Below are positions 1 to 64,000 of a stretch of 64,000 nt of DNA, one piece after another. The notes beneath the pieces were generated by a model that ran no database searches, was not told the DNA's origin, and worked only from the letters and a program-made list of their open reading frames with translations. Positions within the stretch are counted from its first letter, which is position 1, and each line of letters starts with the position of its first letter. A program made the translations under genes and the position numbers. Origin of the DNA: Bifidobacterium breve (GTDB lineage: Bacteria > Actinomycetota > Acidimicrobiia > Acidimicrobiales > Acidimicrobilacustridaceae). Where the stretch lies: NCBI GenBank assembly GCA_945860545.1, contig CAMAQM010000005.1, positions 31,447 to 95,446 of the forward strand. The letters run 5' to 3'.

Positions 1-771
1 CGTGCCCGACAGCCACCACGCCGCCAACGCACCAACGAACGGCGCCGTCGAGAAGATCACCTGCCCCCTCGCCGCACCGAGGTCACGCGCCCCCTGCACC
101 CACAGGGTGATCGACACCCCGTAGCCGAACGCCCCGACGGCGAGCGCGCCGATCACGGTGCCCGGTGCTGGAAGGGACCCGCCACCGACCACCAGCCCCA
201 GCACGAGATTGGCCGAACCCCCGACCAGACCCTTGGCGAGGGTCACATGCTGGGGGGAGATGCGGTCGAGGGTGGCCGTCACGTTGTTGTCGATCCCCCA
301 GCACACACACGCCATCGCCACGAGGACGGCCCCAGAACTCACTCCCGCCGACGGTGACCAGACGAGGGCCGTCCCAGCGAGCGTGATGAGCGCCACGGCG
401 ACGATCATGGACCGCCCCAGGTGCTCACGGAACAACACAGCGGCGATCACCACCGTGGCGACCAGCTCGAAGTTCAGCATCAACGATGCCGTCGCCGCGC
501 TGGTGTGTTGCAGCCCGACAACCAGCAACGCCGGGCCGAGCGCACCACCGACGACGACGGCGACTGCGACCGGGCGCCAACTCGCCTGCAGCGCAGAGCG
601 GCTGGGTGGAGCACGAAACGCCACGGGCGACACGGCGACGGCTGCTCCCAGATACAGCAACCCGGCGAGCACCAACGGGTTGACCTGCCCGACGAGTTCG
701 GCCGCCAACGGCGTCGAGACCCCAAAGAGCAGCGCCGCAACCGAACACCGGACCACGCCGCGTGTGTTCAT
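1..771 (-). CDS. EamA/DMT-family transporter (3' end runs off the window)
   Basis: Reverse-strand reading from ATG at 771: MNTRGVVRCSVAALLFGVSTPLAAELVGQVNPLVLAGLLYLGAAVAVSP..., then ...ALAVGAFGYGVSITLWVQGARDLGAARGQVIFSTAPFVGALAAWWLSGT open to the window edge; repeated TM helices typical of EamA; SD GAGGAG upstream. Confidence 0.8.
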   Translation of the reverse strand, partial: MNTRGVVRCSVAALLFGVSTPLAAELVGQVNPLVLAGLLYLGAAVAVSPVAFRAPPSRSALQASWRPVAVAVVVGGALGPALLVVGLQHTSAATASLMLNFELVATVVIAAVLFREHLGRSMIVAVALITLAGTALVWSPSAGVSSGAVLVAMACVCWGIDNNVTATLDRISPQHVTLAKGLVGGSANLVLGLVVGGGSLPAPGTVIGALAVGAFGYGVSITLWVQGARDLGAARGQVIFSTAPFVGALAAWWLSGT

Positions 772-850
772 CGCCGTCGACTCCTCACCCCGTGAATGTG
801 TGGCTCACGTGCCGTTGTGGACCGACTGTTGCCGGGCAGGCCCACCATGG

Positions 851-924
851 TGGGCGCTGAGGGACTCGAACCCCCGACCCTCTCCTTGTAAGGGAGATGC
901 TCTAGCCAACTGAGCTAAGCGCCC
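851..924 (-). tRNA. tRNA-Val(UAC)
   Basis: Reverse complement GGGCGCTTAGCTCAGTTGGCTAGAGCATCTCCCTTACAAGGAGAGGGTCGGGGGTTCGAGTCCCTCAGCGCCCA; perfect 7-bp acceptor stem; anticodon loop CTTACAA. Confidence 0.95.
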
Positions 925-955
925 CAGACCCGGCGCACCGGGCGGACCAGAGATC

Positions 956-1465
956 CTACCGCTGCGCCTGGACGTCACCGCCGAGGGCGTCGCGGTCCCT
1001 TCGGGCCAGCGCCACCAGTGCCGATGCGGTCTCCGGCTGCAACTCGGGCAACGCCACCGGATCGAACCATCCCACGGCCGCGATCTCGGCGGGGTCGGCC
1101 ACCGTGGCGTCGGGGTCAACCCCGGGACCCGGCCGGGCGCGGAACACCACGTCAACCCGGTGCAACCGTGACGCCACCACAACCGACGGCTCGCCCACGA
1201 GTTCGACCTCGATGCCGACCTCCTCGGCGACTTCGCGCCGGGCGCCATCGGCGGGATCCTCGTGGCGGGCCAACAGGCCGCCCGGGAGTCCCCACCCTTG
1301 TCGGTAGGTCTGGCGAATCAGCAGAATTCGCCCGTCGGTGCGTTCGACTCGACACATCGCCCCCACGGTGTACCCGGGGGTCCCTAGGCGCACCAGCCGA
1401 CGCCGCAACCCGCGAGGGAGACGACCGAACAGCTGCAGGGCGAGACGGTGGACGTGGGTGCGCAC
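956..1465 (-). CDS. NUDIX hydrolase
   Basis: Nudix box GGLLARHEDPADGARREVAEEVGIEVE; GTG start preceded by TACGCT at 6 nt. Confidence 0.9.
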   Translation of the reverse strand: MRTHVHRLALQLFGRLPRGLRRRLVRLGTPGYTVGAMCRVERTDGRILLIRQTYRQGWGLPGGLLARHEDPADGARREVAEEVGIEVELVGEPSVVVASRLHRVDVVFRARPGPGVDPDATVADPAEIAAVGWFDPVALPELQPETASALVALARRDRDALGGDVQAQR

Positions 1466-1514
1466 ACCTCAAGCGTACGGTGAGGCGCCCACAGCGCGCC
1501 CACCGGTTCGGTCG

Positions 1515-2303
1515 CTAACGATTGGGCGGGGTCGTGAAGCCGGCGCGTGCGGCGACGAGCGCCGCCCCGAGCTCGCCAGTTCCGGCAGCGACGGGGGTGC
1601 GCCGGTCAGCGGGATCGAGGGTGACGAGCGGCCGCCCCTCGGCGTCGACGACGAACGCCCCCGCTTCGAGACACACCAGCATCCCACCGAGGTAGTCCCA
1701 CACCCCGTGGGCGTTCCACGAACAGTCGAGGTACCCGTCGAGCGTGCCGTCGGCCACCGCACACAGGTCGAGCGCGGCGGCGCCCATGGCCCGATACTGC
1801 TTCCACCCGAGGTAGTGCGGTGGGTAGCCGGACAGGCCGACCATGGCGGAACGCAACGTCGTCGCGGCCGACGGGGTGATCGGGACCCCGTCACGGGTGG
1901 CGCCGTGACCTGCCACGGCCTCGTAGCGCCGTCCGTGGGCGAGGTCGGCAACGAGTGCCACCCGGGCCTCGCCGTCCACCACAGCGCACAGGCTCGTGGC
2001 GAACCAGGGCACTCCCCGACTGGCGTTGGTCGAGCCGTCGAGGGGGTCGACGATCACCGTGACGCGCTGGTCGTCACGGGTGCGACCCGACTCCTCGCTC
2101 ACCACCCCGACTCCTGCGGCGGCGAGGACGCCGAGCGCCGCCTCGTCGGCCACCAGGTCGGCGGCGTACTGACCGCGCTCACGGTCCACCATCGACCAGT
2201 CGGTGACCCCGGCCACCGCGTCAGCCACGGCGTCGGCGACGTCACCGAGCAGGACGACGAGTTGGTCGTCGGACCAGGAACGGTCTGGATCGGTGTGGGT
2301 CAC
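1515..2303 (-). CDS. inositol monophosphatase family protein
   Basis: VIVDPLDGSTNASRGVPW and WDYLGGMLVCLEAGAFV motifs; start set at GTG 2303 (VTHTDPDRSW) with TACCGT 6 nt upstream. Confidence 0.88.
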   Translation of the reverse strand: MTHTDPDRSWSDDQLVVLLGDVADAVADAVAGVTDWSMVDRERGQYAADLVADEAALGVLAAAGVGVVSEESGRTRDDQRVTVIVDPLDGSTNASRGVPWFATSLCAVVDGEARVALVADLAHGRRYEAVAGHGATRDGVPITPSAATTLRSAMVGLSGYPPHYLGWKQYRAMGAAALDLCAVADGTLDGYLDCSWNAHGVWDYLGGMLVCLEAGAFVVDAEGRPLVTLDPADRRTPVAAGTGELGAALVAARAGFTTPPNR

Positions 2304-2381
2304 ACGCCGACGGTACCGGGCGCCGGTACCCGGCGGCGACCACGGTGCGCCGGTGGGGCCGTGGCGTGGCAGGCTTGGGTG

Positions 2382-2945
2382 GTGGCCGTCATCGACATCC
2401 CCGGGTTCGTCGCCGACCTGAAGTCCCATGCCGTGGACCATGGGTTCCACGTGCACGACGAACGCCACTTCATCGAGACGTATTCACTGCGTCAGATGTG
2501 GGAAGTCGAACTGCATCCCGAACAGGCGTGCGGTGGCCCCCTCGACCTGCACCTCGCCCTCGAGGTGGACCCCAGAGCCCTGCTGCAGTTCGAGGACCGC
2601 GTCGTCGAACTCGACGAAACCGACGAACCACCCACCGGGTTCTGGTTCCCCCTCGCCTTCAACTGGGCGCTGCCTCCCCTGCCGGCGGGGCCTGACCTGT
2701 TGGTGCTCGCCACCGAACTCGCTGAGATCGGTGGAACCGAGTTGCCCCTTGAGGTCTCCGCCATCGACTCGTACGCCACCGCCCTCGACGCCCCGGAACG
2801 GTCGCTGAGCATCGTGGCCCGCATCCAGGTCCCCCTCGACCGAATCCTGTTGGGCCAGGAACAGTTGTGTGACGTGCTCGACCGGTGCCACGGGGTGAGC
2901 ATGTTTCTGTTGGACCGCGCCCCGATGTGGCTGGACGACCTGTGA
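2382..2945 (+). CDS. hypothetical protein
   Basis: In-frame ORF from GTG 2382; overlaps the next ORF by 4 nt, as in an operon. Confidence 0.65.
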   Translation: MAVIDIPGFVADLKSHAVDHGFHVHDERHFIETYSLRQMWEVELHPEQACGGPLDLHLALEVDPRALLQFEDRVVELDETDEPPTGFWFPLAFNWALPPLPAGPDLLVLATELAEIGGTELPLEVSAIDSYATALDAPERSLSIVARIQVPLDRILLGQEQLCDVLDRCHGVSMFLLDRAPMWLDDL

Positions 2946-3418
2946 GCCGCAACATCGAACACATCGAGTTCACCTTCGATGAGCGTGACGCCGTGGTGGT
3001 GGCCATGGGAGAACTGGTGTCCCGCCACACCGGGTGGGTCAACATCCAACCCATCGTGGACCCTGAACGCCTGCCCGCTCCCCCTTCGGGGTTGATCTCG
3101 GGGTGGCTGACTGGGGGGCTCCCTCCGCTTCCGGTCGGTACGTTCATGGCGCCGGTGGTCAAGCGCGGCGAGTTGACCCACGGGTCGGTGGGCCTCGCCC
3201 ACAACGCCAACACCAAAGTCGCTCGTCGCCTCGTGGAGGCCGGGATCGTCGCTCCCGATGGTTGGCGGGCGGTGCAGGACAACGCCCGTCGAGGGGTGGT
3301 GATCCAGGTGCCACCCGACACCGACCCTGCCGTGGCGCTCGACTGGATCCTGCGATCCATTGAGGAACTGGCACGCGTCCCCACCGATCGGACCTACCGG
3401 GCCACCATCCACTCGTGA
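2942..3418 (+). CDS. hypothetical protein
   Basis: ORF from GTG 2942 overlapping the upstream stop; actinobacterial codon bias. Confidence 0.65.
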   Translation: MSRNIEHIEFTFDERDAVVVAMGELVSRHTGWVNIQPIVDPERLPAPPSGLISGWLTGGLPPLPVGTFMAPVVKRGELTHGSVGLAHNANTKVARRLVEAGIVAPDGWRAVQDNARRGVVIQVPPDTDPAVALDWILRSIEELARVPTDRTYRATIHS

Positions 3419-3441
3419 TCGTCGGCCGCTAGGGTTCGGAC

Positions 3442-3678
3442 ATGCCCACGACCCAAGGCCGCAGCAACGACAAGTCCTCCCCGATCACCGCCCGTCGCGT
3501 GCTCGTGGCCCTCTTGGTGCTCGCCGCGTTGGCGTTCGTGGTGCAGAACACCAACACGGTGGACATCAAGTGGCTGATGTTCGGGTTCAGTGCACCGCAG
3601 TGGATGATGGCGGTGCTGCTGTTGGGTGTGGGGTTCGTGGTCGGCTGGTTCGTCGGCCGACCCAACCGCAAGGACTGA
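3442..3678 (+). CDS. LapA-domain (DUF1049) membrane protein
   Basis: Two TM segments with FVVQNTNTVDIKWLMFGFSAPQW...GFVVGWFVGR; TAGGGT 6 nt before ATG. Confidence 0.8.
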   Translation: MPTTQGRSNDKSSPITARRVLVALLVLAALAFVVQNTNTVDIKWLMFGFSAPQWMMAVLLLGVGFVVGWFVGRPNRKD

Positions 3679-3728
3679 CGCTCAACACGACGTTGGGGAA
3701 CTCCGCTGACGGAGAGACTGCGTCGCCG

Positions 3729-5510
3729 CTAGTGCACCGGCTCGGCCGACGACGAACCCTCATCGACGTCACCGAGGACCAGTTGGGCGCCAACGCTCGG
3801 TTCGCCGCCGCTGGGATCGATGATCTCGCCGGTGAACAGGAAGTTCAACGCCTGGATCATGACGCCGGGTTCGGAACTGCCTGCGTCGTGCGGATCGAGC
3901 CCGTGGAGCCCGGGTGTGGGCGGAAGGTTCGTGGTGGGGGGTGCCGGGGTGCCGAAATCCCACACGGATAGCACCGAACGGGTGGTGGGCATGTCGCCCA
4001 CGTCGTCGATGCCCCACATGGGTTCGACATCGCTGGAACGACCGTCACGCAACGCCGGCCGGCGCACCGCGGCACCGATGGTGCGGGCCAGCACCTCGGT
4101 GGAGACGTTGGGGACCTGATGGTCACCGAACGCCTCGATGAGCAGCACCGTCTTGGGGCTGACCCCCGGGTAGGGGTCGGCGGTGAGGTGCTGGACGTAT
4201 CCGGCGTTCTCCCCCCGGTCCCACAGCAACTGGATGAGCTCAAGGGCCACCATGCGGTCTACGGGGTCCGGGTAGGCGCCGTGGAACACGTCTTCGAAGG
4301 CCAACCAGTTCACCGACCGGGGCAGCATCAGGTTGTAGGCGAGTCCCGGCACCCCGAACACGGCCCGCTGCCACTCGTCAGCCACGGCGCTCGCCACCCC
4401 ACCGAGGATGCCGCCCTGACTGTTGCCGACGAACACCGATCCGTCGACGGCCAGTCGGGACGCACCGTCGGGCCCCTGGAACACGGGGTGGGAGGCGAAC
4501 CCGTCGGGCCGGTTGGCGAGACGGGCCAAAAGGATGAACGCCAACTGGGACTGCTGGAGCCGGTCAGGGATGGACACGAAACGTGACAGGTCGCCGAGCA
4601 CATCGGCGACGTTGGGAACGTCCTCGGTACACATGCCCACCCAGTCGGTGCCGCACACGTTGAGGTTGCCCAACGAGCAGATGCCGTCAAGCGTGTACAC
4701 CTCGTCGCGACTCGACAGCAGACCGTGGCCGAACACCAGCGTGCCGCGTGCGGCGGGGTCCGAAGCGAACAGGAACGTGAACGGGGCGCGCCACGTCGGA
4801 TACTCGGGGTTGAGCGTGGGTGTTCCCTCGGCGTCGAGCAGCATGCGTCCGCCGGGGGACCCGTCGTTGTCGAGGTAGTTCGGCACGCTGAACGTGCCCT
4901 GCACCGACACCGGGTCGCCCGAGTCGTCGACGTCGGTGACCTCGAACTCAGGCATGTACCCCTCAGCTGCGGCGACCATTGCCCGCAACCGGCTCGACAA
5001 GGAGGTGCTCGACGCCACCGGGAACGACCACACCAGCGGAAGCTCCATGGGCACCGGTGCACCGGTGGCGGTGACCAACGGGTCGATCTCCACCTGGTAA
5101 CGGTGGCCTTCGGTGAGCGCCTTGGCCGGGTGGATCATCACCAGGTGGTGCCGCTCGGGGTCATAGGAGTTGAGCTCCGCCCAGTACGGCCAACGCTCCC
5201 CGGTGGTGAGGTCGGTGAGGCGCACTGCAACGTCGGCAGCCATCGACGCCCCGATGTTGGTGCTGTCGGGCACGCCGCTGCGGGTGAGATCCACCCCGGG
5301 CACGTGCACGAGGATGCGACTCGCCGGTGAGAAGCCGTCAGCAACGTTCTGCGCCGTGACGTCAATGGGGACCCCCGCCGAGTTGCGGGGGGTGGCCTCA
5401 GCGGGAATGGCGAGGCGCACCCCGGTGGGGGTGGTGGGGTCCGCAACGGTGAACCGCTCGTGGGGCCAGGGCAACAGTCCGCTCGACGGCGTCCAGATCT
5501 CATTTGTCAT
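3729..5510 (-). CDS. large predicted alpha/beta-hydrolase-like protein
   Basis: 594-aa ORF from ATG 5510; FVGNSQGGILGG resembles a nucleophile elbow (GNSQGG). Confidence 0.7.
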   Translation of the reverse strand: MTNEIWTPSSGLLPWPHERFTVADPTTPTGVRLAIPAEATPRNSAGVPIDVTAQNVADGFSPASRILVHVPGVDLTRSGVPDSTNIGASMAADVAVRLTDLTTGERWPYWAELNSYDPERHHLVMIHPAKALTEGHRYQVEIDPLVTATGAPVPMELPLVWSFPVASSTSLSSRLRAMVAAAEGYMPEFEVTDVDDSGDPVSVQGTFSVPNYLDNDGSPGGRMLLDAEGTPTLNPEYPTWRAPFTFLFASDPAARGTLVFGHGLLSSRDEVYTLDGICSLGNLNVCGTDWVGMCTEDVPNVADVLGDLSRFVSIPDRLQQSQLAFILLARLANRPDGFASHPVFQGPDGASRLAVDGSVFVGNSQGGILGGVASAVADEWQRAVFGVPGLAYNLMLPRSVNWLAFEDVFHGAYPDPVDRMVALELIQLLWDRGENAGYVQHLTADPYPGVSPKTVLLIEAFGDHQVPNVSTEVLARTIGAAVRRPALRDGRSSDVEPMWGIDDVGDMPTTRSVLSVWDFGTPAPPTTNLPPTPGLHGLDPHDAGSSEPGVMIQALNFLFTGEIIDPSGGEPSVGAQLVLGDVDEGSSSAEPVH

Positions 5511-5588
5511 TCCGACAATCTCGCACATCTCGGTGACCGCCACCGACACTCCGGGCACCGCAACGACCGCTCCCCTACGCTTTGACCC

Positions 5589-7832
5589 GTGGAGGAGACA
5601 CACCACACGTTCTGTCGCATCTGCGAGTCACTGTGCGGACTTGAGGTCACCGTCGACAACGGGACCGTGACACGAATCCGGCCCGACGAGCACCACGTCG
5701 GCACCGCAGGGTTCGCCTGCATCAAAGGGGTCAAGCAGCACAAGCTGTACGCCTCGCCCGACCGGCTCGAGCACCCGATGCGTCGCGACGGCGAAACGTG
5801 GTCGGCGGTGAGTTGGCCCGAGGCCGAGGCCGACATCGGGCAGCGGGTACGGGCCATCGTCGATCAACACGGCCCCAACGCGGTGGCCATGTACGTCGGG
5901 ACCGCCGCAGGTTTCGGGGTGCTCCACCCGGTGTTCGCCCAAGGGTTCATGGACGGCATCGGGTCGGAATCCATGTTCGCCAGCGCCACCCAGGACTGTT
6001 CGAACAAGTTCGCCGCCGCCCGCGAGATCTACGGGTTCCCGTTCACCCAGCCGTTCCCCGACGTGGACCGCACCAACTGCCTCGTCGTCGTGGGGGCGAA
6101 CCCCGTGGTGTCGAAATGGTCGTTCCTCCAGGTGGCCGACCCCACCAAACGGCTCCGCGAGATCGCCGAACGAGGCGGCCGAGTCATCGTGGTGGACCCC
6201 CGGTTCACCGAAACGGCGCGGGCCGCCACCGACCACGTGTTCATCCGGCCCGACACCGACGTGTTCTTCTACCTGTCGTTCCTCAACGAGGTGCTCGCCA
6301 CGGGGCGCATCGACGAGGCACTGGTGGCGGACCACACCACCGGCATCGACGAGATCACCGAACTGGTGGCACCGTGGACACCGGAGCGCACCGCTGAGGT
6401 CACCGGCATCGAACCCGAGGTGCTGCGCAGCGTGGTCGCTGCCTACCTCGACGCCGACGGGGCGGCGCTCTACTCGTCCACCGGCGTCAACATGGGCTCC
6501 AATGGGGTACTGGCGTACTGGCTGCAAGAGGTCATCAACGCCGTGGCCGGCAACCTCGACCGCAGCGGCGGCACCCTGGTGGGCAAAGGCATTTTCGACT
6601 TCGCCAAGTTCGGCAAACGCACCGGCACACTCATGAGCGACGCCACGTCACGCATCGGCGGGTTCCGCAAGGTCAACGACGCGTTCCCCGGTGGCATCCT
6701 CGCCGATGAGATCCTCACGAACGGCCCCGGTCGCATCCGGGCGCTGTTCGTCACCGGGGGCAACCCGCTCATCACCATGGCCGACGCCGGCCGACTGCGC
6801 GAAGCGTTCGGTCAGCTCGAACTGCTCGTCACCGTCGACATCTACCGCAACGAGACCGGTTCACTGGCGCACTACACCCTGCCCGCCACCGACCCACTCC
6901 AGCGCGACGACCTGCCGTTCATCTTCCCGCTGGTGCTCGGCATGCAGTCAAGGCCCTACCTGCAGGCCACCCGGGCGGTCAGTGCCCCCCGGGGCGAACA
7001 ACGCGACGAGGCCTCGATCTACCTGGCGCTGGGCAAGGCGTGCAATGCGCCCATCTTCGGTTCGAGACGGGCGCAGCGAATGCTTGAGCGCATGGCTGCC
7101 CGCCACGCCCGCCGACACGGTCTCGCCCACCCCACCGTGCCGTCCGAGAAGTTGTTGAACCTGCTTTTGCGGGTCACCCGCCAACCCGGGTTCCGCAAAC
7201 TCCTCGGCCACCCGCACGGCCTCGCCCGTCCGCCGGCCCAACCCGGATCGTTCCTCGGGAAGCGCATCGTCACCGACGACCGCAGGGTGCATCTCGCCCC
7301 ACAGCGCCTCATGTCGGCCGCCGGACGTCTCGACGCGGCGTTCAGCGCCGCCCTCGACCGGGCTGACCGCATGCTCCTCATCACCAAGCGGCACACCAAA
7401 ACCCACAATTCGTGGACCCACAACCACCCCGAGATGGTGGCCAACGGGTTCACCACCAACCACCTCTACCTGCATCCCGCCGACGGGGAACGTCTCGGTC
7501 TCGGCGACGACGACCTCGCCGACGTGACGTCGGCGACCGCAACGGTCAGGGTCCCGGTCCGGCTCCACCACGAACTCATGGAAGGGGTGTGTGCCCTGCC
7601 CCACGGGTGGGGTCACCAGCACGCCACCGGACTGTCGGTGGCGTCGCGCACCACCGGGGTGAACGTGAACCTGCTCGCCGCGTCGGGACCCGACGCCATC
7701 GACCCCGTCTCGGGCATGTCGCACCTCACTGGGATCCCCGTCGACATCGCCCCAGCGACCGGTCCCCTCGACCCCGACTCGTGGTCGGGGATGCCCCCCG
7801 CCGAGACGCCGGTGGGTATCAGCTCACACTGA
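5589..7832 (+). CDS. molybdopterin-dependent oxidoreductase (DMSO reductase superfamily)
   Basis: N-terminal CRICESLC...C Fe-S motif, VVVGANPVVSKW, GGRVIVVDPRFTETA, C-terminal molydop-binding LPHGWGHQHATG. Confidence 0.92.
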   Translation: MEETHHTFCRICESLCGLEVTVDNGTVTRIRPDEHHVGTAGFACIKGVKQHKLYASPDRLEHPMRRDGETWSAVSWPEAEADIGQRVRAIVDQHGPNAVAMYVGTAAGFGVLHPVFAQGFMDGIGSESMFASATQDCSNKFAAAREIYGFPFTQPFPDVDRTNCLVVVGANPVVSKWSFLQVADPTKRLREIAERGGRVIVVDPRFTETARAATDHVFIRPDTDVFFYLSFLNEVLATGRIDEALVADHTTGIDEITELVAPWTPERTAEVTGIEPEVLRSVVAAYLDADGAALYSSTGVNMGSNGVLAYWLQEVINAVAGNLDRSGGTLVGKGIFDFAKFGKRTGTLMSDATSRIGGFRKVNDAFPGGILADEILTNGPGRIRALFVTGGNPLITMADAGRLREAFGQLELLVTVDIYRNETGSLAHYTLPATDPLQRDDLPFIFPLVLGMQSRPYLQATRAVSAPRGEQRDEASIYLALGKACNAPIFGSRRAQRMLERMAARHARRHGLAHPTVPSEKLLNLLLRVTRQPGFRKLLGHPHGLARPPAQPGSFLGKRIVTDDRRVHLAPQRLMSAAGRLDAAFSAALDRADRMLLITKRHTKTHNSWTHNHPEMVANGFTTNHLYLHPADGERLGLGDDDLADVTSATATVRVPVRLHHELMEGVCALPHGWGHQHATGLSVASRTTGVNVNLLAASGPDAIDPVSGMSHLTGIPVDIAPATGPLDPDSWSGMPPAETPVGISSH

Positions 7833-7846
7833 GGGTCGCGAGCGGG

Positions 7847-8299
7847 TCACTTGGCGGGCAACCCGGCGTCGGCGAAGGCCACACCCTTCCAGGTCCCGCC
7901 CTCGTCGACGAACACGTTGACCCGAGAGGTGGGGGTCTGGGCCACACCGTCCCTGTCGATCGATGCCCTGTAGGACACCACCAGTACGCCGGGCGCTGCG
8001 CTCACCGTGATGTCAGACACCTGTGGGTTCTCAAAGCACACCGACCCAATGACGTCGAGCACCTCGGACTTCGACTTGGCGCCGGTGGCGGTCACCGACT
8101 GGAACGCCGGGTCCAACAATGCGCCGTACCGCTCCACATCCCGCCCCTCGCAGTCGAGCGTGTCGTAGTACTCGTTCACCAACTGGGCACCAACCTGGTC
8201 GGCCGCCGCCTGATCGAGTGTCGGAGGCGTCGACGAGCACGCCGTGACCACGAGGGCAACAGTGGCGGCCAGAAGGGCAATGGGGCGGATGGTACGCAT
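7847..8299 (-). CDS. secreted lipoprotein, NTF2/SnoaL-like
   Basis: MRTIRPIALLAATVALVVTACSS lipobox; YYDTLDCEGRDVERYGALLDPAFQ. Confidence 0.65.
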   Translation of the reverse strand: MRTIRPIALLAATVALVVTACSSTPPTLDQAAADQVGAQLVNEYYDTLDCEGRDVERYGALLDPAFQSVTATGAKSKSEVLDVIGSVCFENPQVSDITVSAAPGVLVVSYRASIDRDGVAQTPTSRVNVFVDEGGTWKGVAFADAGLPAK

Positions 8300-8372
8300 C
8301 GGGTTCACCTCGGTGCTCGGGATCCGGAACTGCCGGCGAACCTAGTACGGCTGCGCCGGTGGGCAGTCGACC

Positions 8373-10040
8373 TCAGGTGGGGGTCAGACGCTCCCGGAGT
8401 TCGCGTTTGAGGATCTTCCCCGTCGCACCGCGTGGAAGCGGTTCATCGGTGAACACCACGACAGAAGGCACCTTGAATGGAGCGAGATGGGTTGACAGGT
8501 GATGGCGCAGGTCCTGCTCGGTCAGCGTCTGCCCGGCACGCACCATGATCGCGGCGGCGACCTCCTCGCCGAGACGATCATGGGGAACGCCGAACACGGC
8601 AGCCTCGTGGACGGCGGGGTGGGTGTAGATGGCCGCTTCCACTTCGGCGCCGTACACGTTCTCCCCACCACGCAGGATCATGTCCTTGGCCCGGTCCTCC
8701 ACGAACACGAACCCTTCGTCGTCGATACGGCCAATGTCACCGGTGCGCAACCAGCCGTCCACGATGGTCTCCGCCGTTGCCTCAGGACGGTTCCAGTAGC
8801 CACGGATGAGGTTCGGACCGCTGAACCAGATCTCCCCGACCTCGCCGGGGGGCAGGTCGTTTCCGTCGTCGTCACGCACCACCACCCCCATCACGGGCAG
8901 CACCCGGCCGGTCGAGCGCGGTTTGCGAAGGTAGTCATCAGCGGAGTTCTGCGGGCCGTAGGCGTTCGTCTCGGTCATGCCGTAACCGATGCCCGGGCGG
9001 CCGTTGCGAAATCCGCGCTCGACCCGGTCGACGAGTTCGGGTGGGGCGGGAGCGCCGCCACCGCCGACGGACAACAGCGAACTCGTGTCGGTTGAAGCGA
9101 ACGTGGAGGCCTCAAGCAGGTCCCAACTCATGGTGGGGACCCCCACGAAGTGGGTGACCCGTTCACGTTCGATGAGTTGCAACGCCCGCTCGGCGTCCCA
9201 CTTGTAGAGCATCACGAGTTTGCAGCCGCTGGCCACGCAGCTCAGCATCACCGGCACCAGTCCGGTCACGTGGAACAGCGGCACCACGAGAATGAACGTG
9301 GTCGTCCACGGGTGCGGTTCACGTGGCGGGTCCATGGCGGCGTTCACCCGGGCACGGGCCCCATACGACATGAGGGCGTGAACGACCGCCCGGTGGGTCG
9401 ACACCGCACCCTTGGGGTGACCGGTGGTGCCCGAGGTGTACAGGATTATGGCGTCGTCATCGGTGGTGGGCGCCTGGGCCGGGGGTCCGGCATTGGCCAC
9501 CACCACCTCGTCGAATGCGTCGACCCCGGGGAACGGATCTGACGCCGAGCGGACGACCACCCCGGTGATGCCAAGCACGTCAAGGGATCCGGCGGCGCGT
9601 TCGATGCGTTCGGTGTCCGCCACGAGCAGGCGAGCTCCCGAGTCCTCGAGCCCGTAGTGGAGCTCTTCGGCCACCCACCAGGCGTTCATGCACACGGCGA
9701 CGGCCCCAACGGACACGGTGGCGGCGAACGCCACGATCCACTCGGGGTAGTTGCGCATGGCGATCGCCACCCGGTCTCCCGGAGCGATCCCGTACCGTTC
9801 GACGAGGGCGGTGGCGAACCCGTCGATGCGGGCGAGTACCTCACCAATGGTGAACACCTCGTCTTCGAACACGAGGAACGCTGCGTCGGGGTCGCGTTGC
9901 CGCAACGAGCCGAACAGGTCCCGCAAGGTTGCTGGTGCCCGGGCGAAGACCCGTTCGGAGCGGCCGTTGCGCACGACCTCGACCGTTTCGTACGGACCAT
10001 CGGGCCCGAGAACCGCGGCCACGGCCTCATCCCACGTCAC
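8373..10040 (-). CDS. AMP-binding acyl-CoA synthetase / fatty-acid-CoA ligase
   Basis: AMP-binding motif ILYTSGTTGHPKGAVSTH, GYGMTETNAYGP, GWLRTGDIGRIDDEGFVFVEDRAKDMILRGGENV. Confidence 0.95.
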   Translation of the reverse strand: MTWDEAVAAVLGPDGPYETVEVVRNGRSERVFARAPATLRDLFGSLRQRDPDAAFLVFEDEVFTIGEVLARIDGFATALVERYGIAPGDRVAIAMRNYPEWIVAFAATVSVGAVAVCMNAWWVAEELHYGLEDSGARLLVADTERIERAAGSLDVLGITGVVVRSASDPFPGVDAFDEVVVANAGPPAQAPTTDDDAIILYTSGTTGHPKGAVSTHRAVVHALMSYGARARVNAAMDPPREPHPWTTTFILVVPLFHVTGLVPVMLSCVASGCKLVMLYKWDAERALQLIERERVTHFVGVPTMSWDLLEASTFASTDTSSLLSVGGGGAPAPPELVDRVERGFRNGRPGIGYGMTETNAYGPQNSADDYLRKPRSTGRVLPVMGVVVRDDDGNDLPPGEVGEIWFSGPNLIRGYWNRPEATAETIVDGWLRTGDIGRIDDEGFVFVEDRAKDMILRGGENVYGAEVEAAIYTHPAVHEAAVFGVPHDRLGEEVAAAIMVRAGQTLTEQDLRHHLSTHLAPFKVPSVVVFTDEPLPRGATGKILKRELRERLTPT

Positions 10041-10074
10041 ATTGCACCCCCCTGCACGCCCCTCGGGGCGGCGA

Positions 10075-10803
10075 CTAGTTCCTGACGAACAACAACTGGA
10101 ACTCCACGGTGGCGATGTCCGCAACCGACAACACGATCGGTGCCGATGGCGGCACGACGTTGTAGTCCGTGAAGGCGATGTCGAACGCTCCCACCACCAC
10201 GATGGTCCCATCCACAAGTTGGGCCTCGATGGGGACCTGCACCGGCCGGGTGACACCATGAGCGGTGAATTCGCCCTTGACGGTGACCGACACGGGTGAC
10301 CCCGCCGCTGCACCGGGGCCGAGGGTGACCGGTTCGGTCAGCGTGAACGTGGCGGCGGGGAACTGCTGGGTCTCGAGAGCCAGTTGCACCCGGTTGTCGC
10401 GGCGGGCCTCGTCGGTGGTGATCGAGGTCATGTCCACCGTGAACTCCGCTGCGGTCAACTCGTCACCGGCGATGGTGAGCGACCCGGTGACCTCTCCGGT
10501 GCGGCCCACAGCGGTGGTGGACCCGATGTTGGCAAGTTCCTCCTCGACCCGGAACCCGGCGAACGATCCGGTGGCGGACTGGAAGTCGAAGGTGCCCGTC
10601 TCGGTGTCAAGGGTCCAGGCCCCGTCAACCGAACCGGTCCCCGACACCGGGTCCACCGAACCGTTGGCTGCCTCCACCTGTTCGGTTGCCGTGGACAGGT
10701 TGACCTGTTCGGGTGCGTCGTCGCGAAGGAACCACCACAACGCTCCACCGACCACGACGACCGCCACAACAATGACCACGACGACCACGGACTTCTTTGA
10801 CAC
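10075..10803 (-). CDS. YceI-family protein
   Basis: SVDGAWTLDTETGTFDFQ...GSLTIAGDELTAAEFTVDMTSITTDEARRDNRVQ...FTAHGVTRPVQVPIEA, with N-terminal TM. Confidence 0.88.
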   Translation of the reverse strand: MSKKSVVVVVIVVAVVVVGGALWWFLRDDAPEQVNLSTATEQVEAANGSVDPVSGTGSVDGAWTLDTETGTFDFQSATGSFAGFRVEEELANIGSTTAVGRTGEVTGSLTIAGDELTAAEFTVDMTSITTDEARRDNRVQLALETQQFPAATFTLTEPVTLGPGAAAGSPVSVTVKGEFTAHGVTRPVQVPIEAQLVDGTIVVVGAFDIAFTDYNVVPPSAPIVLSVADIATVEFQLLFVRN

Positions 10804-10983
10804 GACCGCACCTCCACCCAGCGGGTCCTCCCCGACTCCGGACCCGCAGGCTACCGGCCAGAACCAACCGACTGCTGCGGCAAGGTGGTTGCCGTCCGTT
10901 GATGACGGCGGCGAGCGTCCCGGGAGGACGTGTCGGGGTTGACCGGTCATCCCCCCTCGCCCGGCTGCGCTACGGTGGGCCGG

Positions 10984-11613
10984 GTGAGCCGGCCTATGAG
11001 CAGCGTGTTCTCGCTGATCGGCTTGCTCCTCGTCGCCGCCCCCTCGGCGGTGGCCGCCCACTGCAGCGGGTATGAACTCGTGAGCCGTTTCGAGTCGGTG
11101 CTGGGCCCGCTTGGTACTGACCCCCACGCTCACCACAGCGTCGGAACCGACGTCCACACCCAGCACCTCCCACTCATCCCGATCACGACCGGGGCGCTCC
11201 TGGTGGGGTCGCTGGCTCTTCTGACGGTCGTGCTCGCCGGACGTCGACTCGGCGGCTTGCCCCGCATTGACCTCACCGAACTCGTAGTCGCCCAGTTCGC
11301 CGTGGTCGCAACCATTGAACTCGGCGGACTAGCCACTGGCATGTCGCCTCGCGCCGCCCTGGTCATCGCCGGCATGCTCCTGCAGGTCCCCGTTGCCATC
11401 GCCATCTTCCACCTCGCACGCCACGTCCGACGTCTCGTGGCCCGCCTCATCGCCGGGCCTCGGCCGGCGCTCACCGCCGAAGCGCCTGAGACCTTCACAC
11501 CCGCACCTCTCACCCCGGTCCGGCGCATCGTCTGGGCCACCCCTGGCACCGTTCGGGGACCTCCTGTCAGCGCAGCCAGCCCAAACCGGCTGCGCACGTG
11601 CGTTGCCGGCTGA
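10984..11613 (+). CDS. His-containing membrane protein of a putative copper operon
   Basis: TM segments; AHCSGYE and DPHAHHSVGTDVHTQHLP; TACGGT 7 nt before GTG; followed by ycnI-like and PCuAC genes. Confidence 0.65.
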   Translation: MSRPMSSVFSLIGLLLVAAPSAVAAHCSGYELVSRFESVLGPLGTDPHAHHSVGTDVHTQHLPLIPITTGALLVGSLALLTVVLAGRRLGGLPRIDLTELVVAQFAVVATIELGGLATGMSPRAALVIAGMLLQVPVAIAIFHLARHVRRLVARLIAGPRPALTAEAPETFTPAPLTPVRRIVWATPGTVRGPPVSAASPNRLRTCVAG

Positions 11614-11647
11614 CCACTGACAACGATCAATCGACAGGAGTTCAATC

Positions 11648-12352
11648 ATGAATCGCAAGACTGTTGCGCGCGCCGCGCTCGGCGCGCTCGTCGCCATGGG
11701 CCTTCTCGCCGTGGCCAACCCCGCTGGGGCCCACACCACCGTGACCCCAAGCGAAGCCTCTGCAGGCGGGTACACCACGGTGTACTTCCAGGTTCCGCAC
11801 GGCTGTGACGGCGAACCCACCAACGTGGTGTCGGTCCAGCTGACCGAGGACATCCAGTCGGTCAAGGCCGAGATGGTTCCGGGGTGGACGGCGACCTACA
11901 CCAAGGCGCCGCTGTCCCAGCCGTTCGAGTCCTACGGCCGACAGATCACCGAGTACGTCTCGGCCATCACCTGGACTGCGGACGGGGCACCACTTCCCGA
12001 CGACCAGTTCATGCGCTTCGGCGTCTCGATGAAGGTGCCGGACGCCCCCGGCGAGCAGTTGCTGCTCCCGTCGGTGCAGACGTGCCCTTCAGGAGCCCAG
12101 GAAGCGTGGATCGACCCCAATCCTGACAGTGAGCACCCCGCTCCTCAACTGACGCTCACCGCAGCGTCGGGCGATGGTCATGGTGGCGGCTCGGGGATGG
12201 CCGATAACGCGTCGACCACTGAGACCGCAGCAGCGACGACGACCTCTGAATCGTCGAGCAGTCCCGCTGCACTCATCGTGGCGATCATCGCCCTGGTCGT
12301 GGCAGCCATTGCCGGAGTGGTGGCAATCGGAAACCGCAAGCAAGCCAGCTGA
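11648..12352 (+). CDS. YcnI-like (DUF1775) copper-associated membrane protein
   Basis: Signal peptide followed by AHTTVTPSEASAGGYTTVYFQVPHGCDGEPTNVVSVQLTEDIQ; C-terminal TM. Confidence 0.9.
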   Translation: MNRKTVARAALGALVAMGLLAVANPAGAHTTVTPSEASAGGYTTVYFQVPHGCDGEPTNVVSVQLTEDIQSVKAEMVPGWTATYTKAPLSQPFESYGRQITEYVSAITWTADGAPLPDDQFMRFGVSMKVPDAPGEQLLLPSVQTCPSGAQEAWIDPNPDSEHPAPQLTLTAASGDGHGGGSGMADNASTTETAAATTTSESSSSPAALIVAIIALVVAAIAGVVAIGNRKQAS

Positions 12353-12372
12353 GAATGGGGAAGGAGACAGCC

Positions 12373-12993
12373 ATGGAAAACCACGAACCCCAATCCCGCT
12401 CACTGCGGACCCGACGAGGCTCCCGCCTCGTAAGTGCCGGAGTGATCGCCGGTGCACTGGTGGTTGGATCGGTGGCCTGCTCAAGCGGTGAGACGGCCAC
12501 CGAGACGAGCACCACGTCGGCTCCTTCGACGACCGCCGCAACCGCGGCGCTCGTCTCGGTGTCGGATCCGTGGGCCCGGCAATCACCGATGATGGCGAGC
12601 ATGGGGGCTGCCTACATGAACCTCGTCGGTGGAGACACCGACGATGCCCTCGTGAGCGCCAGCGTGCCCACCTCGGTGGCTGCGTCGGTGGAACTGCATG
12701 AGACCACCATGTCCGATGAGTCCGCCGGCGACAGTTCGATGGATGACTCCATGGATGACTCGATGGGCGATTCCATGAATGACTCCATGAACGGTGGCGG
12801 CATGATGACCATGAAGCAGGTGACGTCGATCCCGGTACCGGCAGGCCAGACGGTCAAGCTGGAGCCGGGCGGTTACCACGTCATGCTCATCGACCTCGCC
12901 GGTCCACTCACCCCGGGAACCACCCTTGAGCTCACCCTGACCTTCGCCAGCGGTGAAACCCTCACGGTGCCCACCGAGGTACGGGCCGCCTAG
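12373..12993 (+). CDS. PCuAC-family periplasmic copper chaperone
   Basis: DPWARQSPMMASMGAAYMNLVGG...ELHETTM...GGYHVMLIDLAGPLTPGTTLELTLTFASGETLTV; lipobox VACSSGE. Confidence 0.9.
   Translation: MENHEPQSRSLRTRRGSRLVSAGVIAGALVVGSVACSSGETATETSTTSAPSTTAATAALVSVSDPWARQSPMMASMGAAYMNLVGGDTDDALVSASVPTSVAASVELHETTMSDESAGDSSMDDSMDDSMGDSMNDSMNGGGMMTMKQVTSIPVPAGQTVKLEPGGYHVMLIDLAGPLTPGTTLELTLTFASGETLTVPTEVRAA
12730..12816 (+). repeat. Met/Asp-rich tandem repeat inside the PCuAC gene
   Basis: DSSM-DDSM-DDSM-GDSM-NDSM-NGGGMMTM encoded by degenerate 12-bp units (gatgactccatg...). Confidence 0.9.
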
Positions 12994-13003
12994 CCAATAC
13001 CCC

Positions 13004-13049
13004 GTGCGATGCGGCCCCGCTGGCACATGCCGGCGGGGCCGCATCGCAC
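13004..13049. terminator. 17-bp perfect hairpin between convergent genes
   Basis: GTGCGATGCGGCCCCGC ... GCGGGGCCGCATCGCAC, 12-nt loop; no U-tract. Confidence 0.7.
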
Positions 13050-13113
13050 AATCAGGCCGCTCGGTCCCCTGACCATGTCGGTATCCACACGGCCTGAGCG
13101 CGTTGCGATCCTG

Positions 13114-16100
13114 CTACGCGGGGGCGCCCCGACGGCGCGCCGACCACAGGAGAACCACCCCGAGGCCTACGAGTCCCACAGCAAGCCACGCTGGACCGAA
13201 TCCTCCGAGGCCGGTTGCCGGCAGACCCCCCGCACCCGGCTCGTAGCGGTTGGTCACCACCACCCGGGTGGGTCCACTCACCGTGAACGCATCCGGTGTC
13301 TGACCACCGCTGACGACAATCTGTGTCGATACTGCGCCTCGTGCGTCGGGCTCAGTGACCGAACAGGTTGCCCCGACCGGAACCGCCACCTGAACCGACG
13401 CTCCAGCGGAGATCTCGAGGCGGGAGGAAGGATCGCCGGTCATGGCGAAGGGGGCACCACTACCCGAGAGGTTCAGGCGTGACGAGCCGACGGCGCAGTC
13501 GAGATTGATCACGAACGATCCACCGGGCCCGACGCCGTCGAGTTCCTTGGCGACCTCAACCACGGCGAGAGGGAACTCGTTGGTGGCCACCACGTCGACA
13601 GCCGGTTGGTCGACGGCGGGGATGGTTACGGTGCCCACCGCACGGGGCACGTCACCGTCCGCCGAACCGTCGTTGACCTCGGTCACGGTGCACACGGCAC
13701 CGACCGGGATCGGGTTCACGTACCCCACCAGTTGGTCGACGTCGAGCACCAACTCGGGGTACCCGGGCAGGTCATAGCCTGCCAGCGTGCACGTCGTGGC
13801 GAACCTGAACGGTCCTGTCGCCCAACGCACCCCGTCGCCAGCGAGCACCTTGGTGACCCGGATACCGGACTCGTCGGCGCCGGCCCGGCTGCCGCCGGGT
13901 TCGTAGGTGTTCGTGGCGGTGATCGTCACGTCCTGGTCCATAGCGTCGATGGTGACCTTGGCGTTCACCGTGGCGCTCACCGCCACCTCGGTGGCACCCA
14001 CCGTGTCGGTCTCCGTCGCCCAGCACCGCGACCCGAGCGGAACCGTGTCGTCGATGAGCGTCGACTCACCACCGGCGAGCACGACGGTCTCATCGATGAA
14101 CACCTGCGTCCCGTCACCGTTGACGAGGTCTCGTTCGCACTGGACCCGAAGAGTGAAAAGGGCGCCAGCCATTGGTGCCGCTGCGGATCCGTTGAGCACT
14201 TTGGCCACGCTGATCGATCCGGCCGGGTAGTCGTTGGTCACGGTGACCTCAACGGGTCCGGGCGGTTCCGGGTCGTAACTGGGAATGACGAACGATCCCG
14301 CCGGGGAGACGGTGGAGCCTGCGGCGTCGCCGGGGTTGGGCTCGGTGACCGTGCAGAGGTAGCCGGCGGGGATCGGGCTGACCGTGCCGGTCAGGTCGTC
14401 GGGCCACAGGGTGAGCTCTTCGATCACGGGATCGAGCCCACCGAGCGGGTCGGTGCACGCCACCCGAACGAGGTATGGGCCTTGAGCCCACTGTGATGCT
14501 GCCCCGTCGAGTTCCTTGGTGACCAGCACCCCACCGGTGGTGTACGTGTTGGTCACCTCAACCTCAGTGCCAGGAAGGGCCTGGGGGTTGTTGGGGTCGA
14601 ACTCGTCGACGAGCACCGTGACGGTCGTTCCCTCCTCGGTTGGAGCGTTGGAGGGGGCCATGGTCACCTCCATGGCCTCGCGGGTCTCGGTCTCGGTCAC
14701 GTCACAGGTGGTTCCCACCGGCAGGTCACCGATGGTGGCCGACTCGCCGTCGTTGAGTGCCAGCTGTTGGGGGAACCCGGGCAACAGGTCCGACGGCCCG
14801 GGGAACGCACAACTCACATCGAAAAGGTACGGCCCGGGAATCGGCACCGGCTGCACGTCGTCCCACACGACCGCCTTGGACACGGTGAGCGCTCCGGTGT
14901 CGAACTCGTTGATCACCGCCACGGGTGCGGGGTCGTTGGCGTTGATACCGACGACTGCAGCGCTCTCCTCGCCCGCCATGTTCGACTGCCCGCCCTGGGA
15001 GTTCGTCTCCCACACCCGACACGTCGCGGCATCAGGCACCAACGGACCGGTGTAGCTGCCGCCGTCGACGAGGGTGAACGTCCCTGACGCCACCTCGGTC
15101 ACCACCTCGTCGGGGGTGGTGACCTCACAGATGTAGGCCATCTGGAATGGCTCAAGCGGCACTCCCGGGGGGAGTCCTTCGACGGTCTTGTTGGCGACGA
15201 AGGTCCCCAGTGGCATCCCCACGCCGACCTTGAGTGGTTCGGTGGCGGGGAGCACCGTGGTCTGGCCGCCGGGCAGACGGAAACTTGGACGGTAGGCGAA
15301 CGAGTTCCACGCCACAGGCTCACCCAGCGACGACGTGAGGTCGATCGGCGCCCGCATCGACCACACCAGTGAGAACGACTCACCGGGGTCCAACAGGTCG
15401 TTGGCGGGGAACGACATGGTGGTCCGGAACCCGGTGACGCTCGCCCCGAACGGGGCGTTGAACGCCGACGGCGGGCACGTATCCGCCGGCGGTCGGGCCA
15501 GGTTCGCCGTGCAGAAGGCCGAACTGGGGAAACCGGCGGTGGTGTAGCCGGTGGTCACGCCCGGGTAGTCCTCAACGTTGGTGACTCCGCTGAGCATGGT
15601 GGGGCGCTGGTTCCATTGGGTGCCGCGGGCCTGTCCCGACAACAACACCCCGACGTCACCCTGCACCGGGAGTCCATCGACGAGGACGATCTCCGTTGCG
15701 GGGTTGGTGCCGCTGTTCACGCCACGGATCAGGTAGTCGATGGTGCCCCCGGCGGGGACCCGGGCCGTGCACGGGTAACGGGTGTAGACCCGGTCGTCGT
15801 TGACGTAGCGCGGGCAGCTCGGATCGTCGGGGGACACGATCTGGCCTGCAGCGTTGCGCAACCCGAGACCAGGATCGGCGGCAATCCACTTCTCGGCGAT
15901 GAAGTCGTCGCCCGCCAGCGTCGTCACCGTGGTCGCCCCGGTGCAGAACCGGCCCTGGCCGTAGAGGGCATTGTTCACCACCGACGTTCCTGCGCAACCA
16001 AGGTCGGGATCGGAACCGCTGGCGCCGGCGGTGTTGGTCAGGACCTCACCGGCGAGCACCCCAGGGGTCAGCACCACGTTGAACTGCAGTTCGATGCGAC

Positions 16101-19100
16101 CGCCGGGAGGCAAGCTCCAGTTCGGGAACGACCACGACAGACGGCACACCCGGTTCACGTCGGTGCAGCCCGGCACCGGCGGGGACACCGGACTGCCGAC
16201 CTCGGGAGTGAACACCACCGATGACGGTGGGTTCACCCCGGCGGGCAGCACGTAGTTGATCAGGTAGGGCGCGCCCGGGCTGCCCCCGGTGATAGTGGGG
16301 TCGAAGGTCAGCCCGGCGGGGAGTGGATCGACGACGACAGGGTTGGTGACGTTGTCGGTACCGGTGTTGGTGGTGACCAAACTGATGGGTGCGACGTCGC
16401 CGGGACCGATGCGGCTCTCGGGGCCCTTCGACAGCGACAGCGTCGGGGTGCCCTCGGTGACGGTCACGGTGGCTGACGCCGGCGGAATGGCGAACGTCGT
16501 GCCAGAAGGCTGCAACTGGGATTCACCAGCGGCGTCGGAAGTGTTGAGCAAACTCGCCGGGATCGGGGAAGCGGGGTTTGAAGCCAATGTCTGGCGAACC
16601 TTGACACGGAAACACACCGTGGCGTTCGGGCATCCGCCACTCGTCGGGTAGTTCGGTGACGGCAACAACTCGTACCCGTTGTTCGAGTTGGTGAACGTGA
16701 ATCGCAGACCCTTCACTGATGCGGGCAGCACGCCTGACGGCAGGCCTGGGGTGGCCGAGGCGGTGCGGGTGCCGACCACCCAGATCCCGTTGGTGCAGTT
16801 CGCCACCGACGTGCAGGCATCCACCTGCACCCTGTTGGCTCCGACAGGGAAATTCACCCGGATCTGCCCGGAGTAGTCGACAGCGTCGAAGAAGTCCGTG
16901 TCGACGTCGGTGACCACGAGACGCTTGAGGTTCAGGGTGCCCGTGTTGGTGACCCGGTGACGCACGTCCATGATCTGGTCGGCGAGGCCCGGTTTGGGTC
17001 GGACGACCGTGGACGGCACCAGGCTCTTGTTGAACGACCCACCCGAACTCGGAGGGGCCGCCGAGATGGTCGGACCACAGAAGGTCTGTGATGGGGTGTC
17101 GATCCCGACCGCAGCACAGTTTCGGAACGTGGCGGACGGGGACACACCGTCACGGAGACGCACGGAGTACGCCACCCGGAACGTGTCCCCCACCCCGAGG
17201 TTGCCGGTGACACGAACCCGGATCCCGGTGGCTCGGGCCAGGAGCGCCGTGTCGGTGCCGACGTAGGGCACGTAGTCAGCGACCGTGGGGTCGTAGACCT
17301 CGAGATCGCTGGCCGGTGAGGCCGTCACGGCACGCAGGCTGGTGAGTCGCACCACCCCGAACGGGTTGGCTGACGCCGACGGGTCCGGCGGGTCGACGAG
17401 CACCACGTTGGTCACCGGCACGTTGCCCGAGTTGCGGAACGAAAGATTGAAGGTCAGGTCCTGGCCGGGGGTCATGGTTGTGACCCCGTTGGTCGACTTC
17501 GTGCCACTGCCCACCGCAGGGTTCGGAGCGACCACGGCCACCGACGCACAGGCGTCGCTGGTGGCCGACCCGGTGCCGTCCACCTCGGACGACAGCGTCA
17601 CCTCGGCACAGTTGGTCAGTCCCCCATCGGTGACATCCGCCATCGCCGCACCCGGGGCGGTGCCGTGCAACTCGAGGATGCCCGCAGCCCCCGGCGCGAT
17701 GACGGCGGTCTGCCCACCGGACACGCCGGTGAACGTGACGCTGACCGATGCGGCGGCCACCCCGGCGGTACAACCGAGGTCAGCCAGGTTCACGAGGTCG
17801 CCGGACGCCGGGCGGGCAAGGATCTGCGGTGCGGGATCGGCACCGCTGCGGCAGTCCACGGCCACCTCGGCTGAGGTCGCCCCCGCCGGGAAGGTGATGC
17901 GACCCCGGGTGACATCGACCTTGGCGAAGTCGGTCACGGCGCTCGGGCTCGGTTCGCGCAGTCGCATCACCGAAACCGGGAACGCCGAGTCGTTGGTGGC
18001 GGTTATCCGCATCGACACCCCGGAGTCCTGCCCCGCAACCACATTCCCGTCGGCGCGGTAATCGCCGTTGCTGTCAGCGAAGAACGCCTTGTTCGCCGTG
18101 ACCCGAACGTCACCGGGCTGAATGGCGTAGGTGGCACACACGTCGGTGCCCGCCGTGCTCGCCCCACCAACGGCCCGCACCGAAGGGGCAGCGCAGTTCG
18201 TCACCAGCTCGGTGGTGGTGGGTTCGAGCGGCGCTCCGCTGGTCCGATAGGTGGAGCGCAGCACGACGGGGACCCGCACGGCCGACGGCGTGGGGCTGTA
18301 GGGAAGCAGCGCCCCCCCGCTGTCAGTGAACCGGTAGCGGATACCGGTCACGTCGGCGGCGGCGACCCCACCGGGCAACACCAACGCCGGTCCGGCCTGC
18401 GCAAGGGATGCCACCCAGTCCGAGTCGGTGCACGCAGTTCCCACGGGAAGCTGACACGTCTCAACCACGACCCGGTTGGCACCATCGGGGAAGCTGTCCA
18501 CGACCCCGACACCCGTGAGATCGAACCGTTCGAATGTTGCTGCCGTCGTGTCGGCAACTCTGACCTCGTTCACCGGGGACGAACTCGTAGACGTGTTGCG
18601 CACTCCGAGAATGATCTCGCTCGGTGCCGCCGACCCGGCCAGGCCACTGTCGGGCGACCACGACTTGGTGGCCACCGCGTCGTAACGGACCGGGATGACG
18701 GCGGTGACGTCCGCTGTGTCCTGCGCCGGTTCGGCGAGATCGGCGGTGGCGGTTGCCGTGTTGGTGATGACCTGGCCGTCGATGACCGCCGTCTCCGACG
18801 GGAGGCGCATCCCGATGGCGATGGCCTGTGACGACCCGGCGGGGAGACCCACCTGTCCGCCTCCGAGGGGCACCACGAAGGTCACGCGCAACAGCCGGGT
18901 TGCCGGGTTCCAATCCACGGTCCTCTGACTGTTCGAGGTGGGTAGCGACGTCACGTCGAATTCAGCGGGCAGGACATCCTCGACGACGAGGTTGGCGCAC
19001 GGCACCTCAAGTGATGAACACGACACGACCACACGGAATTCGGTCTCCTGGCCGGGAGCGAGAGTGTCGGGGCTGGCCTGCTTGTCGAGACCCACCACCG

Positions 19101-19272
19101 CCGTGCCGTTCGCTGGCGCAACCGTGACCTCGCTGGTTGACGTCGGGTCGTCGGTGGACGCCGCCACCGTCGGCACGGTTGGAAGACCGAGCAGAAGCGT
19201 GGCCACCACCACGAGAGCGGCGGCGAATGATGCGCTACGTCGACGAGGAGCGAGCATGTCGTAAACCTTCAC
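13114..19272 (-). CDS. giant repeat-containing surface protein with DUF11/DUF5979-like domains and LPATG cell-wall sorting signal
   Basis: 2052 aa; N-terminal signal; repeated GxxxVTKxLxG...C...VPVGxxCxVTE modules; C-terminus LPATGLGGFGPAWLAVGLVGLGVVLLWSARRRGAPA. Confidence 0.9.
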   Translation of the reverse strand: MKVYDMLAPRRRSASFAAALVVVATLLLGLPTVPTVAASTDDPTSTSEVTVAPANGTAVVGLDKQASPDTLAPGQETEFRVVVSCSSLEVPCANLVVEDVLPAEFDVTSLPTSNSQRTVDWNPATRLLRVTFVVPLGGGQVGLPAGSSQAIAIGMRLPSETAVIDGQVITNTATATADLAEPAQDTADVTAVIPVRYDAVATKSWSPDSGLAGSAAPSEIILGVRNTSTSSSPVNEVRVADTTAATFERFDLTGVGVVDSFPDGANRVVVETCQLPVGTACTDSDWVASLAQAGPALVLPGGVAAADVTGIRYRFTDSGGALLPYSPTPSAVRVPVVLRSTYRTSGAPLEPTTTELVTNCAAPSVRAVGGASTAGTDVCATYAIQPGDVRVTANKAFFADSNGDYRADGNVVAGQDSGVSMRITATNDSAFPVSVMRLREPSPSAVTDFAKVDVTRGRITFPAGATSAEVAVDCRSGADPAPQILARPASGDLVNLADLGCTAGVAAASVSVTFTGVSGGQTAVIAPGAAGILELHGTAPGAAMADVTDGGLTNCAEVTLSSEVDGTGSATSDACASVAVVAPNPAVGSGTKSTNGVTTMTPGQDLTFNLSFRNSGNVPVTNVVLVDPPDPSASANPFGVVRLTSLRAVTASPASDLEVYDPTVADYVPYVGTDTALLARATGIRVRVTGNLGVGDTFRVAYSVRLRDGVSPSATFRNCAAVGIDTPSQTFCGPTISAAPPSSGGSFNKSLVPSTVVRPKPGLADQIMDVRHRVTNTGTLNLKRLVVTDVDTDFFDAVDYSGQIRVNFPVGANRVQVDACTSVANCTNGIWVVGTRTASATPGLPSGVLPASVKGLRFTFTNSNNGYELLPSPNYPTSGGCPNATVCFRVKVRQTLASNPASPIPASLLNTSDAAGESQLQPSGTTFAIPPASATVTVTEGTPTLSLSKGPESRIGPGDVAPISLVTTNTGTDNVTNPVVVDPLPAGLTFDPTITGGSPGAPYLINYVLPAGVNPPSSVVFTPEVGSPVSPPVPGCTDVNRVCRLSWSFPNWSLPPGGRIELQFNVVLTPGVLAGEVLTNTAGASGSDPDLGCAGTSVVNNALYGQGRFCTGATTVTTLAGDDFIAEKWIAADPGLGLRNAAGQIVSPDDPSCPRYVNDDRVYTRYPCTARVPAGGTIDYLIRGVNSGTNPATEIVLVDGLPVQGDVGVLLSGQARGTQWNQRPTMLSGVTNVEDYPGVTTGYTTAGFPSSAFCTANLARPPADTCPPSAFNAPFGASVTGFRTTMSFPANDLLDPGESFSLVWSMRAPIDLTSSLGEPVAWNSFAYRPSFRLPGGQTTVLPATEPLKVGVGMPLGTFVANKTVEGLPPGVPLEPFQMAYICEVTTPDEVVTEVASGTFTLVDGGSYTGPLVPDAATCRVWETNSQGGQSNMAGEESAAVVGINANDPAPVAVINEFDTGALTVSKAVVWDDVQPVPIPGPYLFDVSCAFPGPSDLLPGFPQQLALNDGESATIGDLPVGTTCDVTETETREAMEVTMAPSNAPTEEGTTVTVLVDEFDPNNPQALPGTEVEVTNTYTTGGVLVTKELDGAASQWAQGPYLVRVACTDPLGGLDPVIEELTLWPDDLTGTVSPIPAGYLCTVTEPNPGDAAGSTVSPAGSFVIPSYDPEPPGPVEVTVTNDYPAGSISVAKVLNGSAAAPMAGALFTLRVQCERDLVNGDGTQVFIDETVVLAGGESTLIDDTVPLGSRCWATETDTVGATEVAVSATVNAKVTIDAMDQDVTITATNTYEPGGSRAGADESGIRVTKVLAGDGVRWATGPFRFATTCTLAGYDLPGYPELVLDVDQLVGYVNPIPVGAVCTVTEVNDGSADGDVPRAVGTVTIPAVDQPAVDVVATNEFPLAVVEVAKELDGVGPGGSFVINLDCAVGSSRLNLSGSGAPFAMTGDPSSRLEISAGASVQVAVPVGATCSVTEPDARGAVSTQIVVSGGQTPDAFTVSGPTRVVVTNRYEPGAGGLPATGLGGFGPAWLAVGLVGLGVVLLWSARRRGAPA

Positions 19273-19353
19273 GTCAGCGGGAGACCGCTGCTGAACATGC
19301 GGACTCGGGGACCGCCAGAGTGTAGGTGGCGGCCCCCGTTGGCGCGAAGCGAG

Positions 19354-19397
19354 GTGGGCCAGGGTGGGATCGAACCACCGACCGAGCGATCATGAGT
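19354..19397 (-). other. truncated duplicate of the 3' half of tRNA-Ile2(CAU)
   Basis: 43/44 nt identical to 20656-20699 (37 identical, one C/T mismatch, 6 identical); carries T-arm and acceptor 3' strand but no 5' half. Confidence 0.9.
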
Positions 19398-19430
19398 GCC
19401 GCAAACCCTGTCCGCCCAGTCCATCAGGTG

Positions 19431-19522
19431 CGGAATCATGCAGTTGTGTGCGGTTCGACCATCCCACCAGTCCGATGATTCCGGCCTGTCCGATGTGTTG
19501 GTGGGATGAGTCTGTGGGATGA
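19431..19522. repeat. cluster of short inverted and direct repeats next to the truncated tRNA
   Basis: IR CGGAATCAT(19431-19439)/ATGATTCCG(19475-19483); IR CATCCCACCA(19460-19469)/TGGTGGGATG(19499-19508); DR GTCCGATG at 19470 and 19488; DR GTGGGATGA at 19501 and 19514. Confidence 0.75.
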
Positions 19523-19576
19523 CGTCTGGGGCAGGAGCACCGGCGATCCGCGGGTCGCGCTTGGTACCGTTCCCCC

Positions 19577-20239
19577 ATGAGACAGCGTTCCTCACCGCCT
19601 GTCAGCTGGGTTGTGCCCGACGGCAAGCAGGACTGGCTTGTCGGGACCGGTGCCACACCCGCCGAACGAACCCTGATGTGGGCTGCGTCGCTCGGCGGGG
19701 TCGCGCTCTACGGATGGGCGTGGACCACGGACCAGTACCAGTGGGGATGGTGGCAGTACCTGCTCGCCATGGTCGTGGCCGCCGACCTCTTCGGCGGTGC
19801 GGTCGCCAACGCCACGAACTCCGCCAAGCGCCAGTACTTCGGCCCGCTGTCGCCCGACGCCGGTCCGGCTGGTCGCCTCGTCCACCGACAGCTGCTGTTT
19901 GCCGCAATCCACGTGTACCCATTCCTCGTGGTCGGCCTGTTCCCCGGAGGAACCTGGCTCTGGGCCATCGGCTTCTACGGCGGCATGCTGGCGTCGGTGA
20001 CCCTCCTCGACCGATGGTGTCCGGTCTATCTACAACGGCCCGTTGCGGTGCTCGTCCTCGTCGCCGCCGTTGTCGGCAACGCCCTCGTTGCCGCTCCCGA
20101 AGGCTGGGCGTGGTTCATCCCGGTGTTCGTGGCGAAACTCGTCGTTGGGCACGCTGTCCGCGAGGAGCCCTATCGGCCAGCGGAGACTGATTTCCCGGCT
20201 GACCGGCCTGCGGGACGTGGCGCCGGGCGAGGAGCATGA
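19577..20239 (+). CDS. multi-pass membrane protein of unknown function
   Basis: 220-aa ORF with about five hydrophobic segments; TACCGT 6 nt before ATG; overlaps the next ORF. Confidence 0.75.
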   Translation: MRQRSSPPVSWVVPDGKQDWLVGTGATPAERTLMWAASLGGVALYGWAWTTDQYQWGWWQYLLAMVVAADLFGGAVANATNSAKRQYFGPLSPDAGPAGRLVHRQLLFAAIHVYPFLVVGLFPGGTWLWAIGFYGGMLASVTLLDRWCPVYLQRPVAVLVLVAAVVGNALVAAPEGWAWFIPVFVAKLVVGHAVREEPYRPAETDFPADRPAGRGAGRGA

Positions 20240-20643
20240 TGCCGCCCACCTGGCATGAGAAGCTGAACCGCCCTCAGGACCCGAAACGGAAGCGGCTCGA
20301 CAAGGCCTTCGCCGGCATTCCTGCCGGCGAGATGCTCTACATCTCGACGCCGCGTGAGATCGACGGCCTCATCGGCACGATTCCCGAAGGGGAGACACTC
20401 GACGTTCACGAGTTGCGTCGACGACTGGCCGAGGCCAACGACGCCGATGCCACCTGCCCGACAACGACGGCCATCTTCCTCCGGATCGTGGCGGAGGCAG
20501 CACTCGACGAGATCGCAGATGGAGCCGACTGGGCCGACGTCACGCCCTTCTGGCGCGTCATCGACCCCGACGGGCCGATCGCAGACCGGCTCTCATGCGG
20601 ACGCGAGACGGTGCGGGACCTCCGGCTCCAGGAGGCCGGCTGA
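20236..20643 (+). CDS. MGMT-family-like protein
   Basis: ISTPREIDGLIGTIPEGETLDVHELRRRLAEANDADATCPTTTAIFLRIVAEAALDE...VTPFWRVI resembles the MGMT-like DNA-binding fold family; no PCHR active site seen. Confidence 0.6.
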   Translation: MMPPTWHEKLNRPQDPKRKRLDKAFAGIPAGEMLYISTPREIDGLIGTIPEGETLDVHELRRRLAEANDADATCPTTTAIFLRIVAEAALDEIADGADWADVTPFWRVIDPDGPIADRLSCGRETVRDLRLQEAG

Positions 20644-20656
20644 CCCAGCCGGAGAG

Positions 20657-20729
20657 TGGGCCAGGGTGGGATCGAACCACCGACCGAGCGATTATGAGTC
20701 GCCTGCTCTAACCACTGAGCTACTGGCCC
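20657..20729 (-). tRNA. tRNA-Ile2(CAU, lysidine type)
   Basis: GGGCCAGTAGCTCAGTGGTTAGAGCAGGCGACTCATAATCGCTCGGTCGGTGGTTCGATCCCACCCTGGCCCA; anticodon-arm and D-arm match the ileX/ileY pattern (GTGGTTAGAGCAGGCGACTCATAATCGCT), not initiator or elongator Met. Confidence 0.88.
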
Positions 20730-20755
20730 CGTGGCAACGGTATACGGTGCCCGCC

Positions 20756-22036
20756 ATGGCAACCCATGACAACGCCGGGACGACTCCCCCGCTCACGATC
20801 ACCGACGTGACGCTCGACGGCACCCCCACCGCACTGCGGTGCGTCAACGGACTCATTGATGCCATCGGGCCGGAGGTGACGGCCCAGCCCGGCGACGACG
20901 TGATCAACGGGTCCGGTATGGCGGTCATGCCCGGTCTCGTCAACGCCCACACGCACGCCGCCATGACGCTGCTGCGCGGTTACGGCGACGACCTGCCACT
21001 CATGGAGTGGCTCCAGACCCGCATCTGGCCGGCGGAGGCATCACTCGAACCCGACGACGTCTACTGGGGGACGCGACTAGCAACCATTGAGATGCTGCGG
21101 TCGGGCACCACCGGGTTCGTCGACATGTACTGGCACGGCCCGTCGGTCGCCCGTGCGGTGGCCGACTCGGGTATGCGGGCGGTGGTGTCGAGCGTATTCA
21201 TCGACGGTGGCGACCCAGCCCGAGGTGCCGCGCAGCGATCCGCTGTGATCGACGACGTCGAGGCCATCGGATCGTACGGCCCACTCATCACGCCAGCGCT
21301 CGGACCGCACGCCATGTACACCGTCAGCCCCGAATCACTCGAGTGGATGGGAGGCGTCGCCGCCGAGCGGGGTCTGCCGGTGCACATCCACCTGTCGGAG
21401 ACTCAAGGCGAGGTGAACGACTGTGTGGCTGCCCACGGGGTTCGCCCACCGGCGCTGCTGGATCGTTGCGGTCTGCTCGGGGCGAGCACGGTGTGCGCCC
21501 ACGGCAACTGGCTGAACCACGACGAACTCGACCTGCTCGCCGAGCGGGGGGTGACCGTGGCCACCAACCCGGTGTCGAACCTGAAGTTGGCGACCGGACA
21601 GATTTTCGATCATCCCGAGGCGCGACGGCGGGGGGTGCATGTTGGGCTCGGCACCGACGGCACGGCGTCGAACAACAGTCTCGACCTGCTCGACGACGTC
21701 AAGGTGTTCGCCCTGTGGCACAAAAACGCAACCGGTGATCCCGCTGTCCTGCCCGCCGACGAGGCGTTGGCCGTCGCGTCGGGCGCATGTTCTCCGCTGC
21801 TCGGTGGCGGACCGATCGAGGTGGGGCGTCGGGCTGACCTGGTGCTGGTACGCACCGACTCCGTTGAAATGACCCCGTCACCGCTGCCGGCCGCCCTCGT
21901 CTACGGAGCCACCGGACACCTGGTGGACACGGCGGTGGTGGCGGGCCGGGTGGTCATGGCGAACCGTGTCGTGCCGGGCACCGATGAGGTGCTCGCCGAG
22001 GTGCGTACACGAGCCGCCCGACTACGGACGCACTGA
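20756..22036 (+). CDS. amidohydrolase, MTA/SAH deaminase-like
   Basis: MPGLVNAHTHAAMTLLRGYGDDLPLMEWLQTRIWPAE; VHIHLSET; GLGTDGTASNNSLDLLDDVK; TACGGT 7 nt before ATG. Confidence 0.9.
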   Translation: MATHDNAGTTPPLTITDVTLDGTPTALRCVNGLIDAIGPEVTAQPGDDVINGSGMAVMPGLVNAHTHAAMTLLRGYGDDLPLMEWLQTRIWPAEASLEPDDVYWGTRLATIEMLRSGTTGFVDMYWHGPSVARAVADSGMRAVVSSVFIDGGDPARGAAQRSAVIDDVEAIGSYGPLITPALGPHAMYTVSPESLEWMGGVAAERGLPVHIHLSETQGEVNDCVAAHGVRPPALLDRCGLLGASTVCAHGNWLNHDELDLLAERGVTVATNPVSNLKLATGQIFDHPEARRRGVHVGLGTDGTASNNSLDLLDDVKVFALWHKNATGDPAVLPADEALAVASGACSPLLGGGPIEVGRRADLVLVRTDSVEMTPSPLPAALVYGATGHLVDTAVVAGRVVMANRVVPGTDEVLAEVRTRAARLRTH

Positions 22037-22060
22037 GCGGCACCGAACTGGTCCACGATG

Positions 22061-22136
22061 TGGCTCCGGGGGTGGGGCTCGAACCCACGACCTAGCGGTT
22101 AACAGCCGCTTGCTCTGCCAGCTGAGCTACCCCGGA
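22061..22136 (-). tRNA. tRNA-Asn(GUU), CCA encoded
   Basis: TCCGGGGTAGCTCAGCTGGCAGAGCAAGCGGCTGTTAACCGCTAGGTCGTGGGTTCGAGCCCCACCCCCGGAGCCA. Confidence 0.95.
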
Positions 22137-22169
22137 AAGCGCTTCCGACCCTAGCAGCGGCAGGGCTGC

Positions 22170-23333
22170 TCACTCACCTTCGAAATAGTCCCGGAGTTTC
22201 TGGCTGCGGTTCGGATTCCGAAGCTTCGCCAGGGTCTTGGATTCGATCTGGCGGATCCGTTCTCTGGTCACCCCGAAGTGACGACCCACCTCCTCAAGGG
22301 TGTGGGGCTGGCCGTCGTCGAGACCGAACCGCATCCGGACGACTTCCTGTTCACGTTCGGAGAGTTCGGCGAGGGTTTCGGCCAACGTGTCATTGAGCAT
22401 GCGCCGGGCGGCGGACTCGGCGGGGGCTTCACTGTCCACGTCGGCGATGAAGTCCGACAGGCTCACCCCGTCGGACTCGCCCACGCTCTGGTCGAGCGAG
22501 AGCGGATCTTGGGCCATGCGCAACATGTCGCGGACCCTCTCCGGTGGCAGGTCCACCACTGCGGCCACCTCTTCAATGCTGGGTTCCCGCTCGAGGTCCT
22601 GGGACAACTGTCGTTGCACCAGCAACACCCGGTTGATCGCTTCCACCATGTGGACGGGGATCCGGATGGTGCGGCCCTGGTCGGCGATCGCACGGGTCAC
22701 CGCCTGGCGGATCCACCAGGTGGCATAGGTGGAGAACTTGAAACCCTTGGAGTAGTCGAACTTCTCGACCGCCCGCATCAACCCGAGGTTCCCCTCCTGG
22801 ATGAGGTCGAGCAACGGCAGGCCCCGGTTGGCGTACCGCTTGGCGATGGAGACCACCAGCCGCAGGTTGGCCTGGGTGAGGTGAGCGCGGGCGTCCTTGC
22901 CGTCTCGAACCACCGCAGCGAGGTGGCGTCGCTGATCGGGCGCCATGGACTCGAGCGTGCCCGCCGTGCGGGCGTCGAGCAGTTCTCCGGCGGCGAGACA
23001 TCCGGCTTCGATGCGTTGGGCGAGTGCCACCTCCTCAGGCCGGGTGAGGAGTGGGACCCGCGAGATCTCCTTGAGGTAGAGCCGGACCGAATCGGCCGAC
23101 AGGGCGGCGTCGGGCGAGACCGAGCGGTACGAGTCGCGGGTCACCCCACGACGGCGCACCACGCTGAGCGTGCCCGGGCTCGACGACTCGAGCTGTCGCA
23201 ACATCCGTTCGTCGACGAGGTCCAACAGCAGTCGCGCCGGCGGCCGGACCGCACCGGGGGTGGCCTGATCGTCGGGGTCGGCGGGAGCGCCGTCGGGAAC
23301 GTTCGGTTCGGGTTGTCGTCGGGGGGCGGTCAT
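22170..23333 (-). CDS. rpoD: primary sigma factor RpoD/SigA
   Basis: [75 protein letters not shown]-terminal [20 protein letters not shown]. Confidence 0.97.
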
Positions 23334-25129
23334 GTCCGTCCCTCGTGCCGGTCAATGAGCCAACCCAGAAGCACCGGTGCGGCGTCGGGGGCGGTGCGCG
23401 GGTCCCGCAGGGCTTCAAGGAGGGGTTTCAGCCACGCCACCACCCCGGCCAACTCGAGGGCCCGCTCATCGCCGGACATGCGGGCCTCGTTGCCCAGCAC
23501 CGCGAGTTGCCGCTGGCCGGCTGCCTCGGCGAGTCGTTCGATGACCTCGGCCGGTTCGGACACGGGTTGTTCCACCCCGAGGCGCTGGAGCAACGCCAGG
23601 ACCTCATCTGAGGTGTCGGCGAGCTGGCCGACCCGCCACTGGGCGTCTCGCAGTGACCGGTAGGCGTCGAGACACAGCGGGTCGGCGAACAGGGCGTCGT
23701 GGAGGGATTCGGCGAGATCCTCGGGCTGGGCCAGCACCAGACGCAACGCCTCGAGTTCTGGTGAGTCGTGCAGCACCGCCACGGTCGCCACGGCGGCGCG
23801 CTCCTCCCCCGCCGCACCGGACTGGCCGCGATCGGGGCGAGCGCCTGCGGCCCGACCACGCCCGGCGAGACGGGTGCGCAACTCGTCGGGCGGGAGACGC
23901 AGGCGGTCGGCGAGGTCCATCACGTACTGGTCGCGCACCAGCGGATCGGGGTGCGAACCGATGACCTCGAGTGCGGCGGTGGCGGCGCGGGCCCGGGCTT
24001 CGGCGGTGGCGAGGTCCCGGCCGGCGAGGACCCGCTCCACTCGAAACCGCAGGAACGGGATGGCGTTGGTGACAGCGGCGCGCAACGCGTCGGGGTCGGT
24101 ACGGGCAAGGTCCCCCGGATCGCTGCCGGCGGGCATGGCCGCCACCGAAACCTCAAGGCCGTGGCGCTGTTCCCATTCATGGAAGCGTTCGGCGGCGTTC
24201 TGGCCGGCGGCGTCAGCGTCGAAGGCCAGAACGACCCGCGAGGCGTAACTGCGCAGGGTGCGCACGTGGTCCTCGGTCAGGGCGGTCCCACAGGTCGCCA
24301 CCGCCCGGCCCACTCCCACTGCGGCGAACCCGATGACGTCGGTGTACCCCTCGCACACGATGGCCTCATCGGCGTTGACGATCTCGGCCTTGGCCCAGTT
24401 CAGCCCGTAGAGCACCCGTGACTTGTCGTAGATGGGACTGCCCGACGAGTTCTTGTACTTGGGTCCCTCGTTACCGGGCATGAGTCGGCCGCCGAAGGCC
24501 ACCGGGTCGCCGTTGGCGTTGAAGATGGGGAACAGCACCCGACCCCGAAAGGCGTCGGTGGGGCGCCCCCGCTGGTTCATGAATGCCAGGCCCGCCTCGA
24601 CCAGCAACTCCTTGGGTTGGGGCAAGGCCCGCACCAGGGTGTCCCATGCGTCGGGCGCCCAGCCGAGGCGGTAGTGACGGACCTCGTCGCCGCTGAAGCC
24701 GCGGCTGCGCAGGTACTTGCGGGCGGCGGCGGCGTCGGGTGATTCGAGAAGTCGCTGATGGTAGAAGTCGACGGCGGCTTCCATGGCCTCCACGAGCCGC
24801 GACCGCCGCTTGCGATTCTCCCCGTCGCGTGCGTCGGTATAACGCAGCGTGATGTTGGACCGCGCCGCGAGGCGTTCGACTGCTGCGGCGAAGTCGAGGT
24901 GTTCGGCCTCACGGACGAACGTGATCACGTCACCCTTGGCTCCGCACCCGAAGCAGTAGTAGAGACCCTGTTCGGCGTTGACCGAGAACGACGGTGACTT
25001 CTCAGCGTGGAACGGGCACAGTCCCGACCACCGGCGACCGACGCGCTTGAGCTGCACGTGTTCGCTCACCACGGCCACGATGTCGCTGGCATCGCGCACC
25101 TGGGCGATGTCGTCATCGACAATTCCCAC
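23330..25129 (-). CDS. dnaG: DNA primase
   Basis: Zn ribbon [64 protein letters not shown]; 4-nt overlap with rpoD. Confidence 0.97.
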
Positions 25130-25245
25130 CCCGCTCCAACCTCCCGCCCTGACGCTACCAGCGACAAGCCGGGACCGGTCCCGCGCCCCGATCCTCGTGG
25201 GGAGGGTCGGCCCGCTGGTTTCAACGGAGCGCCTCCTCGTGGCTA

Positions 25246-25266
25246 TAATAGGAATGATTCCCATTA
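25246..25266. promoter_or_regulatory. Zur/Fur-type palindromic operator over a -10 element
   Basis: TAATAGGAATGATTCCCATTA, 9 of 10 arm positions complementary; TATAAT at 25244-25249 overlaps it; near-copy at 53436-53456. Confidence 0.7.
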
Positions 25267-25301
25267 AGTGACGACGCTCGTCGTCCGTTCAGAGGAGCAC
25301 C

Positions 25302-25478
25302 ATGTCCACATCAACCACCCGTCGCATCGTTGCCGCCACCGTGGCTGCCCTGATGGCCCTCGGCCTCGCAGCAGGGACGTCGACCGCCGCAGAGGACCAT
25401 GACCACGACCACGACCACGGCCACGATCACGATCACGACCACCGTGCGACCAACACCTCGCCGACCTACACCGGTTGA
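25302..25478 (+). CDS. small secreted His/Asp-rich peptide (58 aa), putative zinc-binding
   Basis: MSTSTTRRIVAATVAALMALGLAAGTSTAAEDHDHDHDHGHDHDHDHRATNTSPTYTG; AGGAG SD 5 nt upstream; absent from the supplied ORF track (too short). Confidence 0.8.
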   Translation: MSTSTTRRIVAATVAALMALGLAAGTSTAAEDHDHDHDHGHDHDHDHRATNTSPTYTG

Positions 25479-25489
25479 ACAATCGCCCT

Positions 25490-25532
25490 CCGGGGGTCCG
25501 ATCCCGTTTCCCCCTCGGGGTCGGACCTCCGG
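25490..25532. terminator. 17-bp hairpin (two G.U pairs) between convergent genes
   Basis: CCGGGGGTCCGATCCCG-TTTCCCCCT-CGGGGTCGGACCTCCGG. Confidence 0.75.
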
Positions 25533-25537
25533 TGGCG

Positions 25538-26851
25538 TCAGACCAAGCGGTCCGTGAGGTACGCGACCAGGCCCTCGATGGGCACCCGGTCCTGAGCCAT
25601 GGAATCGCGTTCGCGCACGGTGACGGCGCCGTCATTGAGCGTGTCGAAGTCAATGGTGACGCAGTAAGGCGTCCCGAGTTCATCCTGCCGCCGGTAACGA
25701 CGCCCGATGGCCTGGGTCTCGTCGTAGTCACACATCCAGTGCGGCTGGAGCGCCTCGAGCACCCGCTGGGCGGGACCCACCAACTCGTCCTTGCGAGACA
25801 ACGGGAGCACCGCCACGGTGTAGGGGGCGATGCGATGGTGGAGACGCAGCACCGTGCGGGTCTCACCGCGCACCTCCTCCTCGTCGTAGGCGGCGATGAG
25901 GAACGCCATCATGGCCCGAGTGGCCCCCGCTGCGGGCTCGATCACGTGCGGCACGTACCGCGAGTTCGTGGCCTGATCGAAGTACTCGAGCCGCTCACCG
26001 GAGTGCTGTGCGTGCTGGGTCAGGTCGTAGTCGCCCCGATTGGCAACCCCTTCAAGCTCACCCCATCCCCACGGGAAGGCGAACTCCACATCGGAGGTAC
26101 CCGACGAGTAGTGCGACAACTCGTCGGCGTCGTGGGGCCGCATCCGCAGCAACGAGGGATCGATCCCGTGGTCCACGTACCACTGGTAGCGCTCGTTGCA
26201 CCAGTACTCGTACCACTTCCCCGCCTCGTCGGGCGGGACGAAAAACTCAAGTTCCATCTGTTCGAACTCCCGGGTACGGAACACGAAGTTCCCCGGGGTG
26301 ATCTCGTTGCGGAACGACTTGCCGATCTGGGCGATACCGAACGGGGGCCGCTTGCGACTGGCGGTGAGCACGTTGGCGAAATTGATGAACATGCCCTGGG
26401 CCGTCTCGGGTCGCAGGTAGGCCACCGCTCCGGCGTCCTCCACCGGGCCGGCGTGGGTCTTGAACATAAGGTTGAACGACCGGGCCTCGGTCAGGGTCCC
26501 CACCGCCCCACACGTCGGACAAGTGGAGGGGTCATCGAGATGATCGGCGCGGTGACGGGCCTTGCACGACCGGCAGTCGACGAGCGGGTCGGTGAAGTTG
26601 GCCAGATGCCCCGACGCCTCCCACACCGCAGGTGGCCCGAGGATGGCGGCGTCGAGACCGACGACGTCGGTGCGCATCTGCACCATCGAACGCCACCAGG
26701 AGTCCTTGACGTTGCGCAGCATCAACACACCGACCGGGCCGTAGTCGTAGGTGGATCGAAACCCGCCGTAGATCTCGGCGGAGGGGAACACGAACCCGCG
26801 GCGCTTGCACAGGTTCACCACCTTGTCCATCAGGTCCTCGACATCAGGCAT
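25538..26851 (-). CDS. glyS: glycine--tRNA ligase
   Basis: FVFPSAEIYGGFRSTYDYGPVGVLM; YLRPETAQGMFINFANV; IGKSFRNEITPGNFVFRTREFEQMELE; TAGGGT 7 nt before ATG. Confidence 0.96.
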   Translation of the reverse strand: MPDVEDLMDKVVNLCKRRGFVFPSAEIYGGFRSTYDYGPVGVLMLRNVKDSWWRSMVQMRTDVVGLDAAILGPPAVWEASGHLANFTDPLVDCRSCKARHRADHLDDPSTCPTCGAVGTLTEARSFNLMFKTHAGPVEDAGAVAYLRPETAQGMFINFANVLTASRKRPPFGIAQIGKSFRNEITPGNFVFRTREFEQMELEFFVPPDEAGKWYEYWCNERYQWYVDHGIDPSLLRMRPHDADELSHYSSGTSDVEFAFPWGWGELEGVANRGDYDLTQHAQHSGERLEYFDQATNSRYVPHVIEPAAGATRAMMAFLIAAYDEEEVRGETRTVLRLHHRIAPYTVAVLPLSRKDELVGPAQRVLEALQPHWMCDYDETQAIGRRYRRQDELGTPYCVTIDFDTLNDGAVTVRERDSMAQDRVPIEGLVAYLTDRLV

Positions 26852-26909
26852 GGCGACAACCCTAACCAACCGCCCCGACACGCCGACCCACCGTTAGCCC
26901 ACAGCCCGC

Positions 26910-27626
26910 TCAGTTCCCTTCGAGTACCGACGGTGATCGCAGACGACGTTCGAGGTGGTGCTCCATGGCGGCGATGGCGATGCGGTCCACCTCACTGGTC
27001 ACCGGCGACGCCGGCAACGCCAACGCAGCACCGAGGTTTCCCCCGAGGATCTGGGCCAACACCGCTGCGGCATCGGCTGACACGGGCAGACCCAGGCGGT
27101 GCGGGCCGCACAACATCCCGCCGCGATCAGGGTCGAACGCCACGAGTGGGCCATCACTGCCACACACCACGCACTCGTCCACCATCGGCCCAAACCCGGT
27201 CTGGGTCAACGCCTTGAAGAAGAATCCCGCCACCACGAGCGGCGGGTCGTCATCGGCAAGGACCCGCAGAGCCCCAGTCAACATGCGGAACAGTTGCGGG
27301 TCGGGTTCGCCTTCCTGGGCGAGCTGGTCCACGACCTCGAGCATGGACACGCCACGGGCGAGACGGTCGAGGTCCTCGCGCACGCTGCGATAGTTCTCAA
27401 CCGTCTCAGCCTGGGTGATGATGTCGAGATTGCGCCCCTCGTGGAGCTGCAACGCAACCTGGGTGGGCGGTTCGAGACGGGCGCCGAACTTCGACCGGGT
27501 GCGCCGCACCCCTTTGGCCACCGCCCGAACCTTGCCGTGGTGTTCGGTGAACAGCACCACGATGCGGTCCGCCTCACCGAGCTTCCACGTCCGCAACACC
27601 ACGCCCGTGTCGCGGTACTGGCTCAC
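26910..27626 (-). CDS. recO: DNA repair protein RecO
   Basis: MSQYRDTGVVLRTWKLGEADRIVVLFTEHHGKVRAVAKGVRRTRSKFGARLEP. Confidence 0.95.
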   Translation of the reverse strand: MSQYRDTGVVLRTWKLGEADRIVVLFTEHHGKVRAVAKGVRRTRSKFGARLEPPTQVALQLHEGRNLDIITQAETVENYRSVREDLDRLARGVSMLEVVDQLAQEGEPDPQLFRMLTGALRVLADDDPPLVVAGFFFKALTQTGFGPMVDECVVCGSDGPLVAFDPDRGGMLCGPHRLGLPVSADAAAVLAQILGGNLGAALALPASPVTSEVDRIAIAAMEHHLERRLRSPSVLEGN

Positions 27627-28363
27627 CTCGTCGGTCCCTCGTCCCCGCCGGCAAGACCGCCGTAACGCCGCTCACGCGACTGGTACTCGCGGATGGCGTC
27701 GAACAGGTTCTCTTTGCGGAAATCGGGCCACAACACATCGGTGAACACGAGTTCGCTGTAGGCGAGTTCCCACAACAAGAAGTTCGAGATCCGGTACTCC
27801 CCTGAGGTGCGCACCACCAGGTCCGGTTCGGGCATGTCAGGGTCGTAGAGGTTGCGGGCGATCATGCGCTCGGTCACCTTCGAGGCGGAAACGCCGGCTT
27901 CCATGATGCGCTTCACGGCGTCCACGATCTCGGCCCGACCGCCGTAGTTGAACGCAATGGTGAACGTCATGCCGGTGTTGTCGCGGGTCATCTCGACGGT
28001 CTCGTCCATGAGACGGATGAGTCGCCGGGGCACCCGCCAGTCCCGCCGGCCGAGCACCCGGATACGGACGTTGCGTTCATTGAGTTCGTCGCGGTGGCCC
28101 AACAGGATCTTCTCGTTGAACCCCATGAGGTAGCGCACCTCATCAGCGGGTCGCCGCCAGTTCTCCGTCGAGAAGGCGTAGACGGTGAACCACCCGAGAC
28201 CCACATCGATGGCACCGTCGACGGTGTCGAACAGTGCCTCTTCCCCTGCAGCGTGTCCCTCGGTCCGCTTGAGGCCCCGGTTGCGGGCCCAACGCCCGTT
28301 GCCGTCCATGACACAGGCCACGTGGTTGGGGACGCTGGAGAGATCGATACCGGTGAACTCCAC
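27623..28363 (-). CDS. uppS: isoprenyl (undecaprenyl/decaprenyl) diphosphate synthase
   Basis: PNHVACVMDGNGRWARNRGLKRTEGHAAGEEAL; FAFNYGGRAEIVDA; PDLVVRTSGEYRISNFLLWELAYSELVFTDVLWPDF. Confidence 0.96.
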   Translation of the reverse strand: MEFTGIDLSSVPNHVACVMDGNGRWARNRGLKRTEGHAAGEEALFDTVDGAIDVGLGWFTVYAFSTENWRRPADEVRYLMGFNEKILLGHRDELNERNVRIRVLGRRDWRVPRRLIRLMDETVEMTRDNTGMTFTIAFNYGGRAEIVDAVKRIMEAGVSASKVTERMIARNLYDPDMPEPDLVVRTSGEYRISNFLLWELAYSELVFTDVLWPDFRKENLFDAIREYQSRERRYGGLAGGDEGPTR

Positions 28364-28428
28364 GTCCGGACCCTACCCGCTGCCCTCGACAACCCTGCGA
28401 CCCCACGCACCCCGGCGCGCACCGCAGC

Positions 28429-29283
28429 TCAGTACCCGAGACGCTCCAGTGCCTTGGGCCGACGCTGCCAGTCCTTGTCGACGGTGACGTGCAACTCGAG
28501 GAACATCCGCTCGTCGAATTCGGCCCGCACCGCCGTCCCGACGGCCTTGAGCACCGCACCCTTGCGACCGATGACGATGCCTTTTTGCGAGTCGCGTTCC
28601 ACGAGGATCTCGCACCGCACACGGGGCCACTCCCATTCGGTGACCCGGGTCGCCACCGAGTGCGGCACCTCGTCACGCAGCACGGCGAGGAGCTGTTCAC
28701 GCACCAACTCGGCCACCCAGAAGGCTTCGGGGACGTCGGTGACCATGTCCTCGGGGTAGTACGGCGGGCCCTGGGGAAGGCGGTCCACGAGATGTTCGAC
28801 AAGGGCGGCCACTCCCTCACCGGTGGTGGCCGACACCGGGAAGCACGCCTCCATGGTCAACTGCTCAGCCGCCCGGGCGAGTTGTACCAGCACCTCGTCG
28901 GCGGTGGCGAGATCGATCTTGTTGACCACCACCACCGTGTCGGGCGGACAGCGCTGCGCCACGAACCGGTCGCCTGGGCCGATGGCGCCGGTGGCGTCCA
29001 CCACCAGACACACCACATCCACGTCACCGATGGTTTCCGCCGCGGTGGCGTTGAGGTGTTCCCCGAGCGGCCCGCGGGGACGATGGATGCCGGGGGTGTC
29101 AACGAACACGATCTGCGCACCGGGCCGGTGCAGGACCCCGCGCACCTGAGTACGGGTGGTTTGGGGTTTGTCCGACACGATGGACACCTTGCGGCCCAAC
29201 ATGGCGTTGAGCAGCGTGGACTTCCCGACGTTGGGCCGCCCCACCAGCGTCACGAACCCGCTGTGGAGTTCCCCGTCACCCAC
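28429..29283 (-). CDS. era: GTPase Era
   Basis: GRPNVGKSTLLNAMLG; DTPGIHRPRGPLGE; NKIDL; KH domain IVIGRKGAVLKAVGT. Confidence 0.96.
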   Translation of the reverse strand: MGDGELHSGFVTLVGRPNVGKSTLLNAMLGRKVSIVSDKPQTTRTQVRGVLHRPGAQIVFVDTPGIHRPRGPLGEHLNATAAETIGDVDVVCLVVDATGAIGPGDRFVAQRCPPDTVVVVNKIDLATADEVLVQLARAAEQLTMEACFPVSATTGEGVAALVEHLVDRLPQGPPYYPEDMVTDVPEAFWVAELVREQLLAVLRDEVPHSVATRVTEWEWPRVRCEILVERDSQKGIVIGRKGAVLKAVGTAVRAEFDERMFLELHVTVDKDWQRRPKALERLGY

Positions 29284-30577
29284 CGGTCGCCCCACCGTCG
29301 GCGGAGGGCAGGGCACACGAGGCGGGCTGGACCACGATGCGGTTGATGCGTCGGCCTGCCACCCGGTCGGCGACCAGCAACCATCCGTCGCTCGCCGCCC
29401 AGTCCCCCACCGACGGCACCCGGCCCAACAGGTGGAACAACAGCCCACCCACGGTGTCCCAGTCCCCTTCGGGCAGCGACGAGCCGAGCACCTCGTTGAG
29501 TTCGTCGACAGGGATGCGGGCGTTCACCCGGACCCGACCGCCGAGCACCCGTTCCACCATGGGTTCCTCGCGGTCGTACTCGTCGACGATCTCGCCGACG
29601 AGTTCCTCGATGATGTCCTCGAGGGTGACGAGGCCGGCGGTGCCGCCGTACTCGTCGACGACGACCGCCATGTGGAACTGTTCGGCCTGCATCTCGCGCA
29701 ACAACTCGCTGATGCGTTTGGTTTCGGGCACGAACCTGGCAGCGCGCAGCACCTCGTTGACGCTGCGTTCGGCCTCCCCGTCGCGTTCGGCACGCATGAG
29801 GTCCTTGGCGTAGACGAGACCCGTGATGTCGTCGATGTCGCCCTCGGTGGCGGGCAGACGCGAGTACCCGTGGAGGATGGCGACCTCCATGGCGTCAGCC
29901 ACCCGCAGGTTGACCGGCACCGTGACCATGTCGGGCCGGGGCACCATGACCTCGCGCACCACCGTGTCCCCGAAGTCGATGATCTGACCAATCAGTTCCC
30001 GCTCACCGCTCTCGATGACGTCTTCTTCCACGGCGGCGTCGACGAGGGCGAGCAGTTCTTCCTCGGACACGAACGGGCCTTCCTTGAGGCCCTTGCCCGG
30101 GAGAATCACGTTGGTGAGTCCGATGAGCGCCTGGGACAGCAGCCGCAACGGCCACAGCCGGGCCAGTGCCGCCACCGGTCCGGCCGACAGCAGCGCCGAA
30201 CGTTCCGGGTTCTGGATGGCCCACGTCTTGGGGGCGGCCTCAGCGAGGACGAACACCAACACGACGTTGATGAACGTCGCCACCACCACACCCCAGGCGC
30301 CGAACAACTGGTCGGCGAGGATGCCGGTGAGGGTGGCCTGCACCAGTTGACACACCAGCACCACCAACAGCACCACGTTGAGGAACCGTTCGGGGTGGGC
30401 CACCAGCCACCCGAGGGTTGCCGATCCGCGGCGACCGTCTTCGGCGAGCGCCTGCGCCTTGGCCTTGGTCATGCGGGTCAACGACGTCTCGGCCAACGCC
30501 AAAAACATCGACAGGACGAGCATCACGACGATGACGACCGCCATGAGGGTCTGCGAACCGGTCACGGGTTCCCCCAC
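29276..30577 (-). CDS. hemolysin/CNNM-type transporter (DUF21-CBS-CorC_HlyC)
   Basis: ALAETSLTRMTKAKAQAL; REVMVPRPDMVTVP; FHMAVVVDEYGGTAGLVTLEDIIEELVGEI. Confidence 0.93.
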   Translation of the reverse strand: MGEPVTGSQTLMAVVIVVMLVLSMFLALAETSLTRMTKAKAQALAEDGRRGSATLGWLVAHPERFLNVVLLVVLVCQLVQATLTGILADQLFGAWGVVVATFINVVLVFVLAEAAPKTWAIQNPERSALLSAGPVAALARLWPLRLLSQALIGLTNVILPGKGLKEGPFVSEEELLALVDAAVEEDVIESGERELIGQIIDFGDTVVREVMVPRPDMVTVPVNLRVADAMEVAILHGYSRLPATEGDIDDITGLVYAKDLMRAERDGEAERSVNEVLRAARFVPETKRISELLREMQAEQFHMAVVVDEYGGTAGLVTLEDIIEELVGEIVDEYDREEPMVERVLGGRVRVNARIPVDELNEVLGSSLPEGDWDTVGGLLFHLLGRVPSVGDWAASDGWLLVADRVAGRRINRIVVQPASCALPSADGGATGG

Positions 30578-31146
30578 GGGTCACGGGCCGGTAGCCGCCA
30601 GAAGGCGAGAAGATGCTCACGCTCACGCGCCTGCATGGCAACCCGTTGCTCGTCGGTGGCGTGATCCATTCCCAACACGTGCAACACACCGTGCACCACC
30701 AACAGGGCGAACTCGTCGTCGGCGTCGCCGGCGTGGTCGGGGGCGTTGCGGATCGCCACCTCCGGACAGATCACGACGTCTCCGAGCAGCAACGGCAACT
30801 CGTCGGGCCCGAGCGGGTCACGGTCAGGACCGCTCGAACCGCCGTCGGGGTGCCGACCGGGGTCGACGGGTCCGGCGTCGATGGGGAACGCCAGCACATC
30901 GGTCGGGCCCTCCACCCCCATGAACCCGGCGTTGAGCGTGGCCATGGCGGTGGCATCAATGAACAGCAACGACAACTCGGCTTCTCCGCTGACCCCTTCG
31001 GCGGCGAGCACGTCGGTGGCGAGCCGTTCCCAGCGCGGCAGGTCGACGGGATGCACCGACTGTTCGTCGGCGGCGTAGACCGAGACCGTTCCGTCCGACG
31101 GGCCTCGTCGGCGGCGGCCCCGACGGGGCGGGCGGGGCGTCCTCAC
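30562..31146 (-). CDS. ybeY: endoribonuclease YbeY
   Basis: HGVLHVLGMDHATDEQRVAMQAREREHL; start codon uncertain. Confidence 0.94.
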   Translation of the reverse strand: MRTPRPPRRGRRRRGPSDGTVSVYAADEQSVHPVDLPRWERLATDVLAAEGVSGEAELSLLFIDATAMATLNAGFMGVEGPTDVLAFPIDAGPVDPGRHPDGGSSGPDRDPLGPDELPLLLGDVVICPEVAIRNAPDHAGDADDEFALLVVHGVLHVLGMDHATDEQRVAMQAREREHLLAFWRLPARDPWGNP

Positions 31147-32123
31147 GGACCCTGAACCGGAGCGGACCCCGATGGGCCTGGTTCCGCCGTGCGTTCGTAG
31201 GCGTCGACGATGTCGGCCACGATGCGGTGCCGCACCACGTCGCGCGACCCGAGGTGGACGAACTCGAGACCCTCGATGTTGACGAGTCGCTGTTCAAGAC
31301 CGGTGAGCCCCGAACGGCCCCCGGCGACGTCGACCTGGGTGACGTCACCGGTGACGACACATTTCGAACCGAACCCGATGCGGGTCAGGAACATCTTCAT
31401 CTGTTCGGGGGTGGTGTTCTGTGCCTCGTCGAGAATGATGAAACTCGAGTTCAGGGTGCGCCCACGCATGAACGCCAACGGCGCCACCTCCACGGCGTTG
31501 CGCTCCAACAGACGCGCCGCGCCGTCGGTACCGACCATGTCGTGGAGTGCGTCGTAGAGGGGACGCAGGTACGGGTCGACCTTGGCCATGAGGTCCCCGG
31601 GGAGGAACCCGAGTCGTTCCCCGGCCTCCACCGCCGGGCGGGTCAGGATGATGCGGTCAACCTGTTTGGCCTGCAGGGCGCGCACCGCCATCGCCACCGC
31701 CAGCCACGACTTTCCGGTGCCCGCAGGGCCGACACCGAACGTCACGATGTTGCGTTCGATGGCATCGACGTACCGCTTCTGGCCCGCCGATTTCGGCCGG
31801 ACGACGGTGCCGCGGCCGGGCCGGAACACCTCGGCGGTGAACACCTCCGAGGGGCGTTCGTCGGCCTTGACCATGTCGATGCTGCGGAGCACGCCGGCCG
31901 GTTCGAGAGCGTGACCTCCCTTGACCAACGCCACGAGTTCGTCGAACACCCGTCCCACCTGGTCGGCGGCAGGGCCGTCCACGGTGATGTGGTTGCCGCG
32001 CACCAGCACCGCAGTGTCGGGGAAGGCGCGTTCAACCAGGCGGAGGAGTTCGTCGTGCTGGCCCAACAGGCCCACCATGAGCTCGTTACCTGGGACGTCG
32101 ATGTGCACCGGGGCGGAGGACAA
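31143..32123 (-). CDS. phoH: PhoH-family ATPase
   Basis: FGVGPAGTGKSWLAVAMAV; ILTRPAVEAGERLGFLPGDL; FIILDEAQNTTPEQMKMFLTRIGFGSKCVVTGDVTQVD. Confidence 0.96.
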   Translation of the reverse strand: MSSAPVHIDVPGNELMVGLLGQHDELLRLVERAFPDTAVLVRGNHITVDGPAADQVGRVFDELVALVKGGHALEPAGVLRSIDMVKADERPSEVFTAEVFRPGRGTVVRPKSAGQKRYVDAIERNIVTFGVGPAGTGKSWLAVAMAVRALQAKQVDRIILTRPAVEAGERLGFLPGDLMAKVDPYLRPLYDALHDMVGTDGAARLLERNAVEVAPLAFMRGRTLNSSFIILDEAQNTTPEQMKMFLTRIGFGSKCVVTGDVTQVDVAGGRSGLTGLEQRLVNIEGLEFVHLGSRDVVRHRIVADIVDAYERTAEPGPSGSAPVQGP

Positions 32124-32295
32124 CTAGCGGGGACTCCCCGGGGCGGGTGCGGCGCATGGGGAACCCGTCCCGACAACGCCTGTGGTGGCCTGCATCACGC
32201 CCGTGATGGTAGCGGGTGAGGCCCCGCCGGCCACGAGCGGGCGCCCGTTGCGCCGGGGGCCGCCCACAACCTGCCCGATAGGCTCGCCACGTTCC

Positions 32296-33588
32296 ATGAC
32301 CTCCGCAACCCCACCTCCCGACCCCCGCACCGGCGACGCCGCCGATCGCGGCGGGCGGCAACGGCGGTGGGGTGCGCCGGGAACGGCGGGAGCGGCGCTG
32401 TCACACCGCACGTTCCGGGAGATCTTCCTCGGCGGGTTGGTATCCAACACCGGCACCTGGATGCAGAACGTCACCCTGGCGGCGTGGGCGTTCGCCCTGA
32501 CCGGGTCCGAGACGTTCGTGAGCCTCGTGGTGTTCTGCCAGTTGGGACCGATGCTGTTGTTCACCGTCATCGGTGGGCACCTCGCCGACCTCGTCGACCG
32601 GCGCCGCCTCCTGCTCGTCGTCGGGGTGCAACAGGCCCTGTTCTCGGTTCTTCTCGCCGTACTCGCCTTTCAGGAGTCGCCGAGCCTGGTCGGGATCCTC
32701 GCCTGTGTGCTCGCCATCGGGATCGGCCAGTCCGTCAACGGCCCCACGTTCAACTCGGTCATGCCGACGCTCGTTCCCCGTCACGACATGCCCGGGGCCA
32801 TCTCACTGCAGTCGGTGAATCTCAACGCCTCACGAGTCATCGGCCCCGCCATCGGTGGCATCATCTTGGGCCTGTCAGGACCGAGCGCCGTGTTCCTGGT
32901 GAACGCTGCGTCGTTCGGCGCCATCCTCTTTGTGGTGTGGCGGCTCACGTTGCCCCCCGCCAAGGTCGACCCCAACGCCGAGGCCGGCCTGCGACGCCTC
33001 CTCGGTGGGTTCCGTGCCGCCCGCCGCGACCCGGTGGTGGCCCGATCGCTGATCGTCATGGCGACGTTCTCGTTGTTCTGTCTGCCCTTCGTCACCCAGA
33101 TGCCCGCCGTCGCCGACCGAAACCTTGGCATCAACCCCGAGAGCGCCACCTACGGGGCGCTATACGCCACGTTCGCACTGGGTGCGCTGCTCGGGGCGCT
33201 GAGTGTGGGCACGGTCTTCACCTACCGTTCGCGCCCCATGCTGGTGCGAGCGGGTCTCGCCGGGTTCGCCGTGGCCATGGCGGCGTTCGCCGCCATCCGC
33301 CAGCCAGCGGCGGGGTTCGTGGCGGTGGCGGTCGTCGGGTTCTTCTACTTCCTCACCGTCACGTCCCTGTCGACCATCGTGCAGTCACGCATCGCCGACA
33401 AGGAACGGGGCCGGGTCATGGCGTTGTGGATGATGGCGTTCGGCGGCACGGTTCCGGTGGGCGGATTGATCTTCGGCCCCATGATGCAAGCCACCTCGGT
33501 CACCTTGGTGCTCGCTGTCGCGTCGGTGGTCGCTGCGGGTCTGGTGGCCGTCGCCCACCTCAACCGGCCCGCACCCGCCGTGGCCTGA
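32296..33588 (+). CDS. MFS transporter (enterobactin-exporter-like DHA3 type)
   Basis: FREIFLGGLVSNTGTWMQNVTLAAWAFALTGS; multiple TM helices. Confidence 0.9.
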   Translation: MTSATPPPDPRTGDAADRGGRQRRWGAPGTAGAALSHRTFREIFLGGLVSNTGTWMQNVTLAAWAFALTGSETFVSLVVFCQLGPMLLFTVIGGHLADLVDRRRLLLVVGVQQALFSVLLAVLAFQESPSLVGILACVLAIGIGQSVNGPTFNSVMPTLVPRHDMPGAISLQSVNLNASRVIGPAIGGIILGLSGPSAVFLVNAASFGAILFVVWRLTLPPAKVDPNAEAGLRRLLGGFRAARRDPVVARSLIVMATFSLFCLPFVTQMPAVADRNLGINPESATYGALYATFALGALLGALSVGTVFTYRSRPMLVRAGLAGFAVAMAAFAAIRQPAAGFVAVAVVGFFYFLTVTSLSTIVQSRIADKERGRVMALWMMAFGGTVPVGGLIFGPMMQATSVTLVLAVASVVAAGLVAVAHLNRPAPAVA

Positions 33589-33589
33589 C

Positions 33590-34894
33590 TCAGTCGGCCA
33601 CCAGCGCCGCAGCGAGGCGCTCGAGGCCAGCAGACCGACTGGCCTTGACGAGCACGGCGTCTCCCGGCCCGAGCGGGCCGATCACCTCGATCGCCTCGTC
33701 GGGATCGGAGGCGTTCTCCGCCGCCGCGTACGCCGGTTCCGCCACCGCCACGAGTCGCACCCCGAGCGCGGCGGCGACCTCGGCGATGCGGCGATGCTCG
33801 ACCTCGCTGTGCACCCCGAGGTCGGCCATGGTGCCGAGCGCGGCGATGTGCCGGTGGGCGGGGACCGCCACCAGTGACCGCAACGCCGCCTCCGCCGCGG
33901 TCGGGTTGGCGTTGTAGGCGTCGTTGATGATGAGGGCCCCACCGGGGGCGCAGGTCATCTCCATCCGCCACGGAGACAACTCGGCGGAGGCGAGACCTTC
34001 GGCCACCCCGGCGAGGTCCACCCCCCACAACAACCCGACGGTCGCCGCGGCGAGCGCGTTGTGCACCTGGTGCACCCCGCGGGCGGCCACCTCGACGTCC
34101 ACCGATCCCCAGTCCGACACGAGTCGGAACCGGGGACGCAGATCGTCGCCCAACGTCACCTCGTCGCAGCTGACGTGACCGCCCGAACCAAAGGTCACCA
34201 CCCGGGCGTCGGTGGCCGGCGCCATGGCCGCCACACGCGGGTCGTCGGCGTTCAACACGGCGTACCCCGACACCGGCAGGTGTTCGACGAGTTCCTGTTT
34301 GGCCCGCTGCACCCCGTCGAGATCACCAACGGCAGAGGTGTGCACCAGCGCCACCGCCGTCACCACCCCCACGGTGGGACGGGCCACTTCGCACAACTCG
34401 GCAATGTGACCGAATCCGGCCATCCCCATCTCCACGACGGTGGCTTCGGTGCCCGATGGTGCGCCGAGCAGGGTCAGTGGGACCCCGAGTTCGTTGTTGA
34501 ACGACCGCTTGTTCGCCCACGTGGCGTACCAGGTGCCCAGCACCGACGCCGCGAGGTCCTTGGTGGAGGTCTTGCCGACACTGCCGGTGATCCCCACCAC
34601 CCGGTCCCCGAGCAGCGCGCGGGCGTGGGCGCCGAGTTGGCGCAACGCCACCGCCGTGTCAGGCACCACGACGCACACCGGGGCGTCAACGGGATGGTCG
34701 CACAGACAACCCGTCGCCCCGGCCGCCACGGCGTCCCCGACGAACCCGTGACCGTCACGGCCTGCCCGCAATGCCACGAACAGACTTCCCGGCGCGCTCA
34801 GACGGCTGTCGATACTGACCGCTGCGAACACGACGTCGTCCCCGATGAGGGTCCCACCTGTGGCCCGGGCCACCTCCGACGCACGCAACTGCAC
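33590..34894 (-). CDS. murF: UDP-N-acetylmuramoyl-tripeptide--D-Ala-D-Ala ligase
   Basis: VVGITGSVGKTSTKDLAASVLG; NNELGVPLTLL; IINDAYNANPTAAEAAL; TACGGT 7 nt before GTG. Confidence 0.93.
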   Translation of the reverse strand: MQLRASEVARATGGTLIGDDVVFAAVSIDSRLSAPGSLFVALRAGRDGHGFVGDAVAAGATGCLCDHPVDAPVCVVVPDTAVALRQLGAHARALLGDRVVGITGSVGKTSTKDLAASVLGTWYATWANKRSFNNELGVPLTLLGAPSGTEATVVEMGMAGFGHIAELCEVARPTVGVVTAVALVHTSAVGDLDGVQRAKQELVEHLPVSGYAVLNADDPRVAAMAPATDARVVTFGSGGHVSCDEVTLGDDLRPRFRLVSDWGSVDVEVAARGVHQVHNALAAATVGLLWGVDLAGVAEGLASAELSPWRMEMTCAPGGALIINDAYNANPTAAEAALRSLVAVPAHRHIAALGTMADLGVHSEVEHRRIAEVAAALGVRLVAVAEPAYAAAENASDPDEAIEVIGPLGPGDAVLVKASRSAGLERLAAALVAD

Positions 34895-34959
34895 AGTCCG
34901 AACCGTAACGGACCGGTGCACGCCGTCGGCGCCCACCACCCACCACTACAGTTCGATCA

Positions 34960-36075
34960 ATGCCGAACGCCGTAACCGACCCCCGAACCCCGACGACTCC
35001 GGCCCCCGGCGAGGTGCGTCTCGTGCTGGTGTTCGGCGGCCGTTCCGCCGAGCACGACGTGTCGTGCGTGTCGTCGAGAGCGGTGCTGGCCGCTGCGGTG
35101 GCGGCCGGCCTCGACGTGCACCCTGTGGCCATCACCCGCGACGGCGAGTGGCGAACCGCCACCGGCGCCGCAGCCCTCATCGGCACCGACCCCGACACCT
35201 GGCCCAAGGCCCTCCCCACCTCCGGGGAGCCTGCAAGCCCGATCGATCTGCTGGCCCGCCCAGACGGGGGTCAGCCGGTCGTGGTATTCCCCATGTTGCA
35301 CGGTCCGATGGGCGAGGACGGCACCGTGCAGGGCCTGTGCGAACTCCTTGACGTGCCCTACGTCGGGTGCGGGGTGTTGTCGTCGTCGCTGTGCATGGAC
35401 AAGGTCATGGCCAAAGAGGTCGTCGCCGCCGCCGGCATCGCCCAGGCCAACCACGTCAGCGTGCACCGCAGCACCGGACTCGCCGACCCTTCAGAACTGC
35501 TCGAGCGGCTCGGCGGCTCGGTGTTCGTCAAACCCTCCAACCTCGGCTCGTCGGTGGGGGTGTCGCGCGCCGACACCGTCGATGGCCTCGTCGACGCAGT
35601 GCGCCTAGCGTTCACCTACGACGAGTGGGTGCTCGTCGAGGAACGCATTGAGGGACGCGAGATCGAGTGCGCCGTGCTCGGCTCGGCGGACGACCCCCGG
35701 GCGTCGGTGCCCGGGGAGGCCATCCCCGGAGCGGTGTACCGGCACTACTCCGACAAGTACGTCAACGGCGTGGCCCAGATGATCGTGCCCGCCGACCTGC
35801 CCGCTGACGTCGTCGCCGACGTGCAAGCCGCCGCCGTGCAGTGCTTTCGAACGCTTCGGTGTGAAGGCATGGCACGCGTCGACTTCTTCCTCGAACCGAC
35901 CCGCGGCCTGCTGCTCAACGAGGTCAACACCCTCCCCGGTTTCACCCCGTTCTCCATGTACCCCTCCATGTGGGCGGCGTCTGGTCTCCCCTACCCCGAT
36001 CTCGTGACCGAACTGGTCCGACTGGCGCTGGTTCGTCACGCCCGCCGCCAGATCCGCACCGACCTCCACGACTGA
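34960..36075 (+). CDS. ddl: D-alanine--D-alanine ligase
   Basis: VFGGRSAEHDVSCVSSRAVLAA; HGPMGEDGTVQGLCELLDVPYVGCGVLSSSLCMDK; NEVNTLPGFTPFSMYPSMW. Confidence 0.96.
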   Translation: MPNAVTDPRTPTTPAPGEVRLVLVFGGRSAEHDVSCVSSRAVLAAAVAAGLDVHPVAITRDGEWRTATGAAALIGTDPDTWPKALPTSGEPASPIDLLARPDGGQPVVVFPMLHGPMGEDGTVQGLCELLDVPYVGCGVLSSSLCMDKVMAKEVVAAAGIAQANHVSVHRSTGLADPSELLERLGGSVFVKPSNLGSSVGVSRADTVDGLVDAVRLAFTYDEWVLVEERIEGREIECAVLGSADDPRASVPGEAIPGAVYRHYSDKYVNGVAQMIVPADLPADVVADVQAAAVQCFRTLRCEGMARVDFFLEPTRGLLLNEVNTLPGFTPFSMYPSMWAASGLPYPDLVTELVRLALVRHARRQIRTDLHD

Positions 36076-36117
36076 GGCTGATGTGACCTCGGCACCCGTG
36101 GGTGGGTCTAAGCCCCG

Positions 36118-38571
36118 ATGAGTTCCGCCGCGAATCCTGCGCGCCCCCGAGGCGGTACGGCCCCCGACATCGCCGGGGCGTTGGCGGGCAAACGGATCCT
36201 CGTCACCGGCGCGACCGGGTTCCTCGGCACGAACATCGTGGAACGTCTGCTGCGCAGCGTCCCCGGCTGCGAGGTGGCGTTGCTCATCCGGCCGGGGCGG
36301 CGTTCAAGTGTCGAGCAGCGTCTGCGACGCGAGGTGCTGCGCAACGACGCCTTCGACCGACTGCGCACCGAACTCGGCACCGACGGGTTCGACACCATGT
36401 GCGCAGCCCGGGTGCGCGCCGTTGCCGGTGACGTCACCAGTGACGGTCTTGGCCTCAACGACGAAGGACGCACCGTCGTGGCGTCGTGCGACGTCGTGAT
36501 CCACTCCGCCGCCGCGGTGTCGTTCGACTCACCGCTCGACGCCGCCGTGGAGGTGAACCTGCTCGGCCCCACCCGCATCGTCGAGACCCTCCACACCCTC
36601 GGGGTGACCCCTCACCTGGTGTCGGTGTCGACGTGTTACGTGGCGGGCAGTCGTCGCGGTGCCGCCCCCGAACAACACGTGGCCGACAGCCCCTGGTTCG
36701 TTGACGTGGACTGGCGGGCCGAGGTCGATGCGGCGCGGCGCGCCCGACGCGATGCCGAGGCCGACAGCCGCACCCCCGAGAGGCTTGAGGGTTTCCGTTC
36801 CGATGCCCGGCGCGAACTCGGGGCGGCCGGCACTCCGCTGTTGGCGTCGCGGACCGAACAGAACCGGGCCCGCTGGGTGGCGGACCGCATGGTCGAGGCC
36901 GGCCGGGCGCGCGCCGCGTCGGTGGGGTGGCCCGACGCCTACGCCTTCACCAAGGCGCTCGGAGAACGGGCCCTGCTTGAGAACCGCGGTGACGTGCCGG
37001 TCAGCATCGTGCGGCCATCCATCATCGAGTCGGCACTCGCCGAACCGTTCCCCGGGTGGATCCGCGGGTTCCGCATGGCCGAGCCCATCATCCTTTCCTA
37101 CGCCCGTGGGCTCCTCAAGGAGTTCCCCGGTGTCCCCGAAGGCGTCGTCGACGTCATCCCCGTCGATCTGGTCACCGCCGCCATCCTCACCGTGGCCGCC
37201 CGTGGACCGCTCCCCGAACCCGATGTGGTCCAGGTGGCGTCGGGGGTGGCCAATCCGTTGCGGTACCGGCGCCTCGTGGATCTCGTCAGCGGCTACTTCG
37301 CCGAACACCCCCTCTACGACCGCAAGGGGCAGCCCATCGTGGTGCCCACCTGGTCCTTCCCGGGCCGGGGTCGGGTGCAGGCCCAACTCAAACGGGCCAA
37401 CGACGTGTTGGGGCGCGCCGAGAAGGCGTTGTCGGCGTTGCCGTTGCGGGGCCGTCAGGCCCAGTGGTCCGCTGACGTGGAGACCCGACGTGAAGACGTG
37501 GAACGGGCGCTCGGCTACGTCGAGCTGTACGGCGCGTACGCCGAGTGCGAGGCGCTGTACGAGGTCGACAACCTCATGGTGCTCGTCGACGCCCAATCGT
37601 CCACCGACCGCGACACGTTCTGTTGTGATCCGACCGTGGTGGTGTGGGACGACTACGTGCGCACCATCCACCTGCCGTCGGTGGTGACCCACGCCCGAGT
37701 GCGCACCACCGCCGGTGCCGACCGGGGCCCGGACCGCACCGAACGACTCCGGCGTCAGGTGCTCGCCCCCGAGCGACACCTCGCGGCGTTCGACCTTGAG
37801 AACACCCTCATCGCCTCCAACGTGGTGTCGTCGTACCTGTGGTTGGCCAGCCGTCACCTCACCGGCACCGACCGTCTGCGACTCGTCGCCGACGCGCTGC
37901 GCAGCGCGCCGGGTTGGCTGTCGATGGACCGTCGGGACCGCAGCGACTTCCTCCGCTACTTCTACCGCCGTTACGACGGTGCGCCGCTCGACCAGTTGCG
38001 CACCGACGCCGACGGGCTCATGAGCGACCTGTTGTTGGCCCGGGCGTTCCCCGGCGCCATCCGCCGGGTGCGTGAACACCGACGGCTCGGTCACCGGACC
38101 GTGCTCATCACCGGCGCCCTCGACGTGGTCGTCGAACCGTTGCGGCCGCTGTTCGACGACGTGATCGCCACCGAGTTGGGCACCAGCGGCGGCCGTCTCA
38201 CCGGCGAGTTGCTCGCTGCACCACCCACCGGGGAGACCCGGGCCCAGGTGCTGATGGACTACGCCGCCGACCACGGGTGCGATCTCGCCGAGTCGGTGGC
38301 CTACGCCGATTCCACGAGCGACCTCCCGATGCTCGAAGTCGTCGGGTTCCCTGTGGCGGTGAACCCTGAGACCCGCCTGTCGGCACTGGCCCGCAAACGT
38401 GGCTGGCTGGTGGAGAACTGGGAGCGGGCCAACGGCGCGCCGAGCCCCACGCTGCCCCTCGGTGGCCGGTGGTCGGACAACCGTGGCCGCACCCCACTGC
38501 TCGAACGTCTGGTGAACGCCTCACCCGCCGGGGTGGCTGCACCCGACCGACCGAAGGGGGCGAGGCGATGA
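36118..38571 (+). CDS. fusion: male-sterility/fatty-acyl-CoA-reductase-like SDR + HAD-IB domain
   Basis: N-term VTGATGFLGTNIVERLLRSVPGCEVALLIR, YAFTKALGE; C-term FDLENTLIASNVVSSYLW ... VLITGALDVVVEPL ... SVAYADSTSDLPMLEVVGFPVAVNP. Confidence 0.9.
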   Translation: MSSAANPARPRGGTAPDIAGALAGKRILVTGATGFLGTNIVERLLRSVPGCEVALLIRPGRRSSVEQRLRREVLRNDAFDRLRTELGTDGFDTMCAARVRAVAGDVTSDGLGLNDEGRTVVASCDVVIHSAAAVSFDSPLDAAVEVNLLGPTRIVETLHTLGVTPHLVSVSTCYVAGSRRGAAPEQHVADSPWFVDVDWRAEVDAARRARRDAEADSRTPERLEGFRSDARRELGAAGTPLLASRTEQNRARWVADRMVEAGRARAASVGWPDAYAFTKALGERALLENRGDVPVSIVRPSIIESALAEPFPGWIRGFRMAEPIILSYARGLLKEFPGVPEGVVDVIPVDLVTAAILTVAARGPLPEPDVVQVASGVANPLRYRRLVDLVSGYFAEHPLYDRKGQPIVVPTWSFPGRGRVQAQLKRANDVLGRAEKALSALPLRGRQAQWSADVETRREDVERALGYVELYGAYAECEALYEVDNLMVLVDAQSSTDRDTFCCDPTVVVWDDYVRTIHLPSVVTHARVRTTAGADRGPDRTERLRRQVLAPERHLAAFDLENTLIASNVVSSYLWLASRHLTGTDRLRLVADALRSAPGWLSMDRRDRSDFLRYFYRRYDGAPLDQLRTDADGLMSDLLLARAFPGAIRRVREHRRLGHRTVLITGALDVVVEPLRPLFDDVIATELGTSGGRLTGELLAAPPTGETRAQVLMDYAADHGCDLAESVAYADSTSDLPMLEVVGFPVAVNPETRLSALARKRGWLVENWERANGAPSPTLPLGGRWSDNRGRTPLLERLVNASPAGVAAPDRPKGARR

Positions 38572-39818
38572 GGGCGCTGGTGTTCCGCCGCAAACCGGTG
38601 CGGTTCGCCGCCGCGGTGGCCGCCGGCCGTCTGGCCCCGGGCGGGGGCGCCAGCGTGGGCCCGCTCCGCCACGAGGACCTTGACCCGCCGGCACTTCCCG
38701 GACCGGGGTGGGTGCACATCTCGCCACGTCTGGCCGGCATCTGTGGTTCGGATCTGGCCACGGTCGACGGTCGCAGTTCGCGCTGGTTCGAACCGGTCGT
38801 GTCGTTCCCGTTCGTGCCCGGCCACGAGGTGGTGGCCGACGTTGCGGACCCCGCCGCCGCCGAGGCGGCCGGCGCCCCCGGCGGCCGGGTGGTGCTCGAA
38901 CCCGTGCTCGGGTGTGTGGCCCGCGCCATCAACCCGGTGTGTCCGGCGTGCGCCCGAGGCGATCTCGGCAACTGTGAACGGATCACCTTCGGGGCGATCG
39001 CTCCCGGTCTTCAGTCGGGGTTCTGTTGTGACACCGGCGGGGGCTGGTCGACGTCGATGGTGGCCCACGCCTCGCAGTTGCACGCCGTGCCCGACACCAT
39101 GACCGACGAGGACGCCGTGATGGTGGAACCCACGGCGTGCGCCGTGCATGCCGTGCTCGCCACCCCCATCGCCCCGGGAGCCACCGTGGTGGTGCTCGGG
39201 GCGGGAACCCTCGGGTTGTTGTGCGTGGCCGCCGTGCGCCAACTCACCTCGGCGGGTCGTATCGTGGCGGTGGCCAAACACCCCACGCAGCGTCGCTGGG
39301 CCGCAGATCTCGGTGCCGACGTGGTGGCTGAACCCCATGAGCTGGCCCGGGCCGTGCGTCGGGTCACGGGCACCCTCGCCGTCGGTGACGGGGACATCGA
39401 CCGACTCGCCGGTGGCGCCGACGTGCTGTTCGACTGCGTTGGGTCGTCGGAAAGCCTCACCGGGGCGTTGGGGGTCACTCGCCCGCGTGGTCGCATCACG
39501 TTGGTGGGCATGGCCGGCCACACCCGGGTGGATCTCACCGGGTTGTGGCAGCGGGAGATCGAGTTGGTCGGGGCGTACGCCTACGGCACCGAGACGCTGG
39601 CCGACGGCACCCGGCGCCGCACGTTCGACGTGGCGTTCGAACTGGTGGCCGCCGCGGGTCTGGGCCGCCTCGTGAGTGCCACGTACCCGCTGGAGCGTTA
39701 CCGCGAAGCCATTTCCCATGCCGCAGAGGCGGGGTCACGTGGGGCGGTGAAGGTCGCCTTCGACCTCCGTCGCCGTCCCCCCGCACCGATTCCGCCCACC
39801 GAACCAGGAGCCCCCTGA
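38568..39818 (+). CDS. zinc-binding medium-chain alcohol dehydrogenase
   Basis: GICGSDLATVDGR; FVPGHEVVADV; CPACARGDLGNCERITFG; VVLGAGTLGLLCVAAVRQL; overlaps upstream stop (ATGA). Confidence 0.92.
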   Translation: MRALVFRRKPVRFAAAVAAGRLAPGGGASVGPLRHEDLDPPALPGPGWVHISPRLAGICGSDLATVDGRSSRWFEPVVSFPFVPGHEVVADVADPAAAEAAGAPGGRVVLEPVLGCVARAINPVCPACARGDLGNCERITFGAIAPGLQSGFCCDTGGGWSTSMVAHASQLHAVPDTMTDEDAVMVEPTACAVHAVLATPIAPGATVVVLGAGTLGLLCVAAVRQLTSAGRIVAVAKHPTQRRWAADLGADVVAEPHELARAVRRVTGTLAVGDGDIDRLAGGADVLFDCVGSSESLTGALGVTRPRGRITLVGMAGHTRVDLTGLWQREIELVGAYAYGTETLADGTRRRTFDVAFELVAAAGLGRLVSATYPLERYREAISHAAEAGSRGAVKVAFDLRRRPPAPIPPTEPGAP

Positions 39819-41413
39819 TGCCCCGCCCCGGACTCGTTCTTGACGTGGACCGTTCCACCCCTGCCGTGCTGTTCAACCACGGCGAACAATTGCGTCTCGA
39901 GAAGCTGCCCGCCGGCCGCAGCCGCATCATCTATCCGGCTGAACCGCTCGAACCCCTCGCCGACCCCGATGGTGCGATCGCCCACGCGCTGGCCAACCCC
40001 ATTGGAGACAGCGAACCGCTGGCTGCCCTGTTGCGCCCCGGCATGAAACTCACCATCGCCTTCGACGACATCTCGTTGCCGCTGCCGCCCATGCGCTCCC
40101 CCGACATCCGCCAGCGCGTCATCGAGGCCGTGTTGGACCTCGCCGCCGCGGCGGGGGTGGACGACGTGATGCTGATCGCGGCTTTGGCGCTGCATCGGCG
40201 CATGACTGAAGACGAGTTGCGCCACGCCGTGGGCGACCGGGTCTACGACGCCTTCGCCCCCCACGGCCTGCTCGTCAACCACGATGCCGAGGACCCCGAC
40301 AACCTGTTGGAGATCGGCACCACCCGTCACGGTGAGGTGGTGGAGATCAACCGTCGGGCGGCGGAGAGCGACCTCATCGTGTACGTCAACATCAATCTCG
40401 TGGCCATGGACGGCGGATGGAAGTCCACGGCCACCGGGTTGTCGTCGTACCGCAGTCTGCGCCACCACCACAACGTGGAGACGATGGAGCACTCCCGGTC
40501 GTTCATGGATCGACACAACTCCGAGTTGCACCGGTCCAACTGGCGGATGGGCGAGGTGTTGCGCAACGCCGGCATCAAGGTGTTCCAGATCGAGACGACG
40601 ATGAACAACGACGTGTTCGGCACCACCGGCCCGCTCGCCGTGCTGCAAAAGCGCGAGTGGGAATGGTCGGCGCGTGACCGGGTGGCGGTGCACGCCATGA
40701 AGACGGGCCTTGACCGGATGCCGGCGCGCACCCGTCGCAACGTGTTCCACTCGTGGCGGGCCCCTCACGCCATGACCTCGGTGCAGGCCGGTGAGGTGGA
40801 GGCGGTGCATGAGGTCACCACCGCCAACGTGTACGCCCAGCACCTCGTGCCCGTCGAGGGCCAGACCGACATCCTCACCATGGGCCTGCCCTACATCGGC
40901 CCCTACAACGTGAATTCGGTCATGAACCCGATCCTGGTGATGTGTCTGGGACTGGGGTACTTCTTCAACCTGTACCGGGGGAAGCCGTTGGTGCGCGAAG
41001 GCGGCGTGATCATCATGAGTCACCCCACCCCGTGGGATTTCCACCCGGTGCACCACCCGTCCTACATCGACTTCTTCGAACAGGTCCTCGCCGACACCAC
41101 CGACCCGCGGGTCATCGAGGAACGCTACGAGCGGCAGTTCGCCGAGGACGAGTGGTACCGCCACCTGTACCGCACCAGTCACGCCTACCACGGGGTGCAC
41201 CCGTTCTACATGTGGTACTGGGGCGCGCACGCGCTGTCGCACGTGGGGCGGGTCATCATCGTGGGCGGGGACCGTGCCGCCGTTCATCGACTCGGGTTCA
41301 CCCCGGCGTCGTCACTGTCCGACGCACTCGAGATGGCGTCGGACACCGTGGGACCCCACGCCACCATCACCCATCTGCACAACCCGCCGATCCTCATGGC
41401 CGACGTGACGTGA
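39818..41413 (+). CDS. LarA-like (DUF2088, nickel-pincer lactate racemase superfamily) protein
   Basis: LTIAFDDISLPLPPMRSPDIRQRVIEAVLDLAAAAGVDDVMLIAALALHRRMTEDELRHAVG...HDAEDPDNLLEIGTTRHGEVVEINRRAAESDLIVYVN...DGGWKSTATG; TGATG coupling. Confidence 0.85.
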   Translation: MPRPGLVLDVDRSTPAVLFNHGEQLRLEKLPAGRSRIIYPAEPLEPLADPDGAIAHALANPIGDSEPLAALLRPGMKLTIAFDDISLPLPPMRSPDIRQRVIEAVLDLAAAAGVDDVMLIAALALHRRMTEDELRHAVGDRVYDAFAPHGLLVNHDAEDPDNLLEIGTTRHGEVVEINRRAAESDLIVYVNINLVAMDGGWKSTATGLSSYRSLRHHHNVETMEHSRSFMDRHNSELHRSNWRMGEVLRNAGIKVFQIETTMNNDVFGTTGPLAVLQKREWEWSARDRVAVHAMKTGLDRMPARTRRNVFHSWRAPHAMTSVQAGEVEAVHEVTTANVYAQHLVPVEGQTDILTMGLPYIGPYNVNSVMNPILVMCLGLGYFFNLYRGKPLVREGGVIIMSHPTPWDFHPVHHPSYIDFFEQVLADTTDPRVIEERYERQFAEDEWYRHLYRTSHAYHGVHPFYMWYWGAHALSHVGRVIIVGGDRAAVHRLGFTPASSLSDALEMASDTVGPHATITHLHNPPILMADVT

Positions 41414-42405
41414 CGACCCGACCCGACCCGACCCGGCGACGACTCCCCGTCAACGGCGTGGACCTGGCCCAGCGCGCTCGCACCGTGGCGCGCAACGCCA
41501 ACCGCCGGGTTCGGGGGGCGTTGCGTGCCGTGCCGGGCCTGCGTCCAACCCCGGTGCCGGCCGGTGTGGCCCCGGTGCGCAGGCGACGCAACGTCGGCGC
41601 CGACTACGACACGTCGTGGGCGAGGGCGTGGCCGGCACGCATGACCCGGGCGCTGTTGGTCGAGGGCCTCGTTCGCCCGATGATGGGGGCTCTGGCGTCC
41701 CCCACCATCGTCGGTCTTGACCGTCTGGCGGGACGCAGCGGACCGATGGTGTTCGCCGCCAACCACCACAGTCATCTCGACACCCCGCTGTTGGTGTCAG
41801 CCATTCCCGAACCGTGGCGTCACCACCTCGTCGTCGGCGCCGCCGCCGACTACTTCTTCGCCAACCGCCTCACCTCACCGCTGTCGGCACTGGTGGTGGG
41901 GGCCATCCCCATCGAACGTCAGAAGGTGGCGCGGCGCAGCGCCGACCTTGCCGCCGAACTGATCGAGGACGGGTGGAGCGTGCTCATCTTCCCCGAGGGT
42001 GGGCGCAGTCCTGACGGGTGGGGCCAACCGTTTCGGGGTGGCGCTGCGTACCTGGCGTTGCGGTGCGGGGTCCCGGTGGTTCCCGTCCACGTGGAAGGAA
42101 CCGGGCGCCTCCTGCCCAAGGGGGCCAAGTTCCCCCGCCGCGCTTCGACGACGGTGACGTTCGGGCCGCCGCTGGTTGCTCCCGACGGTGAGGACGCCCG
42201 GCGGTTCGCCAAGCGCATCGAAGCGGCCGTGGCCGCACTGGCCGACGAACACTCGACCGACTGGTGGCAGGCCCGTCGCCGCGCCCACGCCGGCACCACC
42301 CCGTCGCTACAGGCCCCTCCCGATGGGGCGTGGCGGCGCACCTGGGCGCTCGGAGGAGAGACCGAACGGAAGCGGGAACGCTGGCCGTTGCGTTCCTCGG
42401 ACTGA
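41410..42405 (+). CDS. PlsC-type 1-acyl-glycerol-phosphate acyltransferase
   Basis: VFAANHHSHLDTPLLVSAIP; AIPIERQKVAR; LIFPEGGRSPDGWGQPFRGGAAYLALRCGVPVVPVHVEGTG; GTGA overlap. Confidence 0.94.
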   Translation: MTTRPDPTRRRLPVNGVDLAQRARTVARNANRRVRGALRAVPGLRPTPVPAGVAPVRRRRNVGADYDTSWARAWPARMTRALLVEGLVRPMMGALASPTIVGLDRLAGRSGPMVFAANHHSHLDTPLLVSAIPEPWRHHLVVGAAADYFFANRLTSPLSALVVGAIPIERQKVARRSADLAAELIEDGWSVLIFPEGGRSPDGWGQPFRGGAAYLALRCGVPVVPVHVEGTGRLLPKGAKFPRRASTTVTFGPPLVAPDGEDARRFAKRIEAAVAALADEHSTDWWQARRRAHAGTTPSLQAPPDGAWRRTWALGGETERKRERWPLRSSD

Positions 42406-42428
42406 ACGTCGGCGTTGGCCCCGGGGCC

Positions 42429-42839
42429 TCAGCCGCCGCTCGTGGCGGTGGGGTCCTCCACCGGTTCGAGTTCGATCTCGACCGATTCCTCGGGGGCGAT
42501 CGTCACCGATCGGTCCCCGACGAGGGCGACCGGGTCGATGCCGCAGTCCCGCAAGGCGGTGAGCGTGGCGTCCGACGAGGCGTCATCGGTGGGTTCGTAG
42601 GTCTCCGGGTCGTCGACGAACCGTTGCATCTCCTCGGTCCCGTAGATCTCGATCATCTGGCCGGCGAGGCAATCCGACTGGGGTTCGTCGAGGGGCAGGA
42701 TGGATCGGAACTGGATAGCCACCGAGGCTTGCAGCGCACCGTCGTCACCCCCGCCGCAGGCAACCCCACCAACGCCAAGCACGCCGACCATCCCGAGGAC
42801 CGCCAGACGGTTCACACCCGTTCGTCGCCTCTGACCCAT
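42429..42839 (-). CDS. hypothetical secreted protein
   Basis: VNRLAVLGMVGVLGVGGVACGGGDDGA lipobox. Confidence 0.7.
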   Translation of the reverse strand: MGQRRRTGVNRLAVLGMVGVLGVGGVACGGGDDGALQASVAIQFRSILPLDEPQSDCLAGQMIEIYGTEEMQRFVDDPETYEPTDDASSDATLTALRDCGIDPVALVGDRSVTIAPEESVEIELEPVEDPTATSGG

Positions 42840-42981
42840 GTGACTACCTCCCTGCGTGGCGCCTTGACGCGCGCCTTTAGTCTGTCGTGTCCGACGACCT
42901 CAGCGGTGCGCGGCCCCTAAAACCCCGCAATGGCGCCAGCGGAGACGGAGCCCCACACGACGGGGCGGTACGCTGGCACTC

Positions 42982-43425
42982 GTGGAACAACCACCGACCG
43001 ACCCGTGGGGGAACCCGCTGCCTCCGGCACCACCGGCACCATCGCTGCCGCCTGCGCCCCCCGGTGTTCGCCCGACGGCGAGTGGATCGTGGTGGGGTGA
43101 CGGAACCGAGGCGGCACCCGCCGCCACCGATCCATGGGGAGTCGCCGCGCCGCCGGCGCCCACCAAGACCCCCGGCGCGGCGATCGGCGGGCTGATCGCG
43201 TCTCTGGTGGGGATCGTGGTGTGTGGCGTGGTGCTGTGCCCCGTCGGGGTCGCACTCGGCTTCGCCGCCCGCTCCACCATCCGACGCACCGGTGCCCCCG
43301 GTGACGGGCTCGCCATCGCCGCCATCGTGGTGGGCGTGGTTGGTTTCATTCTCAACGTGGTGATGATCATCGCCCTGTTCACCAATCCCGACCTCATGGA
43401 TCAACTCAACGACACCGGCGTCTGA
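42982..43425 (+). CDS. DUF4190-like membrane protein
   Basis: Pro-rich N-terminus then AIGGLIASLVGIVVCGVVLCPVGVALGFAARSTIRRTG...GLAIAAIVVGVVGFILNVV; TACGCT 7 nt before GTG. Confidence 0.8.
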   Translation: MEQPPTDPWGNPLPPAPPAPSLPPAPPGVRPTASGSWWGDGTEAAPAATDPWGVAAPPAPTKTPGAAIGGLIASLVGIVVCGVVLCPVGVALGFAARSTIRRTGAPGDGLAIAAIVVGVVGFILNVVMIIALFTNPDLMDQLNDTGV

Positions 43426-43488
43426 GCACCCCCGGACGCCGGAACCCAACGAACAACGACCGACAACGCAGCAACAACTGGAGCACCA

Positions 43489-45765
43489 ATGGCAGTCGAA
43501 CCCACCACCCCCCTTGAGCTTGTGACCGGCGTGTACGCCCGGCTCGGTGAACGGGTGGCACTCGCCCGTGAGGTGCTCGGCCGCCCGGTGACCTTCGCCG
43601 AGAAGGTGCTGTTCGGCCACCTGCGCAACCCGCAGAACCAGACGTTCGAGCGGGCCGTCACCTACAACGACCTCGATCCCGACCGGGTCGCCATGCAGGA
43701 CGCCACCGCCCAGATGGCGCTGTTGCAGTTCATGACGGCAGGGCTGCCTGAGGCGGCCGTGCCTTCCACCGTGCACTGCGACCACCTGATCCAGGCCCGC
43801 ACCGACGGCCACGTGGACCTGCTCGCCGCACTCGACACCAACGCCGAGGTGTACGACTTCCTCGAGTCCGTGTCGGCCAAGTACGGCATCGGGTTCTGGA
43901 AGCCGGGGTCGGGCATCATCCACCAGGTCGTGTTGGAGCAGTACGCCTTCCCCGGCGGGATGATGATCGGCACCGACAGCCACACCCCCAACGCCGGGGG
44001 CCTCGGCATGGTGGCGATCGGGGTCGGCGGCGCCGACGCCGTCGACGTCATGACCGGCTACCCGTTCAACGTGCGTTGGCCCAAGCTCATCGGCGTCGAA
44101 CTCACCGGCGAACTGACCGGCTGGGCGGCGCCCAAGGACGTCATCTTGAAGGTGGCCGAACTGTTGACCGTCAAGGGCGGCACCGGCGCCATCGTGGAGT
44201 ACTTCGGCCCCGGGGCGCGGTCGCTGTCAGCCACCGGCAAGGCCACCATCTGCAACATGGGTGCCGAGATCGGCGCCACCACCTCGTTGTTCGCCTACGA
44301 CGAGGCGATGGGCCGCTACCTGCGGGCCACCGGCCGGGCCGGCATCGCCGACGCTGCTGACGGCGTTGCCGAGCTGTTGCGCTCCGACGACGAGGTGGAG
44401 GCCGACCCGGATCGCTTCTACGACGAGGTGGTCCGCATCGACCTTTCCTCCCTCGAACCGCTCATCAACGGCCCCCACACCCCCGACCGTGCCCGGCCGG
44501 TGTCGGCACTTGGCGCCGAAGCGGCTGCCGAGGGTTGGCCCGAGACCATCAGTGCGGCCCTGGTGGGTTCGTGCACCAACTCGTCGTACGAGGACATCTC
44601 GCGGGCGGCGAGCATCGCTCGCGTGGCCGCGGCGGCGGGCCTGACGGCGCGGACCAAGTTGATGGTCACCCCCGGGTCCGAACGAGTGCGGGCCACCATT
44701 GAACGCGACGGCCTGCTCGCCGACCTTGAGAGCATCGGGGCGGTGGTGCTGGCCAACGCCTGTGGCCCCTGCATCGGGCAGTGGTCACGCAGCGACGTCA
44801 GCGAGGGTGACGTCAACGTCATCGTGAACTCCTACAACCGCAACTTCCCCAAGCGCAACGACGGCCTGGCGTCCACGCTGTCGTTCGTCACGTCACCTGA
44901 GACGGTGGTGGCGCTCGCCCTCGCCGGTCGACTCGACTTCGACCCGCGCACCGACACCCTGACCAACGAGGCCGGCGAACAGATCCACCTCAGCGTCAGC
45001 GAGGGCGACGAGTTGCCCGCCTCGGGATTCGTCCCCGCCGACGAAGGGTTCGTCGCCCCGCCCGCCGACGGGTCGTCGGTGGTCGTCAAGGTGGACCCGG
45101 CCTCTGAGCGCCTGCAGTTGCTCGAACCGTTCCCGGCGTGGGACGGCAACGATTTCGTCGACCTGCCGGTGCTGGTCAAGGCCCGCGGCAAGTGCACCAC
45201 CGACCACATCTCCGCTGCGGGTCCGTGGCTGAAGTACCGGGGTCACCTCGAGAACATCTCGGGGAACCTGTTCCTCGGGGCGGTCAACGCCTTCACCGAC
45301 GAGACGGGGACCGGCGTGGACCAGATCGACGGCGAGGTCCGTTCCCTGCCTGAGATCGCCAAGCGCTACCACGAGGCCGGCATGGGTTGGGTGGCCATTG
45401 GGGACGAGAACTACGGCGAGGGTTCGTCACGTGAGCACGCCGCCATGGAACCCCGCCATCGCGGGTGCCGGGCGGTGCTGAGCCGTTCGTTCGCCCGCAT
45501 CGCCGAGACCAACCTGAAAAAGCAGGGGGTGCTGCCGTTGACGTTCGCCGACCCGTCCACTTGGGAGGCCATCGGCCCCGACGACCGCATCTCCATCCTC
45601 GGTCTCGCCGACCTCGCTGCGGACACGCCGGTGCGTTGCCGGGTCACCAAAGCCGACGGCACCTCGGTGGACTTCGAGTGCAACCACTCCATGTCCGCCG
45701 AGCAGATCGGATGGTTCCGCGCCGGCGGGGCGCTCAACATCATCCGCGCCGCCCAGGCCGGCTGA
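43489..45765 (+). CDS. acn: aconitate hydratase
   Basis: [75 protein letters not shown]. Confidence 0.97.
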
Positions 45766-45793
45766 GGCGAGCCACCGCCCCGCCTCGGGGCGA

Positions 45794-47227
45794 TCAGTCG
45801 GTGCCGGGTCGCCGGTGCGACTCGTGTTCGGTGTCGCCGTCGGGGTCGGTGGTGTGCCCTGATGGGGTGGCCAACGCCAGTTCTTCAGCGGTGGGTTCCC
45901 GGTGTCGCCGCGCCTCGGCGGGTAGCAGCGTGACGATGGCCGCCATGATTCTCTGCGTGTCGGCGTCGGGGTCCACGCCACCGAGTTCGACGGCGGGACC
46001 AACGGTGACCGACACCGAGGGCGGGTCGACGATGTTGAGGAGGTTGGGCAGCCGGCTGCTGCGCGGCCAGACCTTCTCGGTGCCCCACAGCCCGATCGGG
46101 ACGACGGGGGCGCCGGTCATCGCCGCCAGGCGGGCCGTGCCCCACCGCCCCTGCAGTTCAGGGTCGAAGAACGCCCGGCCGCGCGGAATGGTTCCCTGCG
46201 GCATCACGACGACCATCTCACCGGCGCTGAGTGCGGCGGCGGCCTCCTCGAGGGGTGCGTCGGACCCGCTGCCGCGCTCGACCCGGATGCCGCCCACCGC
46301 CCGGGCGATGTCGCCGATCACGGGGGCGTCGAACACCTCCTTCTTGCCGAGGAAACGCGCCGGGCGACCCACCCGCGCCACGGCCATGCCGACCGCCACA
46401 GGATCGAAGTAGCTGCGGTGGTTGGCGGCGAGAATCACCGGTCCGGTGGTGGGGATGTGTTCGGTGCCGTGCACGCTGAGACGCACGAACGGCAACAGTT
46501 CGGGGCGCACGAACGGAAACAGGAGTTTCTGCGGTTCGAGACCGGCAAGCTTGGGCACCCCCGGGGGCACGTCCAGCCACGTCACCGGCCAGCGACGCAC
46601 CACGGCATACAGCGCCAGGCGCGGATCGGGGTTCACCGCCACGGGGTGGCCAACGGCGCCGAGCAACGGCACGTCGTACCACGAGTCGGAGTAGGCGTGA
46701 CTGGCGGCGAGGTCGGCGTCGTTGGCCTCCGCCCATGTCCGCACCGCCTCGAGTTTCCCGTCGTTCCACACGAACGGTCCGTCAATCTCCCCGGTGTAGT
46801 GCCCGTCGGCTGACGCCCAACGGGTGGCGACCACGGCGTCGAGGCCGAGACGGGCGGCGAGGGGTGCCACGAGTGGGTGGGGTGTGGTGGTGGCGACCAC
46901 CACACGGTTGCCTTCGGCGCGGTGGCCGTCGATGAGGATGCGGGCGTAGGGCTGCACGAGCGGCTCGAGCTCGTCGGCGGCCATCTCTCCGGCGCGGGCC
47001 ACTGCCTCGACCGACCAGCCTGACGCGGCACGGGCCATCTGCCGGGCCGCCATCATGGCCGGCCGGTTCTCCCCCACCAGATCGAACAGTCCGAACAGCA
47101 GGCTCTCGCCAGGGATGGAGCGATCCGGCAACAGTCCCACGGCCCGCAACGCCCGGGAGATCGCCGGACCCGACGCGCCGCGAAGCAGCGTGCGGTCGAG
47201 GTCGAAGAAGGCGACGGGTGTGGGCAT
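45794..47227 (-). CDS. bifunctional HAD-IB hydrolase + PlsC acyltransferase
   Basis: VAFFDLDRTLLRGASGPAIS; ILAANHRSYFDPVAVGMA; VVMPQGTIPRGRAFF; TAGCGT 7 nt before ATG. Confidence 0.92.
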   Translation of the reverse strand: MPTPVAFFDLDRTLLRGASGPAISRALRAVGLLPDRSIPGESLLFGLFDLVGENRPAMMAARQMARAASGWSVEAVARAGEMAADELEPLVQPYARILIDGHRAEGNRVVVATTTPHPLVAPLAARLGLDAVVATRWASADGHYTGEIDGPFVWNDGKLEAVRTWAEANDADLAASHAYSDSWYDVPLLGAVGHPVAVNPDPRLALYAVVRRWPVTWLDVPPGVPKLAGLEPQKLLFPFVRPELLPFVRLSVHGTEHIPTTGPVILAANHRSYFDPVAVGMAVARVGRPARFLGKKEVFDAPVIGDIARAVGGIRVERGSGSDAPLEEAAAALSAGEMVVVMPQGTIPRGRAFFDPELQGRWGTARLAAMTGAPVVPIGLWGTEKVWPRSSRLPNLLNIVDPPSVSVTVGPAVELGGVDPDADTQRIMAAIVTLLPAEARRHREPTAEELALATPSGHTTDPDGDTEHESHRRPGTD

Positions 47228-47305
47228 CGGGGAAACGCTAGGCCCCAACGCCTCCCGACGGAAAGGCCAGCGTCTCGGAATCAGACGTTGTGGGCGGCCA
47301 CAACG

Positions 47306-47427
47306 AAAAGGAGCAGGCCACCGAAGTGACCTGCTCCTTGGGGTTCCGGGGCACCGGGGGGGACGGCACCAGCGAAACCGGCTCGAGGGATCTCCGGGGG
47401 GAGGAGATCTTTCCTCGGCGTATGTGA
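47306..47427 (-). ncRNA. 6C-type small RNA
   Basis: RNA strand: GATCTCC-TCCCCCC-GGAGATC and GGTGCCG-TCCCCCC-CGGTGCC hairpins, then AAGGAGCAGGTCAC-TTCG-GTGGCCTGCTCCTT-TTCGTT terminator; promoter TAGACA-17-CATACT just upstream. Confidence 0.88.
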
Positions 47428-47432
47428 GAGTC

Positions 47433-47461
47433 AGTATGCCGATCCCCCGCTCATCTGTCTA
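47433..47461 (-). promoter_or_regulatory. predicted promoter of the 6C RNA
   Basis: -35 TAGACA (47456-47461), 17-nt spacer, -10 CATACT (47433-47438), minus strand. Confidence 0.65.
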
Positions 47462-47509
47462 CTAGCAATTTGAGATGTTACCCATCGGTATTTCCGATAG
47501 GGTGGAGGC

Positions 47510-48427
47510 GTGGACCTCCGCCAACTCAATGCGCTGCTCGCCGTGGCCGACCACGGCACGTTCTCAGCCGCCGCCAAGGCCCTCCACACCGTGCAGTCCA
47601 ACGTGTCCAACCACGTCGGCCGCCTCGAACGGGAACTCGGCGTCACCCTCGTTGACCGCTCCTCGGGTCAACTCACCGCCGAAGGCGAGGTTGTCGCCGC
47701 CGGAGCGCGACGCATCAACGGCGAACTCGACGGCGTCGCCGCCGACGTGGCCGCCCTGCGCGCCGAAGTCAGCGGCTCGGTGCGGCTCGGCATGATCGGG
47801 ACCACCGCCCGGTGGCTGGCCCCGGCACTCATGGAGGAAATGGCTGAGCGCTACCCCAAGGTGCACCTCATCGTCACCGACGCCACCACCACCTCACTGC
47901 TCCCCCAGCTGCTCGCCGGCAACCTCGATCTCGCCGTGGTCAACCTGCCCATCGACGACCCCGAGGTCACGACCGAACTGCTCTTCACCGAGGACACCAT
48001 CCTCCTCACCCCCGCCGACCACCCCTTCGCCCACCGCGCCGAGGTCGATTTCACCGAACTCGACGGGATGCCTCTCCTGCTCGAACCCGCCGGCACCTCG
48101 TTCCGTCGGGTGCTCGACGCCCGAGCCGCCGACGCCGGCATCACCCTGGTGGCCAAAGCCGAGGTGGACGGCATGCGCCTGCTGGCCTCTCTGGCGTTCC
48201 AACGGTTCGGTGCCAGCGTGGTCCCCTCCAGCGCCGCACCGGCCTGGTTGGAGGGCGACTGGCGACGGATCCGCCTCACCGGCCTCGAGGGGCGCAGCGT
48301 CGGCCTCGCCCGGCGACGCCGGGGCGCCCCCGCTGCGCCATCACGTGCCTTGCGCGAAGTCCTCTCGGGGGTGGTGGCGGCCGAAGCCCCAACCCAGCCC
48401 GGCATCACTCCGGTCAACGCCGCGTGA
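47510..48427 (+). CDS. LysR-family transcriptional regulator
   Basis: MDLRQLNALLAVADHGTFSAAAKALHTVQSNVSNHVGRLERELGVTLVDRSSGQLTAEGE; TAGGGT 6 nt before GTG. Confidence 0.95.
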   Translation: MDLRQLNALLAVADHGTFSAAAKALHTVQSNVSNHVGRLERELGVTLVDRSSGQLTAEGEVVAAGARRINGELDGVAADVAALRAEVSGSVRLGMIGTTARWLAPALMEEMAERYPKVHLIVTDATTTSLLPQLLAGNLDLAVVNLPIDDPEVTTELLFTEDTILLTPADHPFAHRAEVDFTELDGMPLLLEPAGTSFRRVLDARAADAGITLVAKAEVDGMRLLASLAFQRFGASVVPSSAAPAWLEGDWRRIRLTGLEGRSVGLARRRRGAPAAPSRALREVLSGVVAAEAPTQPGITPVNAA

Positions 48428-48527
48428 ACAACCGGCGAAAGCGCTCCTGGCCGACGGCACGACGGCACCGGGTGACTAGGCTGGGCATGCAGACCCATCT
48501 CACGACGACGACTCCCAGGGCAGGCCA

Positions 48528-49799
48528 GTGACCGATTCAGTGACCATCACCGACAACCGCACCGGCGAGAGCATCGAGATCCCGATCGACAACGGAGGTG
48601 TGGACGCCCGCCAGTGGTCCAAACTCCTCCCCGGCACCTGGTTCTTCGACCCGTCGTTCTCCACCACCGCCGCAGCAGAGAGCGCCATCACCGAACTCGA
48701 CGGTGAGAACGGCATCCTGCGCTACCGGGGGTACCCCATTGAGGACCTGGCGGAGAACTCGACCTACCTCGAGGTGGCCTACCTGCTCATCCACGGTGAA
48801 CTGCCCACCCAAACCCAGTTCGACGAGTGGGTGCACGAAATCACCTACCACACGTTCATCCACGAGAACGTCCGCAAGCGGTTCATGGAGGGCTTCCACC
48901 ACGACGCCCACCCCATGGGCATCCTCGTGTCGACGCTGGCGGCGCTGAGCACCTTCTACCCCGACGCCAAGAACATCTTCGACCCGGACTCACGCCACAA
49001 GCAGATCATCCGGCTCATCGCCAAGATGCCCACCATCGCCGCCGGCGCGCACCGCCACAGCGTCGGGATGCCTTTCGTCTACCCCGACAACTCCCTCGAC
49101 TTCTGTTCGAACTTCCTGTCGATGATGTGGAAGGTGGCCGAACCCCACTACCAGCCCGACCCGGTGCTGGTCCGGGCCCTCGAGGTGTTGTTCATCCTCC
49201 ACGCCGACCACGAACAGAACTGCTCCACCACGGCCATGCGCGTGGTCGGTTCCGCTCACGCCGACCCGTACTCGGCTGCTGCTGCGGCCACCAGTGCGCT
49301 GTATGGACCACGTCACGGCGGCGCCAACGAGGCCGTGATCCGGATGCTCGGTGCCATCGGCAGCCTCGACAACGTCGACGACTACATCAAGCGGGTCAAG
49401 GCCGGCGAGGTACGACTGCAGGGCTTCGGTCACCGGGTGTACAAGAACTACGACCCCCGCGCCACCATCATCAAGCGCACGGCGTACGAGGTGTTCGAAG
49501 TCACCGGCCACAACGACTTGTTGGACATCGCCCTCAAGCTCGAGGAAGTGGCGCTCGCCGACGACTACTTCGTGAGCCGCAAGCTGTACCCCAACGTGGA
49601 CTTCTACTCGGGTCTCATCTACCAGGCCATGGGGTTCTCCACCGAGATGTTCCCGGTCCTGTTCGCCATCCCCCGCACCGCCGGGTGGTTGGCCCACTGG
49701 CTCGAGATGCTCGACCAGGACTCCCGCATCGCCCGGCCCCGACAGCTCTACACCGGGCCCGAGGTTCGGGCCTACGCCCCCATCGACGCCCGGAGCTGA
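48528..49799 (+). CDS. gltA: citrate synthase
   Basis: ENGILRYRGYPIEDLAENSTYLEVAYLLI; ALEVLFILHADHEQNCSTTAMRVVGSAHADPYSAAAAATSALYGPRHGGANEAV; GFGHRVYKNYDPRA. Confidence 0.97.
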   Translation: MTDSVTITDNRTGESIEIPIDNGGVDARQWSKLLPGTWFFDPSFSTTAAAESAITELDGENGILRYRGYPIEDLAENSTYLEVAYLLIHGELPTQTQFDEWVHEITYHTFIHENVRKRFMEGFHHDAHPMGILVSTLAALSTFYPDAKNIFDPDSRHKQIIRLIAKMPTIAAGAHRHSVGMPFVYPDNSLDFCSNFLSMMWKVAEPHYQPDPVLVRALEVLFILHADHEQNCSTTAMRVVGSAHADPYSAAAAATSALYGPRHGGANEAVIRMLGAIGSLDNVDDYIKRVKAGEVRLQGFGHRVYKNYDPRATIIKRTAYEVFEVTGHNDLLDIALKLEEVALADDYFVSRKLYPNVDFYSGLIYQAMGFSTEMFPVLFAIPRTAGWLAHWLEMLDQDSRIARPRQLYTGPEVRAYAPIDARS

Positions 49800-49803
49800 C
49801 CCG

Positions 49804-52104
49804 GTGCCGTCGGGGGGGACCGGAGCTGGCGAGGACACCGGGCCGCTGGCGGGCACCACGACGCACGTTCGCACCTGCCCCTTGTGTGAGGCCACGTGCG
49901 GGCTCGAGTTGGCCGTCGCCCACGACGGAAACGGTGGCGGCGAGGTGGTGCGGGTCCGCGGTGATCGCCACGACGTGTTTTCGGCCGGCTACCTGTGCGC
50001 CAAGGGCAGCGCCATCGGACGACTCCACGCCGACCCCGACCGCCTGCGTCAACCACTGATCCGCCGAGGCACCCCCGACGACCCGCAATTCGAGGCGGTG
50101 TCGTGGGACGACGCGTTCGCCGAGGTGGAACGACTGCTCACCGCCGCCATCGACACCCACGGTCGAACCGCCACCGCCGTGTACCTCGGCAACCCCAACG
50201 TCCACAACCCCGGTGCAGCGCTGTACACGCGCCCCCTGGTGCGGGCGCTCGGCACCCCCAACATCTTCTCGGCGTCCACCGTGGACCAGATGCCACGACA
50301 CGTCTCGTCGGGGTTGATGTTCGGTCACCCCGACGCCATTGCGGTGCCCGACCTCGACCGCACCGACTACCTCTTGATGCTGGGGGCCAACCCGCTCGAG
50401 TCGAACGGCAGCCTGTGCACCGCACCTGACTTCGGTGGCCGGCTCGAAGCCATCTCAGCGCGCGGTGGCCGGGTGGTGGTGGTCGACCCCCGCCGCACCC
50501 GCACCGCCGAGTTGGCTGACGAGCACCTGTTCATCCGTCCCGGCACCGACGCCGTGTTCCTCGCCGGGCTGATCCGCGAGCTGTTCGCCACGGACCGCGT
50601 CGACCTTGCCCATCTTGACCAGCACGTGGCGGGCCTCGACGAACTCGAGTCGCATGTGGCGGCGTTCACCCCCGAGCACGTCGAGTCGGTGACCGGCATC
50701 GCGGCGGACACGATGCGTCGCATCGCGGTGGAGTTGGCTGACGCTCCCACCGCCGTCGTGTACGGCCGCATCGGCACCAACACCGTGGCGTTCGGGACGG
50801 TGGCGTCGTGGGCCACCGACGTACTCGGCGTGCTCACCGGCAACCTCGACGCACCGGGGGGCGCCATGTTCCCCCTCGCCGCCCACAACCTCCCCGGGAA
50901 CGGTACGCCGGGGCGCGGGTTCACCATGGGTCGCCGCCGCAGCCGGGTCCGCAACCACCCCGAGGTGCGCGGCGAGTTCCCTGTCGCCACCCTCGCCGAG
51001 GAGATCACCACCCCAGGCGACGGCCAGATCCGGGCGTTGGTGACCGTGGCCGGCAACCCCGTGCTGTCCACACCCGACAGCGACCGGCTGGCATCCGCGC
51101 TTGCCACGCTTGAGTGCATGGTGAGCGTGGACCCGTATCTCAACGAGACGACCCGGTTCGCCCACGTGGTCCTGCCACCCCCCTCGGCGCTCGAGCGTTG
51201 CCACTACGACCTGGCGTTCACCGGTCTGTCGGTGCGAAACGTGGCCAACTTCTCCCCTGCACTGTTCGAACCCACCGGACCCGGCGAACACGAGATCCTG
51301 GCCCGCCTCGCACTCATCGCCGCCGGACAGGGCGCCGGTGCCGATCCGTCCACCATCGACGAGTTGGTCCTCGGCACCCTGCTGGGTCGGGCGAGCGCAC
51401 CTGGTGCCCCCACGGCGGGCCGCGACCCGGCCGAGTTGGCCGCCATGATCACCGGTACGACCCCCGTGGAACGGGCGCTCGACGTCATGGTGCGCACCGG
51501 TGCCTACGGCGACTGGTTCGGGGAGGTTCCCGGAGGCCTGTCGCTCCAGCACCTCCTCGACCACCCCCACGGTGTTGACCTTGGGGCCCTGCAACCCCGC
51601 ATCCCCGAGGTGTTGCGCACCCCGTCGGGCAAGGTCGAACTCGCTCCCGACGCCATCGTCGCCGACCTGGCGCGGCTCGCGTCGCTGGAGGGTCCCACCG
51701 ACGGGGACGAGGCGTTGATGCTGATCGGACGGCGTCACGTGCGGTCCAACAATTCGTGGATGCACAACGTGGAGATCCTGGTGAAGGGCCGGGAGCGCTG
51801 CACGCTGTTGATGCACCCCGACGACGCCAGCCAGCGGGGTCTCGGTGACGGGGACCGGGCGGTGGTGCGATCCCGGGTCGGGGAAGTGACCGCACGGGTG
51901 GAGGTGACCGACACGGTGATGCCGGGGGTGGTGAGCCTGCCCCACGGATGGGGCCACGACGACCCGCACACCTCACTGGCGGTGGCGGCGGCACGCCCCG
52001 GGGTGAACGCCAACGTCCTCACCGACGCCGAGGCGCTCGACCCGTTGTCAGGCACCTCGGTGCTCAACGGCATCCCGGTGACCGTGGGCGCCACGAACGG
52101 CTGA
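49804..52104 (+). CDS. molybdopterin-dependent oxidoreductase, second paralogue
   Basis: CPLCEATCGLEL; YLCAKGSAIGRLHADPDRLRQPLIRRG; GRVVVVDPRRTRTAELADEHLFIRPGTDAVFLAGL; SLPHGWGHDDPHTSL. Confidence 0.93.
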   Translation: MPSGGTGAGEDTGPLAGTTTHVRTCPLCEATCGLELAVAHDGNGGGEVVRVRGDRHDVFSAGYLCAKGSAIGRLHADPDRLRQPLIRRGTPDDPQFEAVSWDDAFAEVERLLTAAIDTHGRTATAVYLGNPNVHNPGAALYTRPLVRALGTPNIFSASTVDQMPRHVSSGLMFGHPDAIAVPDLDRTDYLLMLGANPLESNGSLCTAPDFGGRLEAISARGGRVVVVDPRRTRTAELADEHLFIRPGTDAVFLAGLIRELFATDRVDLAHLDQHVAGLDELESHVAAFTPEHVESVTGIAADTMRRIAVELADAPTAVVYGRIGTNTVAFGTVASWATDVLGVLTGNLDAPGGAMFPLAAHNLPGNGTPGRGFTMGRRRSRVRNHPEVRGEFPVATLAEEITTPGDGQIRALVTVAGNPVLSTPDSDRLASALATLECMVSVDPYLNETTRFAHVVLPPPSALERCHYDLAFTGLSVRNVANFSPALFEPTGPGEHEILARLALIAAGQGAGADPSTIDELVLGTLLGRASAPGAPTAGRDPAELAAMITGTTPVERALDVMVRTGAYGDWFGEVPGGLSLQHLLDHPHGVDLGALQPRIPEVLRTPSGKVELAPDAIVADLARLASLEGPTDGDEALMLIGRRHVRSNNSWMHNVEILVKGRERCTLLMHPDDASQRGLGDGDRAVVRSRVGEVTARVEVTDTVMPGVVSLPHGWGHDDPHTSLAVAAARPGVNANVLTDAEALDPLSGTSVLNGIPVTVGATNG

Positions 52105-52106
52105 TC

Positions 52107-52235
52107 TCAGGGCGGCATCGGCGGTCCCGTGCCACCCACCCACCACATGGCTGCGCTGACCGCCACCACCAGCGCGAACCACACCGAGCCGCGTCGGTAC
52201 CACACCCCCGGTCGATAGGGCTCGGCGTCGTCCAT
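52107..52235 (-). CDS. small membrane protein (42 aa)
   Basis: MDDAEPYRPGVWYRRGSVWFALVVAVSAAMWWVGGTGPPMPP. Confidence 0.45.
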   Translation of the reverse strand: MDDAEPYRPGVWYRRGSVWFALVVAVSAAMWWVGGTGPPMPP

Positions 52236-52334
52236 GTGGCCATCGTGCCCGATGCCACGCCAACCCCAACCGGGCCCGACTCTCGGTGACGGGGTGACGC
52301 CACCGGTGACACGCCACCCCCTACCCTGAGCCAC

Positions 52335-52757
52335 ATGGAGGTTCGGGTTGGTCCGGTGTCAGCGGCGAGCGTGACCGTGTGGGTCGCCTACGCCCAGGAG
52401 GTGCTCGCAACACCCGGGGAGCATGACGTTCTCCACGTTGACGCGGTCGCCCTCGAGGCGTTCAACCGCTACCTGTCCGAATGGGCGATGTTGGCCCGTG
52501 TCGCCGACCCGTTCCTGTGGGTCGGCGAGGTTCACCCCGAGCGCCTCGAGTACCTCGCTCACAGTTTCGCCCGCATCGTTGAACACCTCGCCGCCCTCGC
52601 CGATCACCGCGGACTTGCGGGCGCCCCTGCCGAAGGCGAGGAGTTCTATCAGGCACTCGTGGCGTCAATCATCGGCGCGCTCCGCTCCGAACACGGTTCA
52701 GCGTCGACGTTCTCCGAACAGCTCCGGGATCGGTGGCCTGGGCTTCGCTCCGGATAG
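52335..52757 (+). CDS. hypothetical protein
   Basis: 140-aa ORF; TACCCT 7 nt before ATG. Confidence 0.7.
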   Translation: MEVRVGPVSAASVTVWVAYAQEVLATPGEHDVLHVDAVALEAFNRYLSEWAMLARVADPFLWVGEVHPERLEYLAHSFARIVEHLAALADHRGLAGAPAEGEEFYQALVASIIGALRSEHGSASTFSEQLRDRWPGLRSG

Positions 52758-52793
52758 CCACGCCGGGGTGACGACTGAGGTCCCCGGCGGTCG

Positions 52794-53009
52794 CTAGGCG
52801 CGGGCGAGTTGGGCTGCGGCCTCGTACAAGGTGTCAGGCACCACCGCTCCGGGGGTCAACGCCGTGCGACGACGTGGGTCCACCACCACCTCGCCGACGC
52901 CATGGGTGCGGATGCGCACCGATCCATCGATCTGCAAGGTGAGTGTGTGCGTGACCCGTCCCGTGCAATCGAAGACCTCAACGGACTCAAGGTACTGATC
53001 GAGTTCCAC
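52794..53009 (-). CDS. hypothetical 71-aa protein downstream of rpmG
   Basis: VELDQYLESVEVFDCTGRVTHTLTLQIDGSVRIRTHGVGEVVVDPRRRTALTPGAVVPDTLYEAAAQLARA; 4-nt gap to rpmG stop. Confidence 0.7.
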   Translation of the reverse strand: MELDQYLESVEVFDCTGRVTHTLTLQIDGSVRIRTHGVGEVVVDPRRRTALTPGAVVPDTLYEAAAQLARA

Positions 53010-53013
53010 AGCC

Positions 53014-53184
53014 TCAACGGTCCTCGCGGAACAGCACGTGGCGGCGAACTTTCGGGTCGTACTTCATGAGCTCGAGACGCTCACGGGTGGTGATCTTGTT
53101 CTTGCGGGTGTAATAGGTGAAGCCGGTGCCTGCGGTGCTCCGCAGCTTGACCAGCACCCGGCGATCCCGTGACTTGCCCGCCAT
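53014..53184 (-). CDS. rpmG: ribosomal protein L33, Cys-free type (not in supplied ORF track)
   Basis: [56 protein letters not shown]; no CxxC. Confidence 0.93.
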
Positions 53185-53420
53185 CAGATCCGATGCCCCT
53201 GCGCTCGGATGCGGGCGACGACCGACTCGATGCCGTCACGATCGATGGTCTTGATGGCCCTCGTTGACAGCGTCAACCTCACCCAGCGCCGCTCACTCGG
53301 CAGGTAGTAGCGCTTGCGCTGGATGTTTGGGTTCCAGCGACGATTGGTGCGCCGATGCGAGTGGGACACGGACTTCCCGAACGATGGTTTGGTGCCCAGC
53401 AACTGACAGACCCGTGACAT
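53184..53420 (-). CDS. rpmB: ribosomal protein L28, no CxxC motifs
   Basis: [74 protein letters not shown] 6 nt before ATG. Confidence 0.95.
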
Positions 53421-53435
53421 GAAGCCAGAGTAGCA

Positions 53436-53456
53436 AAATAGGAACGATTCCCAAAC
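53436..53456. promoter_or_regulatory. Zur/Fur-type operator in the rpmB promoter
   Basis: AAATAGGAACGATTCCCAAAC; core ATAGGAAYGATTCCCA shared with 25246-25266; immediately upstream of -10 TACTCT (53427-53432, minus). Confidence 0.7.
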
Positions 53457-53507
53457 CCGGGATGGGCAAGAGACCCGGGGCTCCTACCCACCACCTAGGG
53501 TGGCGGC

Positions 53508-53915
53508 ATGGGACCGTGGACCGACCAGCAGCGCAACACCGCAGCCGTCATCATGGGGGGGCTCGTCAGCTTCGCCGGCGTCATGCACTTCGTGAACCCG
53601 CAGTTCTTCGACGACATCGTGCCGCCGGCGCTACCAGGGGGCCAGCGCTTTTGGACCTACGCCAGTGGTGTCGCCGAACTGGTGGTGGGTCCCATGTTGT
53701 TGGTCCCCCGTTGGCGACGCGCCGGCGGATGGGCGGCCATCGTGCTGTTCATCGCCGTCTACCCCGCCAACCTGTACATGGCGTGGGACTGGCGGGATCG
53801 TCCGCTGGGAGAACGCGTCGTGTCATGGGTGCGTCTGCCCCTGCAGTTCGTGTTCGTCTGGGTGGCGTGGCAGATCGCCCGACGCTCCCTGGCGCCGGCG
53901 GCCCGGCGCGACTGA
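53508..53915 (+). CDS. DoxX-like membrane protein
   Basis: FAGVMHFVNPQFFDDIVPPALPGGQRFWTYASGVAELVVGPMLLVPRWRRAGGWAAIVLFIAVYPAN; TAGGGT 6 nt before ATG. Confidence 0.85.
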   Translation: MGPWTDQQRNTAAVIMGGLVSFAGVMHFVNPQFFDDIVPPALPGGQRFWTYASGVAELVVGPMLLVPRWRRAGGWAAIVLFIAVYPANLYMAWDWRDRPLGERVVSWVRLPLQFVFVWVAWQIARRSLAPAARRD

Positions 53916-53917
53916 CC

Positions 53918-54385
53918 TCAGGCGCCGATGACGTTGGGCCGGGGAAGTCCCTGGGCCTCGCACAACAAGAAGTAGCCGTCTCGCACCGTGCCCGCATCGA
54001 TGACGGAGGTGACGTTGCCGTCCTCGTCGAGGTTCAGGTTGGCCCCGTAGATGGCGAACCAGGCGTCGGTGAGACCCTCGTTCTCCGCCGGCACCATCAA
54101 CGTGTGCTGGCTGCCCGCCGGTTCGAACAGGAACGATCCCGCCACGTTCACCTCGGGACCCTCCACGTACTTCCATGCACCCGAGAGCGTGAAGGCGTAC
54201 ACGGGGCCGGTGTGCTTGTGGGTGGGAACGATCGTGCCCGGCTCGAAGCGGGTGCGAATGACCCACAGGCCCTGTTCGATGTCGACCTGCAACAACTGCA
54301 GGTGCGTTCCGTCACCGACGGCGACGAAGGGGAGTTCCTCTTCGCCCCGGTGGATGGCACTGGGGATGGTGTCAAGGATGCTCAT
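53918..54385 (-). CDS. cupin-domain protein (dihydroxyacetophenone-dioxygenase-like)
   Basis: IVPTHKHTGPVYAFTLSGAWKYVEGPEVNVAGSFLFEPAGSQHTLMVP. Confidence 0.82.
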   Translation of the reverse strand: MSILDTIPSAIHRGEEELPFVAVGDGTHLQLLQVDIEQGLWVIRTRFEPGTIVPTHKHTGPVYAFTLSGAWKYVEGPEVNVAGSFLFEPAGSQHTLMVPAENEGLTDAWFAIYGANLNLDEDGNVTSVIDAGTVRDGYFLLCEAQGLPRPNVIGA

Positions 54386-54699
54386 GTCCCCTATTGGACC
54401 ACGCTGGCGCCGCTTGGGCCACTCATGGGGAAGAACCATCTCCGGACCGTGCGCCGCAGTAGGCGACTCCCAGCGGCTCTCGGCGCTGCGGAGTCGCAGG
54501 TGTCGAGGCCTCGCTGGAGAACCAATACCTCACTCCGCGTGGGGACCTCATGCCGGTTCGAGGAGGCCTCGGTACTGTCGCCGCCGGGGCTCTACCCCCT
54601 GCACCCACAAGCCGCGTCGGGTGTCGTCATGACAAGCGGAACTTATGACCACTAAAGAGGTAACTTGAGGAGAAAAGTAATCATAGGGGTAAGCAGATC

Positions 54700-55326
54700 A
54701 TGGACTTCCGTTCACCGATAGCAACGGTCATCCCGGGGGCACGCGGCGAGGTGCTGGGCATCTTGGCGGCGACGACTGCCCCGCTTACCGGTCGCGGTAT
54801 TGCGGAACTTGCATCCGGAGCCGTCTCCCAATCAGGCGTGAGCAAGGCACTCGCCCCCCTCGTCGCCTCGGGACTCGTGACCTGCGAACGGGCGGGTGCC
54901 GCCAACCTCTACCGACTGAACCGGGACCACGTTGCGGCCGACGCCGTCCTCAGCGCCGCCCGCGCCCACCTCGAACTCCTCGACCGGATCGCCACCACCG
55001 TCGATTCGTGGACACCCCGACCCGTCGCCGTGTGGATGTTCGGGTCCGCTGCCCGAGGTCGCGCCACCCCATCGAGCGATGTCGACATCCTCATCGTGCG
55101 ACCTGACGGCATCGACGACACCGACCACCCTTGGGACACCAACGTGTTACGGCTCGTCGATGCGGTCCATCGTTGGTCGGGCAACGCCTGTGAGTGCCTT
55201 GAGTACTCGTCGTCGGAGTTCGCAAGCCTCGTGAAAACCGGCGACCCCCTCATTGCGTCGTTGCGCCGCGACGGCATCGTCATCGCCGGGGGCTCGCCAC
55301 GTGAGCTCACCACCGCCGAGGGGTGA
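54700..55326 (+). CDS. winged-HTH + nucleotidyltransferase (MNT) protein, antitoxin-like
   Basis: N-term HTH GRGIAELASGAVSQSGVSKALAPLVASGLVTCERAG; MNT MFGSAARGRATPSSDVDILIV. Confidence 0.85.
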   Translation: MDFRSPIATVIPGARGEVLGILAATTAPLTGRGIAELASGAVSQSGVSKALAPLVASGLVTCERAGAANLYRLNRDHVAADAVLSAARAHLELLDRIATTVDSWTPRPVAVWMFGSAARGRATPSSDVDILIVRPDGIDDTDHPWDTNVLRLVDAVHRWSGNACECLEYSSSEFASLVKTGDPLIASLRRDGIVIAGGSPRELTTAEG

Positions 55327-55700
55327 ACGCCCGAGAGCGATCACGCGCCCACCTGGCCAATGCATGCGAATTTCTCGAATCCGCTGAGACCAACCTCACT
55401 GCGCACCGATGGAACGCCGCAGCTGCGGACGCCGTGGTGTGTGGCATCAACGCCAAGGACGCCATCTGCCTGTCGCTCACCGGCACCACCCGGAAATCCG
55501 ACAACCACGCCGCCGCACTCGCCGAGCTTCGGGCGGCGGGAAGAACCGGTGCTGACGTTGAACCGACGCTGCGTCGGCTCCTCAACCTCAAGACCCGCGC
55601 CCAGTACCAGACCGACACGATCACCCATCAGCAGGCCCAGCGTGCGGTGGAATGGGCAGGGCGCCTCTGCGTCGCGGCGCGATCGGTCGTGGTCAGCTGA
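55323..55700 (+). CDS. HEPN-domain protein
   Basis: 125-aa helical ORF, 4-nt GTGA overlap with the MNT gene; AHLANACEFLESAETNLTAHRWNAAAADAVVCGINAKDAICLSLTG. Confidence 0.75.
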   Translation: MNARERSRAHLANACEFLESAETNLTAHRWNAAAADAVVCGINAKDAICLSLTGTTRKSDNHAAALAELRAAGRTGADVEPTLRRLLNLKTRAQYQTDTITHQQAQRAVEWAGRLCVAARSVVVS

Positions 55701-55777
55701 GTGCGCCCGCAATCAAGCGGAGATGCGCCAACAACCCAGCCGGCAGACGCGAATCTGGCGCAGAGTAGAGTCACGTC

Positions 55778-56674
55778 ATGGCAATGGCGACCCTGAGGAT
55801 GAGCCGTGACGCTCGGGCTGCTGAGCCGATTCGGGTCACCCGGGGAACCATGGGGATCGCCGCAGCGGGCTTCGGCCTGTGGGGTGTGGCGTGGGTGATG
55901 CTCTGGCTCGTCCAGACCCAGAGCAAGCTGGAGTGGGCGTTGCTGACCATCGGCGCCCTGCTCATCGTCGTTGCGGTCCTCACCCACGTCGCCCACCTTC
56001 GGGCACGCTTCGGGTTGGGCGCACTCGTGGTCCTGACGCTTGCCTGCGCCCTCCCGGTCGCACTCTTCTTTCCGTTCGCAATCCGTCTGGACGCCAACCT
56101 GCGGACGTATGCCTATGCGATGTGGGGAGCCACCTGGCTCACGGCTTCGCTGGGAGTGTTTCTCGTGCTGGCCCGCAAGGAGGCGCGACTTGTGCAGCGG
56201 GACCGCTCACCACGGACCGAAATCCATGCGTCCTTCTCGCAGTTGACGCTCGTGGCGGTCGGCACATTGATCTACGGCATCAGCTTTCTGGGCCTCATCG
56301 CAGATCAGGACAGCTACCTGATGGGCTGGCTGAGCCTCATCGGACCCTCGATGATCGCGGTGGCCATCATCTCCCACATCGAGCACCTCTCCTTGCGGGT
56401 GGGACGACCTGCGGTCGTCCTCGCCATCGTCGGGGTGTCGATCTGGGCGGGCAAGAACATCACCCGGGCAACCACCGACCTGATGAGCGACCCTGACTGG
56501 TCGGCCTTCCTCGTCAACGGCCTCCAGGGCATCAGCATGCTCCTCGGGGCGATGGCGTGCCTGTTGGTCGTGGCGCACAAGCGGGCCTGGGCGGCATCCG
56601 CCGTGGCGGCGCAGTCCGAAGCGCAGGTCACGATGATGTACGACGTCCTCGACGACGTCCGCAACCAGGACTGA
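55778..56674 (+). CDS. hypothetical membrane protein
   Basis: 298 aa, multiple TM helices; TAGAGT 6 nt before ATG. Confidence 0.75.
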   Translation: MAMATLRMSRDARAAEPIRVTRGTMGIAAAGFGLWGVAWVMLWLVQTQSKLEWALLTIGALLIVVAVLTHVAHLRARFGLGALVVLTLACALPVALFFPFAIRLDANLRTYAYAMWGATWLTASLGVFLVLARKEARLVQRDRSPRTEIHASFSQLTLVAVGTLIYGISFLGLIADQDSYLMGWLSLIGPSMIAVAIISHIEHLSLRVGRPAVVLAIVGVSIWAGKNITRATTDLMSDPDWSAFLVNGLQGISMLLGAMACLLVVAHKRAWAASAVAAQSEAQVTMMYDVLDDVRNQD

Positions 56675-56816
56675 GACCCACTCGTCGCTGCGTCGATCCG
56701 GCCGACCAATCGACCGCACGTGACGTTGCCGACGCCCGACGTGCTCCTGAGCGTTCGGGAGGCGGGAATCAGGTCCCCCGCGATGCTTTGTGCGGCCAAT
56801 CTCCCGGGGAACGAAC

Positions 56817-56855
56817 AAGGGCAGGCCCGAGGATTGTGTCCTCTGACCTGCCCTT
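56817..56855 (-). terminator. hairpin downstream of tRNA-Val(GAC)
   Basis: AAGGGCAGG...CCTGCCCTT with inner GAGGA/TCCTC. Confidence 0.7.
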
Positions 56856-56861
56856 TGCTTG

Positions 56862-56935
56862 TGGACCCGACTGGACTCGAACCAGCGACCCCTTCCGTGT
56901 CGAGGAAGTGCTCTAGCCAACTGAGCTACGGGTCC
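56862..56935 (-). tRNA. tRNA-Val(GAC)
   Basis: GGACCCGTAGCTCAGTTGGCTAGAGCACTTCCTCGACACGGAAGGGGTCGCTGGTTCGAGTCCAGTCGGGTCCA; loop TCGACAC. Confidence 0.95.
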
Positions 56936-57045
56936 AAGGCCTTCTGACCTTACCAGCCGCCACCACCCCACCTCACGCCGACCAACCCGCCCCGGCCCGA
57001 ACCGAACGGCACAATGGTCGCTGGCTGCCGCCGTACGCTGGCCCG

Positions 57046-58077
57046 GTGAGCACCCACGAAACGGAACTCGTTGCACCGGTGGACCTCACCACCGCCGATG
57101 GCCGCACGTTGAATCCGGCGGCACGGGGCTGGTCCCGTGTGCCGCTGCACACCGCTCGACTGTCGGGCCCGTGGGGACGCCGCAAACGATGGGACTACTG
57201 GGCGATCCTCGCCGGGAACGTCGTGGTCAGTGGTGTGGTGGCGAACATCGACTACCTCGGCCTGTCCGACGTGTGGTGGTGCGACCTTGCGTCACAGACG
57301 CACGGCGGCCGGGGGATGATCACCCCCGGTGGCCGTGGCGTGCATCTCCCCGACCGGTTCGGGTCCGTGCCGGTCAACGTCGCCGGCCGTCACTACCGGT
57401 GCACGCTGCGCGACTCCCCCGACGGCGCCATGCACATCGAGGCGCACTGGACGGAACGATCCGGGGCACCGGCGCACCTTGACGCCACCATTTCCTTGCC
57501 CGACGGCCACGAGTCGCTCAACGTCGTGATCCCCTGGAACGACCGGATGTTCCAGTACACGTCGAAACACCAGGCCCGGCCGGCGAGTGGCACGTTGAGC
57601 GTCGGTGACGACCGGTGGATGATCGGCGACGGGCGCGAAGCGTGGGGGGTCCTCGACATCGGTCGTGGACGCTGGCCGATGACGACACACTGGAACTGGG
57701 GTGGTGGGGCGGGTCGCACCACCACCGGTGCGGTGGTGGGCCTGCAGTTCGGGGCGAAGTGGACCGAGGGCACCGGTTTCACCGAGAACGGGGTGACGAT
57801 CAACGGGCGTCTCACCAAGATCGGTCGGGAACTCGAATGGGCGTACCGCTGGGACGACCCGATGGCACCGTGGCGGGTGCGTGACCCCGGTGGCCAACTC
57901 GACGTGACGCTCAGCACCCGGTACGACAAGCACACCAAGGTGAACGCCGTGGCCCTCCGCCAGGAAGTCCACCAGGTGTTTGGCCGCTGGTCGGGGTGGG
58001 TGACCGACGACGACGGGGTGCGCCACGAATTCGAAGGAATCGACGGTTTCGCCGAGGAGTGCCGGGCACGCTGGTAG
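57046..58077 (+). CDS. DUF2804-like protein
   Basis: GWSRVPLHTARLSGPWGRRKRWDYWAILAGNVVVSGVVANIDYLGLSDVWW...WNWGGGAGRTTTGAVVGLQFGAKWTEGTGFTENGVTING; TACGCT 6 nt before GTG. Confidence 0.82.
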   Translation: MSTHETELVAPVDLTTADGRTLNPAARGWSRVPLHTARLSGPWGRRKRWDYWAILAGNVVVSGVVANIDYLGLSDVWWCDLASQTHGGRGMITPGGRGVHLPDRFGSVPVNVAGRHYRCTLRDSPDGAMHIEAHWTERSGAPAHLDATISLPDGHESLNVVIPWNDRMFQYTSKHQARPASGTLSVGDDRWMIGDGREAWGVLDIGRGRWPMTTHWNWGGGAGRTTTGAVVGLQFGAKWTEGTGFTENGVTINGRLTKIGRELEWAYRWDDPMAPWRVRDPGGQLDVTLSTRYDKHTKVNAVALRQEVHQVFGRWSGWVTDDDGVRHEFEGIDGFAEECRARW

Positions 58078-58117
58078 CCGTGGTCCGACCCGCTGGTGGT
58101 CGTGACAGACTGCGGGC

Positions 58118-58486
58118 ATGGATCACCGCCAGAACCTCCGTTTCATCGCTGCAGGCCGCATCGCCATCGGCATCGCCATGCTGTTCGCCCCCCGCCGTGC
58201 CACCCGGGGGTGGCTGGGTGACCGGAACATCGGAAAGAGCGTGAGTCTGCTCAGCCGGGCGTTCGGCGCACGTGAGGTGGCGCTCGGGGCGGGCACGTTG
58301 CAGGCGCTCGCGTCGGGAGGCCCGGTGCGGCCGTGGGTGATGGCCGGCATCGTCAGCGACGGCCTCGACGCCACCGCCTCGCTGCTCGCCGCCCCCCAGA
58401 TCGGTGTGGGTCGCGCCCTGATGAACGGCGCCGTGGCGTCGAGCGCCACCGCGGCGGGCATCGCCGCACTCGAGCACGTCGACTGA
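58118..58486 (+). CDS. small membrane protein of unknown function
   Basis: 122-aa hydrophobic ORF. Confidence 0.65.
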   Translation: MDHRQNLRFIAAGRIAIGIAMLFAPRRATRGWLGDRNIGKSVSLLSRAFGAREVALGAGTLQALASGGPVRPWVMAGIVSDGLDATASLLAAPQIGVGRALMNGAVASSATAAGIAALEHVD

Positions 58487-58570
58487 GCGGCACATGGTGT
58501 GCACCGATGTTCAGTCGGCGTTCACCGACCTGCCCGGTGGCCGACACCACCGGGGACTAGGTTTCGCACC

Positions 58571-60058
58571 ATGACCGCAGGACTGTCGCGACGTTCGTTT
58601 CTCACCCGCACCGGCCTCGGTGGGGCCACCCTGGCCCTTGCCGGGGTGTTGCGGGCCACCGGTGCGGCTGCCACACCGTTGTCGGTGGGTGCCGGCCCCT
58701 ACGGCCCCCTCGGGGCACCCGACGCCCTCGGGTTGCGACTCCCCCCCGGGTTCACCGCACGGGTGGTGGCCACCTCGTTGCAGCCGGTGCCCGGCACCGG
58801 CCACACCTGGCACTACTTCCCTGACGGCGGCGCCACCTTCGCCACCGAGGACGGCGGGTGGATCTACGTATCGAACTCGGAGTTCCCCGGGTCGGGTGGC
58901 GTGAGCGCGCTGCGCTTCGCCCCTGACGGCACGGTGGTGGACGCCTACCCGATTCTCGCCAACACGTCGGTGAACTGTGCGGGTGGGACAACCCCGTGGA
59001 ACACGTGGTTGTCGTGCGAGGAGTTCGACCTCCACGGCGAGAGCCAGTCACTCATCGACCAGGCCGGCGCCATCGCCGGGCGGGTGTGGGAGTGCGACCC
59101 GCTCGGTTCCGGTCAGGGCACGCCGCTGCCCGCCCTCGGATTGTTCCAGCACGAAGCAGCGGTGATCGACCCCGACGTCGGGGTGGTGTACCTGACCGAG
59201 GACAAGGGCGACAGCCTCTTCTACCGGTTCACCCCCGACGCCTACCCGGACCTGTCGTCAGGCACGTTGGAGGCGGCCCGCGTCGACGGTTCGAGCATCA
59301 CCTGGGTGGAGGTGCCCGACCCGAGTGCGGCCACCACGCGCACAGCCCTGCAGCTCACCGACGACCAGATCACCCGGTTCCGCGGTGGCGAAGGGATGTG
59401 GTGGCATCAGGGGGTCGTGTACTTCACCACCAAGGGCGACAACCGGGTGCACGCACTCGAGTGCGCCACCGACAACTACGAGGTCATCTACGACGCCGCC
59501 GACTTCGGGGGTGCGAACGCACCGCTGCGGGGGGTGGACAACATCGTGGTGGCTGACGTGTCGGGCGACATCTACGTGGCTGAAGACGGCGGCAACATGG
59601 AGATCGTGTTGCTGTCCACCGACGGGGTCATCGCTCCGTTCGTGCAGGTCGTCGGACAGAACTCATCGGAGATGACCGGCCCGGCGTTCAGCCCGGACGG
59701 GGCCCGCATGTACTTCTCCAGCCAGCGCGGCGTGGTGGCCGGGGTCACCTACGAGGTGACCGGGCCGTTCCGTGGGGCACGCCCCGTTGCGGTGACCCCT
59801 CCCTCAACCCCGTCGGGGACCGGTGCCGCCCCCGCCCCGGTGGGCCCGGCGTTCACCGGTGGCCGCGACCGGATCCCCGGCGACATCGCCACCTCGTTCC
59901 GTGCCCTGTCGTCTCCCGCCAACGACGCCAACGTGGCCATCGGGGCACTCGGCGGATTGACGGTGGCCGCAGCGGGGGCAGCAGCGGTGCTGGCGCTACG
60001 CAACCGCATGCAGGGTCGGCCCGCCGACGAGGACACGGCGCCCGCAGCGACCGACTGA
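58571..60058 (+). CDS. Tat-exported PhoX/DUF839-family phosphatase-like protein
   Basis: LSRRSFLTRTGLGGATLALAG twin-arginine signal; NCAGGTTPWNTWLSCEE; GLFQHEAAVIDPDVGVVYLTEDKGDSLFYRFTP; C-terminal TM. Confidence 0.9.
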   Translation: MTAGLSRRSFLTRTGLGGATLALAGVLRATGAAATPLSVGAGPYGPLGAPDALGLRLPPGFTARVVATSLQPVPGTGHTWHYFPDGGATFATEDGGWIYVSNSEFPGSGGVSALRFAPDGTVVDAYPILANTSVNCAGGTTPWNTWLSCEEFDLHGESQSLIDQAGAIAGRVWECDPLGSGQGTPLPALGLFQHEAAVIDPDVGVVYLTEDKGDSLFYRFTPDAYPDLSSGTLEAARVDGSSITWVEVPDPSAATTRTALQLTDDQITRFRGGEGMWWHQGVVYFTTKGDNRVHALECATDNYEVIYDAADFGGANAPLRGVDNIVVADVSGDIYVAEDGGNMEIVLLSTDGVIAPFVQVVGQNSSEMTGPAFSPDGARMYFSSQRGVVAGVTYEVTGPFRGARPVAVTPPSTPSGTGAAPAPVGPAFTGGRDRIPGDIATSFRALSSPANDANVAIGALGGLTVAAAGAAAVLALRNRMQGRPADEDTAPAATD

Positions 60059-60095
60059 GACCCCTGCGGCAGCGAGCCTCACCGCAACCGGTCAG

Positions 60096-60512
60096 TCAGT
60101 TGAGGGGTTCAACTCCGAGTTCCCCGAGCAGGCGTTCAACCCGGGCCCGGATCTCGTCACGGACGGTGCGCACGAACGTGGCGTCCTGTCCGGCCGGGTC
60201 GTCGAGGGCCCAGTCCTCGTAACGGGTGCCGGGGTAGTACGGGCACGTGTCCCCACACCCCATGGTGACCACCACGTCGGACGCCTCGACCATGGCATCC
60301 TCGAGTCGTTTGGGGGTGGCGCCCGCACCGATCACGTCGATGCCGACCTCGGCCATGACCTCGATGACCGCAGGGTTGATCGTCTCGGCCGGTGCGGTGC
60401 CCGCCGAGCGCACCACCACGGCGTCACCGGCGAGGTGGGCGAGCCACGCTGCGGCCATCTGGGAACGTCCGGCGTTGTGGACGCAGACGAAGAGAACCTC
60501 GGGTCGGTGCAT
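60096..60512 (-). CDS. arsC: arsenate reductase / low-MW tyrosine phosphatase family
   Basis: MHRPEVLFVCVHNAGRSQMAAAWLAHLAG; VVVTMGCGDTCPYYPGTRYEDWALDDPAG. Confidence 0.92.
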   Translation of the reverse strand: MHRPEVLFVCVHNAGRSQMAAAWLAHLAGDAVVVRSAGTAPAETINPAVIEVMAEVGIDVIGAGATPKRLEDAMVEASDVVVTMGCGDTCPYYPGTRYEDWALDDPAGQDATFVRTVRDEIRARVERLLGELGVEPLN

Positions 60513-60528
60513 GGGGAGTACCTCGGGG

Positions 60529-60864
60529 TCAGGGGGCCAGGGCGTCGCGCAGCAGGGCCAGGCGTTCGGGCACCACCCGGTACCAGGCCCACTTGCCACG
60601 TCGTTCACGGGTCAGCAGTCCGGCGTCCACCAGCATCGTCAGGTGGTGGGAGACGGTGGGCTGGGACCGGCCGAGGGGCAGTACGAGATCACAGGCGCAC
60701 GCCTCCCCTGCGGGGGCGGTCGCCACCATGGACAACAGCCGAAGGCGGACCGGGTCGGCGAGCACCTTGAACGCCGCAGCGAGTTCGCCCGCCGCGCCCT
60801 CGTCCAAGGCGGTGTCGGTGACGCTCCCACAGCACCCGGCGAAGGGTGTGACGTCAATGGCCAT
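60529..60864 (-). CDS. arsR: ArsR-family metalloregulator
   Basis: AFKVLADPVRLRLLSMVATAPAGEACACDLVLPLGRSQPTVSHHLTMLVDAGLLTRERRGKWAWYRV; TATAGT 6 nt before ATG. Confidence 0.93.
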   Translation of the reverse strand: MAIDVTPFAGCCGSVTDTALDEGAAGELAAAFKVLADPVRLRLLSMVATAPAGEACACDLVLPLGRSQPTVSHHLTMLVDAGLLTRERRGKWAWYRVVPERLALLRDALAP

Positions 60865-60877
60865 GGCGACACTATAC

Positions 60878-60893
60878 ATTGATGATCATCAAT
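60878..60893. promoter_or_regulatory. ArsR operator (perfect 16-bp palindrome) between divergent genes
   Basis: ATTGATGATCATCAAT, one nt upstream of the arsR -10 TATAGT. Confidence 0.85.
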
Positions 60894-60970
60894 ACGTTGC
60901 TACCGTGTGGTCCTCGACCTGGACCCACCTGTGACGACCCGGTCGCACCGCCACCACCCAAGGAGTCCCC

Positions 60971-61441
60971 ATGTCCCGAGTCCAGCTCGCCCTCAACGTC
61001 ACCAACCTCGACGAGGCCGTCGAGTTCTACTCGCGTCTGTTCGGCGCCGAGCCGGCCAAGCGCAAGGCGGGGTACGCCAACTTCGCCATCGCCGACCCAC
61101 CCCTCAAGCTCGTGTTGTTCGAAGGGGCCGGGGGCGGGTCCATCAACCATCTCGGAGTGGAGACCGACGGCGCCAACGAGGTCGAAGCCGCCGATGCCCG
61201 CCTCAGCGGTGTAGGACTCACCACCACCGGCATCGACGACACCATCTGCTGTTACGCCGAGAAGGTCGAGACGTGGGTGGTGGACCCCGACGGGCTGCGG
61301 TGGGAGTGGTACGTCAAGACCGCCGACGCCGAGGACATGGGCGACGGCGGGAACAACGACACCGCCATGTGCTGTGCGCCCGAACCAGTCGCCTTGAGCA
61401 CCCCCGCCACAGCCGCCACCCCCGACAGCGGCTGCTGCTGA
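60971..61441 (+). CDS. ArsI/CadI-family VOC metalloenzyme
   Basis: LNVTNLDEAVEFYSRLFGAEPAKRKAGYANFAIADPPLKLVLFE; ICCYAEKVETWVVDPDGLRWEWY; extra C-terminal CC pairs. Confidence 0.9.
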   Translation: MSRVQLALNVTNLDEAVEFYSRLFGAEPAKRKAGYANFAIADPPLKLVLFEGAGGGSINHLGVETDGANEVEAADARLSGVGLTTTGIDDTICCYAEKVETWVVDPDGLRWEWYVKTADAEDMGDGGNNDTAMCCAPEPVALSTPATAATPDSGCC

Positions 61442-61445
61442 CCTG

Positions 61446-62543
61446 ATGACCGAACCAGCGAACACCACGGCGGTCAGCGCCCGACTCAGCACCCTCGACC
61501 GCTTCCTCCCGTTGTGGATCGGGTTGGCCATGGTGGGGGGCCTGGCCCTGGGCCGGATCGTTCCCGACCTCAACAGCACCCTCGGGGCGGTCAAGATCGA
61601 CACCGTCTCGTTGCCCATCGCCATTGGGTTGCTCGCCATGATGTACCCGGTGCTGGCCAAGGTCCGTTACACCCGGGTGCGCGCCGAACTTTCGGACCGC
61701 CGGGCACTGGTGTTTTCCCTGGTGGCGAACTGGGTGGTGGGCCCTGCGCTCATGTTCGCCCTGGCGTGGATCTTCCTTGCGGACCTCCCCGAGTTGCGCA
61801 CCGGGCTCATCATCGTCGGTCTCGCCCGATGCATCGCCATGGTGCTCATCTGGAACGACCTGGCGTCGGGCAACCGCGAACTCGCCGCGGTGCTCGTGGC
61901 GGTGAACTCGTTGTTCCAGATCGTCATGTACTCGGTCCTCGGCTGGTTCTACCTGTCCGTGTTACCCGGCTGGCTGGGTCTCGACACCGCCGGGTTGGAC
62001 ATCAGTCTGTGGGACATCGCCAAATCGGTCCTGATCTTTTTGGGCCTGCCACTGGCGGCGGGGTTCCTGACCCGGACCGTGCTCGAACGCCGGCGGGGAA
62101 CCCAGTGGTACGAGGGGCGGTTCCTGCCCCGCATCGGTCCGGTGGCGCTCTACGGGCTGCTGTTCACCATCGTGGTGCTGTTCGCCCTCCAGGGCGAACA
62201 GATCACGAGCCGACCCCTCGACGTGGTGCAGGTGGCGGTCCCGTTGCTCATCTACTTCGCGCTGATGTGGGGCGGATCGTTCTTCGCCGGGTACCGACTC
62301 GGGTTCCCCTACGACCGCAACACCTCGATCGCCTTCACTGCGGCGGGCAACAACTTCGAACTCGCCATCGCCGTGTCGATCGCCGTGTTCGGCGTCACGT
62401 CAGGCGAAGCACTGGCGGGCACCATCGGGCCGCTCATCGAGGTCCCCGCCCTCATCGCCCTCGTGTACGTCGCCTTGTGGCTCGGCAAGCGCTGGTATCC
62501 CGACGACCAGGCCGTGCTCGACACCCGAACCCCGACGGGGTGA
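61446..62543 (+). CDS. acr3: ACR3-family arsenite efflux transporter
   Basis: LDRFLPLWIGLAMVGGLALGRIVPDLN; YPVLAKVRYTRV; GLARCIAMVLIWNDLASGNRELAAVLVAVNSLFQ; AFTAAGNNFELAIAVSIAVFG. Confidence 0.96.
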   Translation: MTEPANTTAVSARLSTLDRFLPLWIGLAMVGGLALGRIVPDLNSTLGAVKIDTVSLPIAIGLLAMMYPVLAKVRYTRVRAELSDRRALVFSLVANWVVGPALMFALAWIFLADLPELRTGLIIVGLARCIAMVLIWNDLASGNRELAAVLVAVNSLFQIVMYSVLGWFYLSVLPGWLGLDTAGLDISLWDIAKSVLIFLGLPLAAGFLTRTVLERRRGTQWYEGRFLPRIGPVALYGLLFTIVVLFALQGEQITSRPLDVVQVAVPLLIYFALMWGGSFFAGYRLGFPYDRNTSIAFTAAGNNFELAIAVSIAVFGVTSGEALAGTIGPLIEVPALIALVYVALWLGKRWYPDDQAVLDTRTPTG

Positions 62544-62844
62544 TCAGCCTCTGACGACCGGCACGGGGCTATCGGCGTTGACCGTCCCGTCGGCGTGCGC
62601 CTCAACGGTCACGAACCCGTGCGGGGTCGGCACCGTGGCGCGCGCCCACGCAAGGTCCCCGAGGGCGGGAGCGACCCGCACTGGCATGCACCCCTGGCCG
62701 CTCATCGCCGGGGTTCCACGCCGTGATGACGTGCAACGTCGCTCCGGCGTCAAGGTCGATCTCCCTGAGGGCGCGCAGTTCGCCATCGTGTTCCACCGTG
62801 ATGTGGGTGGCGAGGTAGATGGCGGCGAGATCTGCGTCAGTCAT
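62544..62844 (-). pseudogene. possible frameshifted DUF3293-like remnant
   Basis: MTDADLAAIYLATHITVEHDGELRALREIDLDAGATLHVITAWNPGDERPG in one frame, plausible PVRVAPALGDLAWARATVPTPHGFVTVEAHADGTVNADSPVPVV in another. Confidence 0.3.
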
Positions 62845-62933
62845 CGACCGCCCCCTCGCAGGCGTGCGCACCGCACCGGATGAGACCGTACCCACGATCA
62901 CCCATTGCGCTCCCCTGTCCGACAACGACGAAA

Positions 62934-62970
62934 GCCCGGTGACCCGGGACGTAGTCCAGGGCCACCGGGC
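62934..62970 (-). terminator. intrinsic terminator of the 62986-63402 gene
   Basis: GCCCGGTGACCCGGGAC-GTA-GTCCAGGGCCACCGGGC; minus strand followed by TTTCGTCGTTG. Confidence 0.75.
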
Positions 62971-62985
62971 CGTCCGTTCATCGAA

Positions 62986-63402
62986 TCACTCGACGGTGAT
63001 GGTGAACGTGGTGGGTGCGCCCACCCCGTTGGTGGAGCCGAAGAACTGCACGGTCACCTCAGCGGTACCGGCTGCGACCGCCTTCCCACCGGCGTTGGTG
63101 GTGTAGGAGCCCTCCGTCTTGCCTTCACCCTCGACCTTGAACACGGCAGCGTCGGAACTCTCCGCCACGAAACGCCCCTCACCGGGGTCACCGAGGTCGA
63201 ACACCACGGTGGTGCCGACGCTGACCGTGGTCGACGTTTCCGATTCGCTGAGCACCACCGGGGGAAGCACGTTGCCAATCACCTCAGAAGTCGTCGGCGC
63301 TGCGGTCGTCGATGAGCTGGATTCACTGTTGGACGAACACGACATGGCGGTCAGGGCGAGGACGGCGGCGAGACCACCGATGACGACGGGACGGATACGC
63401 AT
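62986..63402 (-). CDS. secreted lipoprotein of unknown function
   Basis: MRIRPVVIGGLAAVLALTAMSCSSNSESSSS lipobox; beta-rich C-terminus GTAEVTVQFFGSTNGVGAPTTFTITVE. Confidence 0.7.
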   Translation of the reverse strand: MRIRPVVIGGLAAVLALTAMSCSSNSESSSSTTAAPTTSEVIGNVLPPVVLSESETSTTVSVGTTVVFDLGDPGEGRFVAESSDAAVFKVEGEGKTEGSYTTNAGGKAVAAGTAEVTVQFFGSTNGVGAPTTFTITVE

Positions 63403-63592
63403 GCGACTCTCCTGGGGTGAGGCTCGGTTCGCAACCGTCGGCTGACGCCACGACCGGGCAACGGGTTGTGGTCTCCCAGAGGCGGCGCCATGCACTCGGG
63501 CCGCTTGTGGAGATGTCACATCATGGCCGATAGGGCGGGCGAGGTGGGGTCACCCGAGTCCTGCACGCCACCTGCCCAGCCAATGGTCGCTT

Positions 63593-63617
63593 GCCACCCC
63601 GCCGTGTGCGGGGTGGC
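63593..63617. terminator. 10-bp GC hairpin
   Basis: GCCACCCCGC-CGTGT-GCGGGGTGGC. Confidence 0.5.
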
Positions 63618-63658
63618 GCCTCACAGGGATGCAGCAGACCGGGCGGTAACGTGCGGAC

Positions 63659-64000
63659 GTGGATCGCCAACACGCCGCCGGTCACCAGCCTCGGGTCGCC
63701 GACCGCAGTGACCTCGATGCCCTCAGTCGTTCGTTGGCTGCAGCGTTCGCCGACGACCCGGTGTGGGAGTGGCTGATGCCCGCAGGCCGCAACGGCGGAC
63801 CCAGCGCGGAACGGATCTTCGCGTGGATCGTGGCGGGCCACCTCGGTGACGGCACGGTGTGGACGCTGCCGGACGCAACCGCCAATGCCGTGTGGGCCCC
63901 TCCAGGCAAACACCGCACGCCAACGACGAAGGTGCTCACCGCACTCCCCTGGCTCTTGGGAGCACTTGGTCTCGCCGGGTTCGGCCGTTTCGCCCGGCTC
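63659..64000 (+). CDS. GNAT-like N-acetyltransferase (3' end off the window)
   Basis: DLDALSRSLAAAFADDPVWEWLMPAG...; TAACGT 6 nt before GTG. Confidence 0.7.
   Translation, partial: MDRQHAAGHQPRVADRSDLDALSRSLAAAFADDPVWEWLMPAGRNGGPSAERIFAWIVAGHLGDGTVWTLPDATANAVWAPPGKHRTPTTKVLTALPWLLGALGLAGFGRFARL

Follow-up and report, generated by a model that had tools for sequence, protein, structure and literature searches.

The rpmB unit and its operator

On the minus strand of the window, as we call the whole 64,000-nucleotide stretch of DNA that was analysed, lies a unit of three genes headed by rpmB (53184..53420), which encodes a C-minus ribosomal protein L28 of 78 aa (PF00830, E=4.6e-27; TIGR00009). 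Its stop is overlapped by rpmG (53014..53184), the gene for a C-minus ribosomal protein L33 of 56 aa (PF00471, E=2.9e-16), and the two are followed by a gene with a GTG start (52794..53009) that had been missed in the earlier note on this DNA and whose 71-aa product carries the motif DCxGx3HxLxLx2DG of an unnamed family. Ahead of rpmB the 21-bp box AAATAGGAACGATTCCCAAAC was located in the window letters at 53436-53456. The palindrome within it, TAGGAAC-G-ATTCCCA (53439..53453, reading TGGGAATCGTTCCTA in the rpmB direction), has the 7-1-7 layout of actinobacterial Zur operators and is predicted to be one. A sister box, TAATAGGAATGATTCCCATTA, was located at 25246-25266; its 7-1-7 core TAGGAATGATTCCCA (25249..25263) reads TAGGAAT-G-ATTCCCA, it overlaps a perfect TATAAT at 25244-25249, and it is followed on the plus strand by a gene for an exported His/Asp-rich peptide of 58 aa (25302..25478). 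Both boxes are inverted repeats of the 7-1-7 (or 10-1-10) kind with an AAYNRTT centre in a promoter region, and they have the core ATAGGAAYGATTCCCA in common, with zero mismatches at either. It had been claimed before that the operator at rpmB is a second copy of the one at 25246-25266 and that no further unit in the window shows it; both statements were borne out, since the window holds no strong match besides these two.

Could the shared sequence be a chance repeat? Its near-exact copies in the genome do number only two: in a scan of the 2.1 Mb draft (G000, incomplete at 89.6%) with patterns that allowed mismatches, nothing apart from these boxes matched with fewer than two mismatches. At up to three mismatches, however, 0.15 matches would be expected by chance in the window against four observed; these include a second reading of the same palindrome, on the opposite strand, and a match with three mismatches. 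A weight matrix trained independently, on the znuA/COG0523/zur-type sites of relatives only, places the 53436 and 25246 boxes (25.8 and 22.8) far above the shuffled-sequence maxima of 8.4-10.2, a range that includes the third-best window match (9.3). Together with the conservation of site contexts across the order, these results refute the chance reading, to which we assign practically no weight. Weak pattern matches elsewhere in the genome (contigs C2, C4, C6, C17 and C34, and window position 20371) scored 1.5-5.7 and were treated as chance.

The layout of the rpmB promoter offers a further view of the operator. A likely -10 element, TACTCT, lies on the minus strand at 53427..53432, 6 nt before the rpmB ATG at 53420, just as had been predicted, so that the order in the rpmB direction is operator, TACTCT, 6 nt and ATG; a generic sigma-70 scan found no promoter. 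In the rpmB promoters of two relatives, G042 and an Ilumatobacter MAG, the operator stands at the same distance, and the form TAnnnT is kept at the same spot (TAGCCT and TACGGT, respectively) with a gap to the ATG of 6 nt in the former and 7 nt in the latter. This fixed geometry in three genomes suggests that the rpmB transcript would be leaderless and that Zur would sit over the -35/spacer region. In C. glutamicum the transcripts of Zur targets are leaderless, and the boxes cover the core promoter (PMC2823685).

Spare copies of L28 and L33

The earlier note had described the L28 and L33 of the unit as free of cysteine, which is accurate for L33 and for the absence of CxxC pairs in both proteins, but not for L28 as a whole, which has a single Cys (C5). 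It had also proposed a search for CxxC-containing paralogues, and these are present: a zinc-ribbon L28 with the pairs CEVC and CTSC is encoded on contig C43, and a Cys-bearing L33 (CTEC, YC) on contig C40. Both L28 and L33 of the rpmB unit have thus lost the CxxC pairs while the genome also encodes a zinc-ribbon paralogue of each, the combination that defines C-minus proteins here. The genome keeps its CxxC L28 and Cys-bearing L33, and the C-minus copies are therefore spare. The matrix scan found no operator site near either of the two paralogues. As a side observation, the zinc-type L33 on C40 (L142) has only three Cys (CTEC, YCRWE) where four are usual.

Operators at C-minus rpmB genes recur in relatives, though unevenly. 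In G026, G042 and the Ilumatobacter MAG the operator occupies the same position as in our genome, and the operator-bearing C-minus rpmB units of G335 and G200 include COG0523. A site in G168 (a genome of 4,830,181 bp) precedes genes for L33, C-minus L31 and the small protein; the C-minus rpmB of G242 has a weak operator only, and those of Nocardia and Rhodococcus carry classical Zur-like sites, such as CGAAAATGATTGTCA. Of the remaining C-minus rpmB genes scanned in the order, the majority show no operator, so that the presence of a C-minus L28 does not by itself imply Zur control.

This last observation gives some room to the idea that the box is real but does little, the C-minus L28 and L33 being an effectively constitutive, horizontally acquired housekeeping set, and it is in keeping with that idea that a search of two genomes of the same genus found no C-minus L28 of comparable closeness. 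A housekeeping role is, however, hard to reconcile with copies that are spare to a retained CxxC L28 and Cys-bearing L33, and with an operator, -10 and ATG geometry conserved in three lineages; we consider this explanation very improbable. The 53439 site is, with high probability, the operator of a Zur-repressed promoter for the rpmB/rpmG/small-protein unit.

A probable zinc regulon and its candidate regulator

The operator motif recurs at zinc-uptake genes, weakly in the own genome and repeatedly in relatives. The single ZnuA gene of the genome, on another contig, has a third, sequence-divergent site, TGATAGTCATTCCTA, 59 nt before its ATG; its score of 14.2 is expected about twice by chance in 2.1 Mb, so the argument for this site is its position and not its score. 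With it the regulon comprises at least three loci, one more than the two-locus regulon that had been proposed. By matrix scan no operator site was found at the own zur gene, and a zinc-type COG0523 GTPase was not found in the own genome, where the two PF02492 matches are both weak.

A search of 249 genomes of the order with the consensus TRRGAAYNATTCYYA returned matches in 62, compared with about 19 for a reversed control pattern. Among the 89 distinct sites listed from the fetched loci, 46 have the start of a zinc gene or of the small-protein gene within 400 bp, counting ZnuA, ZnuB/C, COG0523 GTPase, zur, ZIP, AztD and the small protein. The site lies between znuA and a divergent Fur-family gene in G071 and G084. 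A lipoprotein gene of G042 (L254:3877-5337) stands directly behind a Zur-type site, and the C-terminal part of its product, preceded by a long HDHD-rich N-terminal tract, matches AztD (E=4e-37), a zinc chaperone. The sites that the earlier note had called for at zinc genes have therefore been located, in relatives before znuA, COG0523, ZIP, AztD and zur, and in the own genome before znuA; of the outcomes it had named as contrary (sites in front of genes for iron or manganese, sites scattered at random, just one L28/L33 set) none appeared, save for four FecCD-type permeases. Its Zur interpretation was essentially correct but did not reach far enough. Of the four FecCD-type permease genes (L064, L066, L067 and L114), all preceded by Zur-type sites, two diverge from a COG0523 gene; the permeases might import a zinc chelate.

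Which protein would bind these boxes? The genome has two Fur-family genes, on contigs C4 (C4:13226) and C25. The C4 protein is 43-45% identical to the Fur-family proteins encoded divergently from znuA (L063, L084), whereas its C25 paralogue reaches only 23-33% identity to them, over shorter stretches. C4 is the orthologue of the regulators that diverge from znuA behind the 53439-type operator, and it is the likely regulator of the boxes, judging from these sequence comparisons. It has the Fur fold (PF01475) with both structural CxxC pairs (LICAGC, GWCATC), and its Cys total is four, all of structural type: in an alignment with M. tuberculosis Zur (FurB) the regulatory-site Cys is absent, as it is from the znuA-divergent orthologues L063 and L084, and a His cluster is present in C4. 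On sequence alone, the match of C4 is marginally closer to PerR and Fur structures than to those of Zur.

The box might, alternatively, be the target of a different member of the Fur family (iron Fur, manganese Mur or PerR) that controls the C-minus genes. Boxes of the Fur family all resemble a 7-1-7 repeat, a ZnuA-type binding protein may be a manganese protein, FecCD-type permeases stand behind four such sites, and the second Fur-family gene, C25, lies beside rubrerythrin. Yet no site scoring above 10 was found near the gene for the C25 protein, which is the one most like PerR, two of the four FecCD genes are themselves divergent from a COG0523 gene, and the partner set of COG0523, AztD, ZIP, zur and C-minus ribosomal proteins points to zinc. 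The iron-Fur reading was rejected on the company kept by the target genes, and regulation by any of these other proteins seems to us unlikely.

Under Zur control, a Zur dimer, most likely of C4:13226, would occupy the 7-1-7 palindrome over the -35/spacer region when zinc is sufficient, blocking RNA polymerase. Once zinc became deficient, the repressor would leave the DNA and the C-minus unit would be switched on; its zinc-free L28 and L33 would take the place of the zinc-ribbon versions made from other loci, and ribosomal zinc would be spared or freed. ZnuA and the exported His/Asp peptide, switched on in the same deficiency, would gather zinc outside. The peptide is a plausible exported or extracellular zinc binder, and would be linked to the rpmB unit through regulation. 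No true homologue of it was found, its only matches being compositional ones to the ZrgA, ZnuA loop and UreE profiles, and a search of the literature for small, His-rich targets of Zur returned nothing relevant. The functional link between ribosomal zinc mobilisation and this peptide that had been drawn in the earlier note is less secure than the rest, the peptide being without a demonstrated homologue.

Relation to known Zur systems and a family of small proteins

In this uncultured actinobacterium the 53436 site very probably serves as a switch through which the zinc-sensing repressor Zur acts. Control of spare zinc-free ribosomal proteins by Zur is a known strategy, found here in a little-studied lineage, and the rpmB/rpmG unit would join the Zur-controlled operons for alternative ribosomal proteins already known; in the open literature that was searched we found no Zur study of this order. 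The mycobacterial representative is the altRP operon rpmB2-rpmG1-rpsN2-rpsR2 under Zur/FurB (PMC5912738, PMC7174638), and Zur sites are described at rpmB and CobW of M. smegmatis (PMC7174638). The present unit resembles the altRP operon in its adjoining C-minus L28 and L33 genes behind a 7-1-7 Zur-type site, in the zinc-ribbon paralogues elsewhere and in the COG0523 genes of the relatives' regulon. It differs in lacking S14 and S18 genes, in having GG/CC instead of AA/TT in the half-sites, in the small unnamed protein encoded by its third gene and in its presumably leaderless promoter.

The Zur regulon of S. coelicolor includes znuABC, rpmB2, rpmG2, rpmE2 and others (PMC6103462, PMC2823685), with a 7-1-7 box, TGAAAATGATTTTCA (PMC2823685). 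The 7-1-7 symmetry, the AAYNATT centre and the choice of znuA and C-minus ribosomal genes as targets are common to both systems, whereas the half-site here is TRRGAAY and the candidate regulator, as aligned to M. tuberculosis Zur, is without the regulatory Cys that marks the actinobacterial Zur site. The C. glutamicum box, TAATGATAACGGTTATCATTT, is of the 10-1-10 form (PMC2823685); this 21-bp form lines up with the sister site, and boxes over the core promoter and leaderless starts, the latter two predicted here, are further likenesses. The inner half-site differs, however, and the verified targets named in the C. glutamicum report are transporter, COG0523 and surface-protein genes, not ribosomal ones.

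These data extend the strategy of Zur and alternative ribosomal proteins to an order of mostly uncultured actinobacteria, in whose genomes zinc regulons become predictable from a readable consensus. They also bring to light a family of small proteins associated with zinc genes, to which neither Pfam nor NCBIfam gives a name. The 71-aa protein has no relative by sequence in Pfam, NCBIfam or PDB. Of 397 genomes of the order, 16 encode members of its family, 17 copies in all, with homologues at L272-L284, L252, L253, L250 and L128, and in a 398-genome sample of the phylum it occurs only in members of the order. Each copy that was examined either has znuABC, zur, COG0523 or C-minus ribosomal genes in its neighbourhood or comes immediately after a Zur-type site. 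In an alignment of 18 copies, neither the Cys of DCxG nor the Gly that comes after it varies, and 16 copies retain the His. An AlphaFold2 model of the protein (mean pLDDT 85) has four strands and a C-terminal helix, for which Foldseek returned no convincing fold match or solved look-alike (best E 0.18).

The family is apparently undescribed. We lean towards regarding the protein as the founder of a zinc-limitation family so far confined to the order and encoded only in zinc-regulon units, which may bind zinc or help in the switch to C-minus ribosomes, and which, together with the His/Asp peptide, would add two new kinds of small protein to Zur regulons. In G242 (L252:13360-14628) an oxidoreductase-like gene lies between a Zur-type site and the small gene plus COG0523.
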